The notes under the pieces: generated by a model
Told to the model about the DNA's origin: nothing
Databases searched by the model: none
What the model saw: the letters and a program-made list of their open reading frames with translations, nothing else
Source: a virus
IMG/VR virus record: IMGVR_UViG_3300043466_000558
Span: 1-34,558 of that record
Reading direction: 5' to 3' (one strand)
Length of the DNA: 34,558 nt
In this document: piece after piece, positions 1-34,558 of the stretch
Layout: every line of letters begins with the position of its first letter
Numbering within the stretch: the stretch's first letter is position 1
Translations under genes and position numbers: made by a program

Positions 1-667
1 GCTTTTTTGTGGCATATGAGAGGTGTAATGGGCCACTATCAGTCAGGATCATTGCCGCAGTATTCGGATGATCCATGATTCCGAGTAGATCAAAGAACTT
101 TTCTGCCTTGACCTTGGCTAGATCAACAATGTGAAAATCCCTCAAGCAATGAGTTACTATCTCCATTAGAAGTTCCCGATATGGGAACGGAGAGGAAAAC
201 CCTCCTGCACTTATTACAACCCAAGGTTTATGGGTAGGGATATACTTGATAAGTTTTGCTTCTCGCTTTTTGCTCCTTTTGTCAAACACCAATGGGGGTT
301 GCTTGGGCCATAGATCCAACCTGTCAGCAAGCCTCCACAAATCCTGTTGGAAGCTGTCACAGATAATCTTGGGGGTATGGTTCTGTCCGTAAACTTGACT
401 TACCACTACATCAGGAATCCCGACAACTTGACTTGTGATTACGCCTTCATAAATTCCTTTGGCAAATTTGAGCGCACCAGAAATATCATCAAAAGTCCCA
501 TCGTAAATCACAGGATCTACATAGGATACACCATCCAGAATGTCGCAGTAATCCTTGGATATAATCAACCTTGGCTTCTCACCACTATCATCGTTCTCTT
601 TTTTGAGAACAGGAAGCAAGGCAATTACATCACCATACCGACCTAGATTAAGGAATGTTTTCGCCAT
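1..667 (-). CDS. GT9-like glycosyltransferase (heptosyltransferase type), partial
   Basis: The reverse strand is open from an ATG at 667 to the window edge, giving 222 residues without a stop; the C-terminus is missing. The N-terminus MAKTFLNLGRYGDVIALLPV matches the GT-B 'RLGALGDVIxALPV' motif of glycosyltransferase family 9. Near the cut end, about residues 209-219, LTDSGPLHLSYA matches the family's sugar-nucleotide-binding 'xNDSGPMHLAAA' motif. Between them HKPWVVISAGG fits the first strand of the C-terminal Rossmann half. GT9 enzymes transfer heptose or similar sugars in LPS synthesis; the substrate here is unknown. It could modify host surface glycans or a virion protein. The start overlaps the preceding gene by 20 bases, so it belongs to the end of the minus-strand late block. 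Family is fairly sure; substrate is not. Confidence 0.72.
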   Translation of the reverse strand, partial: MAKTFLNLGRYGDVIALLPVLKKENDDSGEKPRLIISKDYCDILDGVSYVDPVIYDGTFDDISGALKFAKGIYEGVITSQVVGIPDVVVSQVYGQNHTPKIICDSFQQDLWRLADRLDLWPKQPPLVFDKRSKKREAKLIKYIPTHKPWVVISAGGFSSPFPYRELLMEIVTHCLRDFHIVDLAKVKAEKFFDLLGIMDHPNTAAMILTDSGPLHLSYATKK

Positions 668-842
668 TCGCCTTTACAAATTCGGAATGGAAATGATTAA
701 CAAGGTTTGCGGCATGAACTGCCAACGTGCGAACACGAATGTCGCCACCCTTCTCCATTAGTTCTTCTGGAGAAAGTTCACCGCTTGCCGCAAACCCATT
801 AATGATGGCACACCATGCCTCAACTTTGGATGTCTTCTCCAT
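648..842 (-). CDS. small hypothetical protein (64 aa)
   Basis: A short, mildly acidic protein beginning MEKTSKVEAWCAII and ending KANGENIP. I do not recognise a family. The frame stays open further upstream to 959, but that extension lies antiparallel in coding terms to the well-behaved 3' end of the preceding gene and is very rich in K, Q and S, so I take the ATG at 842. That start overlaps the upstream stop (820) by 23 bases, much like the 20-base overlap with the downstream GT9 gene. It has no membrane segment or signal peptide. Helical segments such as SPEELMEKGGDIRVRTLAVHAANLV suggest a compact alpha-helical protein. No Shine-Dalgarno is visible. Confidence 0.55.
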   Translation of the reverse strand: MEKTSKVEAWCAIINGFAASGELSPEELMEKGGDIRVRTLAVHAANLVNHFHSEFVKANGENIP

Positions 843-1173
843 AGGTCTTGGTAAATTTAACTCTTGGTTGCTCTGTGGCAGGGGGGAGGACTTTAAGTTC
901 AAATCCCTCTTTCTTTGGTACTTCCTCTTCTGCTTCTGTGGTTGCTGGCTCGTTTGCATATTCTTCTAGTGGGGGAAGCTGTCCGTATTGTTGGATATAC
1001 CTTCCAAGTTCAATGAATAGATAGCGTCGTGAATCAAGCAAGTAAGCGGTTGCGGCTTGAAACAGACTCACCATAGGTCGATTGTTTTCCTCACCATCTT
1101 CCTTGAGTTGCTTGAGAATAGGATCATCCTCAAAGTGGACGGCAAACGCAGTAGGTAGTTTGTATTTAGACAT
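820..1173 (-). CDS. hypothetical acidic-tailed protein (117 aa)
   Basis: I use the ATG at 1173 (MSKYKLPTAF); a TTG nine codons upstream is the alternative. The N-terminal 75 residues look globular and helical (QAATAYLLDSRRYLFIELGRYIQ). They are followed by an acidic, Pro/Glu-rich linker (about residues 72-90) and a short polar tail. It sits 58 nt after the stop of the giant virion protein, in the same transcription direction, and overlaps the next gene. No family recognised; by position it may be a minor virion or assembly protein. Confidence 0.6.
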   Translation of the reverse strand: MSKYKLPTAFAVHFEDDPILKQLKEDGEENNRPMVSLFQAATAYLLDSRRYLFIELGRYIQQYGQLPPLEEYANEPATTEAEEEVPKKEGFELKVLPPATEQPRVKFTKTYGEDIQS

Positions 1174-1230
1174 AGCGTGGTTGGTTAAGCCTTCAATCAA
1201 TCCGATTTAAAGACGGATGGCAAGTGGAAA

Positions 1231-4200
1231 TTATAGACCTTTACCAAATCCCTTCAGCCCTTTAATTCCTCCAAGCCCTTTAGATTTTTTTGCTCTTGAT
1301 TGCAATGATTTTTCATATTCTTCAATATCAGCAGGAGTATCAAGCCTTGTTCCCAAAAATGCGGCAGATCCAGATTTGAGAGAAGCAGGAAGTCCTTCCT
1401 TTTGAGTTGCCGCTTCAGATATTGGAATAGGAGCAAATTGCTCTTGGATTATTTCACGCCAAGTAAGTTTCCTGCGCCCACGATCAGGTTGCTCTTTTGA
1501 CCAAGGAGCAGTATTGCCAACATAATCTTTACCAGTAGATACTACAATAATATCACGGGTAATTGGGCTTAATCCACTTCTCAAATAAGTATAAAGTGCA
1601 TCTTTCATTGCTTGCTCCCTTCCACCTTTTGCTTTCTGCCATCTGGATAGCTCACCAAATACGGCATTATACTCTTGTGCAATCAATCTTATAATTCTTG
1701 TAAAAGCACCAATTGTTGCTAGTTCATAACCAAATCCCTTGTAAGCAAGCCAATCACGCTTCTTTGGATCAAGGAAGTTTACGCTTTGATTGCTTCCCGT
1801 AACCGATAGCAATGCTTGATTTGCTAACAAGGTTCCTGTCATTACACTCAAGAACTTTGCTTTGTTCTTTGCTTCATAGATAGCACTCATCCTTTCCTCT
1901 GGAGATACTTTAAGGAATGGATTAGCCATTTTCCCAAAAGTATTAAGCATCCTAGCAGGGTCTTGAATCAACCACTTGAAACGACTTGCAATAAGTTTAG
2001 GGGCAAAGAAAAGAACTTTAGTAATAGGGCTTTGAAGAATACCAGCGGTTCCCTTACCGCCTTTTGTAAATCCAGTTGCATTGTTAATTGAATTAGCAAA
2101 CATCTCTGCCATTTCGGGCGTTCTCATTGTAACGCTTAATTGATTCCACGCTTGGTCAAACATATCTTGACGCAAATGGAAAAGAGCATCAAATCCACGA
2201 CCACCACTAATTGTATCCAATGCTTTAGCAAGAGTTGAATCACTCCTTGCAGGAGTTGCCCCCTCTCTTCTTATCTCTCTAGGATCATTCTCAAGCCCCC
2301 CCTTTCGTGCAACGATCCAGCTTGGGCGATTAATTAAATCTTTATTATCTACGATGTTTTGGATGCGACCATTTTTGCCAGTAAAGCTATAAGATAAACC
2401 TTTCAGCCATGCTTTAAATGCAAGTTTTGGATTTGTATAAAGAACTTGAGGTGCGTGAGTTCCAATGAATGCAGTTCCATGACCAAAGATAGCAAGTTTG
2501 AATGTCTTTTCGGCGGCGGCTCCAAATACCCTGCCAATCCAGCTTGCCTTTTGATTATCAAGCCAGCGTTTTGCTTCATCTAATGCCATTTGCCTATTGC
2601 GTTGCTTTAGATACATCTCATCTGAAGCCCTTTTTGCTCCCTTTGGAGTTCCAAATGCCTTTCGGACTTGCTGTGGAGTGATTCCGAAATCACTAGCCAA
2701 GTCTGAAATCATCTTGTCGTAATCGCTTTCTCCTTTATCCAAATAGAATCTTTTTGCGGATTCCCAAAGAGTCTTTACTTGTTCTGGATTTAAATCTTCA
2801 CCAACCTTTTCTTTCTCAAATAATTCTCTTTGTTTTGATTTTAAACGAGCATCAGCAAGTTCTTTTTTCTTTTGGTTATATTCATCCTCAAGGCGTTTGA
2901 TTTCATCATTAGTAACCTTCTCAACCTCTTTAGGGGTTGTTATTTTACCACTATTTAGATCGTTAATCTTCTTTTCAGCTTGAGCAATACGCTTGCGTAG
3001 AGATTCAGCGGCTTTCTCCGCAGGAGTCATCTTATCTACAGGCTTTGCTTTGGCTTGTCTTGCTTTTTTAAAAGTTGTTTTATCAACGCCCTCTCCCTTT
3101 GCTATCTTATCTGCCATTGCCCAAGCATCTTTTAATAAAGGCCTGATCTTTGGGCCATATTTTTCAAGAACCAAAGCAGAAGATTCCGCAAATTCCAAAC
3201 CACTTCTAGCAATATGTGCCGCCATGATTTCAGCAACATCTTTAACAATGGTGACATCAGGAAATGACCCAAATTGAGCAAGTTTCTTTTTAAGCCTTTT
3301 ATCTGCTTCTTCAGCCCTTTTTTCTAATTTATCTACAATTTTTCTGGCTTGTTCAAAAACTTGTTTGCCGTATTTAGGTTGAGACGCAAGCTGTCCCTGT
3401 AAATCTTTTAGCTTTGCCTCATAATAAACCTTGAGAGATTGAGCATCTTGACCAGTAGATTTTGCTTGCCTTGCTTCTTCAAGATCCCTCTTGGTTTGCT
3501 CTAGCTCATTATTAAGACGATCAATCTCATCTTTTGCCTTCTTTCCCTGTGCATCCGAAAGATCGGCTACTTGCTGGCGAGCCTCCTCAACAGACGTAGG
3601 AGTTTGAACTTCCACTTCAGAAAGTCCTTCGTCCATTGCCGCTTTGTGATCATCACTAGCTTTATCTGATTCCTTGATAGTTTTATCTACTTTATCAGCA
3701 ACCTTTCTAATCTGCTCATGTTGAGAAAGCGTAGGCTCTTCTCCTGTAATTTTGGTATATTCTCGTGCAATATCGGCGGCATTGGAAAGATCAGTTTGCC
3801 CTTGAAATGTCCTTAAAATATCAGAAGCAACAGTTCCAGCTTCACGGATTCCCTCATAGTAATCTTGATATTGTTTAGCCAATTCTTTGTATTCTGGAGA
3901 ATTAGGGCCAAACTTTTTTAATGCATCACTAACTTTTTTTGCTAATGCTTGTGAATATGCTTTGGCGGTTGTAAGAGAATTAAAATCGCCTTGTTTGGCT
4001 TTTTCTAGAGCAATAAATGGATCATCTCCATTCATTAAATTTGCATTACCTTGGTCAAGAATTTCAGCCCTAGATGTTCCCTCTCCAGCAGGAACAGAGG
4101 ATGTAAGGATTCCTTGCCTTACTTGATCCGCTTGATCTTTCCTTCTGATAGAAATCTGTTCTGGAGTTTCAGTAAAAGTTTCAACACCACCAGCATATGG

Positions 4201-7200
4201 AGCAGGAGGTTTTGGCTTGCCAGATGCCGTAGCGTAGAGATCAGCAACTTCAGCAGGACTTATGCCGGGGAATTTCTTAGCTAGGACTCTGCCCATCTCT
4301 TCTTCCGTGATGGGTCTTTTAGTTCCCTTTAAGATGGCATCGGCGGCTTTCTTTGCAAGTGCTTCTTGTTCTGTAGGGGCTTTAGGGCCATATCGTTCAG
4401 CTTCCCCCATTGCCCTCTCTTTGGATCTTCCTCCAGTATCAAATCCTCCTCCAATGTCTTTGTTCCAGCTTCCTTTGATGGAACCCCAAATCTGACGCAG
4501 ATAACCTTTAACTCCATCACCAAGGCGTGAAACCATTTCACCAGACCACGACTTGAAATCACGGGCGGCTTTTGCTACGGAACGACCTACGGAAACAGCG
4601 GCATCATAAATGATTTGAGGCAATTCAGTATATCCACCTTCTCTACGGAGTTGGTTTCTTAAATAAGTGCGAACCTCTTCTTCAACTGCGCCAGCATAAG
4701 CTTCTGGATCTGTTTTCTCCAGTTCAGCCATTTTGCGGAAATTTTCTTCTATATCCGCTTGCTGTTTCTCTAATGCCTTTGTTTGTTCATTTACTCTTTC
4801 CGCTGAACGATAGGCATCATCAATTGCAGTAAGCAATTCTGTTGGGTCTTTAAAGCCCATATTGTCGCTAACAACATCAATCCTTTCTCCCGTCTTGGAG
4901 AAGATTAGTTCACGAACTTTCTTGGGGAATTTATGGTTATAGAAGAAATCATATTCTCCACCGCCCTCAATCATTCCCGACCTTACCATCCTTTTGTATT
5001 GGATTGGATCAAGGATCTTGCTTTCAAGAACTTGGCTTAAACTCTCAACGGCATTTCCAAAGACTTCTCTAGCTTTGTCTTTTTTTGTTCTCTTTTGGCG
5101 AGTGGGTTGTTTCCCCTTCTTTGGAGAATCAATCATAATCGCCTCATCCTCCATTGCCGCAAGTGATCTCTCTACAAGTTTTTCAGCATCTTCTATTTCA
5201 GCACCCACACCAACTGTCTTATCAAGTTCTGAAGAAAGATCAGTAAGGCGTTTGTTTTTGGTTCTCCTTGCAAGATCGCTAACGGCATCTGCCAATCCTT
5301 TTAGGGTATCAATGGAATCTTCTTCTCCGCTTTGGAATCGGCGCAATAAATCACGAATAGGTTGTGACTTTGATGCGGTTGGAGCTTCTTCAATCCCTGC
5401 GGCTTTTCGCAAAGATTCACGGGTAGAATTTTCTGGCTTGGTGAATAGCATCTCACCATTATCACCAATGGTGATGTTTCCAGCCTTTTCGTATTCAGCA
5501 AGTGCTTTCTGTGCTTGAGCCTTGGTTAGACCACCTTGCTTCCTTGCAAAGTCAATAAATTCGTTTTGTGTTTGTTCTGAAAGTGTAGATTTTACTTCTT
5601 CTGGCTTTACTGGTTCCGTTGGAGATATTTCTGTTGGAGTTTCAGCCTTTACTTCAACAGGAGCTTCAATCTTTTCTGGCAGATAAGTTGTCTCTGTTCC
5701 ATCAGAGAAACGAACCTTTACCCTGCCAAACGGATTTCCAATAACAGTTCCGTTTTTACCATCCACGGAAACAGGCTTTCCTACATAATTAGATGCCTCC
5801 TTCTTGGCTTTGGCGGCGGCTTCTTTAGCAGTAAGATTTCCAGTAATCTGACGCTTTCTTGCGGCGGCCTCCATTCCTAAAGCCTTACTTCTTTTTCCTA
5901 AATTTACTCTATTTCTAATATTAATAGATTCGTTAGAAGTATTAATTGGAAGCATTTGTGAAAACCTTTGTCTTTCGGCTTTTACATAAGCATCTACCTC
6001 TTCTGGAGTTTTTGCTTCCTCCAATGAAGATGGAACAACTACTTCTTCTTTTGGGGCTTCAGCTTCTTCGGCAGGGACTTCGGGCTTTTGCTCTCCCACT
6101 CCTGACAATTCCACGACTTCGCCTTGCCTTGTGCCTTGAGGGCGTAGCATAGTTTCCGTTGCGCTTGTGACTTGAATGGCATTTGTTGGTGTAGGTTGTG
6201 CTTCAGCAGGGGCTTCAGCGGGTTTGGTATATTTTCCAGCTAATTGGTTTAATGCATCAAGCCTTTGCTCTTTTGGAAGATCGCCAATCAAAACAAATTC
6301 ATTAACAAAAGATTTGAAATCATTAATAGAATTTAATCCCCCAAGCTCTCTTAACCTTTTTGCGGCAGTCAAAATTGCACTAGGCTTTCCACCTTCAGTT
6401 ACTTCTCCTGCTATAACTTTATCCCAAAGAGATTTATATAAAGAATCTGTAATTCCACCACTCAAGCCACTCATAGCTGATTTTATCTTGCCAGCAGGAG
6501 TGGTTGTTTCAGATGGCTTACCCATCTGCTCATCTATATGTTCTCGTAGTGTTTCTGGCTCAATCCAATGTTCTTCTCCATTTGCTAATTTAACCTTTTG
6601 ATATTTCTGTCTATTTTTTGGATCAGTATAAAATTCATTAAGATAAGAAGCACCTTTAAGATTTACACGGGAATTTGTATTTCTTTGATCTAAACCCAAT
6701 TTTGGATCAGCCCATGCGGTTGCTTCAAAATTATTAAGATCAAAACCACGATCCATTATTTTACCACGCAAATCACCACCTTGCATTCTCCTATCAGAAT
6801 GTGCTTCAAATGCGTCCCTTGCTTCTCTAAAGGCCGGGGTTCCCATAGTCCTTTTCTTTTCTGCATTTAACCTATCATATTCTTCCCAATATGCTTTTGA
6901 TTCATCATCAAGTTTATCTTGATTAGACCATTTAGGTTCTGGTTTTTCTTCTATAGGAGCAATCTCGCCAGCGGGTTTCTTTAGGGCATCAATCTGTGCT
7001 TGGATAGCATTCCATTCTGCAGATCCTTCATCATAGAGAGTTTGATCTAAAATAAGGTTAGTCAAATCAGGAGCAGGAGCAGTCTCGGATGCTTTAGTTT
7101 CAGCAACAGTAGTGGTTGGCTCTGCAACAACTCCTTCTGGAACAGATGCTTGAGCGTCAGCACCAGCAAGGATTTGATCTTCACGCTCATTAACCACAGA

Positions 7201-8544
7201 GTTTTCAGAAGGCTTTACCTTTGGTTCTGGCCCACCAATAGAAGCATCAATCTTGGCTTTTGCTTCTGCCCTAGCTTGAGCAAATGAACCCACGCCATGA
7301 ATTGCGCCAAACAAAATATCTGGAACAGACTCTTCAATAGTCGGGGCAAAACTCCCTCCTTGCGCCACCCTTAATCCACCAGACGTTGCAAGATTAACAC
7401 CAGCGGCGGCAGTTCCACCGACAAGACCCTTTACAATAGGAGAAGAACCTTTGAGCAATGCGCTAGTAGCTTTGGTTGTTAATGCTCCACCAACCATATA
7501 TGCCGCAAGTTGTGGAACCGATCCCACGGCGGCTTGACTTCCTGCTTGATGGGCTTCTTTGTCAATCTCACCTTGATCAGCTACACCCTGCTTTTTAAGT
7601 TCTTCTGCCTTTGCATTGTATCCCTCGGCATATGCTTGGCTTGCGCCTTGAGTAGCCATAATTGGCAATGCCAAAGGTCCAGTAAGCATTGCTGGAGCAA
7701 GGCCAGCAAATGTTCCAACTCCTCTTCCTATTTGTGCTGAAACAGATTCATCAGAAGCATTAACTCCAAAGTAAGGAAACATTGATTCTGCCGTTTTCTC
7801 CAATTCAGCGGCAGTTTTTGATGCTTCTTGCCTTCTTTGTAGTAATTTTTCTTGCGCTTCTGGAGTATATTCTTCAGAGGTTAATGCTATTGGTTTTTGG
7901 GATTGAATCTTTGAAATTTCATTTTCAATTGCGTTAATACGCATTTCATCATCCGCTGTAGTAAACCCTTTTTTAGAAATCCTTTTTTGCAAAGATTCTA
8001 ATGCTGATTGTCTATCCGCAATAGCTTGGTCAAAAACAGCGGTAGCCTCAGCGGTAGTTCCACCAATCCCCGGCCCAAGCTCTGGAGAAAGTTGAGGAAG
8101 GTTTTGTAGTGGGGCGGCTGATGCTCTTTCAATTCCCTCTACTTGCCGTATAAATGATGCGGCAGTTTGTGCGGCAGTTGATTTTGCAAGATTTTCATAC
8201 CAAGGCATTGCTGGCAGATTAATTGCCTTGCCAGTTTGTTCTGGCTCAATAGCAGTATCCGTAGATGGTGATTCTACGAATTGTGCGTATGGATTACTTG
8301 CTGAAACGGAAGGTTTAGCCTGTTGCGCTTGCGGCGGTTCACTCTCTAGGAACTGTGCATAAACATTTTTTGGGGCATTTGTTATAGGAGCAGGAATGCC
8401 TCCATATTGATTATCTGCGCCAGTATTTGGAGGAAGGTTTAATGTCTCTCCACTAGGGCCAATCGGCACACTATTGTCTGGAACTACAGCGGGTTGCTGG
8501 TTGGTTTCAGATGGCGTAAGAAATTGCTCATAAACATTTGCCAT
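1231..8544 (-). CDS. giant polyvalent-type internal virion/ejection protein (2437 aa)
   Basis: A single uninterrupted 2437-residue frame starts at the ATG 27 nt after the preceding stop. Three copies of an NxYxQF motif open the protein: NVYEQFL at about 3-9, NVYAQFL at 60-66 and NPYAQFV at 84-90. Around residues 270-440 is a Gly/Ala-rich, partly hydrophobic region (GLAPAMLTGPLALPIMA, LVGGTAAAGVNLA). Next come long acidic/Pro-rich linkers, a short SH3/KOW-like stretch (KPVSVDGKNGTVIGNPFG) and extended coiled coils rich in K, E and A. The C-terminal 450 residues (FFAPKLIASRFKWLI, YGFELATIG-like and FTRIIRLIAQEY segments) resemble the C-terminal part of very large polyvalent phage proteins. No lysozyme or protease motif was seen. 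Position last among the virion genes, after two smaller internal-protein-like genes, parallels T7 gp14-gp15-gp16. DNA ejection is therefore inferred from context. Confidence 0.75.
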   Translation of the reverse strand: MANVYEQFLTPSETNQQPAVVPDNSVPIGPSGETLNLPPNTGADNQYGGIPAPITNAPKNVYAQFLESEPPQAQQAKPSVSASNPYAQFVESPSTDTAIEPEQTGKAINLPAMPWYENLAKSTAAQTAASFIRQVEGIERASAAPLQNLPQLSPELGPGIGGTTAEATAVFDQAIADRQSALESLQKRISKKGFTTADDEMRINAIENEISKIQSQKPIALTSEEYTPEAQEKLLQRRQEASKTAAELEKTAESMFPYFGVNASDESVSAQIGRGVGTFAGLAPAMLTGPLALPIMATQGASQAYAEGYNAKAEELKKQGVADQGEIDKEAHQAGSQAAVGSVPQLAAYMVGGALTTKATSALLKGSSPIVKGLVGGTAAAGVNLATSGGLRVAQGGSFAPTIEESVPDILFGAIHGVGSFAQARAEAKAKIDASIGGPEPKVKPSENSVVNEREDQILAGADAQASVPEGVVAEPTTTVAETKASETAPAPDLTNLILDQTLYDEGSAEWNAIQAQIDALKKPAGEIAPIEEKPEPKWSNQDKLDDESKAYWEEYDRLNAEKKRTMGTPAFREARDAFEAHSDRRMQGGDLRGKIMDRGFDLNNFEATAWADPKLGLDQRNTNSRVNLKGASYLNEFYTDPKNRQKYQKVKLANGEEHWIEPETLREHIDEQMGKPSETTTPAGKIKSAMSGLSGGITDSLYKSLWDKVIAGEVTEGGKPSAILTAAKRLRELGGLNSINDFKSFVNEFVLIGDLPKEQRLDALNQLAGKYTKPAEAPAEAQPTPTNAIQVTSATETMLRPQGTRQGEVVELSGVGEQKPEVPAEEAEAPKEEVVVPSSLEEAKTPEEVDAYVKAERQRFSQMLPINTSNESINIRNRVNLGKRSKALGMEAAARKRQITGNLTAKEAAAKAKKEASNYVGKPVSVDGKNGTVIGNPFGRVKVRFSDGTETTYLPEKIEAPVEVKAETPTEISPTEPVKPEEVKSTLSEQTQNEFIDFARKQGGLTKAQAQKALAEYEKAGNITIGDNGEMLFTKPENSTRESLRKAAGIEEAPTASKSQPIRDLLRRFQSGEEDSIDTLKGLADAVSDLARRTKNKRLTDLSSELDKTVGVGAEIEDAEKLVERSLAAMEDEAIMIDSPKKGKQPTRQKRTKKDKAREVFGNAVESLSQVLESKILDPIQYKRMVRSGMIEGGGEYDFFYNHKFPKKVRELIFSKTGERIDVVSDNMGFKDPTELLTAIDDAYRSAERVNEQTKALEKQQADIEENFRKMAELEKTDPEAYAGAVEEEVRTYLRNQLRREGGYTELPQIIYDAAVSVGRSVAKAARDFKSWSGEMVSRLGDGVKGYLRQIWGSIKGSWNKDIGGGFDTGGRSKERAMGEAERYGPKAPTEQEALAKKAADAILKGTKRPITEEEMGRVLAKKFPGISPAEVADLYATASGKPKPPAPYAGGVETFTETPEQISIRRKDQADQVRQGILTSSVPAGEGTSRAEILDQGNANLMNGDDPFIALEKAKQGDFNSLTTAKAYSQALAKKVSDALKKFGPNSPEYKELAKQYQDYYEGIREAGTVASDILRTFQGQTDLSNAADIAREYTKITGEEPTLSQHEQIRKVADKVDKTIKESDKASDDHKAAMDEGLSEVEVQTPTSVEEARQQVADLSDAQGKKAKDEIDRLNNELEQTKRDLEEARQAKSTGQDAQSLKVYYEAKLKDLQGQLASQPKYGKQVFEQARKIVDKLEKRAEEADKRLKKKLAQFGSFPDVTIVKDVAEIMAAHIARSGLEFAESSALVLEKYGPKIRPLLKDAWAMADKIAKGEGVDKTTFKKARQAKAKPVDKMTPAEKAAESLRKRIAQAEKKINDLNSGKITTPKEVEKVTNDEIKRLEDEYNQKKKELADARLKSKQRELFEKEKVGEDLNPEQVKTLWESAKRFYLDKGESDYDKMISDLASDFGITPQQVRKAFGTPKGAKRASDEMYLKQRNRQMALDEAKRWLDNQKASWIGRVFGAAAEKTFKLAIFGHGTAFIGTHAPQVLYTNPKLAFKAWLKGLSYSFTGKNGRIQNIVDNKDLINRPSWIVARKGGLENDPREIRREGATPARSDSTLAKALDTISGGRGFDALFHLRQDMFDQAWNQLSVTMRTPEMAEMFANSINNATGFTKGGKGTAGILQSPITKVLFFAPKLIASRFKWLIQDPARMLNTFGKMANPFLKVSPEERMSAIYEAKNKAKFLSVMTGTLLANQALLSVTGSNQSVNFLDPKKRDWLAYKGFGYELATIGAFTRIIRLIAQEYNAVFGELSRWQKAKGGREQAMKDALYTYLRSGLSPITRDIIVVSTGKDYVGNTAPWSKEQPDRGRRKLTWREIIQEQFAPIPISEAATQKEGLPASLKSGSAAFLGTRLDTPADIEEYEKSLQSRAKKSKGLGGIKGLKGFGKGL

Positions 8545-8571
8545 ATCATTTTAAGATACAATTTCTTTGCT

Positions 8572-9609
8572 TTATGTGGAAGGACTTTCTGCATCTTCAA
8601 CATCTTCTTCATCTTGTTGAACAACATCAGCACCCATGCCCATGCCAGTAGAACTTTGTGGTTTAAGTATCTGTTGAGCCGCCCCTTTCCCAAATAGTTC
8701 GTCAAACTGATTAGCTGTATTTGGGTTCTTCTGAAGAAATTGGATTGCCGAGTCAGGGATAACAGGGCCAGTACCACCTTGCGCCGAAGGAAGACCGCCC
8801 ATAGATTGTATTTGTTGAATATCTTGGTTCAACAGATTTACCTTACTAGGATCAGTATTCCCCCACCACTTGCCAGTACCCTTTGCTTGTTCTTTTTTAA
8901 CAAGATTACTTAATGCAGGAACTTGCTTTTGAACTTGAGAAAATGCACTTTCAATTTGTGGATTAGTAACAGCGTATTTTCCATAAGCAGATTGTTTCTG
9001 TTTATACACTCCGTACATATTTGCAAAATTCTGTATGTCTTTTGCGTCTGGAGCATCACCCTTTTCAATCGACTCTCTAATCTTGGAACTTAAAGTACCG
9101 ATTCCATCTACATTGTTTGTTGGATCGCCGCTATACAATGCTCCATACTCATCAATTTGAGTATTTTTTGCTGTAGATGCGTTCTTCTCTACTTGCTCTT
9201 GCTGATAAGCATTCATGGGCTTTTCTTGAGCTTCTTGACCATAGCGCATACCATAACGCTCCATTGCTCCTTGCTGTGCGGCTTGTGTCCTCAACATATG
9301 CTGGACATTAATGTTTGCAGACTGCGCCGTAGTTAAAGCACTTTTAGCCATAGGAGCCAAAAAAGGATTCTGCGAGGCAGTCATTGAGGCATTGTAAATG
9401 TCCGTCATTCCATTAGGATCTCCAGCAGAAATCCTTTGCATTCCAGCCTGATACTGTTGTTGCAACATGGGCAACATGGCTTTAGCGGATTCAGTTGCCG
9501 CATGAGTTTCAATAGCACTAGAGATTTGCTGACCAAGGCCAGCCATTGAATTAATGACTTGCTGGTTGCCTTGCTGGATTGGCGAGAAATTGTAGTATCC
9601 GATAGCCAT
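8572..9609 (-). CDS. internal virion-like protein (345 aa)
   Basis: The start is set at the ATG 9609 (MAIGYYNFSPIQQG), four bases after the stop of the upstream gene; the open frame further upstream would overlap it for no benefit. The protein is Gln-, Ala- and Met-rich with long helical stretches (ISSAIETHAATESAKAMLPM, MLRTQAAQQGAMERYG). Its C-terminus is an acidic tail (QQDEEDVEDAESPST). No transmembrane segment. It sits between a glycine-rich gp14-like gene and the giant virion protein, the position of T7 gp15. The role as a component of the DNA-ejection apparatus is inferred from order only. Confidence 0.65.
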   Translation of the reverse strand: MAIGYYNFSPIQQGNQQVINSMAGLGQQISSAIETHAATESAKAMLPMLQQQYQAGMQRISAGDPNGMTDIYNASMTASQNPFLAPMAKSALTTAQSANINVQHMLRTQAAQQGAMERYGMRYGQEAQEKPMNAYQQEQVEKNASTAKNTQIDEYGALYSGDPTNNVDGIGTLSSKIRESIEKGDAPDAKDIQNFANMYGVYKQKQSAYGKYAVTNPQIESAFSQVQKQVPALSNLVKKEQAKGTGKWWGNTDPSKVNLLNQDIQQIQSMGGLPSAQGGTGPVIPDSAIQFLQKNPNTANQFDELFGKGAAQQILKPQSSTGMGMGADVVQQDEEDVEDAESPST

Positions 9610-9613
9610 AAGA

Positions 9614-10555
9614 TTATGCTCTAGTTCCAAATTGTCCCCATCCGTACTTCTGTTGAACATCTAGCGGAGCAGAAGATAAAGGAACCATAGACCCTGCAAA
9701 TTGCGCCGCAGGAAGCCCTCCTATTGTTGCCTGATACCCACGACCAGATGGAGATAGACTATTTAGGTATTGAGATTTATCCAATGCCCCATATGCTTGC
9801 ATACCCATCTGCCCCAATTGCATTCCAAGTTGCGATTGCTGTTGGTTTGCTAATTGATTAGCCGCATATTGATTCATTGCCGCTTGATAAGCGTTTTCAG
9901 CACTTTGCATCCCAAGTTGCCCCATTGACAATGCTTGTCCAGTAGCTTGCAATCCAGCTTGCATTCCTATTTCTGGACGAACAACCATTTGGTTAGCCAG
10001 TTGTTGCCATGTAGGTGCGGCACTCAATCCAAATTGGGAAAGCCCAAGGCTAGTCTGCCCAATGTTCCTAGCAAAGTTTTGAGGGGCTTGCCCACCACCA
10101 GAGAAGAGATTGAATCCACCACCAAGATTCTGCGCTACTTGACGATTGATATTTTGCTGAACATCAAGAGGAATTTGCCCTTGGATGTATTGGTTAATTT
10201 GGTTTTGCGCAAGTTGCCGTTGTTGGCTAGACCCCGGAGTAACCCTGTTCTGATTGCGAATATTAGCTTGGGTTCCAGCCCTAGCAAAATCAATTCCCTG
10301 TTGTTGTGCTTGGTTAAATATATCGGCAGAGTTTTGCAACATCTGATCTGGAGTATATTGATAATTCCAAGAAGGAAGACCAGAACTAGTAGATTGACTT
10401 CCTCCAAACAATCCCGACCCACCAAGTCCACCAAGAAGACCGCCAGCAACAGCACCAACAGCAGTACCTACACCGGGAACTATTGATCCAAGTTTTGCTC
10501 CAGTCATTGCGCCACCTAGCGCACCTCCTGCGGTTCCCATTGTTGAAAATGCCAT
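9614..10555 (-). CDS. Gly/Gln-rich internal virion-like protein (313 aa)
   Basis: I choose the ATG at 10555 (MAFSTMGTAGG), 17 nt after the adaptor-like gene; the ORF opens ten codons earlier. Residues about 8-52 form a small-residue, GxxxG-rich hydrophobic segment (GALGGAMTGAKLGSIVPGVG and following), compatible with membrane insertion. The rest is strikingly glutamine-rich: about 50 Q in 313 residues, with low-complexity repeats such as LGMQLGQMGMQ and QLANQQQSQ. T7 gp14 and similar ejection proteins combine a membrane-active segment with this location. Function is inferred from that pattern and from the neighbours. Confidence 0.68.
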   Translation of the reverse strand: MAFSTMGTAGGALGGAMTGAKLGSIVPGVGTAVGAVAGGLLGGLGGSGLFGGSQSTSSGLPSWNYQYTPDQMLQNSADIFNQAQQQGIDFARAGTQANIRNQNRVTPGSSQQRQLAQNQINQYIQGQIPLDVQQNINRQVAQNLGGGFNLFSGGGQAPQNFARNIGQTSLGLSQFGLSAAPTWQQLANQMVVRPEIGMQAGLQATGQALSMGQLGMQSAENAYQAAMNQYAANQLANQQQSQLGMQLGQMGMQAYGALDKSQYLNSLSPSGRGYQATIGGLPAAQFAGSMVPLSSAPLDVQQKYGWGQFGTRA

Positions 10556-10572
10556 ATTATTGTTTGTGTAGG

Positions 10573-11586
10573 TTAATAAGGCCAAGTTGCGCCGTCATCC
10601 CAAGCATATGTGGGAATTAGAGCGTTTAGCATCATGTTGTTAGGAAATTGTCGAATCGTACTGCCGGTAGGTTCTTCCTTATCAGCAGTTTCCCTGTTTA
10701 CTTCAAAAATCGCATTCTGTAAAGAAGTTGCATAAAGCTGATCGCTACCTTTGTTCTCACGATAGACTACTGCCATTACAGCAGAAATCATTGCCTCTGG
10801 AGTAAACTCTACTTGATCAGTAAGATCGTAAAGGTCTTGGTAGTTTTTCTTGCAATATAGAATTACCGAATCCCTAACACGACCTTGGACGGCATACCTA
10901 CGGAAAGACGGGTTTATATCATAGGGTTGATATACAGAAAGAAGCATCCTTGCTGGTGCATCTGTATCATAGGCATACAACCTAACCCTTCCTTGGGTTT
11001 GGGGCTTGGTGCATTGGAATACACTCTTAAAGAAGTTTACGGAATAGGCATAGTCAGGAGCCATTCCCAAAACAATCGTTTCCTTAATCCTAGTTCCATA
11101 GGCATTTTCCCCAAAGAAAGTAACTTCTTTGCCAGCATCAAGAGGAGATTCAGCTTCTACGCACAGTTTGTATGGGGCTTGCTCGTAGTTCTGGTAAGTA
11201 ACGTGCTTGCCTCCAATCTCAATAAACTTCTTGTTGCCACCATTCCACCCATAGGCTTGCCCCCATCCATTGCCATTTCCGTAGCCACCAGAACTTGCAT
11301 CACCCCAATTGTTTTGAGGGATGCTCTGATACCATTCATTGCCAAGGGATACTGGTTGCCCATCAATCCATGCCAACCTTACTTGCTTATAAAGACTTGG
11401 TAGTGTCAGAATTGCATTAACGCAAGCAATGCAAACATACTCGCAAGTTGCATCCGTATCAGTTTTGTTCCAAAGCAAACTCCTTGCCTTGTTCATATAC
11501 TGCAATTGCACCGTTTGATTGCAAGTGCCGCTATTCCCTGCATAGGGCTTAATAGCATTCAGAATATATGCAACATCGTACAGCAT
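10573..11586 (-). CDS. head-tail adaptor / tail tubular A-like protein (337 aa)
   Basis: Starts MLYDVAYILNAI at ATG 11586. The second half carries the pattern of phage connector-associated proteins: GRVRLYAYDTDAP, then LLSVYQPYDINPSFRRYAV, then VRDSVILYCKKNY with a helical C-terminal segment (TPEAMISAVMAVVY). The N-terminal 60 residues contain a helix with CEYVCIACVNAIL. A Gly/Asn/Trp-rich loop (YGNGNGWGQAYGW) lies near residue 105. Its position before the internal-virion genes and near the nozzle-like gene suggests a gp11-like ring component. The assignment rests on residue pattern and synteny; a tail-associated structural protein of other fold is possible. Confidence 0.55.
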   Translation of the reverse strand: MLYDVAYILNAIKPYAGNSGTCNQTVQLQYMNKARSLLWNKTDTDATCEYVCIACVNAILTLPSLYKQVRLAWIDGQPVSLGNEWYQSIPQNNWGDASSGGYGNGNGWGQAYGWNGGNKKFIEIGGKHVTYQNYEQAPYKLCVEAESPLDAGKEVTFFGENAYGTRIKETIVLGMAPDYAYSVNFFKSVFQCTKPQTQGRVRLYAYDTDAPARMLLSVYQPYDINPSFRRYAVQGRVRDSVILYCKKNYQDLYDLTDQVEFTPEAMISAVMAVVYRENKGSDQLYATSLQNAIFEVNRETADKEEPTGSTIRQFPNNMMLNALIPTYAWDDGATWPY

Positions 11587-11598
11587 GGATTGATACGG

Positions 11599-11748
11599 TT
11601 AGATTCCTCTACCCATTCCTTTGCCCTTGGCATAACCACGGGCAACGGCTTTGGAAGGGCCAATTTTTCCTTTTCTGGCTTCCATCTTGAGGGAAGGAGA
11701 AGACTTTGCGTGAAGCATCTTCTTCCTCATCCCTTTTTGGGTAGCCAT
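11599..11748 (-). CDS. tiny basic protein (49 aa)
   Basis: From the ATG at 11748 the product is MATQKGMRKKMLHAKSSPSL and a further 29 residues ending GYAKGKGMGRGI. Lys, Arg and Gly make up much of it, giving a strongly positive, probably unfolded peptide. The start lies one base after the upstream stop and the stop 12 nt before the adaptor-like gene, so it fits the operon exactly. It may bind DNA or the inner face of the connector; no family is recognised. Codons upstream of this ATG belong to the neighbour in another frame. Confidence 0.6.
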   Translation of the reverse strand: MATQKGMRKKMLHAKSSPSLKMEARKGKIGPSKAVARGYAKGKGMGRGI

Positions 11749-11749
11749 A

Positions 11750-12001
11750 TTAAAGGAAATCGCAAGCAAATGGAGTACCACGCCCCATCGAAGTCTCATG
11801 GGCAGGGCCGCCTACAGAAAATGCTTTCTGTGTTTTCTCGCCAATGGATTTGATTCGGGCAGTCCTCGCATCTTGGTATGCACGAATTGCAGGAATGTTT
11901 CCTGTAATCTGCATCCTTTGCATGGGCTGTGGTGTGGGATGATCAGAGACAATCCCACGCTCGGTTTTGTCAACCGTGTATTGGACTCCGTGAGATGACA
12001 T
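11750..12001 (-). CDS. small hypothetical protein (83 aa)
   Basis: The ATG at 12001 (MSSHGVQYTVDKTERG) directly follows the stop of the 60-aa gene; the same frame is open upstream but would overlap that gene entirely. The product is polar, with two Thr/Pro/Met-rich turns (SDHPTPQPMQRMQ) and a helix (PAIRAYQDARTARIKSIGE). No signal peptide or membrane segment. It lies in a trio of very small genes between the fibre/nozzle genes and the adaptor gene. Function unknown; a minor tail or connector component would fit the location. Confidence 0.6.
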   Translation of the reverse strand: MSSHGVQYTVDKTERGIVSDHPTPQPMQRMQITGNIPAIRAYQDARTARIKSIGEKTQKAFSVGGPAHETSMGRGTPFACDFL

Positions 12002-12002
12002 A

Positions 12003-12185
12003 TTATTTCTTGGAGTGACCACGACCCGGAGAAGAGGGTTCGGGCTGGAGCTTTCCGCTATAGAAAATACCAGAAAACTCATTACCACGGGGGTTGTTTC
12101 CAAGGTTTTCTTTGGCGTGTCCACGAGTGGACGATCCTTCTGATTGTAGTTTTGGCTGGGTAGCCCTGTTAGTGTCCTTTGCCAT
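12003..12185 (-). CDS. small polar protein (60 aa)
   Basis: Begins MAKDTNRATQPKLQSEGSST at the ATG 12185 and ends SSPGRGHSKK. It is rich in Ser, Gly, Asn, Pro and Lys and looks intrinsically disordered. Spacing to the upstream gene is 25 nt and its stop abuts the next start. This is the first of three consecutive tiny genes. I do not recognise it. Confidence 0.55.
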   Translation of the reverse strand: MAKDTNRATQPKLQSEGSSTRGHAKENLGNNPRGNEFSGIFYSGKLQPEPSSPGRGHSKK

Positions 12186-12210
12186 TTTGTGTTGGGGTTA
12201 GGGGTTATGT

Positions 12211-12696
12211 TTAGGTTGAAATGATAGATTGAACAGTCCAGTTAATTGCAGAAATTTTATCCGTTCCAATAATATTTGTAACAAAAGAAAACCCAGTTGT
12301 AGTATTGCTTCCAGAAACAAGCGACCAAAAAGAAGCTGGAGCAGTTGTTGCCGTCCCATCATTAACATATGCAATGTTAATGGTGTAATTGGTATTAGGC
12401 ATTGGAGTTGTAAAACTTACAGTTTGCGTTCTAAAGCCAATAGCGGGAGAATTTATTGTGCCTGTCCTAGTATTAACCGCCAAGGCATCATATTGATTTT
12501 GGAGGTTTTGAATATTCTGATTGATTGTAGCAATCTGCGCTGGTGTAACTTGACCAAGGCCGGGGATATTTACCGTCCCGTTGTTCAAATATAGCTGAAT
12601 AAAACTATTAAAAATGTCACTCCATCTGCCTTCTGGACAATAATTTGCTGGAACCGTTGGAAACAACAGTTGAGCAGGAGAACTTTGATTGTTCAT
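12211..12696 (-). CDS. short tail fibre-like protein (161 aa)
   Basis: Residues about 1-50 are globular (CPEGRWSDIFNSFIQLYLNN). Next comes a heptad-like trimerisation helix (QIATINQNIQNLQNQYDAL). A C-terminal beta-domain follows, with the pattern of fibre-tip or lectin-like domains: VSFTTPMPNTNYTINIAYV, FWSLVSGSNTTTGFSF and a final strand. The coiled coil plus beta tip is typical of short trimeric phage appendages. It follows the nozzle-like gene and precedes the small connector genes. A receptor-binding or tail-plug role is inferred. Confidence 0.6.
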   Translation of the reverse strand: MNNQSSPAQLLFPTVPANYCPEGRWSDIFNSFIQLYLNNGTVNIPGLGQVTPAQIATINQNIQNLQNQYDALAVNTRTGTINSPAIGFRTQTVSFTTPMPNTNYTINIAYVNDGTATTAPASFWSLVSGSNTTTGFSFVTNIIGTDKISAINWTVQSIIST

Positions 12697-12740
12697 AGGT
12701 TGCTAATTTATATATTGGTTTTTCTTTGTTTGCAATAGTT

Positions 12741-14945
12741 TTATCCATTGACGGATGCAACTTCATTAGGAAGCGGAATAATCCTGTAATAATCCAAATC
12801 AGCCACACAACTACAAGTTACTGGTTCTGGATTGTTATAGAAATCATCAGGGCAATATCCTTGAGGAAGATCAATCCTATCATTGAAAACAATGGCAAGC
12901 CTTATTCTGTCCACAATACAAGATCCAGCTATATCAACTTTAATTTGAAACTCTGTTCCTCTTTCAATTGGAATATCATTAAACTTTTCGCAATTGTTTG
13001 CGTTAGGAGAAGGCAACCTTATTTGCTCATATCTTGGTTGAGAAATTACTGGAGTGCAATTACTTGCATCAAAATTACATTTGTCCAAACCAACAGTTAT
13101 TGGTTTTAAAAACTCGTTGAAACAAAAATACGAATCTGGCCTAAATTCACAAGCAACAGTTACTTCTTCCTTTAGGTTGGAAATCCATATCTCGCCACCA
13201 ACAAGTTGTTTTCTAACAAATTTGCTTGCTCCGGGGTTTGGCGTGAAATCAAACCTCTTGGTAATAAAATAAGATTTGATCGGGACGCTTCCGTATTGAA
13301 CAGAGTAATCATCAACGCCAGTAGCTAGAACACTACTGTTTTGCAGTTCATAGAGACGATTTACGTTGTCGGCATCAAACGAGAAAGCAAACCCACGTTG
13401 AACACCATTAATTTGTGCTGATGCAAGTTGTGTCGGTTGCGGCCCTTCCCATAGACCATTCCACCGAGTAGGAAGTTGAGAGCTAGGATTGATTGCGCTT
13501 TCTCTTTCCACATCCAGAACAATCATTGCCCTGCTTGGACGATGGAGTCCGCAAGTAGATGGACTTCCAGTTGATACCGTAAAAGGGGAAACAGTAGCAA
13601 TAATGCGATTGTCAAAATACATGGCAGACTCAAACTGCCTCAACCAAGGAGTATCATAGTTTACCCAAGGCTGAACTTCCCTAGAGATTTTGCGGAAGGA
13701 AAGTGCCTGATAAAAATCTACTTGGGCATTGTTATAGAAAGCCCATCCATCATCAGACCTAAAGTAAACATCGTTGTTTACACCGCAAAGGCTCCAAGGG
13801 GAACGGCATCCCCTGCCAATAAGTGATACCTTTTGGATGTTGTTGGTTTGCCACGTTGTTCTTTCTTGTGAAAGATCCAAAGTGAAAGAACCATTTTCAC
13901 AGAACACAACAAGTTCACCCTGTCCACGAACATTGATGTTCAAGGATGGCATGACTCGCATTCCTGTAATTAACCCAAGACTTGCAGGGGGAGTAAAAGA
14001 TCCACCTTCTGCCCAATAGGTTTGTTCAGTAAAGTTTTGAGTATTTGCCGTATTTGTAAACCCATCTCCGTAAATAATATCGGAAACATAAATATTGTTT
14101 TTGGCATCACTTACAGCAACTCGTCCATATGCATATGCCATAATGGTTCCAATTGGCATTTCTTGCTTAAATGGATTAAGCCTATAAACAGAGTTTGGTT
14201 GCTCTGTTGTAATTACTTGATTGCCAGAGGTAGTAGAGGCAATATTTGACCAAGGAGTTGAAGTGCCATCTGGATAAACACTTCTAACTTGGTATGCATA
14301 AACAGTTGTTGAAGTTAACGTATTGTAACTATAAGAAGTCTCTGAATAGGGTTCTATTGCAACTGTCTCAAATACGCCTTGATTGTATTGTATTTGAATT
14401 TCATTGGAAACAGCACCGGGAGCATTATTTGTCCAAGTAAGGATAATTTTATTGGTTCCATTACCCTGCGCTTGAAGATTAGTAGGTTTTCCAGAAATGT
14501 TTCCATCCCATGCAATAGCATTTTGATACCCATTTTGGATATACATCCAATCTTCAGCTTGAACAAACCATGTGTGCATCATGGTGGGGTCATTGCCATC
14601 AATTAGTTTGTAAAGCGTACCTACGTTATTTACAATCGAAAGGAAGTAAATTGTGCCAGCAACAGATACAACAAACCCATCAGCAGACTCTTGTTTAATT
14701 GATTTATAGGGCCAAGCACCTTGAAAGTTTCCTGTTTGGAAATCAGTCAAGATAGAAGGGTCTTGACCAAACGCTACCGAGATAGGAATTTCAGTAAACG
14801 GGGGGCGAGTAGAATTGATCCCCTGCCTAAAGGATCTATTTACGCACGAAGAAACAAAATTAGCAGGAAGAATTGAAGGATGCGTTTCTGCATCCATTCC
14901 AATTGTAACCGTAGATCCATCATATACTCTACCATCTTCTGCCAT
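12741..14945 (-). CDS. tail nozzle / tubular B-like protein with FnIII domain (734 aa)
   Basis: Long beta-rich protein starting MAEDGRVYDGSTVTIG. The N-terminus (SFRQGINSTRPPFTEIPI, NFQGAWPYKSI) and the repeated strand-turn pattern later on fit the nozzle/propeller proteins of podovirus tails. An inserted fibronectin type III domain is visible at about 153-240: PTNLQAQGNGTNKIILTWTN, then the Y-x-Y and TVYAYQVRSVYPDG strands, ending PWSNIAST. The last 200 residues hold about a dozen cysteines (CEFRPDSYFC, CNFDASNC, CSCVAD). Neighbouring spike and fibre genes share the Cys-rich habit. The nozzle call rests on pattern and context; a generic tail-hub protein is the alternative. Confidence 0.6.
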   Translation of the reverse strand: MAEDGRVYDGSTVTIGMDAETHPSILPANFVSSCVNRSFRQGINSTRPPFTEIPISVAFGQDPSILTDFQTGNFQGAWPYKSIKQESADGFVVSVAGTIYFLSIVNNVGTLYKLIDGNDPTMMHTWFVQAEDWMYIQNGYQNAIAWDGNISGKPTNLQAQGNGTNKIILTWTNNAPGAVSNEIQIQYNQGVFETVAIEPYSETSYSYNTLTSTTVYAYQVRSVYPDGTSTPWSNIASTTSGNQVITTEQPNSVYRLNPFKQEMPIGTIMAYAYGRVAVSDAKNNIYVSDIIYGDGFTNTANTQNFTEQTYWAEGGSFTPPASLGLITGMRVMPSLNINVRGQGELVVFCENGSFTLDLSQERTTWQTNNIQKVSLIGRGCRSPWSLCGVNNDVYFRSDDGWAFYNNAQVDFYQALSFRKISREVQPWVNYDTPWLRQFESAMYFDNRIIATVSPFTVSTGSPSTCGLHRPSRAMIVLDVERESAINPSSQLPTRWNGLWEGPQPTQLASAQINGVQRGFAFSFDADNVNRLYELQNSSVLATGVDDYSVQYGSVPIKSYFITKRFDFTPNPGASKFVRKQLVGGEIWISNLKEEVTVACEFRPDSYFCFNEFLKPITVGLDKCNFDASNCTPVISQPRYEQIRLPSPNANNCEKFNDIPIERGTEFQIKVDIAGSCIVDRIRLAIVFNDRIDLPQGYCPDDFYNNPEPVTCSCVADLDYYRIIPLPNEVASVNG

Positions 14946-14946
14946 A

Positions 14947-16287
14947 TTACAAGAAGCTCAATTCGTAACCAGAGATTTGCAGAGTAAATGAATCGGGGGC
15001 TGTAAGTTTGCCGCTTAAGTAAATATTATAATTACAAATTGAGGAGTTTGGTATTTGACAATGACTTGTTCCGTAAACTGTTCCAACATTATTAGCAATG
15101 GCATTAGTATTAAATGCCAAATAAATTTCGTTTGTAGTTGGTATTACTGGTTGCGCAACACCCGTAGTTCCCAAGAAATTAGAAATAACTATATTTGCTT
15201 CAGTAGTGGATGCGGCGTTAGATAAACTAAAACGAAAATATGCTTTATCAACGTATTGATATGGAGCAAACGTAATTGCACCAGACCAATATATGTTATT
15301 ACTAGTTGTGTTTACAGTAATAACATCAACATTGGCAGTTTGTCCCAAATTTACAATCCTACCATTTTGGTTGTAAAACGGATCAATTTGAGATGCTGAA
15401 TTAGTCCTAAACATACCAATCAAACGGAAATAAGTATATCCAATTGGAATCGTAGGGCTTGTTGCGCTTAATGATGCAAGAGTTGCAACCGCAGAGGTTG
15501 TTGCATTATAAATGGCAAACACATAATAATATGTGCTGGCATTTAATACAGATACATCAAGAGAGTTTGGCAGACCGTTACTAGCAAGATTCAACGTATA
15601 AGTTGTAGAATTGTTTACAACAACGCTTTCTCCTGCATTATTATTCGCAACCAATTGACCAAAAGTAACATTCAATCCAGTTGTTCCAGCCGCCGAAATT
15701 CTTACGGAACGAGCATCAATAAATGCCGCAGGGTCAGGAGCGTTAGCAAAAGTTGGAACACCTCCAACCATTGTTAAAATCTGACCAGCGGTTCCAAGAG
15801 GGGCTTGTGCAACCACATTTGAGGCATTCTTATAAACCACACCCTGATTAGGAATAAGATTTTCAATAGTTCCCCAATTAACTGTGCTACCTCCAATTGG
15901 AACAATAGGGAAAGTTGCTTGAGTTACGGGTGATGTTGGCATTACTTCAACAACTTGTCCGTTATTTCCAGACAAAGCAGAAAGACCAAGAAGGTTTCCA
16001 GATGTTTGAGATGTTGTTGAAGGAGAAAGATAAACAGGGTTAGCCGTTGTTCCATTAGCCCAATTAACCAAACCAGTAGAAGCATTATAAAACAAAAGGC
16101 TATTAGAATCCAACGGAGGAACGGTATATTTGCAAGAGCTAGAATCCTCACCAACTACACGCTGAATCGTTCCCGTTCCAAGTGCGGTGCAAGTAGTTGG
16201 GAAGTTGGGATTGCAAGCAGAAGGAGCGTATTGCACAGTTCCTTGGCAACCGCATCCCCATCCAGTATTGTTATTTCCACAGGACAT
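14947..16287 (-). CDS. tail fibre protein with Cys-rich N-terminus (446 aa)
   Basis: The first 36 residues contain seven cysteines (MSCGNNNTGWGCGCQG, then C at about 24, 33 and so on). Gly/Thr/Asn-rich repeats of fibre-shaft character follow (LDSNSLLFYNASTGLVNWAN; GTAGQILTMVGGVPTF). The C-terminal half is a beta-structured domain (STYYYVFAIYNATTSAVATL, YTYFRLIGMFRTN) like those on phage receptor-binding fibres. The start ATG at 16287 follows a run of A in the mRNA and an 11-base direct repeat. Its stop abuts the nozzle-like gene by one base. Probably a receptor-contact fibre attached to the tail tip. Confidence 0.65.
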   Translation of the reverse strand: MSCGNNNTGWGCGCQGTVQYAPSACNPNFPTTCTALGTGTIQRVVGEDSSSCKYTVPPLDSNSLLFYNASTGLVNWANGTTANPVYLSPSTTSQTSGNLLGLSALSGNNGQVVEVMPTSPVTQATFPIVPIGGSTVNWGTIENLIPNQGVVYKNASNVVAQAPLGTAGQILTMVGGVPTFANAPDPAAFIDARSVRISAAGTTGLNVTFGQLVANNNAGESVVVNNSTTYTLNLASNGLPNSLDVSVLNASTYYYVFAIYNATTSAVATLASLSATSPTIPIGYTYFRLIGMFRTNSASQIDPFYNQNGRIVNLGQTANVDVITVNTTSNNIYWSGAITFAPYQYVDKAYFRFSLSNAASTTEANIVISNFLGTTGVAQPVIPTTNEIYLAFNTNAIANNVGTVYGTSHCQIPNSSICNYNIYLSGKLTAPDSFTLQISGYELSFL

Positions 16288-16345
16288 TTTTTTATAGTTA
16301 AAGGGTTATAGTTAAATTGTCAAATGTTAAAAACTAAAGAATAGT

Positions 16346-17662
16346 CTAAACAAAGAACGGGCTAACCAATAGCGTTCCACCAACAATGGTAGTATTGGAA
16401 TCTGCAACAACATTTGCATTTGCACTAGATACAACAACTTGTCTTGGGTCAGCAGAAACAATGCAGTTTGCTCCGTTAGTAATAAGCTCAACATCTCCCA
16501 TCAAACGCACAAGCTTGTTGGTTGCTGTTGTGGAGTTAAACGTGATGCATGGATTGGCACTATTTGCAAATAGCCTTCCACCTCTGAATACATAGCCGTT
16601 GTTTGTCGCATCTCCGTTTGCAAACTTGAAGACAACAAGTTTGGTTGCAGGATTTCCACCACCGACTAGATTCTCAATTCGTAAAGATGTTCTTCCACCA
16701 ACAATGCTGATTCCTTCCGTTCCAAATATCTGCACAGTCCAGCACAATGCCGTAAATTGCATCGTGGAGTTGGCTTGAGTCATGTCCAATAATCTTGCAC
16801 AATAGGTAAACAGCACTTGGTAAAAAACAGCACCGCTGGTTCCAGTTTCGCTAATAACAGTAGATGCAGGAGCATTTACAACTCCCGTGCTGTTAATTAC
16901 CAAAGAACCTGTAGAAGAGGCAAAGATTGTTCCTGCACCAGAAGCGTTTGTAATTGCTAAAAACTCAATTGAAACTAATTGCGTGAGACTTGTTCCCCCA
17001 CTTTGCGTCCAAAGCCCACCAGTTCCAGAACAAGTAAATGTTCCGTATCCTCCAACAATCTTTGGTTGATCTGCGGTTAGGCTAAAGGCAACAACATTTG
17101 CCGCCACAGTTACATTGGCATCCTGTGCAAAAAATAGATCACCTTTTCCATTAAGGCTAATCTGCGAAGTGATCGTATATGCCCCTGCATTAACGTAAAC
17201 CAAATCATTAATCGCTGAAGCGGCAACAGCGGCGGCAATAGTAGCAAATGGTACAGAAAAACTATATTTGCTGGTTGAGCCTCTTGAGTCAGTACCTACC
17301 CCTGCATCAACATAAATAGTTTTTCCAGAGTTAAAACTTGGTTTGTTAAGGATTTGCGGAATGCCACTTGTCGCATCCCAATCAGAATTTACTTGAGCAA
17401 ATGAGCCAGTATAAGGATAATAAGACCATAAACCAGAGCTATTTGCTCCAACTACAAAACTTGGATTATCAAAATTTGTTTGAATAAATGGAAGAGAAAT
17501 TGGGCTTGTGTAAGACCCGTCAGCAACAACAAAGTTCTGACCATTCCAATAATTCAATGCAGGATTAGACCCCGGCACAATCGGGTATTGTGTTCCGCAA
17601 CCAGTATAACAAGTATTCTGGTAATTGGAATCGCAACAATTTTGTCCTTGAGGGTATTGCAT
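16346..17662 (-). CDS. tail spike with predicted beta-helix (438 aa)
   Basis: The N-terminal 25 residues carry five cysteines (CCDSNYQNTCYTGCG), echoing the next fibre gene. A spacer with DWDATSGIPQILNKP, common in phage fibre necks, leads to the entry of a parallel beta-helix at about 115: IYVDAGVGTDSRGS, then FATIAAAVAASAINDLVYVN. Short beta-rungs follow to the end. Such spikes (pectate-lyase-like fold) often bind or cut surface polysaccharide; no catalytic residues can be assigned. The gene starts 30 nt after the endolysin stop. Confidence 0.7.
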   Translation of the reverse strand: MQYPQGQNCCDSNYQNTCYTGCGTQYPIVPGSNPALNYWNGQNFVVADGSYTSPISLPFIQTNFDNPSFVVGANSSGLWSYYPYTGSFAQVNSDWDATSGIPQILNKPSFNSGKTIYVDAGVGTDSRGSTSKYSFSVPFATIAAAVAASAINDLVYVNAGAYTITSQISLNGKGDLFFAQDANVTVAANVVAFSLTADQPKIVGGYGTFTCSGTGGLWTQSGGTSLTQLVSIEFLAITNASGAGTIFASSTGSLVINSTGVVNAPASTVISETGTSGAVFYQVLFTYCARLLDMTQANSTMQFTALCWTVQIFGTEGISIVGGRTSLRIENLVGGGNPATKLVVFKFANGDATNNGYVFRGGRLFANSANPCITFNSTTATNKLVRLMGDVELITNGANCIVSADPRQVVVSSANANVVADSNTTIVGGTLLVSPFFV

Positions 17663-17692
17663 AAGTATTGACTTTATATCATGTAGATAGTT

Positions 17693-18319
17693 TTACACAA
17701 GCGTTTTGCTTTCACAATTTTCTACCAACTTTGCTTCTGCTTCCCTACGCTTTAAAAGTCCATCCATGCCCTTGCCTTCCCATAGTCTTTTCATTTTCCT
17801 AATCTCATTAGCTATACCCTTGTAATCTTTCTTTGGAACAAGAACTCTTATGTTCCTCATTTCCAATCTGTTATCTCCCGCCATTGAAGATCCTCTATTA
17901 AATACAAGGGATACGATTGCTCCATAGGCATCATCGCAAAGTTCATCTAAAGAAGGAAATGCTTTCTCTGCAAGGCTTGCAAATTTGGGCCAAGTAGTTT
18001 TTTCAAAGATACCCTTGGCTTGATCCCATGATACAACAATCCCCGCTTCCCTTAATGTTTTAGTATATTCCTTGCCAGATGATCCAGTTTTTCCAGTTGC
18101 ACCCTGTATCAAAGTAATTTGTTTTTTAGGCAGGAAGGAAAAGATGTTGGCTAATTCTTGGGGTGAATAGTAAGCGCAATCTATTCCAATGCCGATTGTC
18201 GGGCCAGATGCACCTCCGGGCCATGTAAATTGGCTCAAATACTTGTTGTAATAGTTTTCCCCTCCACCGACTTCATAATCCATGAGGACTTTAAGAGTGT
18301 TGCTAGATGGTGATTTCAC
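17693..18319 (-). CDS. endolysin, GH24/T4-lysozyme-like (208 aa)
   Basis: The product would cut peptidoglycan glycan strands at lysis. The catalytic arrangement is recognisable: Glu16 in DYEVGGGE, then PTIGIGIDC at about 40-48, the counterpart of the 'GxxTxGxGxD' loop. Later, AYGAIVSLVFNRGS (131-144) matches the 'DALVSFxFNxG' helix and LLKRREAEAKL (188-198) matches the conserved 'RRxxExxL' helix. The start is a GTG at 18319 whose GTGA overlaps the upstream stop by four bases. No signal peptide or SAR helix is seen, so export needs a holin. It is the last gene of the lysis cassette. Confidence 0.8.
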   Translation of the reverse strand: MKSPSSNTLKVLMDYEVGGGENYYNKYLSQFTWPGGASGPTIGIGIDCAYYSPQELANIFSFLPKKQITLIQGATGKTGSSGKEYTKTLREAGIVVSWDQAKGIFEKTTWPKFASLAEKAFPSLDELCDDAYGAIVSLVFNRGSSMAGDNRLEMRNIRVLVPKKDYKGIANEIRKMKRLWEGKGMDGLLKRREAEAKLVENCESKTLV

Positions 18320-18633
18320 GATGTGTAGCTATCTTCTTTGGCGTTGCTGGTCAGCTTTTCAAAAATCTCTTCTTTGGCGTGAGAGACATTGCCAAGGATT
18401 TGCTGAACTTGGGACGTTCCCATCTTCCAATCATAGACCATCCGACCAGTTACTAGGAACACAACGATTGCCCCAGTCACATACAGGGTATTAGTAGTAA
18501 TGGTAACAAACCCAGCAAGCGCAATCTCTGGTAGTGTGTATAGATGGGCAACAGCCCACCTCCACGACGCTTGGATAAGCGCAATACCTATCAGGGAAAT
18601 GATCAACCGCTGGGATACAAGTTTGGGAATCAT
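18316..18633 (-). CDS. membrane protein in lysis cassette, holin candidate (105 aa)
   Basis: The ATG at 18633 overlaps the spanin stop as ATGA and has GGAAG eight bases upstream, one of the few SD-like sequences here; five upstream codons are therefore excluded. Two hydrophobic segments are clear, about residues 10-32 (LIISLIGIALIQASWRWAVA) and 38-65 (IALAGFVTITTNTLYVTGAI and beyond). They are followed by a charged cytoplasmic-type tail with a helix (VQQILGNVSHAKEEIFEKL). Size, topology and position directly before the endolysin suit a holin or antiholin. The smaller 2-TM protein upstream is the rival candidate. Confidence 0.68.
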   Translation of the reverse strand: MIPKLVSQRLIISLIGIALIQASWRWAVAHLYTLPEIALAGFVTITTNTLYVTGAIVVFLVTGRMVYDWKMGTSQVQQILGNVSHAKEEIFEKLTSNAKEDSYTS

Positions 18634-19016
18634 GGTCGAAACTTCCATGCGGTCTTAATACCTACATAAACCACTACACACAAAATGCCAGAAATTGTAA
18701 TAATTCGCCAAGTCCACAACTCTTTAAGGGCTTTTATTTGCTTCTCATGCCAATAAGCGGCATCGTTTTGCGCCTTGGCAAGATCCTTTGATTGTTGGTC
18801 AACTTGCGCTTGGTATGTATTTACTGCGGAGATTACGTCTTTAATCGCCGCATTTCCTGCGGAGTTTGTAATATGCGGCTTGAGCCTTTCAATGCTCGTC
18901 TTTACTCCAACTACTGATGGCGCAGTATATTGCTCCTTTTCTTTGGAAGCACACCCTAAAGTCGTAAGGCTAAATGCTAAAGTCGTAAGGGTGAACGCTA
19001 AAGTCGTATGCTTCAT
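18630..19016 (-). CDS. unimolecular-type spanin: lipoprotein with C-terminal TM (128 aa)
   Basis: It would fuse the inner and outer membranes in the last step of Gram-negative lysis. The N-terminus is a lipoprotein signal (MKHTTLAFTLTTLAFSLTTL) with the lipobox TLGC, so Cys22 would be acylated. A periplasmic helical stretch follows (AVNTYQAQVDQQSKDLAKAQ). Near the C-terminus, about 103-123, is one transmembrane segment (IITISGILCVVVYVGIKTAW) ending in Lys/Arg. Outer-membrane lipid at one end plus an inner-membrane anchor at the other is the u-spanin layout (phage T1 gp11 type). Start and stop overlap both neighbours by ATGA. The signal peptide is encoded by a 21-bp tandem repeat. Confidence 0.72.
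   Translation of the reverse strand: MKHTTLAFTLTTLAFSLTTLGCASKEKEQYTAPSVVGVKTSIERLKPHITNSAGNAAIKDVISAVNTYQAQVDQQSKDLAKAQNDAAYWHEKQIKALKELWTWRIITISGILCVVVYVGIKTAWKFRP
18956..19008 (-). repeat. 21-bp tandem repeat encoding the spanin signal peptide
   Basis: Two adjacent 21-bp units, at 18956-18976 and 18977-18997, plus an 11-bp partial copy at 18998-19008. On the plus strand each begins CTAAAGTCGTA. In frame they encode repeated Thr-Thr-Leu-Ala-Phe-x-Leu heptapeptides that form the hydrophobic core of the lipoprotein signal. Confidence 0.85.
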
Positions 19017-19204
19017 TTCTTAAATGATTTCAACGCCCTGATTCCTGAAAAGATTGCTATGATTGCGCCGACAAAAGAAACAATCAATGTCATGTTTTGG
19101 AGCCACACATGGGTTGTGTTAAAGAATGAAATAATCAAAGTGAGCAAAGACACAATTGCGCTAGTTGATCCAACATCAGATACTTGTGGTGTGGGATTAG
19201 ACAT
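19013..19204 (-). CDS. small two-TM protein, holin candidate (63 aa)
   Basis: The product (MSNPTPQVSDVGSTSAIVSL start) has two predicted membrane helices at about 15-31 and 38-57 and a basic C-terminus (KSFKK), the classic minimal holin shape. It is the first gene of the lysis cassette and its stop overlaps the spanin start as ATGA; the upstream gene overlaps its start by 8 bases. Holins make the membrane lesion that releases endolysin. With two small membrane proteins in the cassette, a holin/antiholin pair is possible. Confidence 0.68.
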   Translation of the reverse strand: MSNPTPQVSDVGSTSAIVSLLTLIISFFNTTHVWLQNMTLIVSFVGAIIAIFSGIRALKSFKK

Positions 19205-19475
19205 TTGAGTTAATAGTTAAATTTACAGGCTCTTGGAATACCTCCGTGATCCAGTCTGGAAGCGGAGTGTCGGCAGGGTCGAGGAGTGCGCTCCACTCGT
19301 AGTAGAGAGGTTCACCGACGGGGGTGGGGACTCCATCGTTGTCCGTTGACCATGAGGCGTAGACGGGAGTGGGGATGATATTTACCCCCCAGACTGGACG
19401 GCATGGCGTCGGATTCATCCATAGCCAAGGTAGATCCGAAGCGTCCTGTAAAGTTGTAGCTCGAAAGGTTCTCAT
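19197..19475 (-). CDS. hypothetical protein (92 aa)
   Basis: Starts MRTFRATTLQDASDLPWLWM at ATG 19475, two bases after the LamG gene stop, and overlaps the holin candidate by 8 bases. It is rich in Pro and Trp (five Trp) with no membrane segment, which suggests a small beta-rich virion protein. The DNA is visibly more GC-rich than the lysis genes. It likely travels with the LamG gene as a unit. No family recognised. Confidence 0.6.
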   Translation of the reverse strand: MRTFRATTLQDASDLPWLWMNPTPCRPVWGVNIIPTPVYASWSTDNDGVPTPVGEPLYYEWSALLDPADTPLPDWITEVFQEPVNLTINSNV

Positions 19476-19477
19476 GG

Positions 19478-20950
19478 TTATGGGAGGCCGAGGCCGAGGC
19501 CGAGGGTGGACTTGTAAAGATTGTAGATTGCCGTATTGCTTACTGGGGCATAGAAAGCTGCCGCAAACGGAATAACTCCCTTATATGTGTATTGAGCGGA
19601 AAGTGCGCTTCCTATATTCAAAGAAGTTTGAGTTGTTCCACTCACAATCGTTTGAGTCGCTACCTGTGTGTTGTTTTGATTTACTGTCAATACAGAGCCA
19701 TTGGACAGCATTGAGTGGCAACCGAATCCAGTTGGTAATGGTGTGATTTGAAAGGAGTTAATAGTCGTGCCATCTGGTGAACTAATGGCGCGAAGGTTAC
19801 TAGCATTTGTCACTCCTAGTGACGCCCCTCTTCCACCAGACCCATATATATCTCTATTCCCGATTGCTGTTATCTGGATTTCTGATGAGCTTATCTGTGA
19901 CCAATCCGAACAGACAAAAATACCATTGTTTGTCAGGTTTGGATTGAGGTTAGTCCCAATAAACTGTGTTGCAGTTTTATTAAAATTTATCCCAGAACTA
20001 CCCCAAGCTGGGCCGTTAATTAGATTACCATCAAACGCCCCCAGCCCCCCAAGCGAAAATGCCGTAATGCCGCCCCCTGCATTCTGACTAGCCCTCAAAG
20101 GCCAACACACCATGCTATTCCACAAGCCGAGGCTCTTGATCCCTCTCACGAAGTCCGAGATCAGTCGGCGTGAGTCGGAGTAGCCGGTGATGATAGGGCC
20201 AATGTTCGGAGCGGTGACCAAAGGTGTTCCGTTGTTGGTGAGCGTGTTCGTGCCGTGAGAATCGGCGGTGACGCTGTTCTGGTTGAGTGCCCACCATGAG
20301 ACGAGGTTGTTGCGAAGTCCGGTGTCGAGCGAGGCGTAGGTGCGGCCTGCGCCGTTGTTCCAGAGTTGGCTGACTTCGGAGGCTGTGAGTGCCCTCTTCC
20401 AGAAGCCGACGGAGGAGATGCTCCCCGCCCAATTTTGGGAGTAACCAGGCGACACCCCAATTCCAAACTCTCCAGTCCCCGAAGTTGTAATAGACCCCGA
20501 TGCATTCCCCACGCTAGCCCCGTTCAGATAAATGGTTGCCGTGGTTCCGTTGTAGGTGAAGACGGCATGGTTCCATGTGTTTGCTGTAACGGGAGTAGCC
20601 GATTGCGCTACAATTACCCAACCGGAGGCATTGTTGGCCAAAAGCATTTGGATGGTTGCTCCGTTTACGCAAAGTCCATATTCAAGGAGACTGAACGCTG
20701 ATTTGCCTATTAAATACTTCGTTCCGCTCACGTTGCTGGCATTAAACCAAACCGAGAAGCTGAACGCTTGCCCGCCGATTTGAAGCGTCGAGTTGCTCGG
20801 AATGCTCAAAAACTGATTCGTCCCATTGAAAGACGCCGCATCGTCGTAGCTAGACGGCGTCTGGGTGCCGCTCGCAATGCCTGCCCTCAAGAAATATTGA
20901 TAGGCATCTGGATCTACTCCTTCTCCGAATATGATCGGATAACCACTCAT
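19478..20950 (-). CDS. LamG-domain virion protein (490 aa)
   Basis: Residues about 35-195 form a LamG/concanavalin-like lectin domain: SFNGTNQFLSIPSNSTLQIG, FSFSVWFNAS, WNHAVFTYNGTTATIYLNG and ISSVGFWKRALTASEVSQLW. These are the standard LamG strands. After a linker, a second beta-rich half (ITAFSLGGLGAFDGNLINGP and following) completes the protein. The C-terminus LGLGLGLP comes from a GAGGCC hexamer repeat. The middle of the gene (roughly 20110-20450) is markedly GC-rich compared with both ends, consistent with domain exchange. Carbohydrate binding on the virion surface is the likely job. It lies between head-decoration genes and the lysis cassette. Confidence 0.72.
   Translation of the reverse strand: MSGYPIIFGEGVDPDAYQYFLRAGIASGTQTPSSYDDAASFNGTNQFLSIPSNSTLQIGGQAFSFSVWFNASNVSGTKYLIGKSAFSLLEYGLCVNGATIQMLLANNASGWVIVAQSATPVTANTWNHAVFTYNGTTATIYLNGASVGNASGSITTSGTGEFGIGVSPGYSQNWAGSISSVGFWKRALTASEVSQLWNNGAGRTYASLDTGLRNNLVSWWALNQNSVTADSHGTNTLTNNGTPLVTAPNIGPIITGYSDSRRLISDFVRGIKSLGLWNSMVCWPLRASQNAGGGITAFSLGGLGAFDGNLINGPAWGSSGINFNKTATQFIGTNLNPNLTNNGIFVCSDWSQISSSEIQITAIGNRDIYGSGGRGASLGVTNASNLRAISSPDGTTINSFQITPLPTGFGCHSMLSNGSVLTVNQNNTQVATQTIVSGTTQTSLNIGSALSAQYTYKGVIPFAAAFYAPVSNTAIYNLYKSTLGLGLGLP
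19484..19505 (+). repeat. GAGGCC hexamer repeat
   Basis: Three full GAGGCC units plus GAGG at the 3' end of the LamG gene. Read on the minus strand they give alternating Leu-Gly just before the stop. Such a tract can change length by slippage. Confidence 0.8.
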
Positions 20951-20955
20951 TCTAA

Positions 20956-21657
20956 TTAAGGACGATAACCCTCAAGCGAAACTGTAAAGGTAGCCGCACT
21001 CACGGGAACATATGCCGCAGTTACCTCAAGCAACCCAAAGATAGATGTTCCAGTTGCAGGAGTTGCAATAATAGCACTTCCAACATCAGGAACCCCTCTT
21101 CCGCTAGATCCAGTAGTTCCAGAGTTAGACAGCGTAATGGAGAAATTGCCAAGGTATCCATCTATCCCAGATGTGGCAAGCACTCCAGCAGTATTAAATA
21201 CCCCGTTATCACCAACAGTTGGTACTGGAGTTGTTTCAAACAAGTGAAGCCTAAAGCTGGCGTTTGTCAAAAGCGCATTACTAGTGTTAATCCTAGCCCT
21301 TTCAATTCTTACGGAATCTCCAGCACTCCTAGTTACAGCAGTAAAAGTAAGCGGAACTACTGATCCTGCGGTTGTGTTATTTGCAACAAGATCACCGCTT
21401 GCATAGGTAGTGGTATCGGCTGGACGAGTAAAAGAGGCAACACGCTCAATAAGGGCATTATTTGAGGTTACTGCACCAATGTTGTTGGTGCCAGCATTAA
21501 GTCCAACAGTTCCGATGCTGTTTGTTCCTGCGGGAAGAGGCCCAATAAGTGGGCCTACTGTAGTTACTCCAGTAGTGATGGCATTATAAATCTGCCACCT
21601 TTGTTCGCTATCGGTGGTAATTACAAAATCTGGAAAATCGAGTGGAGTAACAGGCAT
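20956..21657 (-). CDS. phage structural protein (233 aa)
   Basis: Start MPVTPLDFPDFVITTDSEQR. An N-terminal helix-turn is followed by a Gly/Asn/Thr linker (about 30-65). The C-terminal domain contains ASFTRPADTTTYASGDLVAN, ARINTSNALLTNASFRLHLF and DGYLGNFSIT. This 'TRPADTxxYASGD...FRLHLFE' layout recurs in uncharacterised virion-associated phage proteins. Probably a head fibre or decoration protein because it follows capsid genes. A hairpin terminator separates it from the gene upstream, and the start lacks a Shine-Dalgarno. Confidence 0.6.
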   Translation of the reverse strand: MPVTPLDFPDFVITTDSEQRWQIYNAITTGVTTVGPLIGPLPAGTNSIGTVGLNAGTNNIGAVTSNNALIERVASFTRPADTTTYASGDLVANNTTAGSVVPLTFTAVTRSAGDSVRIERARINTSNALLTNASFRLHLFETTPVPTVGDNGVFNTAGVLATSGIDGYLGNFSITLSNSGTTGSSGRGVPDVGSAIIATPATGTSIFGLLEVTAAYVPVSAATFTVSLEGYRP

Positions 21658-21664
21658 AATATTT

Positions 21665-21703
21665 GGGTAAAAGTGGCGTGGAGGGATCGAACCTCCACAC
21701 CAC
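21665..21703 (-). terminator. intergenic terminator hairpin with T-arm-like loop
   Basis: On the minus strand GTGGTGTGGAGG (21703-21692) pairs with CCTCCACGCCAC (21684-21673), 12 pairs with one G:U, around the 7-base loop TTCGATC. Four T follow (21672-21669). It fills the gap after the 227-aa gene stop. Stem strength and T-tract fit an intrinsic terminator, possibly partial. Stem end plus loop also mimic a tRNA T-arm. Confidence 0.7.
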
Positions 21704-21715
21704 CTTTGAGTTTAA

Positions 21716-22399
21716 TTACTGAAGGAAACCGACAACGTACACATCGCCGACGATTGCGCCAATGCGACCAGCGGTATCAGCCGTGGAAGCCTCGGTAACA
21801 ATCGAAGGATTGTAGTACGAGAAGGTAGTAGCGGTCGTCGAAATAACGGTCACAAAACCATTATAAGCGGCATTACCGACAGACTGAACCTTGACGCTAG
21901 CACCAGCAACAAGCCAAGCAGGAACACTCGCCACAGTCAGGGTCGAGATGTTGTTTGCCGTAGCACGGAAGGTAGTAGCAAGCGCAGGAACAGCGGCTTG
22001 CGTCACATTCACACGGACGCTTTGCGTTGCGGCGGCTCCATTGCTAGGAATGCTGGTGGAGACTGGAACTTGTCCAAGAACGTAGCCATTGGTAGCAGGG
22101 GTGAAAACCGTTTGTGACAGGTTTCCAGTTGCGTTAGGGCTAGTCGAAACAGGGGTTGCAGGGAGAGTGGCGGTGGAGATGTTTTCTCCAGTCGTGCCAT
22201 TGTCAATTGCAACAATTGCTGTGGTTCCATTGGTTCCAAGAGCGTTTTGATAAACGACAAACGAAGCAGTCGGGATAAAGGTTGACTGATCTCGTTCAAT
22301 TTGCCCAAGGGTGTAAGTACCAGTTCTGGAAAAGTCAACGGACAGAGGGCCGAAGCGAACCAGAGTTAGGTTGTTAGGAGTAGGGTTAGGGACGGACAT
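21716..22399 (-). CDS. virion protein, likely decoration or head-associated (227 aa)
   Basis: Begins MSVPNPTPNNLTLVRFGPLS. It is Thr/Ala/Val-rich and strongly beta-structured, with no cysteine and few charges. The C-terminal stretch (SVPAWLVAGASVKVQSVGNA, then YNGFVTVIS and TTFSYYN) has the 'GxxVxVxxVxNxxYNGxxxV' pattern seen in short immunoglobulin- or tail-like modules of virion proteins. Higher GC and smoother codon use than most of the window resemble the capsid gene, suggesting strong expression. It is the second gene after capsid and is followed by the terminator hairpin. Confidence 0.62.
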   Translation of the reverse strand: MSVPNPTPNNLTLVRFGPLSVDFSRTGTYTLGQIERDQSTFIPTASFVVYQNALGTNGTTAIVAIDNGTTGENISTATLPATPVSTSPNATGNLSQTVFTPATNGYVLGQVPVSTSIPSNGAAATQSVRVNVTQAAVPALATTFRATANNISTLTVASVPAWLVAGASVKVQSVGNAAYNGFVTVISTTATTFSYYNPSIVTEASTADTAGRIGAIVGDVYVVGFLQ

Positions 22400-22417
22400 A
22401 ATAGGTTTTGTTAGTTT

Positions 22418-22741
22418 TTAGTAGTAGCCGGGGGTGTTATAAACCACATTGTTGAGTAGATACATAACGTGAGCAGTTCCAGAAACGGAAGCAACCTCAA
22501 TTGTACGAGACAATGGGCCGCTACCAGAAAGGCTCAATGCGCCAGTAAGTGAATCGCCGTTGATTGTAATACTAACACCATTATTAGCACTAATAGACCA
22601 AGACAACGCACTCGTAGGAATTGTTACCGTTGTTCCAACAGTAACCGATTGAAAATACGGAGTCAGGGGTTGCCCCTGCCCCACATAAAGTAGGGCAGGA
22701 GCGTTCAAGACATCCGACGGAGCATAATTAGATGGGTTCAT
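22418..22741 (-). CDS. small head-associated protein (107 aa)
   Basis: Starts MNPSNYAPSDVLNAPALLYV 19 nt after the capsid stop. Predicted all-beta (VTVGTTVTIPTSALSWSISA; GVSITINGDSLTGALSL; HVMYLLNNVVYN), Ser/Thr/Val-rich and nearly uncharged. Size and place directly behind the major capsid gene fit a capsid decoration protein or head fibre subunit. No specific family recognised. Confidence 0.6.
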   Translation of the reverse strand: MNPSNYAPSDVLNAPALLYVGQGQPLTPYFQSVTVGTTVTIPTSALSWSISANNGVSITINGDSLTGALSLSGSGPLSRTIEVASVSGTAHVMYLLNNVVYNTPGYY

Positions 22742-22760
22742 CGGATTATTGTTTTATCGG

Positions 22761-24170
22761 TTAGATAGGCTGGCTAACAACGCTAGAACAGACGTAGCAA
22801 TCAGGGGTGTATTGCGGCGTGTAGTTCGTGGACAGAGGGCAAGGCGCAGGGATGATCAGACGACTGGTGTTGAGCCTGTGAAGGATCGAATGCATCAGGG
22901 TCGGATCTTGGAACTGCATACCCATACGGAACTGGTTCCAGAAGAAACCTTGGTCACGCTTGATGTTGCACTCCCAATCGGGGTTCTTCCATTGCCAATC
23001 ACCAGCATAGTTCTGGGTCATGCCTTGAGCCTCACCAATTCCGCTTTGGGAAGGGCTGATCCACTTGATCATAGCCTTGTTGACCCAAGGGTTGGTGATA
23101 CCGAAGTCGGCATTGTTGTATTCGGGGTTCTGCACATACTTGCAACCAAGCTCGGTGGTAACAGGCACATAAGGCAGAACACGAACCAGACGAGGCCAAG
23201 TGTCAGGATTGTTGGCGTTGAAGGCTGGAAGGGCCGCATTATAAGCCCAATCAACTTTCAGACGGACGCCGTTGATGTCGTTGCAGAAAGCGTAGTTTCC
23301 GATAACACGATCAATACCAAGGGAGTATTGAAGTTGCTTGTCATCGAAATCGCTAACGCTCTCCCACCATCCACCAGACTGCTTGGCATACTGCCAAAGC
23401 TGACGGAGAACACGGCTATCGGGAACGATAACCTCAAGGAGAGGACGTCCAGCGGCTTCGCTTACGTCGAGACGATAGGCATCATCTTCACGCTGAAGGT
23501 TGATGAGGATGTCATCAAGCGTATCAAGCGAGAGAAGACCAATGTTTCCAAGCTGGGAAGCAGGGAGTTTAACATAGACATAGCCCATGTTGAAGCTACC
23601 CTCGTTCGTTCCCTCAAAGGGTTGAACGATGAACATCTGATCGTCTTGAGCTTGGCAAGAGAGAAGGCTCTGACCATCGCTGATGGGACACCACTTGTGA
23701 CCAGCGCCTCCGATCCATTGTGAGCGAGAAAACTCTTCATGGACGTTCTTGGTGATGTTGACATTGGTAGCCATGATGTGATCCATCTCTTCCTGCGGGA
23801 ACAGACGATACATGAAATCGGTAAGCTGATACCAATCGGTACGCATTGCCTTGGTGAAAAGGCTGAACGAGTAGCTTTCCGTACCGGGATGGGCGATGGT
23901 CTCAAACTGAATATCATCAGCGTTTTGGACGCAACGACCGCTCTGGACTTCCTGCCAAGGTTGATCGGGGTTGTACCATCCACGACCAAAGCGGAATGCC
24001 TTTTGGGTCGGGAGGGTGTTCAGAGGCCAAGTCTCGGTTTCAAGACGACCATAGTAGATGGAGTTAATCGCCATCTTCTTGATGAAGAAGGGATTGTAGT
24101 ATGTCCTAGCCTCACGAAAGAGCGTATCAACGTCTTGGCATGAGGAGAACGTAATGCCATTCTGTGCCAT
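22761..24170 (-). CDS. major capsid protein (469 aa)
   Basis: The call rests on gene order and sequence character: it follows portal and a coiled-coil scaffold and precedes decoration-like genes. Start MAQNGITFSSCQDVDTLFRE. Composition is that of a single large folded protein without low-complexity segments, and it holds about 17 tryptophans. Codon use and GC are higher than in neighbours, as expected for the most abundant virion protein. A 276-nt untranslated leader with its own candidate promoter precedes it. An HK97-type fold is expected for the phage class but cannot be shown from motifs. Confidence 0.75.
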   Translation of the reverse strand: MAQNGITFSSCQDVDTLFREARTYYNPFFIKKMAINSIYYGRLETETWPLNTLPTQKAFRFGRGWYNPDQPWQEVQSGRCVQNADDIQFETIAHPGTESYSFSLFTKAMRTDWYQLTDFMYRLFPQEEMDHIMATNVNITKNVHEEFSRSQWIGGAGHKWCPISDGQSLLSCQAQDDQMFIVQPFEGTNEGSFNMGYVYVKLPASQLGNIGLLSLDTLDDILINLQREDDAYRLDVSEAAGRPLLEVIVPDSRVLRQLWQYAKQSGGWWESVSDFDDKQLQYSLGIDRVIGNYAFCNDINGVRLKVDWAYNAALPAFNANNPDTWPRLVRVLPYVPVTTELGCKYVQNPEYNNADFGITNPWVNKAMIKWISPSQSGIGEAQGMTQNYAGDWQWKNPDWECNIKRDQGFFWNQFRMGMQFQDPTLMHSILHRLNTSRLIIPAPCPLSTNYTPQYTPDCYVCSSVVSQPI

Positions 24171-24399
24171 ATAATTAAGTGTTTTGGGTTTTGTTTATGT
24201 CCCAAAAAGGATCGCTCCCTTTTAGAACACGGTTATGTGTTTAGGGTTTGCGATCTGGCAACCATCGCTGATGGTTTTGATCACCCCACTATTCTCCAGC
24301 TTGACGATCCGCTTATTATTTAATGTCGGTCGCTATCCGACTCATCGCTTCCACCAAGAACAGTCGGCTAATCAAAACCAACTAATCCAGAGTTATACT

Positions 24400-24438
24400 G
24401 TCAACGGACTATTAATGTGTTTTTAATAATCCGTCAAC
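24400..24438 (-). repeat. 15-bp inverted repeat, RNA-paired through G:U
   Basis: Arms 24400-24414 and 24424-24438 with a 9-base loop. In the minus-strand RNA all 15 positions pair, three of them as G:U; in the plus-strand RNA those three become A:C mismatches. It lies 9 nt past the scaffold stop, with no T-run behind it, so it is not a typical terminator. Confidence 0.7.
24402..24437 (-). promoter_or_regulatory. candidate sigma70-type promoter for capsid
   Basis: On the minus strand, -35 TTGACG (24437-24432) and -10 TAATAG (24414-24409) are separated by exactly 17 bases. Transcription would start near 24402 and give a leader of about 230 nt before the capsid ATG. Both boxes lie within the arms of an inverted repeat, so a regulator could occlude them. 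Confidence 0.45.
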
Positions 24439-24446
24439 AGAAAATT

Positions 24447-25772
24447 TTATTTATTTCTAAATTTAGCAAACAATGCCGCTGGTGTTCTTTCTTCAGCTTC
24501 ATTTGCTTTGCCAGCAGAAGAAGAACCAATGGTTCCATCTCCTGTAGAAGAACCACGCATTTTGCGAATGGTTTCGTTTAATTCAGAAACTTGTTTTTCA
24601 AGCGCAAAGGTATAAGCCTTTTGCTTTTTAAATTTTGCACCCTGTTGGAGAACACGGGTAATTTGTTCTGGAGCATAATTGCTATTCTCACGCAATGCCG
24701 CTTCAGCAATCATCTCATCTTCCGATGTATCATCATCAATTTGTTGCGATGCAATAATCTTGGCAATCTCTTCTGGATATTTAATTGCCTCATCAAGCAT
24801 TTGTTTGGCTTGCGAAAAAGCATCCTGCCAACGCTTTCCTACTTGCGACCTTGTAGCATGGGCCTTGCGAGTGTTTTCCTCATCAATCCTAGCCTTGGTA
24901 TTCTGCCAATCATTAAGGGCATTATTCCTAGCCTCAATTTTTGCCATAACATCATAAGCCGTGTTTTGGAACTTGGCTTGCTCCATTGGAGAAAGATTCT
25001 CGTAAATGGCATTTAGGGTTGTTTTTGAAATCTCACGTTGTCTTGATTTTTCGCTTGGGTCTTCACTACGAAGGGAAACCTCATAAGCGGCAATAGCTTT
25101 CTCAAATTCAGTAACGGAAAACTGATCATCACCAACAATCATTTTAACCTGATTGTATCCATTAAGAATCGGCGCATCATAATCCCTTTTGAAGTTTGGA
25201 TCAGCAGGAAGATTCAGCAAAGCATTGGCTTGACGAAGATTTTCAAGATCCGACATAAGGGCAGTTTCCCTTTCTTGCCTTTCTCTTACTGCCTCTTCAA
25301 GTTCCTTGCGTAGCTTCTCCATTTCCTTTTTTGTTCCTCCATCGTCAATTTTGGAACGAAGATCCTCAATTTCTTTTTCGTAATCTGGAATCTTTTCTAC
25401 ACGGGCCTTTAGTTCAGCCGCTTCTTTTGAGAGTTGCTCATTGGTTTGCTTGAGGGATTTGATATAACCACCCTTTTTCTCGTCTTCTACAGAAGAGGCT
25501 TTGATTTCTGGTTCTGGTCTATTCTCTTCAGCATCACGCTTGGTTTGCTTTTCTTCATCAATCTTTTCCTGATATTGTGTGGAGTCTTGATTTAGTTTTT
25601 CAGCAAACTTCTTAAAAAGGTCTGAAGGGTTTCCTTTTGGTGCATCCTTAATGTCACCTTTAAAAAAGCTATCTGCCTGTTTAATTGCGGCATCTCTTGC
25701 GGCTTTGTCAGCTACGGAAGCTGAAGTAAGATCGTTAGTTTGCGTGGTTTCTGCAACGGCGGTTTCAGACAT
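24447..25772 (-). CDS. capsid scaffolding protein (441 aa)
   Basis: Start MSETAVAETTQTNDLTSASV. Highly charged and helical with a long coiled coil at about 100-185 (KQTNEQLSKEAAELKARVEK, then EKLRKELEEAVRERQERE). A second helical region spans 245-320. A Ser/Gly-rich linker and a basic C-terminal hook end the protein (ERTPAALFAKFRNK). Acidic helical proteins with a positive C-terminal tail, encoded between portal and capsid, are the standard phage scaffold. No protease domain is seen. Stop precedes the structured capsid leader. Confidence 0.78.
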   Translation of the reverse strand: MSETAVAETTQTNDLTSASVADKAARDAAIKQADSFFKGDIKDAPKGNPSDLFKKFAEKLNQDSTQYQEKIDEEKQTKRDAEENRPEPEIKASSVEDEKKGGYIKSLKQTNEQLSKEAAELKARVEKIPDYEKEIEDLRSKIDDGGTKKEMEKLRKELEEAVRERQERETALMSDLENLRQANALLNLPADPNFKRDYDAPILNGYNQVKMIVGDDQFSVTEFEKAIAAYEVSLRSEDPSEKSRQREISKTTLNAIYENLSPMEQAKFQNTAYDVMAKIEARNNALNDWQNTKARIDEENTRKAHATRSQVGKRWQDAFSQAKQMLDEAIKYPEEIAKIIASQQIDDDTSEDEMIAEAALRENSNYAPEQITRVLQQGAKFKKQKAYTFALEKQVSELNETIRKMRGSSTGDGTIGSSSAGKANEAEERTPAALFAKFRNK

Positions 25773-25792
25773 ATTTGTGTGGTTGTTTGTGG

Positions 25793-26077
25793 TTACTTGC
25801 GAAGAGCAATCTCTTCATTGGTAAGAGAATCATCAAGATCAGGATCAAGGTCAAGATCATGTGTAGTTATCTTCTCAATAATTTTTCTAGGTTTTTCAGA
25901 AGCATGGAATGAATTATCTTCTGCTTCCAATGCATAATCCTGCAACATTTTGAATACTGCTACAACTGTAGCATGATCGTTTTTTACAAGATCCTCGTAA
26001 ATTGCTGTTTTAAGTTCGCTATATCTACGATCATTGATAATAGCGGCGGCTAGGTTAAGCGTGTTTTTATCTGCCAT
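25793..26077 (-). CDS. small helical protein between portal and scaffold (94 aa)
   Basis: Starts MADKNTLNLAAAIINDRRYS one base after the portal stop. About 60 residues of amphipathic helix (LKTAIYEDLVKNDHATVVAV, MLQDYALEAE) are followed by an acidic repeat (HDLDLDPDLDDSL) and a basic end (IALRK). Placement suggests a head-assembly factor. The acidic segment alternates Leu and Asp over eight residues, unusual in a small globular protein. No family recognised. Confidence 0.62.
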   Translation of the reverse strand: MADKNTLNLAAAIINDRRYSELKTAIYEDLVKNDHATVVAVFKMLQDYALEAEDNSFHASEKPRKIIEKITTHDLDLDPDLDDSLTNEEIALRK

Positions 26078-26078
26078 G

Positions 26079-28625
26079 TTATAGTTCGGGTTGCGGGTTG
26101 CTTGGTTCTGACATATTCATCTGCATTTCTTGCGAAGTTTTATTCTGCAAAATCTGTGCATCCTGTGCGGCTTTTGCCCTACGAATTTGGATCTCATTGG
26201 CGGCTTTTGCCCTCTTTGTAGCAAGATCAGTAGAAGCCCTCTCCATTGATGTTGCCTCACGGAGTTGAGCCTTATTAGCCAATGCCGCCAATTTAATATC
26301 TTCTTTCTTCCTCAAGCTGTCAGCTTGGATTGCTTCTTTAGCAACCATTGCTTGTAGCTTGATTGTGTTTGGATCTTGCATTCCTTGGTTGCTCTGTTGC
26401 TGTTTGGCTTGAGCCATTTGTGCAACTTGGCTACCAAGTTCATCCACGCCACGCTGAAGCATCTGCATCTGTTGTGCATACTGCTTTGCCATTTCTTTTT
26501 TGGTTGGATCTCTTTCGATAAATCCAAGGTGAGCAACAAGATGAGGCCCTTTGAACCGCATAAGTGTAGCGTAAATATCACGCAATAGGTTGAATGCTTC
26601 ATCATCAACGGATGATTGTGCTTCTTGGCTATTCATTGTATTTTGTGCAACTGGCGATGCTTGCATTGCCTGTTGAGCTTCTTGCAACGAAACCATTGCA
26701 TCTTGGATGTGACCATTAAAGTGTTCAATATGGTTTTGATCAGGATACACACGGAAGTTTGCAGGGTTGCCCTTTGGATCAGTCATTCCAATGTTCTCCA
26801 TTGAAATAATGCCCTGTTCATCGGGAATCTGAACTTGGCTTTGCTGGACGTAACGATTCACGTTTTGACGACCATTAAGTGCGGCAATCGCATCAGCAAT
26901 TGCATTAGCTTGACCTTCATTAGCTGGAGTCATGCCAGTAAGTGAAACGGTTTGTTGAGCCGCCATCAGCTTATAAGAGGGGCTTCCAGAGCCAGCAAGC
27001 ATATTGCTTTCTAGGTTTTCAATGTTCTCCCACTTCCATGCTTCTTTGGGAACTCCATTCTGTTCCATGAACTCTACAAATTGTTCTTTCATCTTATAAC
27101 CATTACCACCCTTTGTGGTATTGCTCATCCTCTTATAGAGCATTCGCAACCAACGTGTCTGGTTATCATTAAACCTACGGATTTGGGTTCCTTGGAGTTT
27201 TGCGGATTCGGCGGCATCAAGTTCTGCTTCACCCTTTGTCCTTTGTTTCCCACCCTTATTTGCCATGCCGATATTGTAAGCACCAATGCCACGATAAAGG
27301 TCAGCTTGATAAAACTGAATACCAGCAAGAATTTCTTGGAATGGAATACTAATTGATACTTGAATTGGTTCAACGTCTTGCGGCAAAATCATCCAAGGTT
27401 GCCATTCCATCTGTTTAAGTTTCTTGGTTGCTTCAGCAGTACCACCTTTAAACATCAGGCGAGTATTCCAATCTACCGCATCCATGAAGCGGTTCATGTG
27501 GATGTCATAAGCCCTGCATTGAATAAAAATAGATTCAGCAAGCCCTTGGATCTCATGCCAGATGCCGCTACCAGCAGAATCGGTCATAGGCGCAATGATG
27601 TCATTCCATCCATCGCCATCCTTTTCTACCCAATCTTTGCGATAGTATAGGAATCCTGTTTGATCCCTGTATTCTTCTTCAGTCAAATCCTTACGACCAT
27701 TTTCTTTGTACCCAAGAATCAATCCTCCGTAGTTCTGGAGAAGGAGCATTTTGGAAATAGATCCATTGAACTCCATAATATACAGTTCATAAAGTTCAAT
27801 ACGGAGAGTATAAAGACGGGAAAGATTAAGGTTGCCGCTAGATACGTCACGCAACCATTCCGTATTGGTGTAGGTATTGCGATAGTTTGTGGTGAACATC
27901 CGAAGCGCATCCACACAAGCCCAAAAGTTCCATCCCATGTCTGTAGCGTATTTTTGAGCCTTGTCAGGATCTTCCTCCCCTCCAGTAATCTTGAGCCAGA
28001 ACTCAAGGGGGGTGTAGCTACGTTTAATGCAAATCTCGCCCAAGTTCGTGAGATCAGCATACGTTTTATCTGGAATTAGCACATTGGAGTTATGAAAACT
28101 TTTTGTGGGCCAACCATCCCTATCTTCTGCAATCTCAAAGCCCTTTCCAAATAGGGTCATTTCCTCCACATCTAGTTCCACGTTATAATTGTAGCTATTC
28201 CATGAACGGAGCATCCTATCAAATCCAATGCTGATAATGTCGCTCCATTGTTTCTTTTCAGTAGGATTGCCAATTTTTGTAGTAATGTTTGCGGCAGTAT
28301 TACGCTCCATAACCATGTCAACAAACGATGACTTCTGGTTATCAACAATAAATTTCATTTGACGGAATGGAACATTGCTCATTCCCGAAAGCTGACGAGA
28401 GGCTACTTGGCTATAATCGGTAGGGGGAAACCCTTTATAGCACTTGTAAATACGCCCCCACTTGCGCTCACGACCAGCGTTATCTAGTCGCAAGTTCCAG
28501 CAAATTGTAAATGCATCATTGGCAGTTTGGACACGGCTTGTTGGTGCAACACCATTGGAGTTAATGGTATTAAATCCCCAAGAGGAAACACCTTCACGAT
28601 TTACAATTTTTTTGGTTTTAGCCAT
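26079..28625 (-). CDS. portal protein (848 aa)
   Basis: The portal forms the dodecameric DNA channel at the capsid vertex and docks the terminase. Length and layout fit large podovirus-type portals. The N-terminal half mixes helices and strands with many aromatics (WGRIYKCYKGFPPTDYSQVA; DNQKSSFVDMVMERNTAANI). The mid-region has the 'NxGMANKGGKQRTKGEAEL' helix-rich stem zone. The end is a very long polar helix (DSLRKKEDIKLAALANKAQL, ERASTDLATKRAKAANEIQI) rich in Q and A, typical of portal crown/barrel tails. Order with scaffold and capsid downstream supports it. No Shine-Dalgarno; ATG follows TTAAA. Confidence 0.8.
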   Translation of the reverse strand: MAKTKKIVNREGVSSWGFNTINSNGVAPTSRVQTANDAFTICWNLRLDNAGRERKWGRIYKCYKGFPPTDYSQVASRQLSGMSNVPFRQMKFIVDNQKSSFVDMVMERNTAANITTKIGNPTEKKQWSDIISIGFDRMLRSWNSYNYNVELDVEEMTLFGKGFEIAEDRDGWPTKSFHNSNVLIPDKTYADLTNLGEICIKRSYTPLEFWLKITGGEEDPDKAQKYATDMGWNFWACVDALRMFTTNYRNTYTNTEWLRDVSSGNLNLSRLYTLRIELYELYIMEFNGSISKMLLLQNYGGLILGYKENGRKDLTEEEYRDQTGFLYYRKDWVEKDGDGWNDIIAPMTDSAGSGIWHEIQGLAESIFIQCRAYDIHMNRFMDAVDWNTRLMFKGGTAEATKKLKQMEWQPWMILPQDVEPIQVSISIPFQEILAGIQFYQADLYRGIGAYNIGMANKGGKQRTKGEAELDAAESAKLQGTQIRRFNDNQTRWLRMLYKRMSNTTKGGNGYKMKEQFVEFMEQNGVPKEAWKWENIENLESNMLAGSGSPSYKLMAAQQTVSLTGMTPANEGQANAIADAIAALNGRQNVNRYVQQSQVQIPDEQGIISMENIGMTDPKGNPANFRVYPDQNHIEHFNGHIQDAMVSLQEAQQAMQASPVAQNTMNSQEAQSSVDDEAFNLLRDIYATLMRFKGPHLVAHLGFIERDPTKKEMAKQYAQQMQMLQRGVDELGSQVAQMAQAKQQQSNQGMQDPNTIKLQAMVAKEAIQADSLRKKEDIKLAALANKAQLREATSMERASTDLATKRAKAANEIQIRRAKAAQDAQILQNKTSQEMQMNMSEPSNPQPEL

Positions 28626-28626
28626 T

Positions 28627-29073
28627 TTAACGAGATTTTATTCTATTCAAATGTTCCATGTTTGTAAAAGTTTTAATTCTGTGGCAATTTGCGCACCGAA
28701 CAACACATTTAGAAACTTCTTTTAATGCCAAATCCCAATTGTTGTATTGGGACACACATCTGGTTTTTTTACCATTAACATGATCAAACTCAAGTGCGAA
28801 GGCATTTTTTTTATACCCACAATCAATGCAACCTAAAGCCAATTTGTACTCATCAGACTTTTTTCTAAATTCTTCTCTTTTTTCTTTGGTATATTTTTGA
28901 TAATACCTTTCGCCATTTTTTTCATAGTTTTTTCTACCGCTTTGGCGACACCTCTCAATGTTTTTATGATAATATTCTCTAGCTTTTTTGTTTGCTTCTT
29001 CTTTATTTGCCCTTCTTTTTTCATTCCTGTTTTTATTGTACAGGGCAATTTGTTCAGGAGTTTTTTTGCTCAT
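28627..29073 (-). CDS. HNH endonuclease (148 aa)
   Basis: The C-terminal half is a zinc-bound HNH nuclease: GCIDCGYKKNAFALEFDHVN carries the first CxxC and the catalytic DH, and CVVRCANCHRIKTF carries the second CxxC with the final His. The N-terminal half is a Lys/Glu/Asn-rich helical DNA-binding extension. I take the ATG at 29073, which overlaps the upstream stop as ATGA; an ATG at 29112 with GAAAGG nine bases before it would add 13 residues. HNH proteins beside head or terminase genes may help packaging (as HK97 gp74) or be free-standing homing nucleases. The single-base gap to the portal argues for an integral gene. Confidence 0.8.
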   Translation of the reverse strand: MSKKTPEQIALYNKNRNEKRRANKEEANKKAREYYHKNIERCRQSGRKNYEKNGERYYQKYTKEKREEFRKKSDEYKLALGCIDCGYKKNAFALEFDHVNGKKTRCVSQYNNWDLALKEVSKCVVRCANCHRIKTFTNMEHLNRIKSR

Positions 29074-29459
29074 CCTAAAACTTGATTTAAGGCTTGTCTT
29101 CTTTTTTGACATGCTGTGCAACCTTTCGCTCTTTGCTCAAGATTACTTTTTGCTCCCAAACTTTGAGCTACTCTATCCCCCAAGCTGGCGAAGCGATGAA
29201 TTACATTTGCAACTTTGTCTCCAGCTTCCTGCCAACAATATTGGCTTCCAATCCTATTACAGATTTGTTGTTCAATCAAGTAATCTAAATTATCAGGAAC
29301 GGCAACATTGTTTACCGTCATGTCACTTGAAACCTTTTGTAAAAAAGATCGACCAAAAGGAAGATCCATTCCGTTAACACGATAAGTATTACCTTGATCG
29401 TCGTTATATTGATACCAGAGTCCTCCGGGGATTGATCCGTTTTTATCTTTGAGTCTCAT
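29070..29459 (-). CDS. small CxxC protein at head-block start (129 aa)
   Basis: Starts MRLKDKNGSIPGGLWYQYND; the TTG three codons earlier is less likely. The N-terminal 60 residues are beta-like with a GGLWYQY...YRVNGMDLPFG pattern. The C-terminus is helical with a CTACQKRRQALN motif, a CxxC near the end that recurs in small proteins encoded near phage packaging genes. It is the first gene of the minus block, about 50 nt from the divergent terminase start. Could be a small terminase or packaging cofactor, but no helix-turn-helix can be shown. Function unassigned. Confidence 0.6.
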   Translation of the reverse strand: MRLKDKNGSIPGGLWYQYNDDQGNTYRVNGMDLPFGRSFLQKVSSDMTVNNVAVPDNLDYLIEQQICNRIGSQYCWQEAGDKVANVIHRFASLGDRVAQSLGAKSNLEQRAKGCTACQKRRQALNQVLG

Positions 29460-29510
29460 GCAGTTCAAATGCTTGTATTAATTTATAAAATAAGTCAATA
29501 GTAATTGTGC
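29460..29510. promoter_or_regulatory. divergent intergenic region, terminase vs head block
   Basis: Fifty-one very A/T-rich bases separate the two starts. Plus strand: TTGTAT (29473-29478) and CAATAG (29496-29501) are 17 bases apart, which would make the terminase mRNA nearly leaderless. Minus strand: TTGACT (29498-29493) is a good -35 but lacks a well-spaced -10. The 9-mer GTCAATAGT (29494-29502) recurs in the other divergent gap at 34003. Confidence 0.35.
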
Positions 29511-31436
29511 ATGAATTATAAAAACCTTTGTTTGGATGTTCCACAAGATACGGATTACGGAATCCCCTTCTTCAAAAACCAGCACCAATTTGTCAGGGAG
29601 TTAATTGCATATAGATTGACCCGTGGAGAGTTTGGAAGGCGTGAACGAATAAAAATGGGAATCAAATTGGATGAATGCGGATTGCTTAACCCTGCACAAC
29701 ACATGGTCAATTGCTTCCAATTGATTTACGGCAATGATGTTTTGCTCCATTCTCAAGGAATCCCAAACAATTACGCCTTGGACATTATAGATTTGTTCTG
29801 CAACGAGAACGATTGGGGCATTGCAGGGTGTGCATCTAGCGGAAAAACCTTTTCTGTTGCGGCTTGTATCATCATTGATTGGCTTTGCGCTCCTGATTTT
29901 ACTTCAACATATGTAGCATCTACCTCTTTGGATGCGTCCGAAGACCGATTGTGGGGCAAGGTTTGTACCCTTTACCGCATTGCCATGCGTAACCTACAGG
30001 CTAAATACGGAAAAGATGCATCTATTGGCAACCTTGTAGAGTATCGCAGGATGATTGTTTTTGAGTCTATTGACACAAAAGATTCAGAAAGAGACTACAC
30101 AAATGCCATCAAAGCCTTGGCTTTTCCCAAAGGAGGTGAGGGAAAACGCTCTGTAGAAAACACAAGAGGGCGCAAAAATGCTCGTATGCGCTTGTTTTTG
30201 GACGAGTTGGCAGAAATGGATCTCTATGCCCTAGATACTCGTGTAAACCTTGGAGCAAATCCAGACTTTATCTTTGGAGGCATGGCAAACCCTGCGGCAA
30301 CAGCAAATAACCCCCATACTGAACTTTGCCAGCCAGATCATCCCTTGGAATGGGAGTCCGTAAATCGCTATACACACAAATGGACAACCAGAACAGGAGT
30401 TGCGCTTCACCTTTCTGGTGAAGATAGCCCTAATTTCCAAGTTCCTGATGCAGAAATCCCGCCATTTGATCGGTTTTTGACCATTCAAGGCGAGGCCGCT
30501 ACCCTAAAACGATGCTATGGCAACAAAAATGCCCTAGAATACTGGCGAAATGTCTATGGATGGTGGCCTGATTCCTCTGTAGAACTCACAATCTTCTCAA
30601 AACAGTTCATCCAAGGATGCGACATCAATTGGGAGCCAGTTTGGAGTGGCAAAACAAAGGTTGTTTGCGGCTTTGACCCTGCATTTACCGCAGGAGGAGA
30701 CAGATGTGCGGCTACATTTTGCCGTTTTGGGCCAAACGATACTGGCAGAAGCCTTGGCTATTACCTTGGAACTAGAGAATACAATAGTTCAGTAGGAGAG
30801 GTGTTTGAAGAAAGTATTGCAATACAAGTAGTTAGAGATTGTCTTGAATATGGAGTCCATCCAAGGGACTTTGGATTGGATATATCTGGTGACGGCGGCA
30901 AAATGATGAGGGCAATAATCATTGAATGGAGTAAATATAATCCAGAAGCCATGTTTGTGTTCCCTATTTCATCTATGGGAATGCCAACAGAACGCAAAAT
31001 TAGCAACCTAGATCAGCGAACTTGCAAAGAAGCGTATGATCGCTTGGTTACGGAGTATTGGTTTGCTGTTCATACCGCCATGTCCACCCGCTCCTTGGTT
31101 GGTATAGACGTTGAAAGGCATTCCCAAGTAGTGAACGAACTTTGCTCTAGGCTTTACTCCCACAAGGGCAGAAAGGTTTCGGTAGAAAAAAAGCTAGACA
31201 TGAAACAGCGGTTGAAGAAATCACCCGATTTGGCTGATTCTTTTACCTATGCCGTGCAAATGCTCCGAAGGGCAGGACTTGAATTCAACTTTGAAGAAGA
31301 GGCCGAATCCTTGGACATTCTGGAGATTCGGGATTTTGAGAATCGCTTGATCCATTCAAAGGGAGATACGGAAGAAGCGGCAATGGAAGAAGATTGGGGA
31401 TATGGTGGTTCCACTCCCGATCCAGATGGTTTTTAA
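29511..31436 (+). CDS. terL: terminase large subunit (641 aa)
   Basis: The packaging motor: ATPase plus headful or site nuclease. Walker A is GCASSGKT at about 106-113; Walker B is RLFLDELAEM at 227-236 with the catalytic DE; a coupling motif follows (GGMANPAAT, about 256). The RNase-H-like nuclease shows its acidic residues at D389 (CGFDPAF), D457 (GLDISGDGG) and D573/D576 (SPDLADSF). Both halves are complete and length is normal. I use the ATG at 29511 (MNYKNLCLDV); a TTG two codons earlier opens the frame. It is transcribed away from the head block, and no small subunit is recognisable beside it. Confidence 0.92.
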   Translation: MNYKNLCLDVPQDTDYGIPFFKNQHQFVRELIAYRLTRGEFGRRERIKMGIKLDECGLLNPAQHMVNCFQLIYGNDVLLHSQGIPNNYALDIIDLFCNENDWGIAGCASSGKTFSVAACIIIDWLCAPDFTSTYVASTSLDASEDRLWGKVCTLYRIAMRNLQAKYGKDASIGNLVEYRRMIVFESIDTKDSERDYTNAIKALAFPKGGEGKRSVENTRGRKNARMRLFLDELAEMDLYALDTRVNLGANPDFIFGGMANPAATANNPHTELCQPDHPLEWESVNRYTHKWTTRTGVALHLSGEDSPNFQVPDAEIPPFDRFLTIQGEAATLKRCYGNKNALEYWRNVYGWWPDSSVELTIFSKQFIQGCDINWEPVWSGKTKVVCGFDPAFTAGGDRCAATFCRFGPNDTGRSLGYYLGTREYNSSVGEVFEESIAIQVVRDCLEYGVHPRDFGLDISGDGGKMMRAIIIEWSKYNPEAMFVFPISSMGMPTERKISNLDQRTCKEAYDRLVTEYWFAVHTAMSTRSLVGIDVERHSQVVNELCSRLYSHKGRKVSVEKKLDMKQRLKKSPDLADSFTYAVQMLRRAGLEFNFEEEAESLDILEIRDFENRLIHSKGDTEEAAMEEDWGYGGSTPDPDGF

Positions 31437-31503
31437 AAAAAGTAGTTGACGGAATTATCATTTTTGATAAGTTGGAAAAACTGAATGGTGAAGCATTCAA
31501 AAA

Positions 31504-31561
31504 AGACTTTCCTCAAACAAACGAAAGCCCCGCTGTAGTGCTTCACCACTCGGCGGGGCTT
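31504..31561 (-). terminator. intrinsic terminator, minus-strand direction
   Basis: AAGCCCCGC (31525-31533) and GCGGGGCTT (31553-31561) form a 9-bp stem enclosing a small AGTG/CACT hairpin. On the minus strand the stem runs into a T-rich tail (TTTCGTTTGTTT); on the plus strand the following bases are ACCCGTTAT, without a T-run. It therefore suits minus-strand transcripts arriving from the right, though the stem might also slow plus-strand readthrough. Confidence 0.6.
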
Positions 31562-31566
31562 ACCCG

Positions 31567-31812
31567 TTATAGCAAGTGAGGATGGGTGTGAATGCGTACC
31601 ACATGATCCAAAAACTCGGCTTTGGAGAACCAAAACTCCATACCCGTAAGAAACGAGGAGAAACACCCTGCTTGCAGATTATCGGTGAGCAGTAGTTTCT
31701 TTTCTTTTCTGACAGGCTTTCTCACTTGAGGGTGGGGGGATAAGGGGGGAATTTGCTTTACTCTTTTCTGTTTCTTTAGCCTTATGATGCCGTGACCAAA
31801 ATGATAAAACAC
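31567..31812 (-). CDS. doubtful small protein upstream of the terminator (81 aa)
   Basis: Open from a GTG at 31812 to a stop at 31567, with the minus-direction terminator starting 6 nt later. The C-terminal half looks protein-like (LTDNLQAGCFSSFLTGMEFW; AEFLDHVVRIHTHPHLL), whereas the N-terminal half is basic and proline-rich and could be noise. It overlaps the start of the plus-strand 53-aa gene by 12 bases. A competing plus-strand frame of about 35 codons (GTG 31588 or ATG 31582 to 31695) covers part of it. I keep it because of the terminator, with low confidence. Confidence 0.33.
   Translation of the reverse strand: MFYHFGHGIIRLKKQKRVKQIPPLSPHPQVRKPVRKEKKLLLTDNLQAGCFSSFLTGMEFWFSKAEFLDHVVRIHTHPHLL
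31730..31749 (+). other. G-quadruplex-prone G tracts
   Basis: Within the gap after terminase the plus strand reads GGGTGGGGGGATAAGGGGGG. This offers at least four GGG runs with very short loops. The surrounding DNA is pyrimidine-rich upstream (TTTCTTTTCTTTTCT). Confidence 0.5.
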
Positions 31813-31962
31813 ATCATAGGATGGATTGCATTCGCAAATGGATACTGCCCATATTGCTTATCTCAATTAAACACTTGCCATGAAAATTCTTGCCATGTAT
31901 GCAACGTGGCAAGCTGTATTCGTCCCAAACAAATTTGGAAACGATTCATTAACAGTCTATGA
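31801..31962 (+). CDS. zinc-ribbon-like micro-protein (53 aa)
   Basis: I read this directly: ATG at 31801, MIKHIIGWIAFANGYCPYCL and on to a TGA at 31962. Cysteines fall at about 16, 19, 26, 31, 34 and 39, giving CPYC and CHVC pairs that could hold a zinc ion; the C-terminus is basic (RPKQIWKRFINSL). The hydrophobic start (IIGWIAF) is short. Its stop overlaps the next micro-gene as ATGA, and all later genes on this strand follow within a few bases, which supports it as the first gene of the accessory operon. Role unknown; DNA or RNA binding is plausible. Confidence 0.58.
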   Translation: MIKHIIGWIAFANGYCPYCLSQLNTCHENSCHVCNVASCIRPKQIWKRFINSL

Positions 31963-32066
31963 AAGCAATCACAACATCCGCAAAACCAAATGCAATTTTC
32001 CGATCTGCTAGAGTTGGTTATGGGTCAATTCAAAAACCCAAAGGTAAAAAACCTAAAAAAAAGTGA
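31959..32066 (+). CDS. basic micro-protein (35 aa)
   Basis: ATG at 31959 overlaps the previous stop as ATGA. The product starts MKAITTSAKPNAIFRSARVG and ends in a Lys-rich tail (KPKGKKPKKK). A TGA at 32064-32066 is followed one base later by the ATG of the MazG-like gene. The frame fits exactly between two genes and uses no overlap beyond four bases. Small lysine-rich proteins of this kind often bind nucleic acid. Existence is inferred from the tight spacing, not homology. Confidence 0.48.
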   Translation: MKAITTSAKPNAIFRSARVGYGSIQKPKGKKPKKK

Positions 32067-32067
32067 C

Positions 32068-32385
32068 ATGACTCCAGAACAAGATGCTCTTGATATTTGG
32101 TCAGAAGCAACAGTAGCTGGATTGGATAAGTATTTTAAAGGAAGCGCAGAACACAAAACCCAGTTCTGGACAGCAGGAGCAGGATGGTATGCAAGGAACC
32201 TAAAGGATGAGCAATTGGATCTCATCAGTTACCTTCACCATCTTACGGAACGGATTAAGTTGATGCAGATGCTTGCACAAATGATGGAGGATGAGGAAAT
32301 ATCCTTGCGTGATGCATCCCGATTACTAAAGAATCTAGTTTCTGATAAGCCTCCGCAGGATATAAAAAAACAATCTAATGATTAA
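32068..32385 (+). CDS. MazG-like helical protein (105 aa), tentative
   Basis: I choose the ATG at 32068 (MTPEQDALDIWSEATVAGLD), one base after the preceding stop. An ATG at 31990 would add 26 residues lying out of frame over the 35-aa gene. The core is all-helical: WTAGAGWYARNLKDEQLDLI then SYLHHLTERIKLMQMLAQ. The acidic 'LKDEQLDLISYLHHL' helix resembles the metal-binding helix of MazG-type nucleotide pyrophosphohydrolases. The other expected ExxE helix is not clear, so the enzyme call is weak. It overlaps the phosphoesterase gene by 8 bases. Confidence 0.58.
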   Translation: MTPEQDALDIWSEATVAGLDKYFKGSAEHKTQFWTAGAGWYARNLKDEQLDLISYLHHLTERIKLMQMLAQMMEDEEISLRDASRLLKNLVSDKPPQDIKKQSND

Positions 32386-33184
32386 ATCAAAACCCCCTGT
32401 TGGTGCGGTTGTAGTATCGGATCTCCATTGTGGGTCATCTGTTGGTCTTTGGCCTGATGATCATATCACAAGCACAGGAAATAAAGTTAGCCTTGGAAAC
32501 AATCTTCACCAGCAATGGCTATGGCAATGCTGGCAAGACAAAAACAAAAAGATCAAAGGTCACTTTAAAAACGATCCATTTGCACTTTTTATTAATGGCG
32601 ATTGCATTGAGGGAAGGCATCATGGAACAACAGAAGTTGTGGCGGCATTAAATTTTGACCATGCACTTGCGGCTGTTGAATGCCTCAAGCCATTGGCTAA
32701 AATGGCATCAGTTGTTTACATGACGGCAGGAACAGAATGCCACGTTGGAGATTGGGAAAAGATGATTGCCAAAGAGATTGGGGCAATCTGGCTAGGAGAC
32801 AAAGGACTCGTTGAAATTAACGGAACCTTGATTGATATTGCCCACCATATGCCGACCAGTTCTAGGGCATACCTTGAAGCAGGGGCAATGTCTATAACGA
32901 TGGGCAATGCTCGACAGAATTACTCCCGTGTTGGTCATAGGGTTCCAAAAATATATTTACGAGGCCATAGGCACACGGGCGGTATTTTCAATGATGGATC
33001 AGGTATTTTCATGGCAACTCCTGCTTGGCAATTGCTCACAAAATATGGTCACAAAGTAGTAGGAGATTCTATTTGTCGCCCCGGCATTGGCATCCTAGAT
33101 TGGCGTGGATGTCAAAGCGGTGAACTTCCAGCAACCAAACTAATAACCTATGAGCCGTCAGAAACTAGACCCATCCGAAGCTGA
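32378..33184 (+). CDS. calcineurin-like metallophosphoesterase (268 aa)
   Basis: The five metal-site motifs are in order: SDLHCGS (14-20, Asp and His), NGDCIEG (73-79, Asp), GTECHVG (118-124, the 'GNHE' equivalent), AHH (155-157) and GHRHTG (196-201). This defines a two-metal phosphoesterase of the calcineurin/Mre11 superfamily. Length and the Trp/Asn-rich insert at about 40-65 resemble phage-carried members encoded near terminase. The substrate (DNA ends, nucleotide or phosphoprotein) is unknown. It overlaps the MazG-like gene by 8 bases and the next gene by 35. Confidence 0.85.
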   Translation: MIKSKPPVGAVVVSDLHCGSSVGLWPDDHITSTGNKVSLGNNLHQQWLWQCWQDKNKKIKGHFKNDPFALFINGDCIEGRHHGTTEVVAALNFDHALAAVECLKPLAKMASVVYMTAGTECHVGDWEKMIAKEIGAIWLGDKGLVEINGTLIDIAHHMPTSSRAYLEAGAMSITMGNARQNYSRVGHRVPKIYLRGHRHTGGIFNDGSGIFMATPAWQLLTKYGHKVVGDSICRPGIGILDWRGCQSGELPATKLITYEPSETRPIRS

Positions 33185-33425
33185 CCTTCTATCTTCAGCT
33201 AATGAAGCCCTTAAATGGAAAAAGTTCTTTCAAATAGAAGATGCCATTCCCGAAGGCTGGAGAAGTCGTGAGCAAATACAACAATTTACAGGACTTGGCC
33301 CTTCTCAACAACGATTGCGATTGAGACAAAAAGTATTGGCTGGAGAGTGCCAAGTAAAAGAATTTAAAGTTCTTAAAGATGGAAAAATTTTTTCCATCCC
33401 TTATTACTTCATCAATGAATCCTAA
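33150..33425 (+). CDS. small protein, possible winged-helix (91 aa)
   Basis: Starts MSRQKLDPSEADLLSSANEA within the end of the phosphoesterase gene, 35 bases of overlap. Residues about 38-65 (GWRSREQIQQFTGLGPSQQR, LRLRQKVLAGE) look like a helix-turn-helix, followed by a strand pair (CQVKEFKVLKDGKIFSIPYY) suggesting a winged helix. A DNA-binding or regulator role is inferred from that layout only. Its end overlaps the HExxH gene by 11 bases. Confidence 0.62.
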   Translation: MSRQKLDPSEADLLSSANEALKWKKFFQIEDAIPEGWRSREQIQQFTGLGPSQQRLRLRQKVLAGECQVKEFKVLKDGKIFSIPYYFINES

Positions 33426-33822
33426 CGAGTTCTATTTAGATATAGACTTTTGGAATGATCATTGCCTGATTGTTTGGCCCGTTAATAAAGAACAGGCTGA
33501 AAAATGGTATAGGGAAAAGTTCCCTAATCGTGAACCAGAAACCTTTAATGAATTGGAAGATGCTGATGCAATCTCGTATTGCGGTGAGTCTAGGATTATT
33601 TTTCTAAAAGAATGGGAAATGAGCGTGGATAAAATATCCAACCTTGCCCATGAGTGCGTCCACATTGCCAATCACATCCTAGTGGACAAAGGCGTAAGAG
33701 AAAAGAAGGGTGCTGACGAAGCACTTGCGTATTTCGTCGGCTACTTAATGCGCCACCTTTTAGCGGCGGTTAAGCAAATTGAAGAAGACTTGACTGGTGA
33801 TGAGCAATCAGTTGGAGTATAG
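33415..33822 (+). CDS. HExxH putative metallopeptidase (135 aa)
   Basis: The start is the ATG at 33415 (MNPNEFYLDIDFWNDHCLIV); twelve upstream codons overlap the previous gene. The zinc motif HECVH is at about 79-83 (LAHECVHIANHILV), with a downstream DEALAYFVGYLMR helix that can supply the third ligand, the glutamate of gluzincins. Small single-domain proteins of this type occur in phages next to packaging or early genes; the target is unknown. The 3' end runs 53 bases into the oppositely oriented zinc-finger gene. Confidence 0.72.
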   Translation: MNPNEFYLDIDFWNDHCLIVWPVNKEQAEKWYREKFPNREPETFNELEDADAISYCGESRIIFLKEWEMSVDKISNLAHECVHIANHILVDKGVREKKGADEALAYFVGYLMRHLLAAVKQIEEDLTGDEQSVGV

Positions 33823-33970
33823 CCTTGCCGTCTTCAGTAGCGATATGACCCGTACCTTGACACTTCCAACAAGGAACCCCTTGACCCTCATCATAAAAAT
33901 CACGACCAGTACCACCGCACTCGTCGCAAGATTTCTCAAGTGGATTTAGTTTATTTAGTATGTCTTTCAT
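33770..33970 (-). CDS. DnaJ-type zinc-finger protein (66 aa)
   Basis: Two CxxCxGxG units, CDECGGTG (about 15-22) and CWKCQGTG (34-41), match one zinc-binding module of the DnaJ central domain. A helical tail (GKAILQLIAHHQSSLL) follows. The ATG at 33970 has GAAGGGGG six bases upstream, one of the few strong Shine-Dalgarno-like sequences here. Its last 53 bases overlap the HExxH gene tail to tail. Phage proteins with this finger often bind partner proteins or act as anti-repressor-like small factors; no specific job can be given. Confidence 0.72.
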   Translation of the reverse strand: MKDILNKLNPLEKSCDECGGTGRDFYDEGQGVPCWKCQGTGHIATEDGKAILQLIAHHQSSLLQFA

Positions 33971-34026
33971 ACGAACCCCCTTCTATGGAAATTTTTATTT
34001 TTGTCAATAGTTTTTTTAGTTTGTAA

Positions 34027-34248
34027 ATGAAAACACAAGAAGATTTACTTTTTGAAGCAAAGAGGTTGGCTAATCTTGGTCAAGAATACGGAAGTATTGT
34101 TGGTCATCTTGAGCCAGAGAATAGATTTAGATTAAAAGCATACGTTTTAAATATGGATGAAAATATTGCTGTAAAAACAATCTATGGAACGGTAACATGG
34201 AAAGAACGAGTAAATGTTCCCAAAGGCCGGGGAAGACCACGCAAATAA
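34027..34248 (+). CDS. small protein with C-terminal AT-hook (73 aa)
   Basis: Starts MKTQEDLLFEAKRLANLGQE. About 50 residues of helix and strand (RLKAYVLNMDENIAVKTIYG) precede the C-terminus VPKGRGRPRK, a textbook AT-hook (core RGRP) that binds the minor groove of A/T-rich DNA. The gene starts 56 nt from the divergent zinc-finger gene, just after an A/T-rich gap, and ends 5 nt before the tRNA cluster. Likely a nucleoid or transcription factor of the phage. Confidence 0.68.
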   Translation: MKTQEDLLFEAKRLANLGQEYGSIVGHLEPENRFRLKAYVLNMDENIAVKTIYGTVTWKERVNVPKGRGRPRK

Positions 34249-34253
34249 TTTAA

Positions 34254-34327
34254 TACCCTTTGGTGTAACGGTAGCACAGGGGACTTTGACTCCCCTAGTC
34301 ATGGTTCAAATCCATGAGGGGTAGCCA
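34254..34327 (+). tRNA. tRNA-Gln (anticodon TTG)
   Basis: Acceptor TACCCTT pairs with AGGGGTA. The D arm has GTG/CAC, and the anticodon stem GGGGA/TCCCC holds the loop CTTTGAC (anticodon TTG). T-arm CATGG TTCAAAT CCATG is canonical. Discriminator G and an encoded CCA (34325-34327) complete it. Reads CAA. Confidence 0.9.
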
Positions 34328-34333
34328 CTTTAT

Positions 34334-34405
34334 TCCAGCATAGCTCAATGGTAGAGCGTTCGCCTGTTAAGCGAATGGTTGTAGGTTCAAATCCTACTGC
34401 TGGAG
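34334..34405 (+). tRNA. tRNA-Asn (anticodon GTT)
   Basis: Acceptor TCCAGCA pairs with TGCTGGA. D stem GCTC/GAGC; anticodon stem TTCGC/GCGAA around CTGTTAA (anticodon GTT); T-arm GTAGG TTCAAAT CCTAC. The discriminator is G at 34405. CCA is not encoded, unlike in the two flanking tRNAs. Confidence 0.9.
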
Positions 34406-34419
34406 CTTTTTTTCTTGCC

Positions 34420-34444
34420 AGTTATCAAGGAATACTTGATAACT
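34420..34444 (+). repeat. perfect 10-bp inverted repeat in tRNA spacer
   Basis: AGTTATCAAG and CTTGATAACT flank a GAATA loop between the Asn and Trp tRNAs. No T-run follows; a T-run precedes it just after tRNA-Asn. A processing stem in the tRNA precursor or a protein-binding palindrome is more likely than a terminator. Confidence 0.65.
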
Positions 34445-34449
34445 CAATT

Positions 34450-34525
34450 GCAGTCCAATGTTCCAAGGCTGGCGAGCGAGACTCCAAATCTTGCTGGCTC
34501 CGTTCGATTCGGAGGGGCTGTGCCA
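34450..34525 (+). tRNA. tRNA-Trp (anticodon CCA), slightly irregular
   Basis: Acceptor GCAGTCC pairs with GGGCTGT (two G:U). The anticodon stem CGAGA/TCTTG encloses CTCCAAA (anticodon CCA), the standard Trp loop. The T-arm CTCCG TTCGATT CGGAG is perfect, and discriminator G plus CCA (34523-34525) are encoded. The D arm (GTTC/GAGC) shares a base with the anticodon stem, as if one nucleotide were missing, and the usual T at position 8 is A. Functional state is uncertain. Confidence 0.68.
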
Positions 34526-34558
34526 ATTTTCGGGGGGATCTTCGGTGAACCCCTGCCC

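Follow-up and report, generated by a model that had tools for sequence, protein, structure and literature searches.

What does a tandem repeat do inside the export signal of a phage lysis gene? In the window, by which we mean the whole stretch of 34,558 nt that was analysed and in whose positions all coordinates are given, Tandem Repeats Finder returned a repeat of period 21 with 2.5 copies, 90% matches and a score of 85, the top score among its 13 rows (Table 1). The initial annotation had placed a 21-bp tandem unit at exactly these coordinates, and had read it as the signal peptide of a spanin, made by tandem duplication, open to changes of length through slippage and able to tune secretion or lysis timing. 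Read on the minus strand, the repeat accounts for the greater part of the signal peptide of a u-spanin-like protein (MKHTTLAFTLTTLAFSLTTLG, followed by the lipobox cysteine). The N-terminus of the open reading frame, MKHTTLAFTLTTLAFSLTTLGC, parses as MKH-TTLAFTL-TTLAFSL-TTLG-C, with two full heptapeptides and a partial third, and the frame offers no in-frame start besides the ATG at 19016 ahead of Cys22.

Self-similarity was scored on 66-nt stretches across the window in steps of 11 nt; it reached its maximum of 26 at the signal region, and the best non-overlapping stretch scored 18. None of 20,000 codon shuffles of the signal peptide attained the observed self-similarity, and only 2 of 20,000 random synonymous recodings were as repetitive as the actual DNA, which indicates that the DNA itself is repeated and that the signal is not merely a leucine- and threonine-rich peptide. 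An origin by in-frame duplication is plausible, since the repetition of the DNA exceeds that of the peptide, as such a duplication would give. Among the relatives found, no signal has one or two units, and the duplication was thus not observed at an intermediate stage.

Table 1. Features of the repeat, of the gene that carries it and of the neighbouring lysis genes (window positions)
Feature	Positions	Strand	Basis
Endolysin, 208 aa	17693..18319	-	Pfam Phage_lysozyme, PHROG
Second holin-like gene, 110-aa membrane protein	18316..18648	-	Hydropathy, weaker; a single weak hit to a PHROG of unknown function
u-spanin-like lipoprotein gene, 128 aa: repeat signal peptide, predicted helical periplasmic part, C-terminal membrane segment	18630..19016	-	ORF, 75 IMG/VR relatives, AlphaFold2
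C-terminal membrane segment, about residues 105-123	18648..18704	-	Kyte-Doolittle hydropathy
Signal peptide coding region, codons 1-22 including lipobox Cys22	18951..19016	-	
21-bp tandem repeat, 2.5 copies	18956..19008	-	Tandem Repeats Finder, codon shuffles
Core 3, CTT ACG ACT TTA, then lipobox Gly-Cys	18957..18968	-	
Linker 2, variable	18969..18977	-	
Core 2, CTT ACG ACT TTA	18978..18989	-	
Linker 1, variable, missing in L124/L192	18990..18998	-	
Core 1, CAT ACG ACT TTA	18999..19010	-	
Holin-like gene, 63 aa, two-segment membrane protein	19013..19204	-	Hydropathy

A spanin-like lipoprotein in a lysis cassette

By its architecture, and not by database match, the 128-residue product is a unimolecular-spanin-like lysis lipoprotein, as far as sequence and predicted structure can tell. 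The best 19-residue Kyte-Doolittle mean within its last 40 residues is 2.06, the same measure having a minimum of 1.39 and a median of 1.96 over 55 relatives, and an AlphaFold2 model (mean pLDDT 74, pTM 0.36) places helices at residues 4-20, 33-48 and 52-125; the C-terminal transmembrane segment of a u-spanin is thus found both in the hydropathy and in the last of these helices. The lysis-gene setting is also present, the endolysin being recognised by family (Pfam Phage_lysozyme, E 2.4e-8, 34.8 bits against a cut-off of 22.3; PHROG endolysin, E 7.3e-6) and the holins by hydropathy only: the gene lies between those for the 63-aa and the 110-aa membrane proteins, with the endolysin gene following. 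No PHROGs or Pfam family naming a holin matched the 63-aa protein. The TGA stop of its gene overlaps the ATG of the u-spanin gene (ATGA), and this arrangement, with the upstream stop one base into the u-spanin start, was seen in 9 of the 9 loci examined.

The lipobox of the window protein, TLGC, fails the strict pattern [LVI][ASTVI][GAS]C. That pattern is missed by all five distinct repeat-type signals and matched by 41 of the 50 distinct signals of the family; the window signal does agree with a PS51257-like lipobox pattern. The Gly-Cys pair is invariant in 22 of 22 aligned relatives, most of them with textbook lipoprotein signals. Furthermore, all 55 distinct relatives, the window protein included, lack a periplasmic cysteine when the last 35 residues are not counted, as do 58 of 58 u-spanins in Kongari et al. 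(2018, PMC6139136). Judged against the T1 gp11-type unimolecular spanins described there, the window protein shares a putative N-terminal lipoylation signal, the C-terminal membrane segment, the lysis-gene context, a length of about 130 residues and the absence of a periplasmic cysteine. It differs from them in a periplasmic part predicted, with moderate confidence, to be all helical where the T1 family is beta-rich, and in its TLGC lipobox, its repeat-built signal and the lack of any sequence match to them.

Matches to spanin families were weak (PHROG 9841, E 0.24 for the window protein and E 0.0046 for a close relative in L005), and tblastn against 50,697 phage records, with E up to 1, gave no similarity to a recognised u-spanin. 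The terminase and a 469-aa structural-type protein were likewise without a tblastn match in named phages, against which short DNA queries gave chance-level hits only (best E 0.5 and 8). Among solved structures no match fell below E 0.069, and none of 26 candidate stretches in genome contigs, searched for host or prophage relatives, encodes a relative.

Two further observations concern the genes around and beyond this cassette. At 19484-19505, on the minus strand, an in-frame hexanucleotide repeat (GAGGCC, 3.7 copies) encodes LGLGLGLP at the C-terminus of a 490-aa protein (19478-20950), which makes it a further place where length might change in frame. There is also a second family of u-spanin-like proteins, about 193 aa long, with a lipobox and a C-terminal membrane segment in the three members read whole and no clear PHROGs family; it occurs at L074:3670-4248 (plus strand), in L046, L065 and others. 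In about 38 of 80 loci, as judged by eye from N-termini, a gene of this family precedes the homologous endolysin.

Unit number and hydrophobicity among relatives

Relatives of the u-spanin were collected from IMG/VR (37 loci in a first scan, 75 in a profile scan), and 80 of 89 endolysin relatives found were kept. Among the 76 u-spanin genes, the 75 together with that of the window, a signal was called in 70, which gave 54 distinct DNA sequences, and two more were read by hand. The TTL repeat signal occurs in seven contigs, namely the window, L151-L153 (= L002-L004), L168 (= L017), L192 (= L124) and L185 (= L129). These amount to five distinct sequences, L151-L153 being one phage recovered from three metagenomes (the loci compared are 100% or 99.99% identical).

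All seven contigs have three cores, on bodies down to 57% identical, and the array is unchanged in the phage found in three metagenomes. The 21-bp spacing is kept throughout in four of the five distinct repeat signals, and L192 is without 9 bp of linker 1; this 9-bp difference within a linker, which is not one unit, is the only difference in length among the repeat signals. Four pattern scans of IMG/VR (for a single unit, for a pair of units with variable spacing, for the start plus core 1, and for core 3 plus the lipobox) returned these contigs and no form with fewer or more units, and otherwise matched unrelated sequence.

Hydropathy offers a possible reason for this constancy. Per residue, the TTL signals (1.23 to 1.66) rank with the least hydrophobic, and they place 18 or 21 residues ahead of the cysteine, the commonest type having 15. 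Summed past residue 3, hydropathy is 22.1 for the window signal, about 10 coming from each full unit, and ranges from 21.7 to 54.0 (median 32.5) in the 50 distinct signals of the family, from which we infer that the loss of one unit would drop the window signal under the range seen in the family. Copy number may therefore be constant because losing a unit would probably leave the hydrophobic stretch too short.

Exchange of signals between phages

Comparison of the contigs shows an exchange of cassettes: repeat and ordinary signals stand as whole blocks on near-identical mature proteins, and the breakpoints fall at the start codon on one side and the lipobox on the other. L151 and L154 agree at 143 of 147 and 165 of 165 positions of the mature part and at all of the next 330 bases (330/330), and their signals agree at only 28 of 48 positions with 18 gap positions in addition, and their upstream genes at 132 of 181. 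The window and L151 are nearly the same over the signal (64/66) and over the mature part in its first half (148/150), the upstream gene agreeing at 115 of 181 positions, and between the window and L192 the signal is alike (52/57) on mature parts 54-61% identical. The window and L168 have the upstream gene, the signal and the mature part in common, with 58 of the last 60 upstream bases identical, and show no detectable similarity downstream. Over the compared loci, BLASTN found between the window and L017 a 557-bp block at 91%, covering the upstream gene and the u-spanin gene, and nothing else shared; the window and L124 shared only 109 bp, around the signal, and the window and L129 shared 354 bp at 68%.

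On a tree of 55 mature proteins, which draws on few columns, leaves 16 of 52 inner branches open and uses coarse signal groups, the repeat type is scattered and needs five changes for its five rows, at least three of them imposed by well supported branches. Taken together, the four signal groups require 17 changes on this tree, where the least possible number is 3 and the mean after shuffling is 26.4. Some of the dissimilarity between signals could be due to vertical loss of a repeat type that was once widespread. Exchange of signals between phages, which was not part of the initial annotation, is better supported than tuning by copy number.

The nearest precedent is found among the o-spanins of T5 and Shivani, and of Jersey and FSL_SP-031, which in PMC6139136 are alike except for the lipoylation signal, so that there too a near-identical mature lipoprotein carries an unrelated signal. 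In those cases the change of signal accompanies a passage from overlapped to separated gene pairs, whereas here it concerns a single-gene spanin in which several signal types are exchanged in place. A literature search found no account of a u-spanin signal that is built from repeats or exchanged, although absence is not thereby proven; what we regard as new is the block exchange of the signal between lysis cassettes, the fixed number of units in the data examined and a core that resists synonymous change. As a separate observation, two relatives (L193 and L217) have two lipoboxes per signal (MNKLLIGCALLLLIGC, MRNIIIGCASMILIGC), which looks like a duplication of the lipobox segment.

Core sites, linker sites and the origin of the repeat

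The repeat signals do not change evenly along their length. With three 12-nt cores whose boundaries were partly set after the contrast had been seen, the window and L185 differ at 1 of 36 core and 13 of 27 linker nucleotides, and synonymous changes number 0 of 11 in the cores and 3 of 4 in the linkers, compared with 34 of 58 in the body, the bodies being 57% identical. With cores defined from the window only, the differences in L185 amount to 4 of 39 positions in the core against 10 of 24 outside it (p 0.0054), and to 0 of 12 against 7 of 9 third positions (p 0.0003); the corresponding figures for L192 are 2 of 37 against 3 of 17 (p 0.31) and 0 of 12 against 3 of 6 (p 0.025). The deep contrast for the repeat type comes only from these two sequences.

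Repetition and frozen codons are found in other signals too. Internal repetition exceeds codon shuffles at p < 0.05 in 19 of the 54 distinct signals, which are related and not independent. A second type, of 16 residues (e.g. MNKLLIVCASMILIGC), has a 24-bp internal repeat. Over 22 of its sequences and 195 pairs with bodies less than 65% identical, codons 5, 6, 12, 13 and 14, a set chosen after inspection, are identical in 100% of same-residue pairs, where the body mean is 0.40 over 43 columns, one of which also reaches 1.00, and the linker codons 7, 9, 10 and 11 are at 0.29-0.41, like the body. In six representatives below 60% identity the third bases of these codons are T in 30 of 30 cases, with 42% expected. 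Two 16-residue rows were left out: L158 has one exception to the pattern, and L223 does not conform to it. The 15-residue non-repeat signals are mostly without a synonymous freeze and have no overall excess. Frozen synonymous sites in the cores beside drifting linkers are not accounted for by exchange alone.

Several candidate causes of such a freeze gave negative results. Predicted RNA structure over the five repeat-type signals was not unusual (z -1.3 to +0.5; -0.30 for the region, against synonymous or dinucleotide shuffles). On the sense strand nothing overlaps the signal except, at its start codon, the stop of the gene before it. The antisense frames spanning the signal stay open for 88, 73, 29, 30 and 32 codons in the five sequences, so that there is no conserved antisense reading frame. 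Between 17600 and 19600 one promoter-like site was found, outside the repeat, where 3.9 were expected, and ACGACTTTAGC, allowing up to two mismatches, was counted 6 times in the window against 6.9 expected. In the phage records examined the exact 12-mer TTACGACTTTAG lies only inside the signal, and so is not a genome-wide site. A pairing of downstream TAAAGACG sites with the cores was dropped, as bodies with other signals have, by eye, identical sites. In another group of signals, the QII type, all nine were predicted to fold as a hairpin, but only L204 clearly exceeds its synonymous shuffles, and the conservation of the best signal codons is equalled by 9 of 81 body columns. The inverted repeat CATTGC-N7-GCAATG is seen by eye in the signal region of 8 of the 9 members (e.g. 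L196), where it is predicted to form a hairpin.

How, then, is the repeat to be read? Phase-variable or contingency loci have coding tandem repeats near the N-terminus, as the window gene has, and a locus in which slippage often changes the number of units, and with it export or lysis timing, would find favour in the true 21-bp in-frame repeat and in the 9-bp difference between two members. It is nevertheless most improbable here. Frequent slippage is not expected of a unit as long as 21 bp, and 2.5 copies are a short array; unlike contingency loci, the window gene has a unit that is a multiple of three and shows no variation in copy number among its relatives. Of the marks of a repeat-length contingency locus, a coding repeat tract is present, and the unit number is identical among relatives. 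Because copy number is invariant among the contigs examined, with three cores in all seven (five distinct), a lone length change that is not a unit and an unchanged array in one phage from three metagenomes, we reject tunable slippage as the main account, and with it that part of the initial annotation. The latter had proposed that slippage would be contradicted by invariant copy number with units diverging as ordinary codons do; copy number is invariant and the linkers do diverge in this way, but the cores do not. It is also improbable, if less so, that the N-terminus is no lipoprotein signal or that the protein is no spanin, being for instance a membrane-bound chaperone of lysis. The lack of a convincing family match, the non-consensus lipobox and a predicted helical fold unlike the beta-rich T1 gp11 family (PMC6139136) speak for this; the invariant Gly-Cys with its mostly textbook neighbours, the lysis cassette and the missing periplasmic cysteine speak against it, and the repeat-built signal peptide of the initial annotation is upheld as that of a spanin-like lipoprotein.

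Two other proposals concern the bases themselves. The signal may have begun as a repeated heptanucleotide, perhaps taken from bacterial intergenic repeats; a 7-nt unit passes through all three frames and so gives a period of 21 nt and 7 residues. Self-match at lag 7 is high in the window, L151 and L168 (codon-shuffle frequency at most 0.0002) and in L192 (0.007), and arrays of three CGACTTTA cores occur in 34 bacterial or archaeal genome stretches, L252 (Akkermansiaceae MAG) having a repeated CCTTACGACTTTAG. However, in L185 the 21-nt period is present and the 7-nt period is not (0.28), lag 7 was chosen after the 21-nt period was known, the bacterial arrays repeat at many different periods (about 11 to 21) and were counted without a control motif, so that they are no proof of origin, and within the Akkermansiaceae MAG the 12-mer occurs at a single array; such an origin seems very improbable. 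The CGACTTTA arrays of at least three cores and various periods, in L235 (Verrucomicrobiota MAG), L252 and others among the 34 stretches, are recorded here in their own right. That the cores double as a nucleic-acid element, a binding site, a recombination site or a codon-paced start region, with selection on bases, is unlikely but deserves more weight. The unchanged synonymous sites of the cores, the five unchanged codons of the second type with T at every third base, and the general lack of a freeze in non-repeat 15-residue signals argue for it. The post hoc choice of those codons, the two excluded rows, the p value of L192 over all positions, the body column that is just as invariant, a deep contrast drawn from two sequences, the absence of RNA structure and the confinement of the 12-mer to the signal all count against it. 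In the specific form of this proposal, the cores (CTTACGACTTTA three times at 21 bp and CTTCTTATTG twice at 24 bp), unchanged down to their synonymous sites between drifting linkers on proteins otherwise 40-60% identical, would be binding or recombination sites for the trading of signals, or would pace the first codons of a lysis gene; this we hold to be somewhat more doubtful still.

The reading that we favour, and think reasonably probable, joins the two main results: the repeat would be the signal of a u-spanin-like protein that arose by in-frame duplication and is now an exchangeable allele at constant copy number. A tandem duplication of a hydrophobic L-T-T-L block would have given birth to the signal, and 2.5 weakly hydrophobic units may sum to a working hydrophobic stretch. 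By analogy with known spanins, the Sec system would export the protein, the signal would be cut before Cys22, and this cysteine would be lipidated and anchor the protein in the outer membrane, the C-terminal segment remaining in the inner membrane, so that the protein could bridge and disrupt the envelope once the endolysin has acted. The comparisons show the repeat signal circulating as one of several interchangeable signal alleles, swapped by recombination at the junction of the holin and u-spanin genes, with one breakpoint at the overlapping start codon and the other at the lipobox. The export signal of a lysis gene would then be a movable part, the working protein being kept and its address label replaced at a fixed place, and, if the synonymous freeze is real, the DNA encoding the signal peptides of lysis lipoproteins would hold information in its bases beyond that of the peptide.
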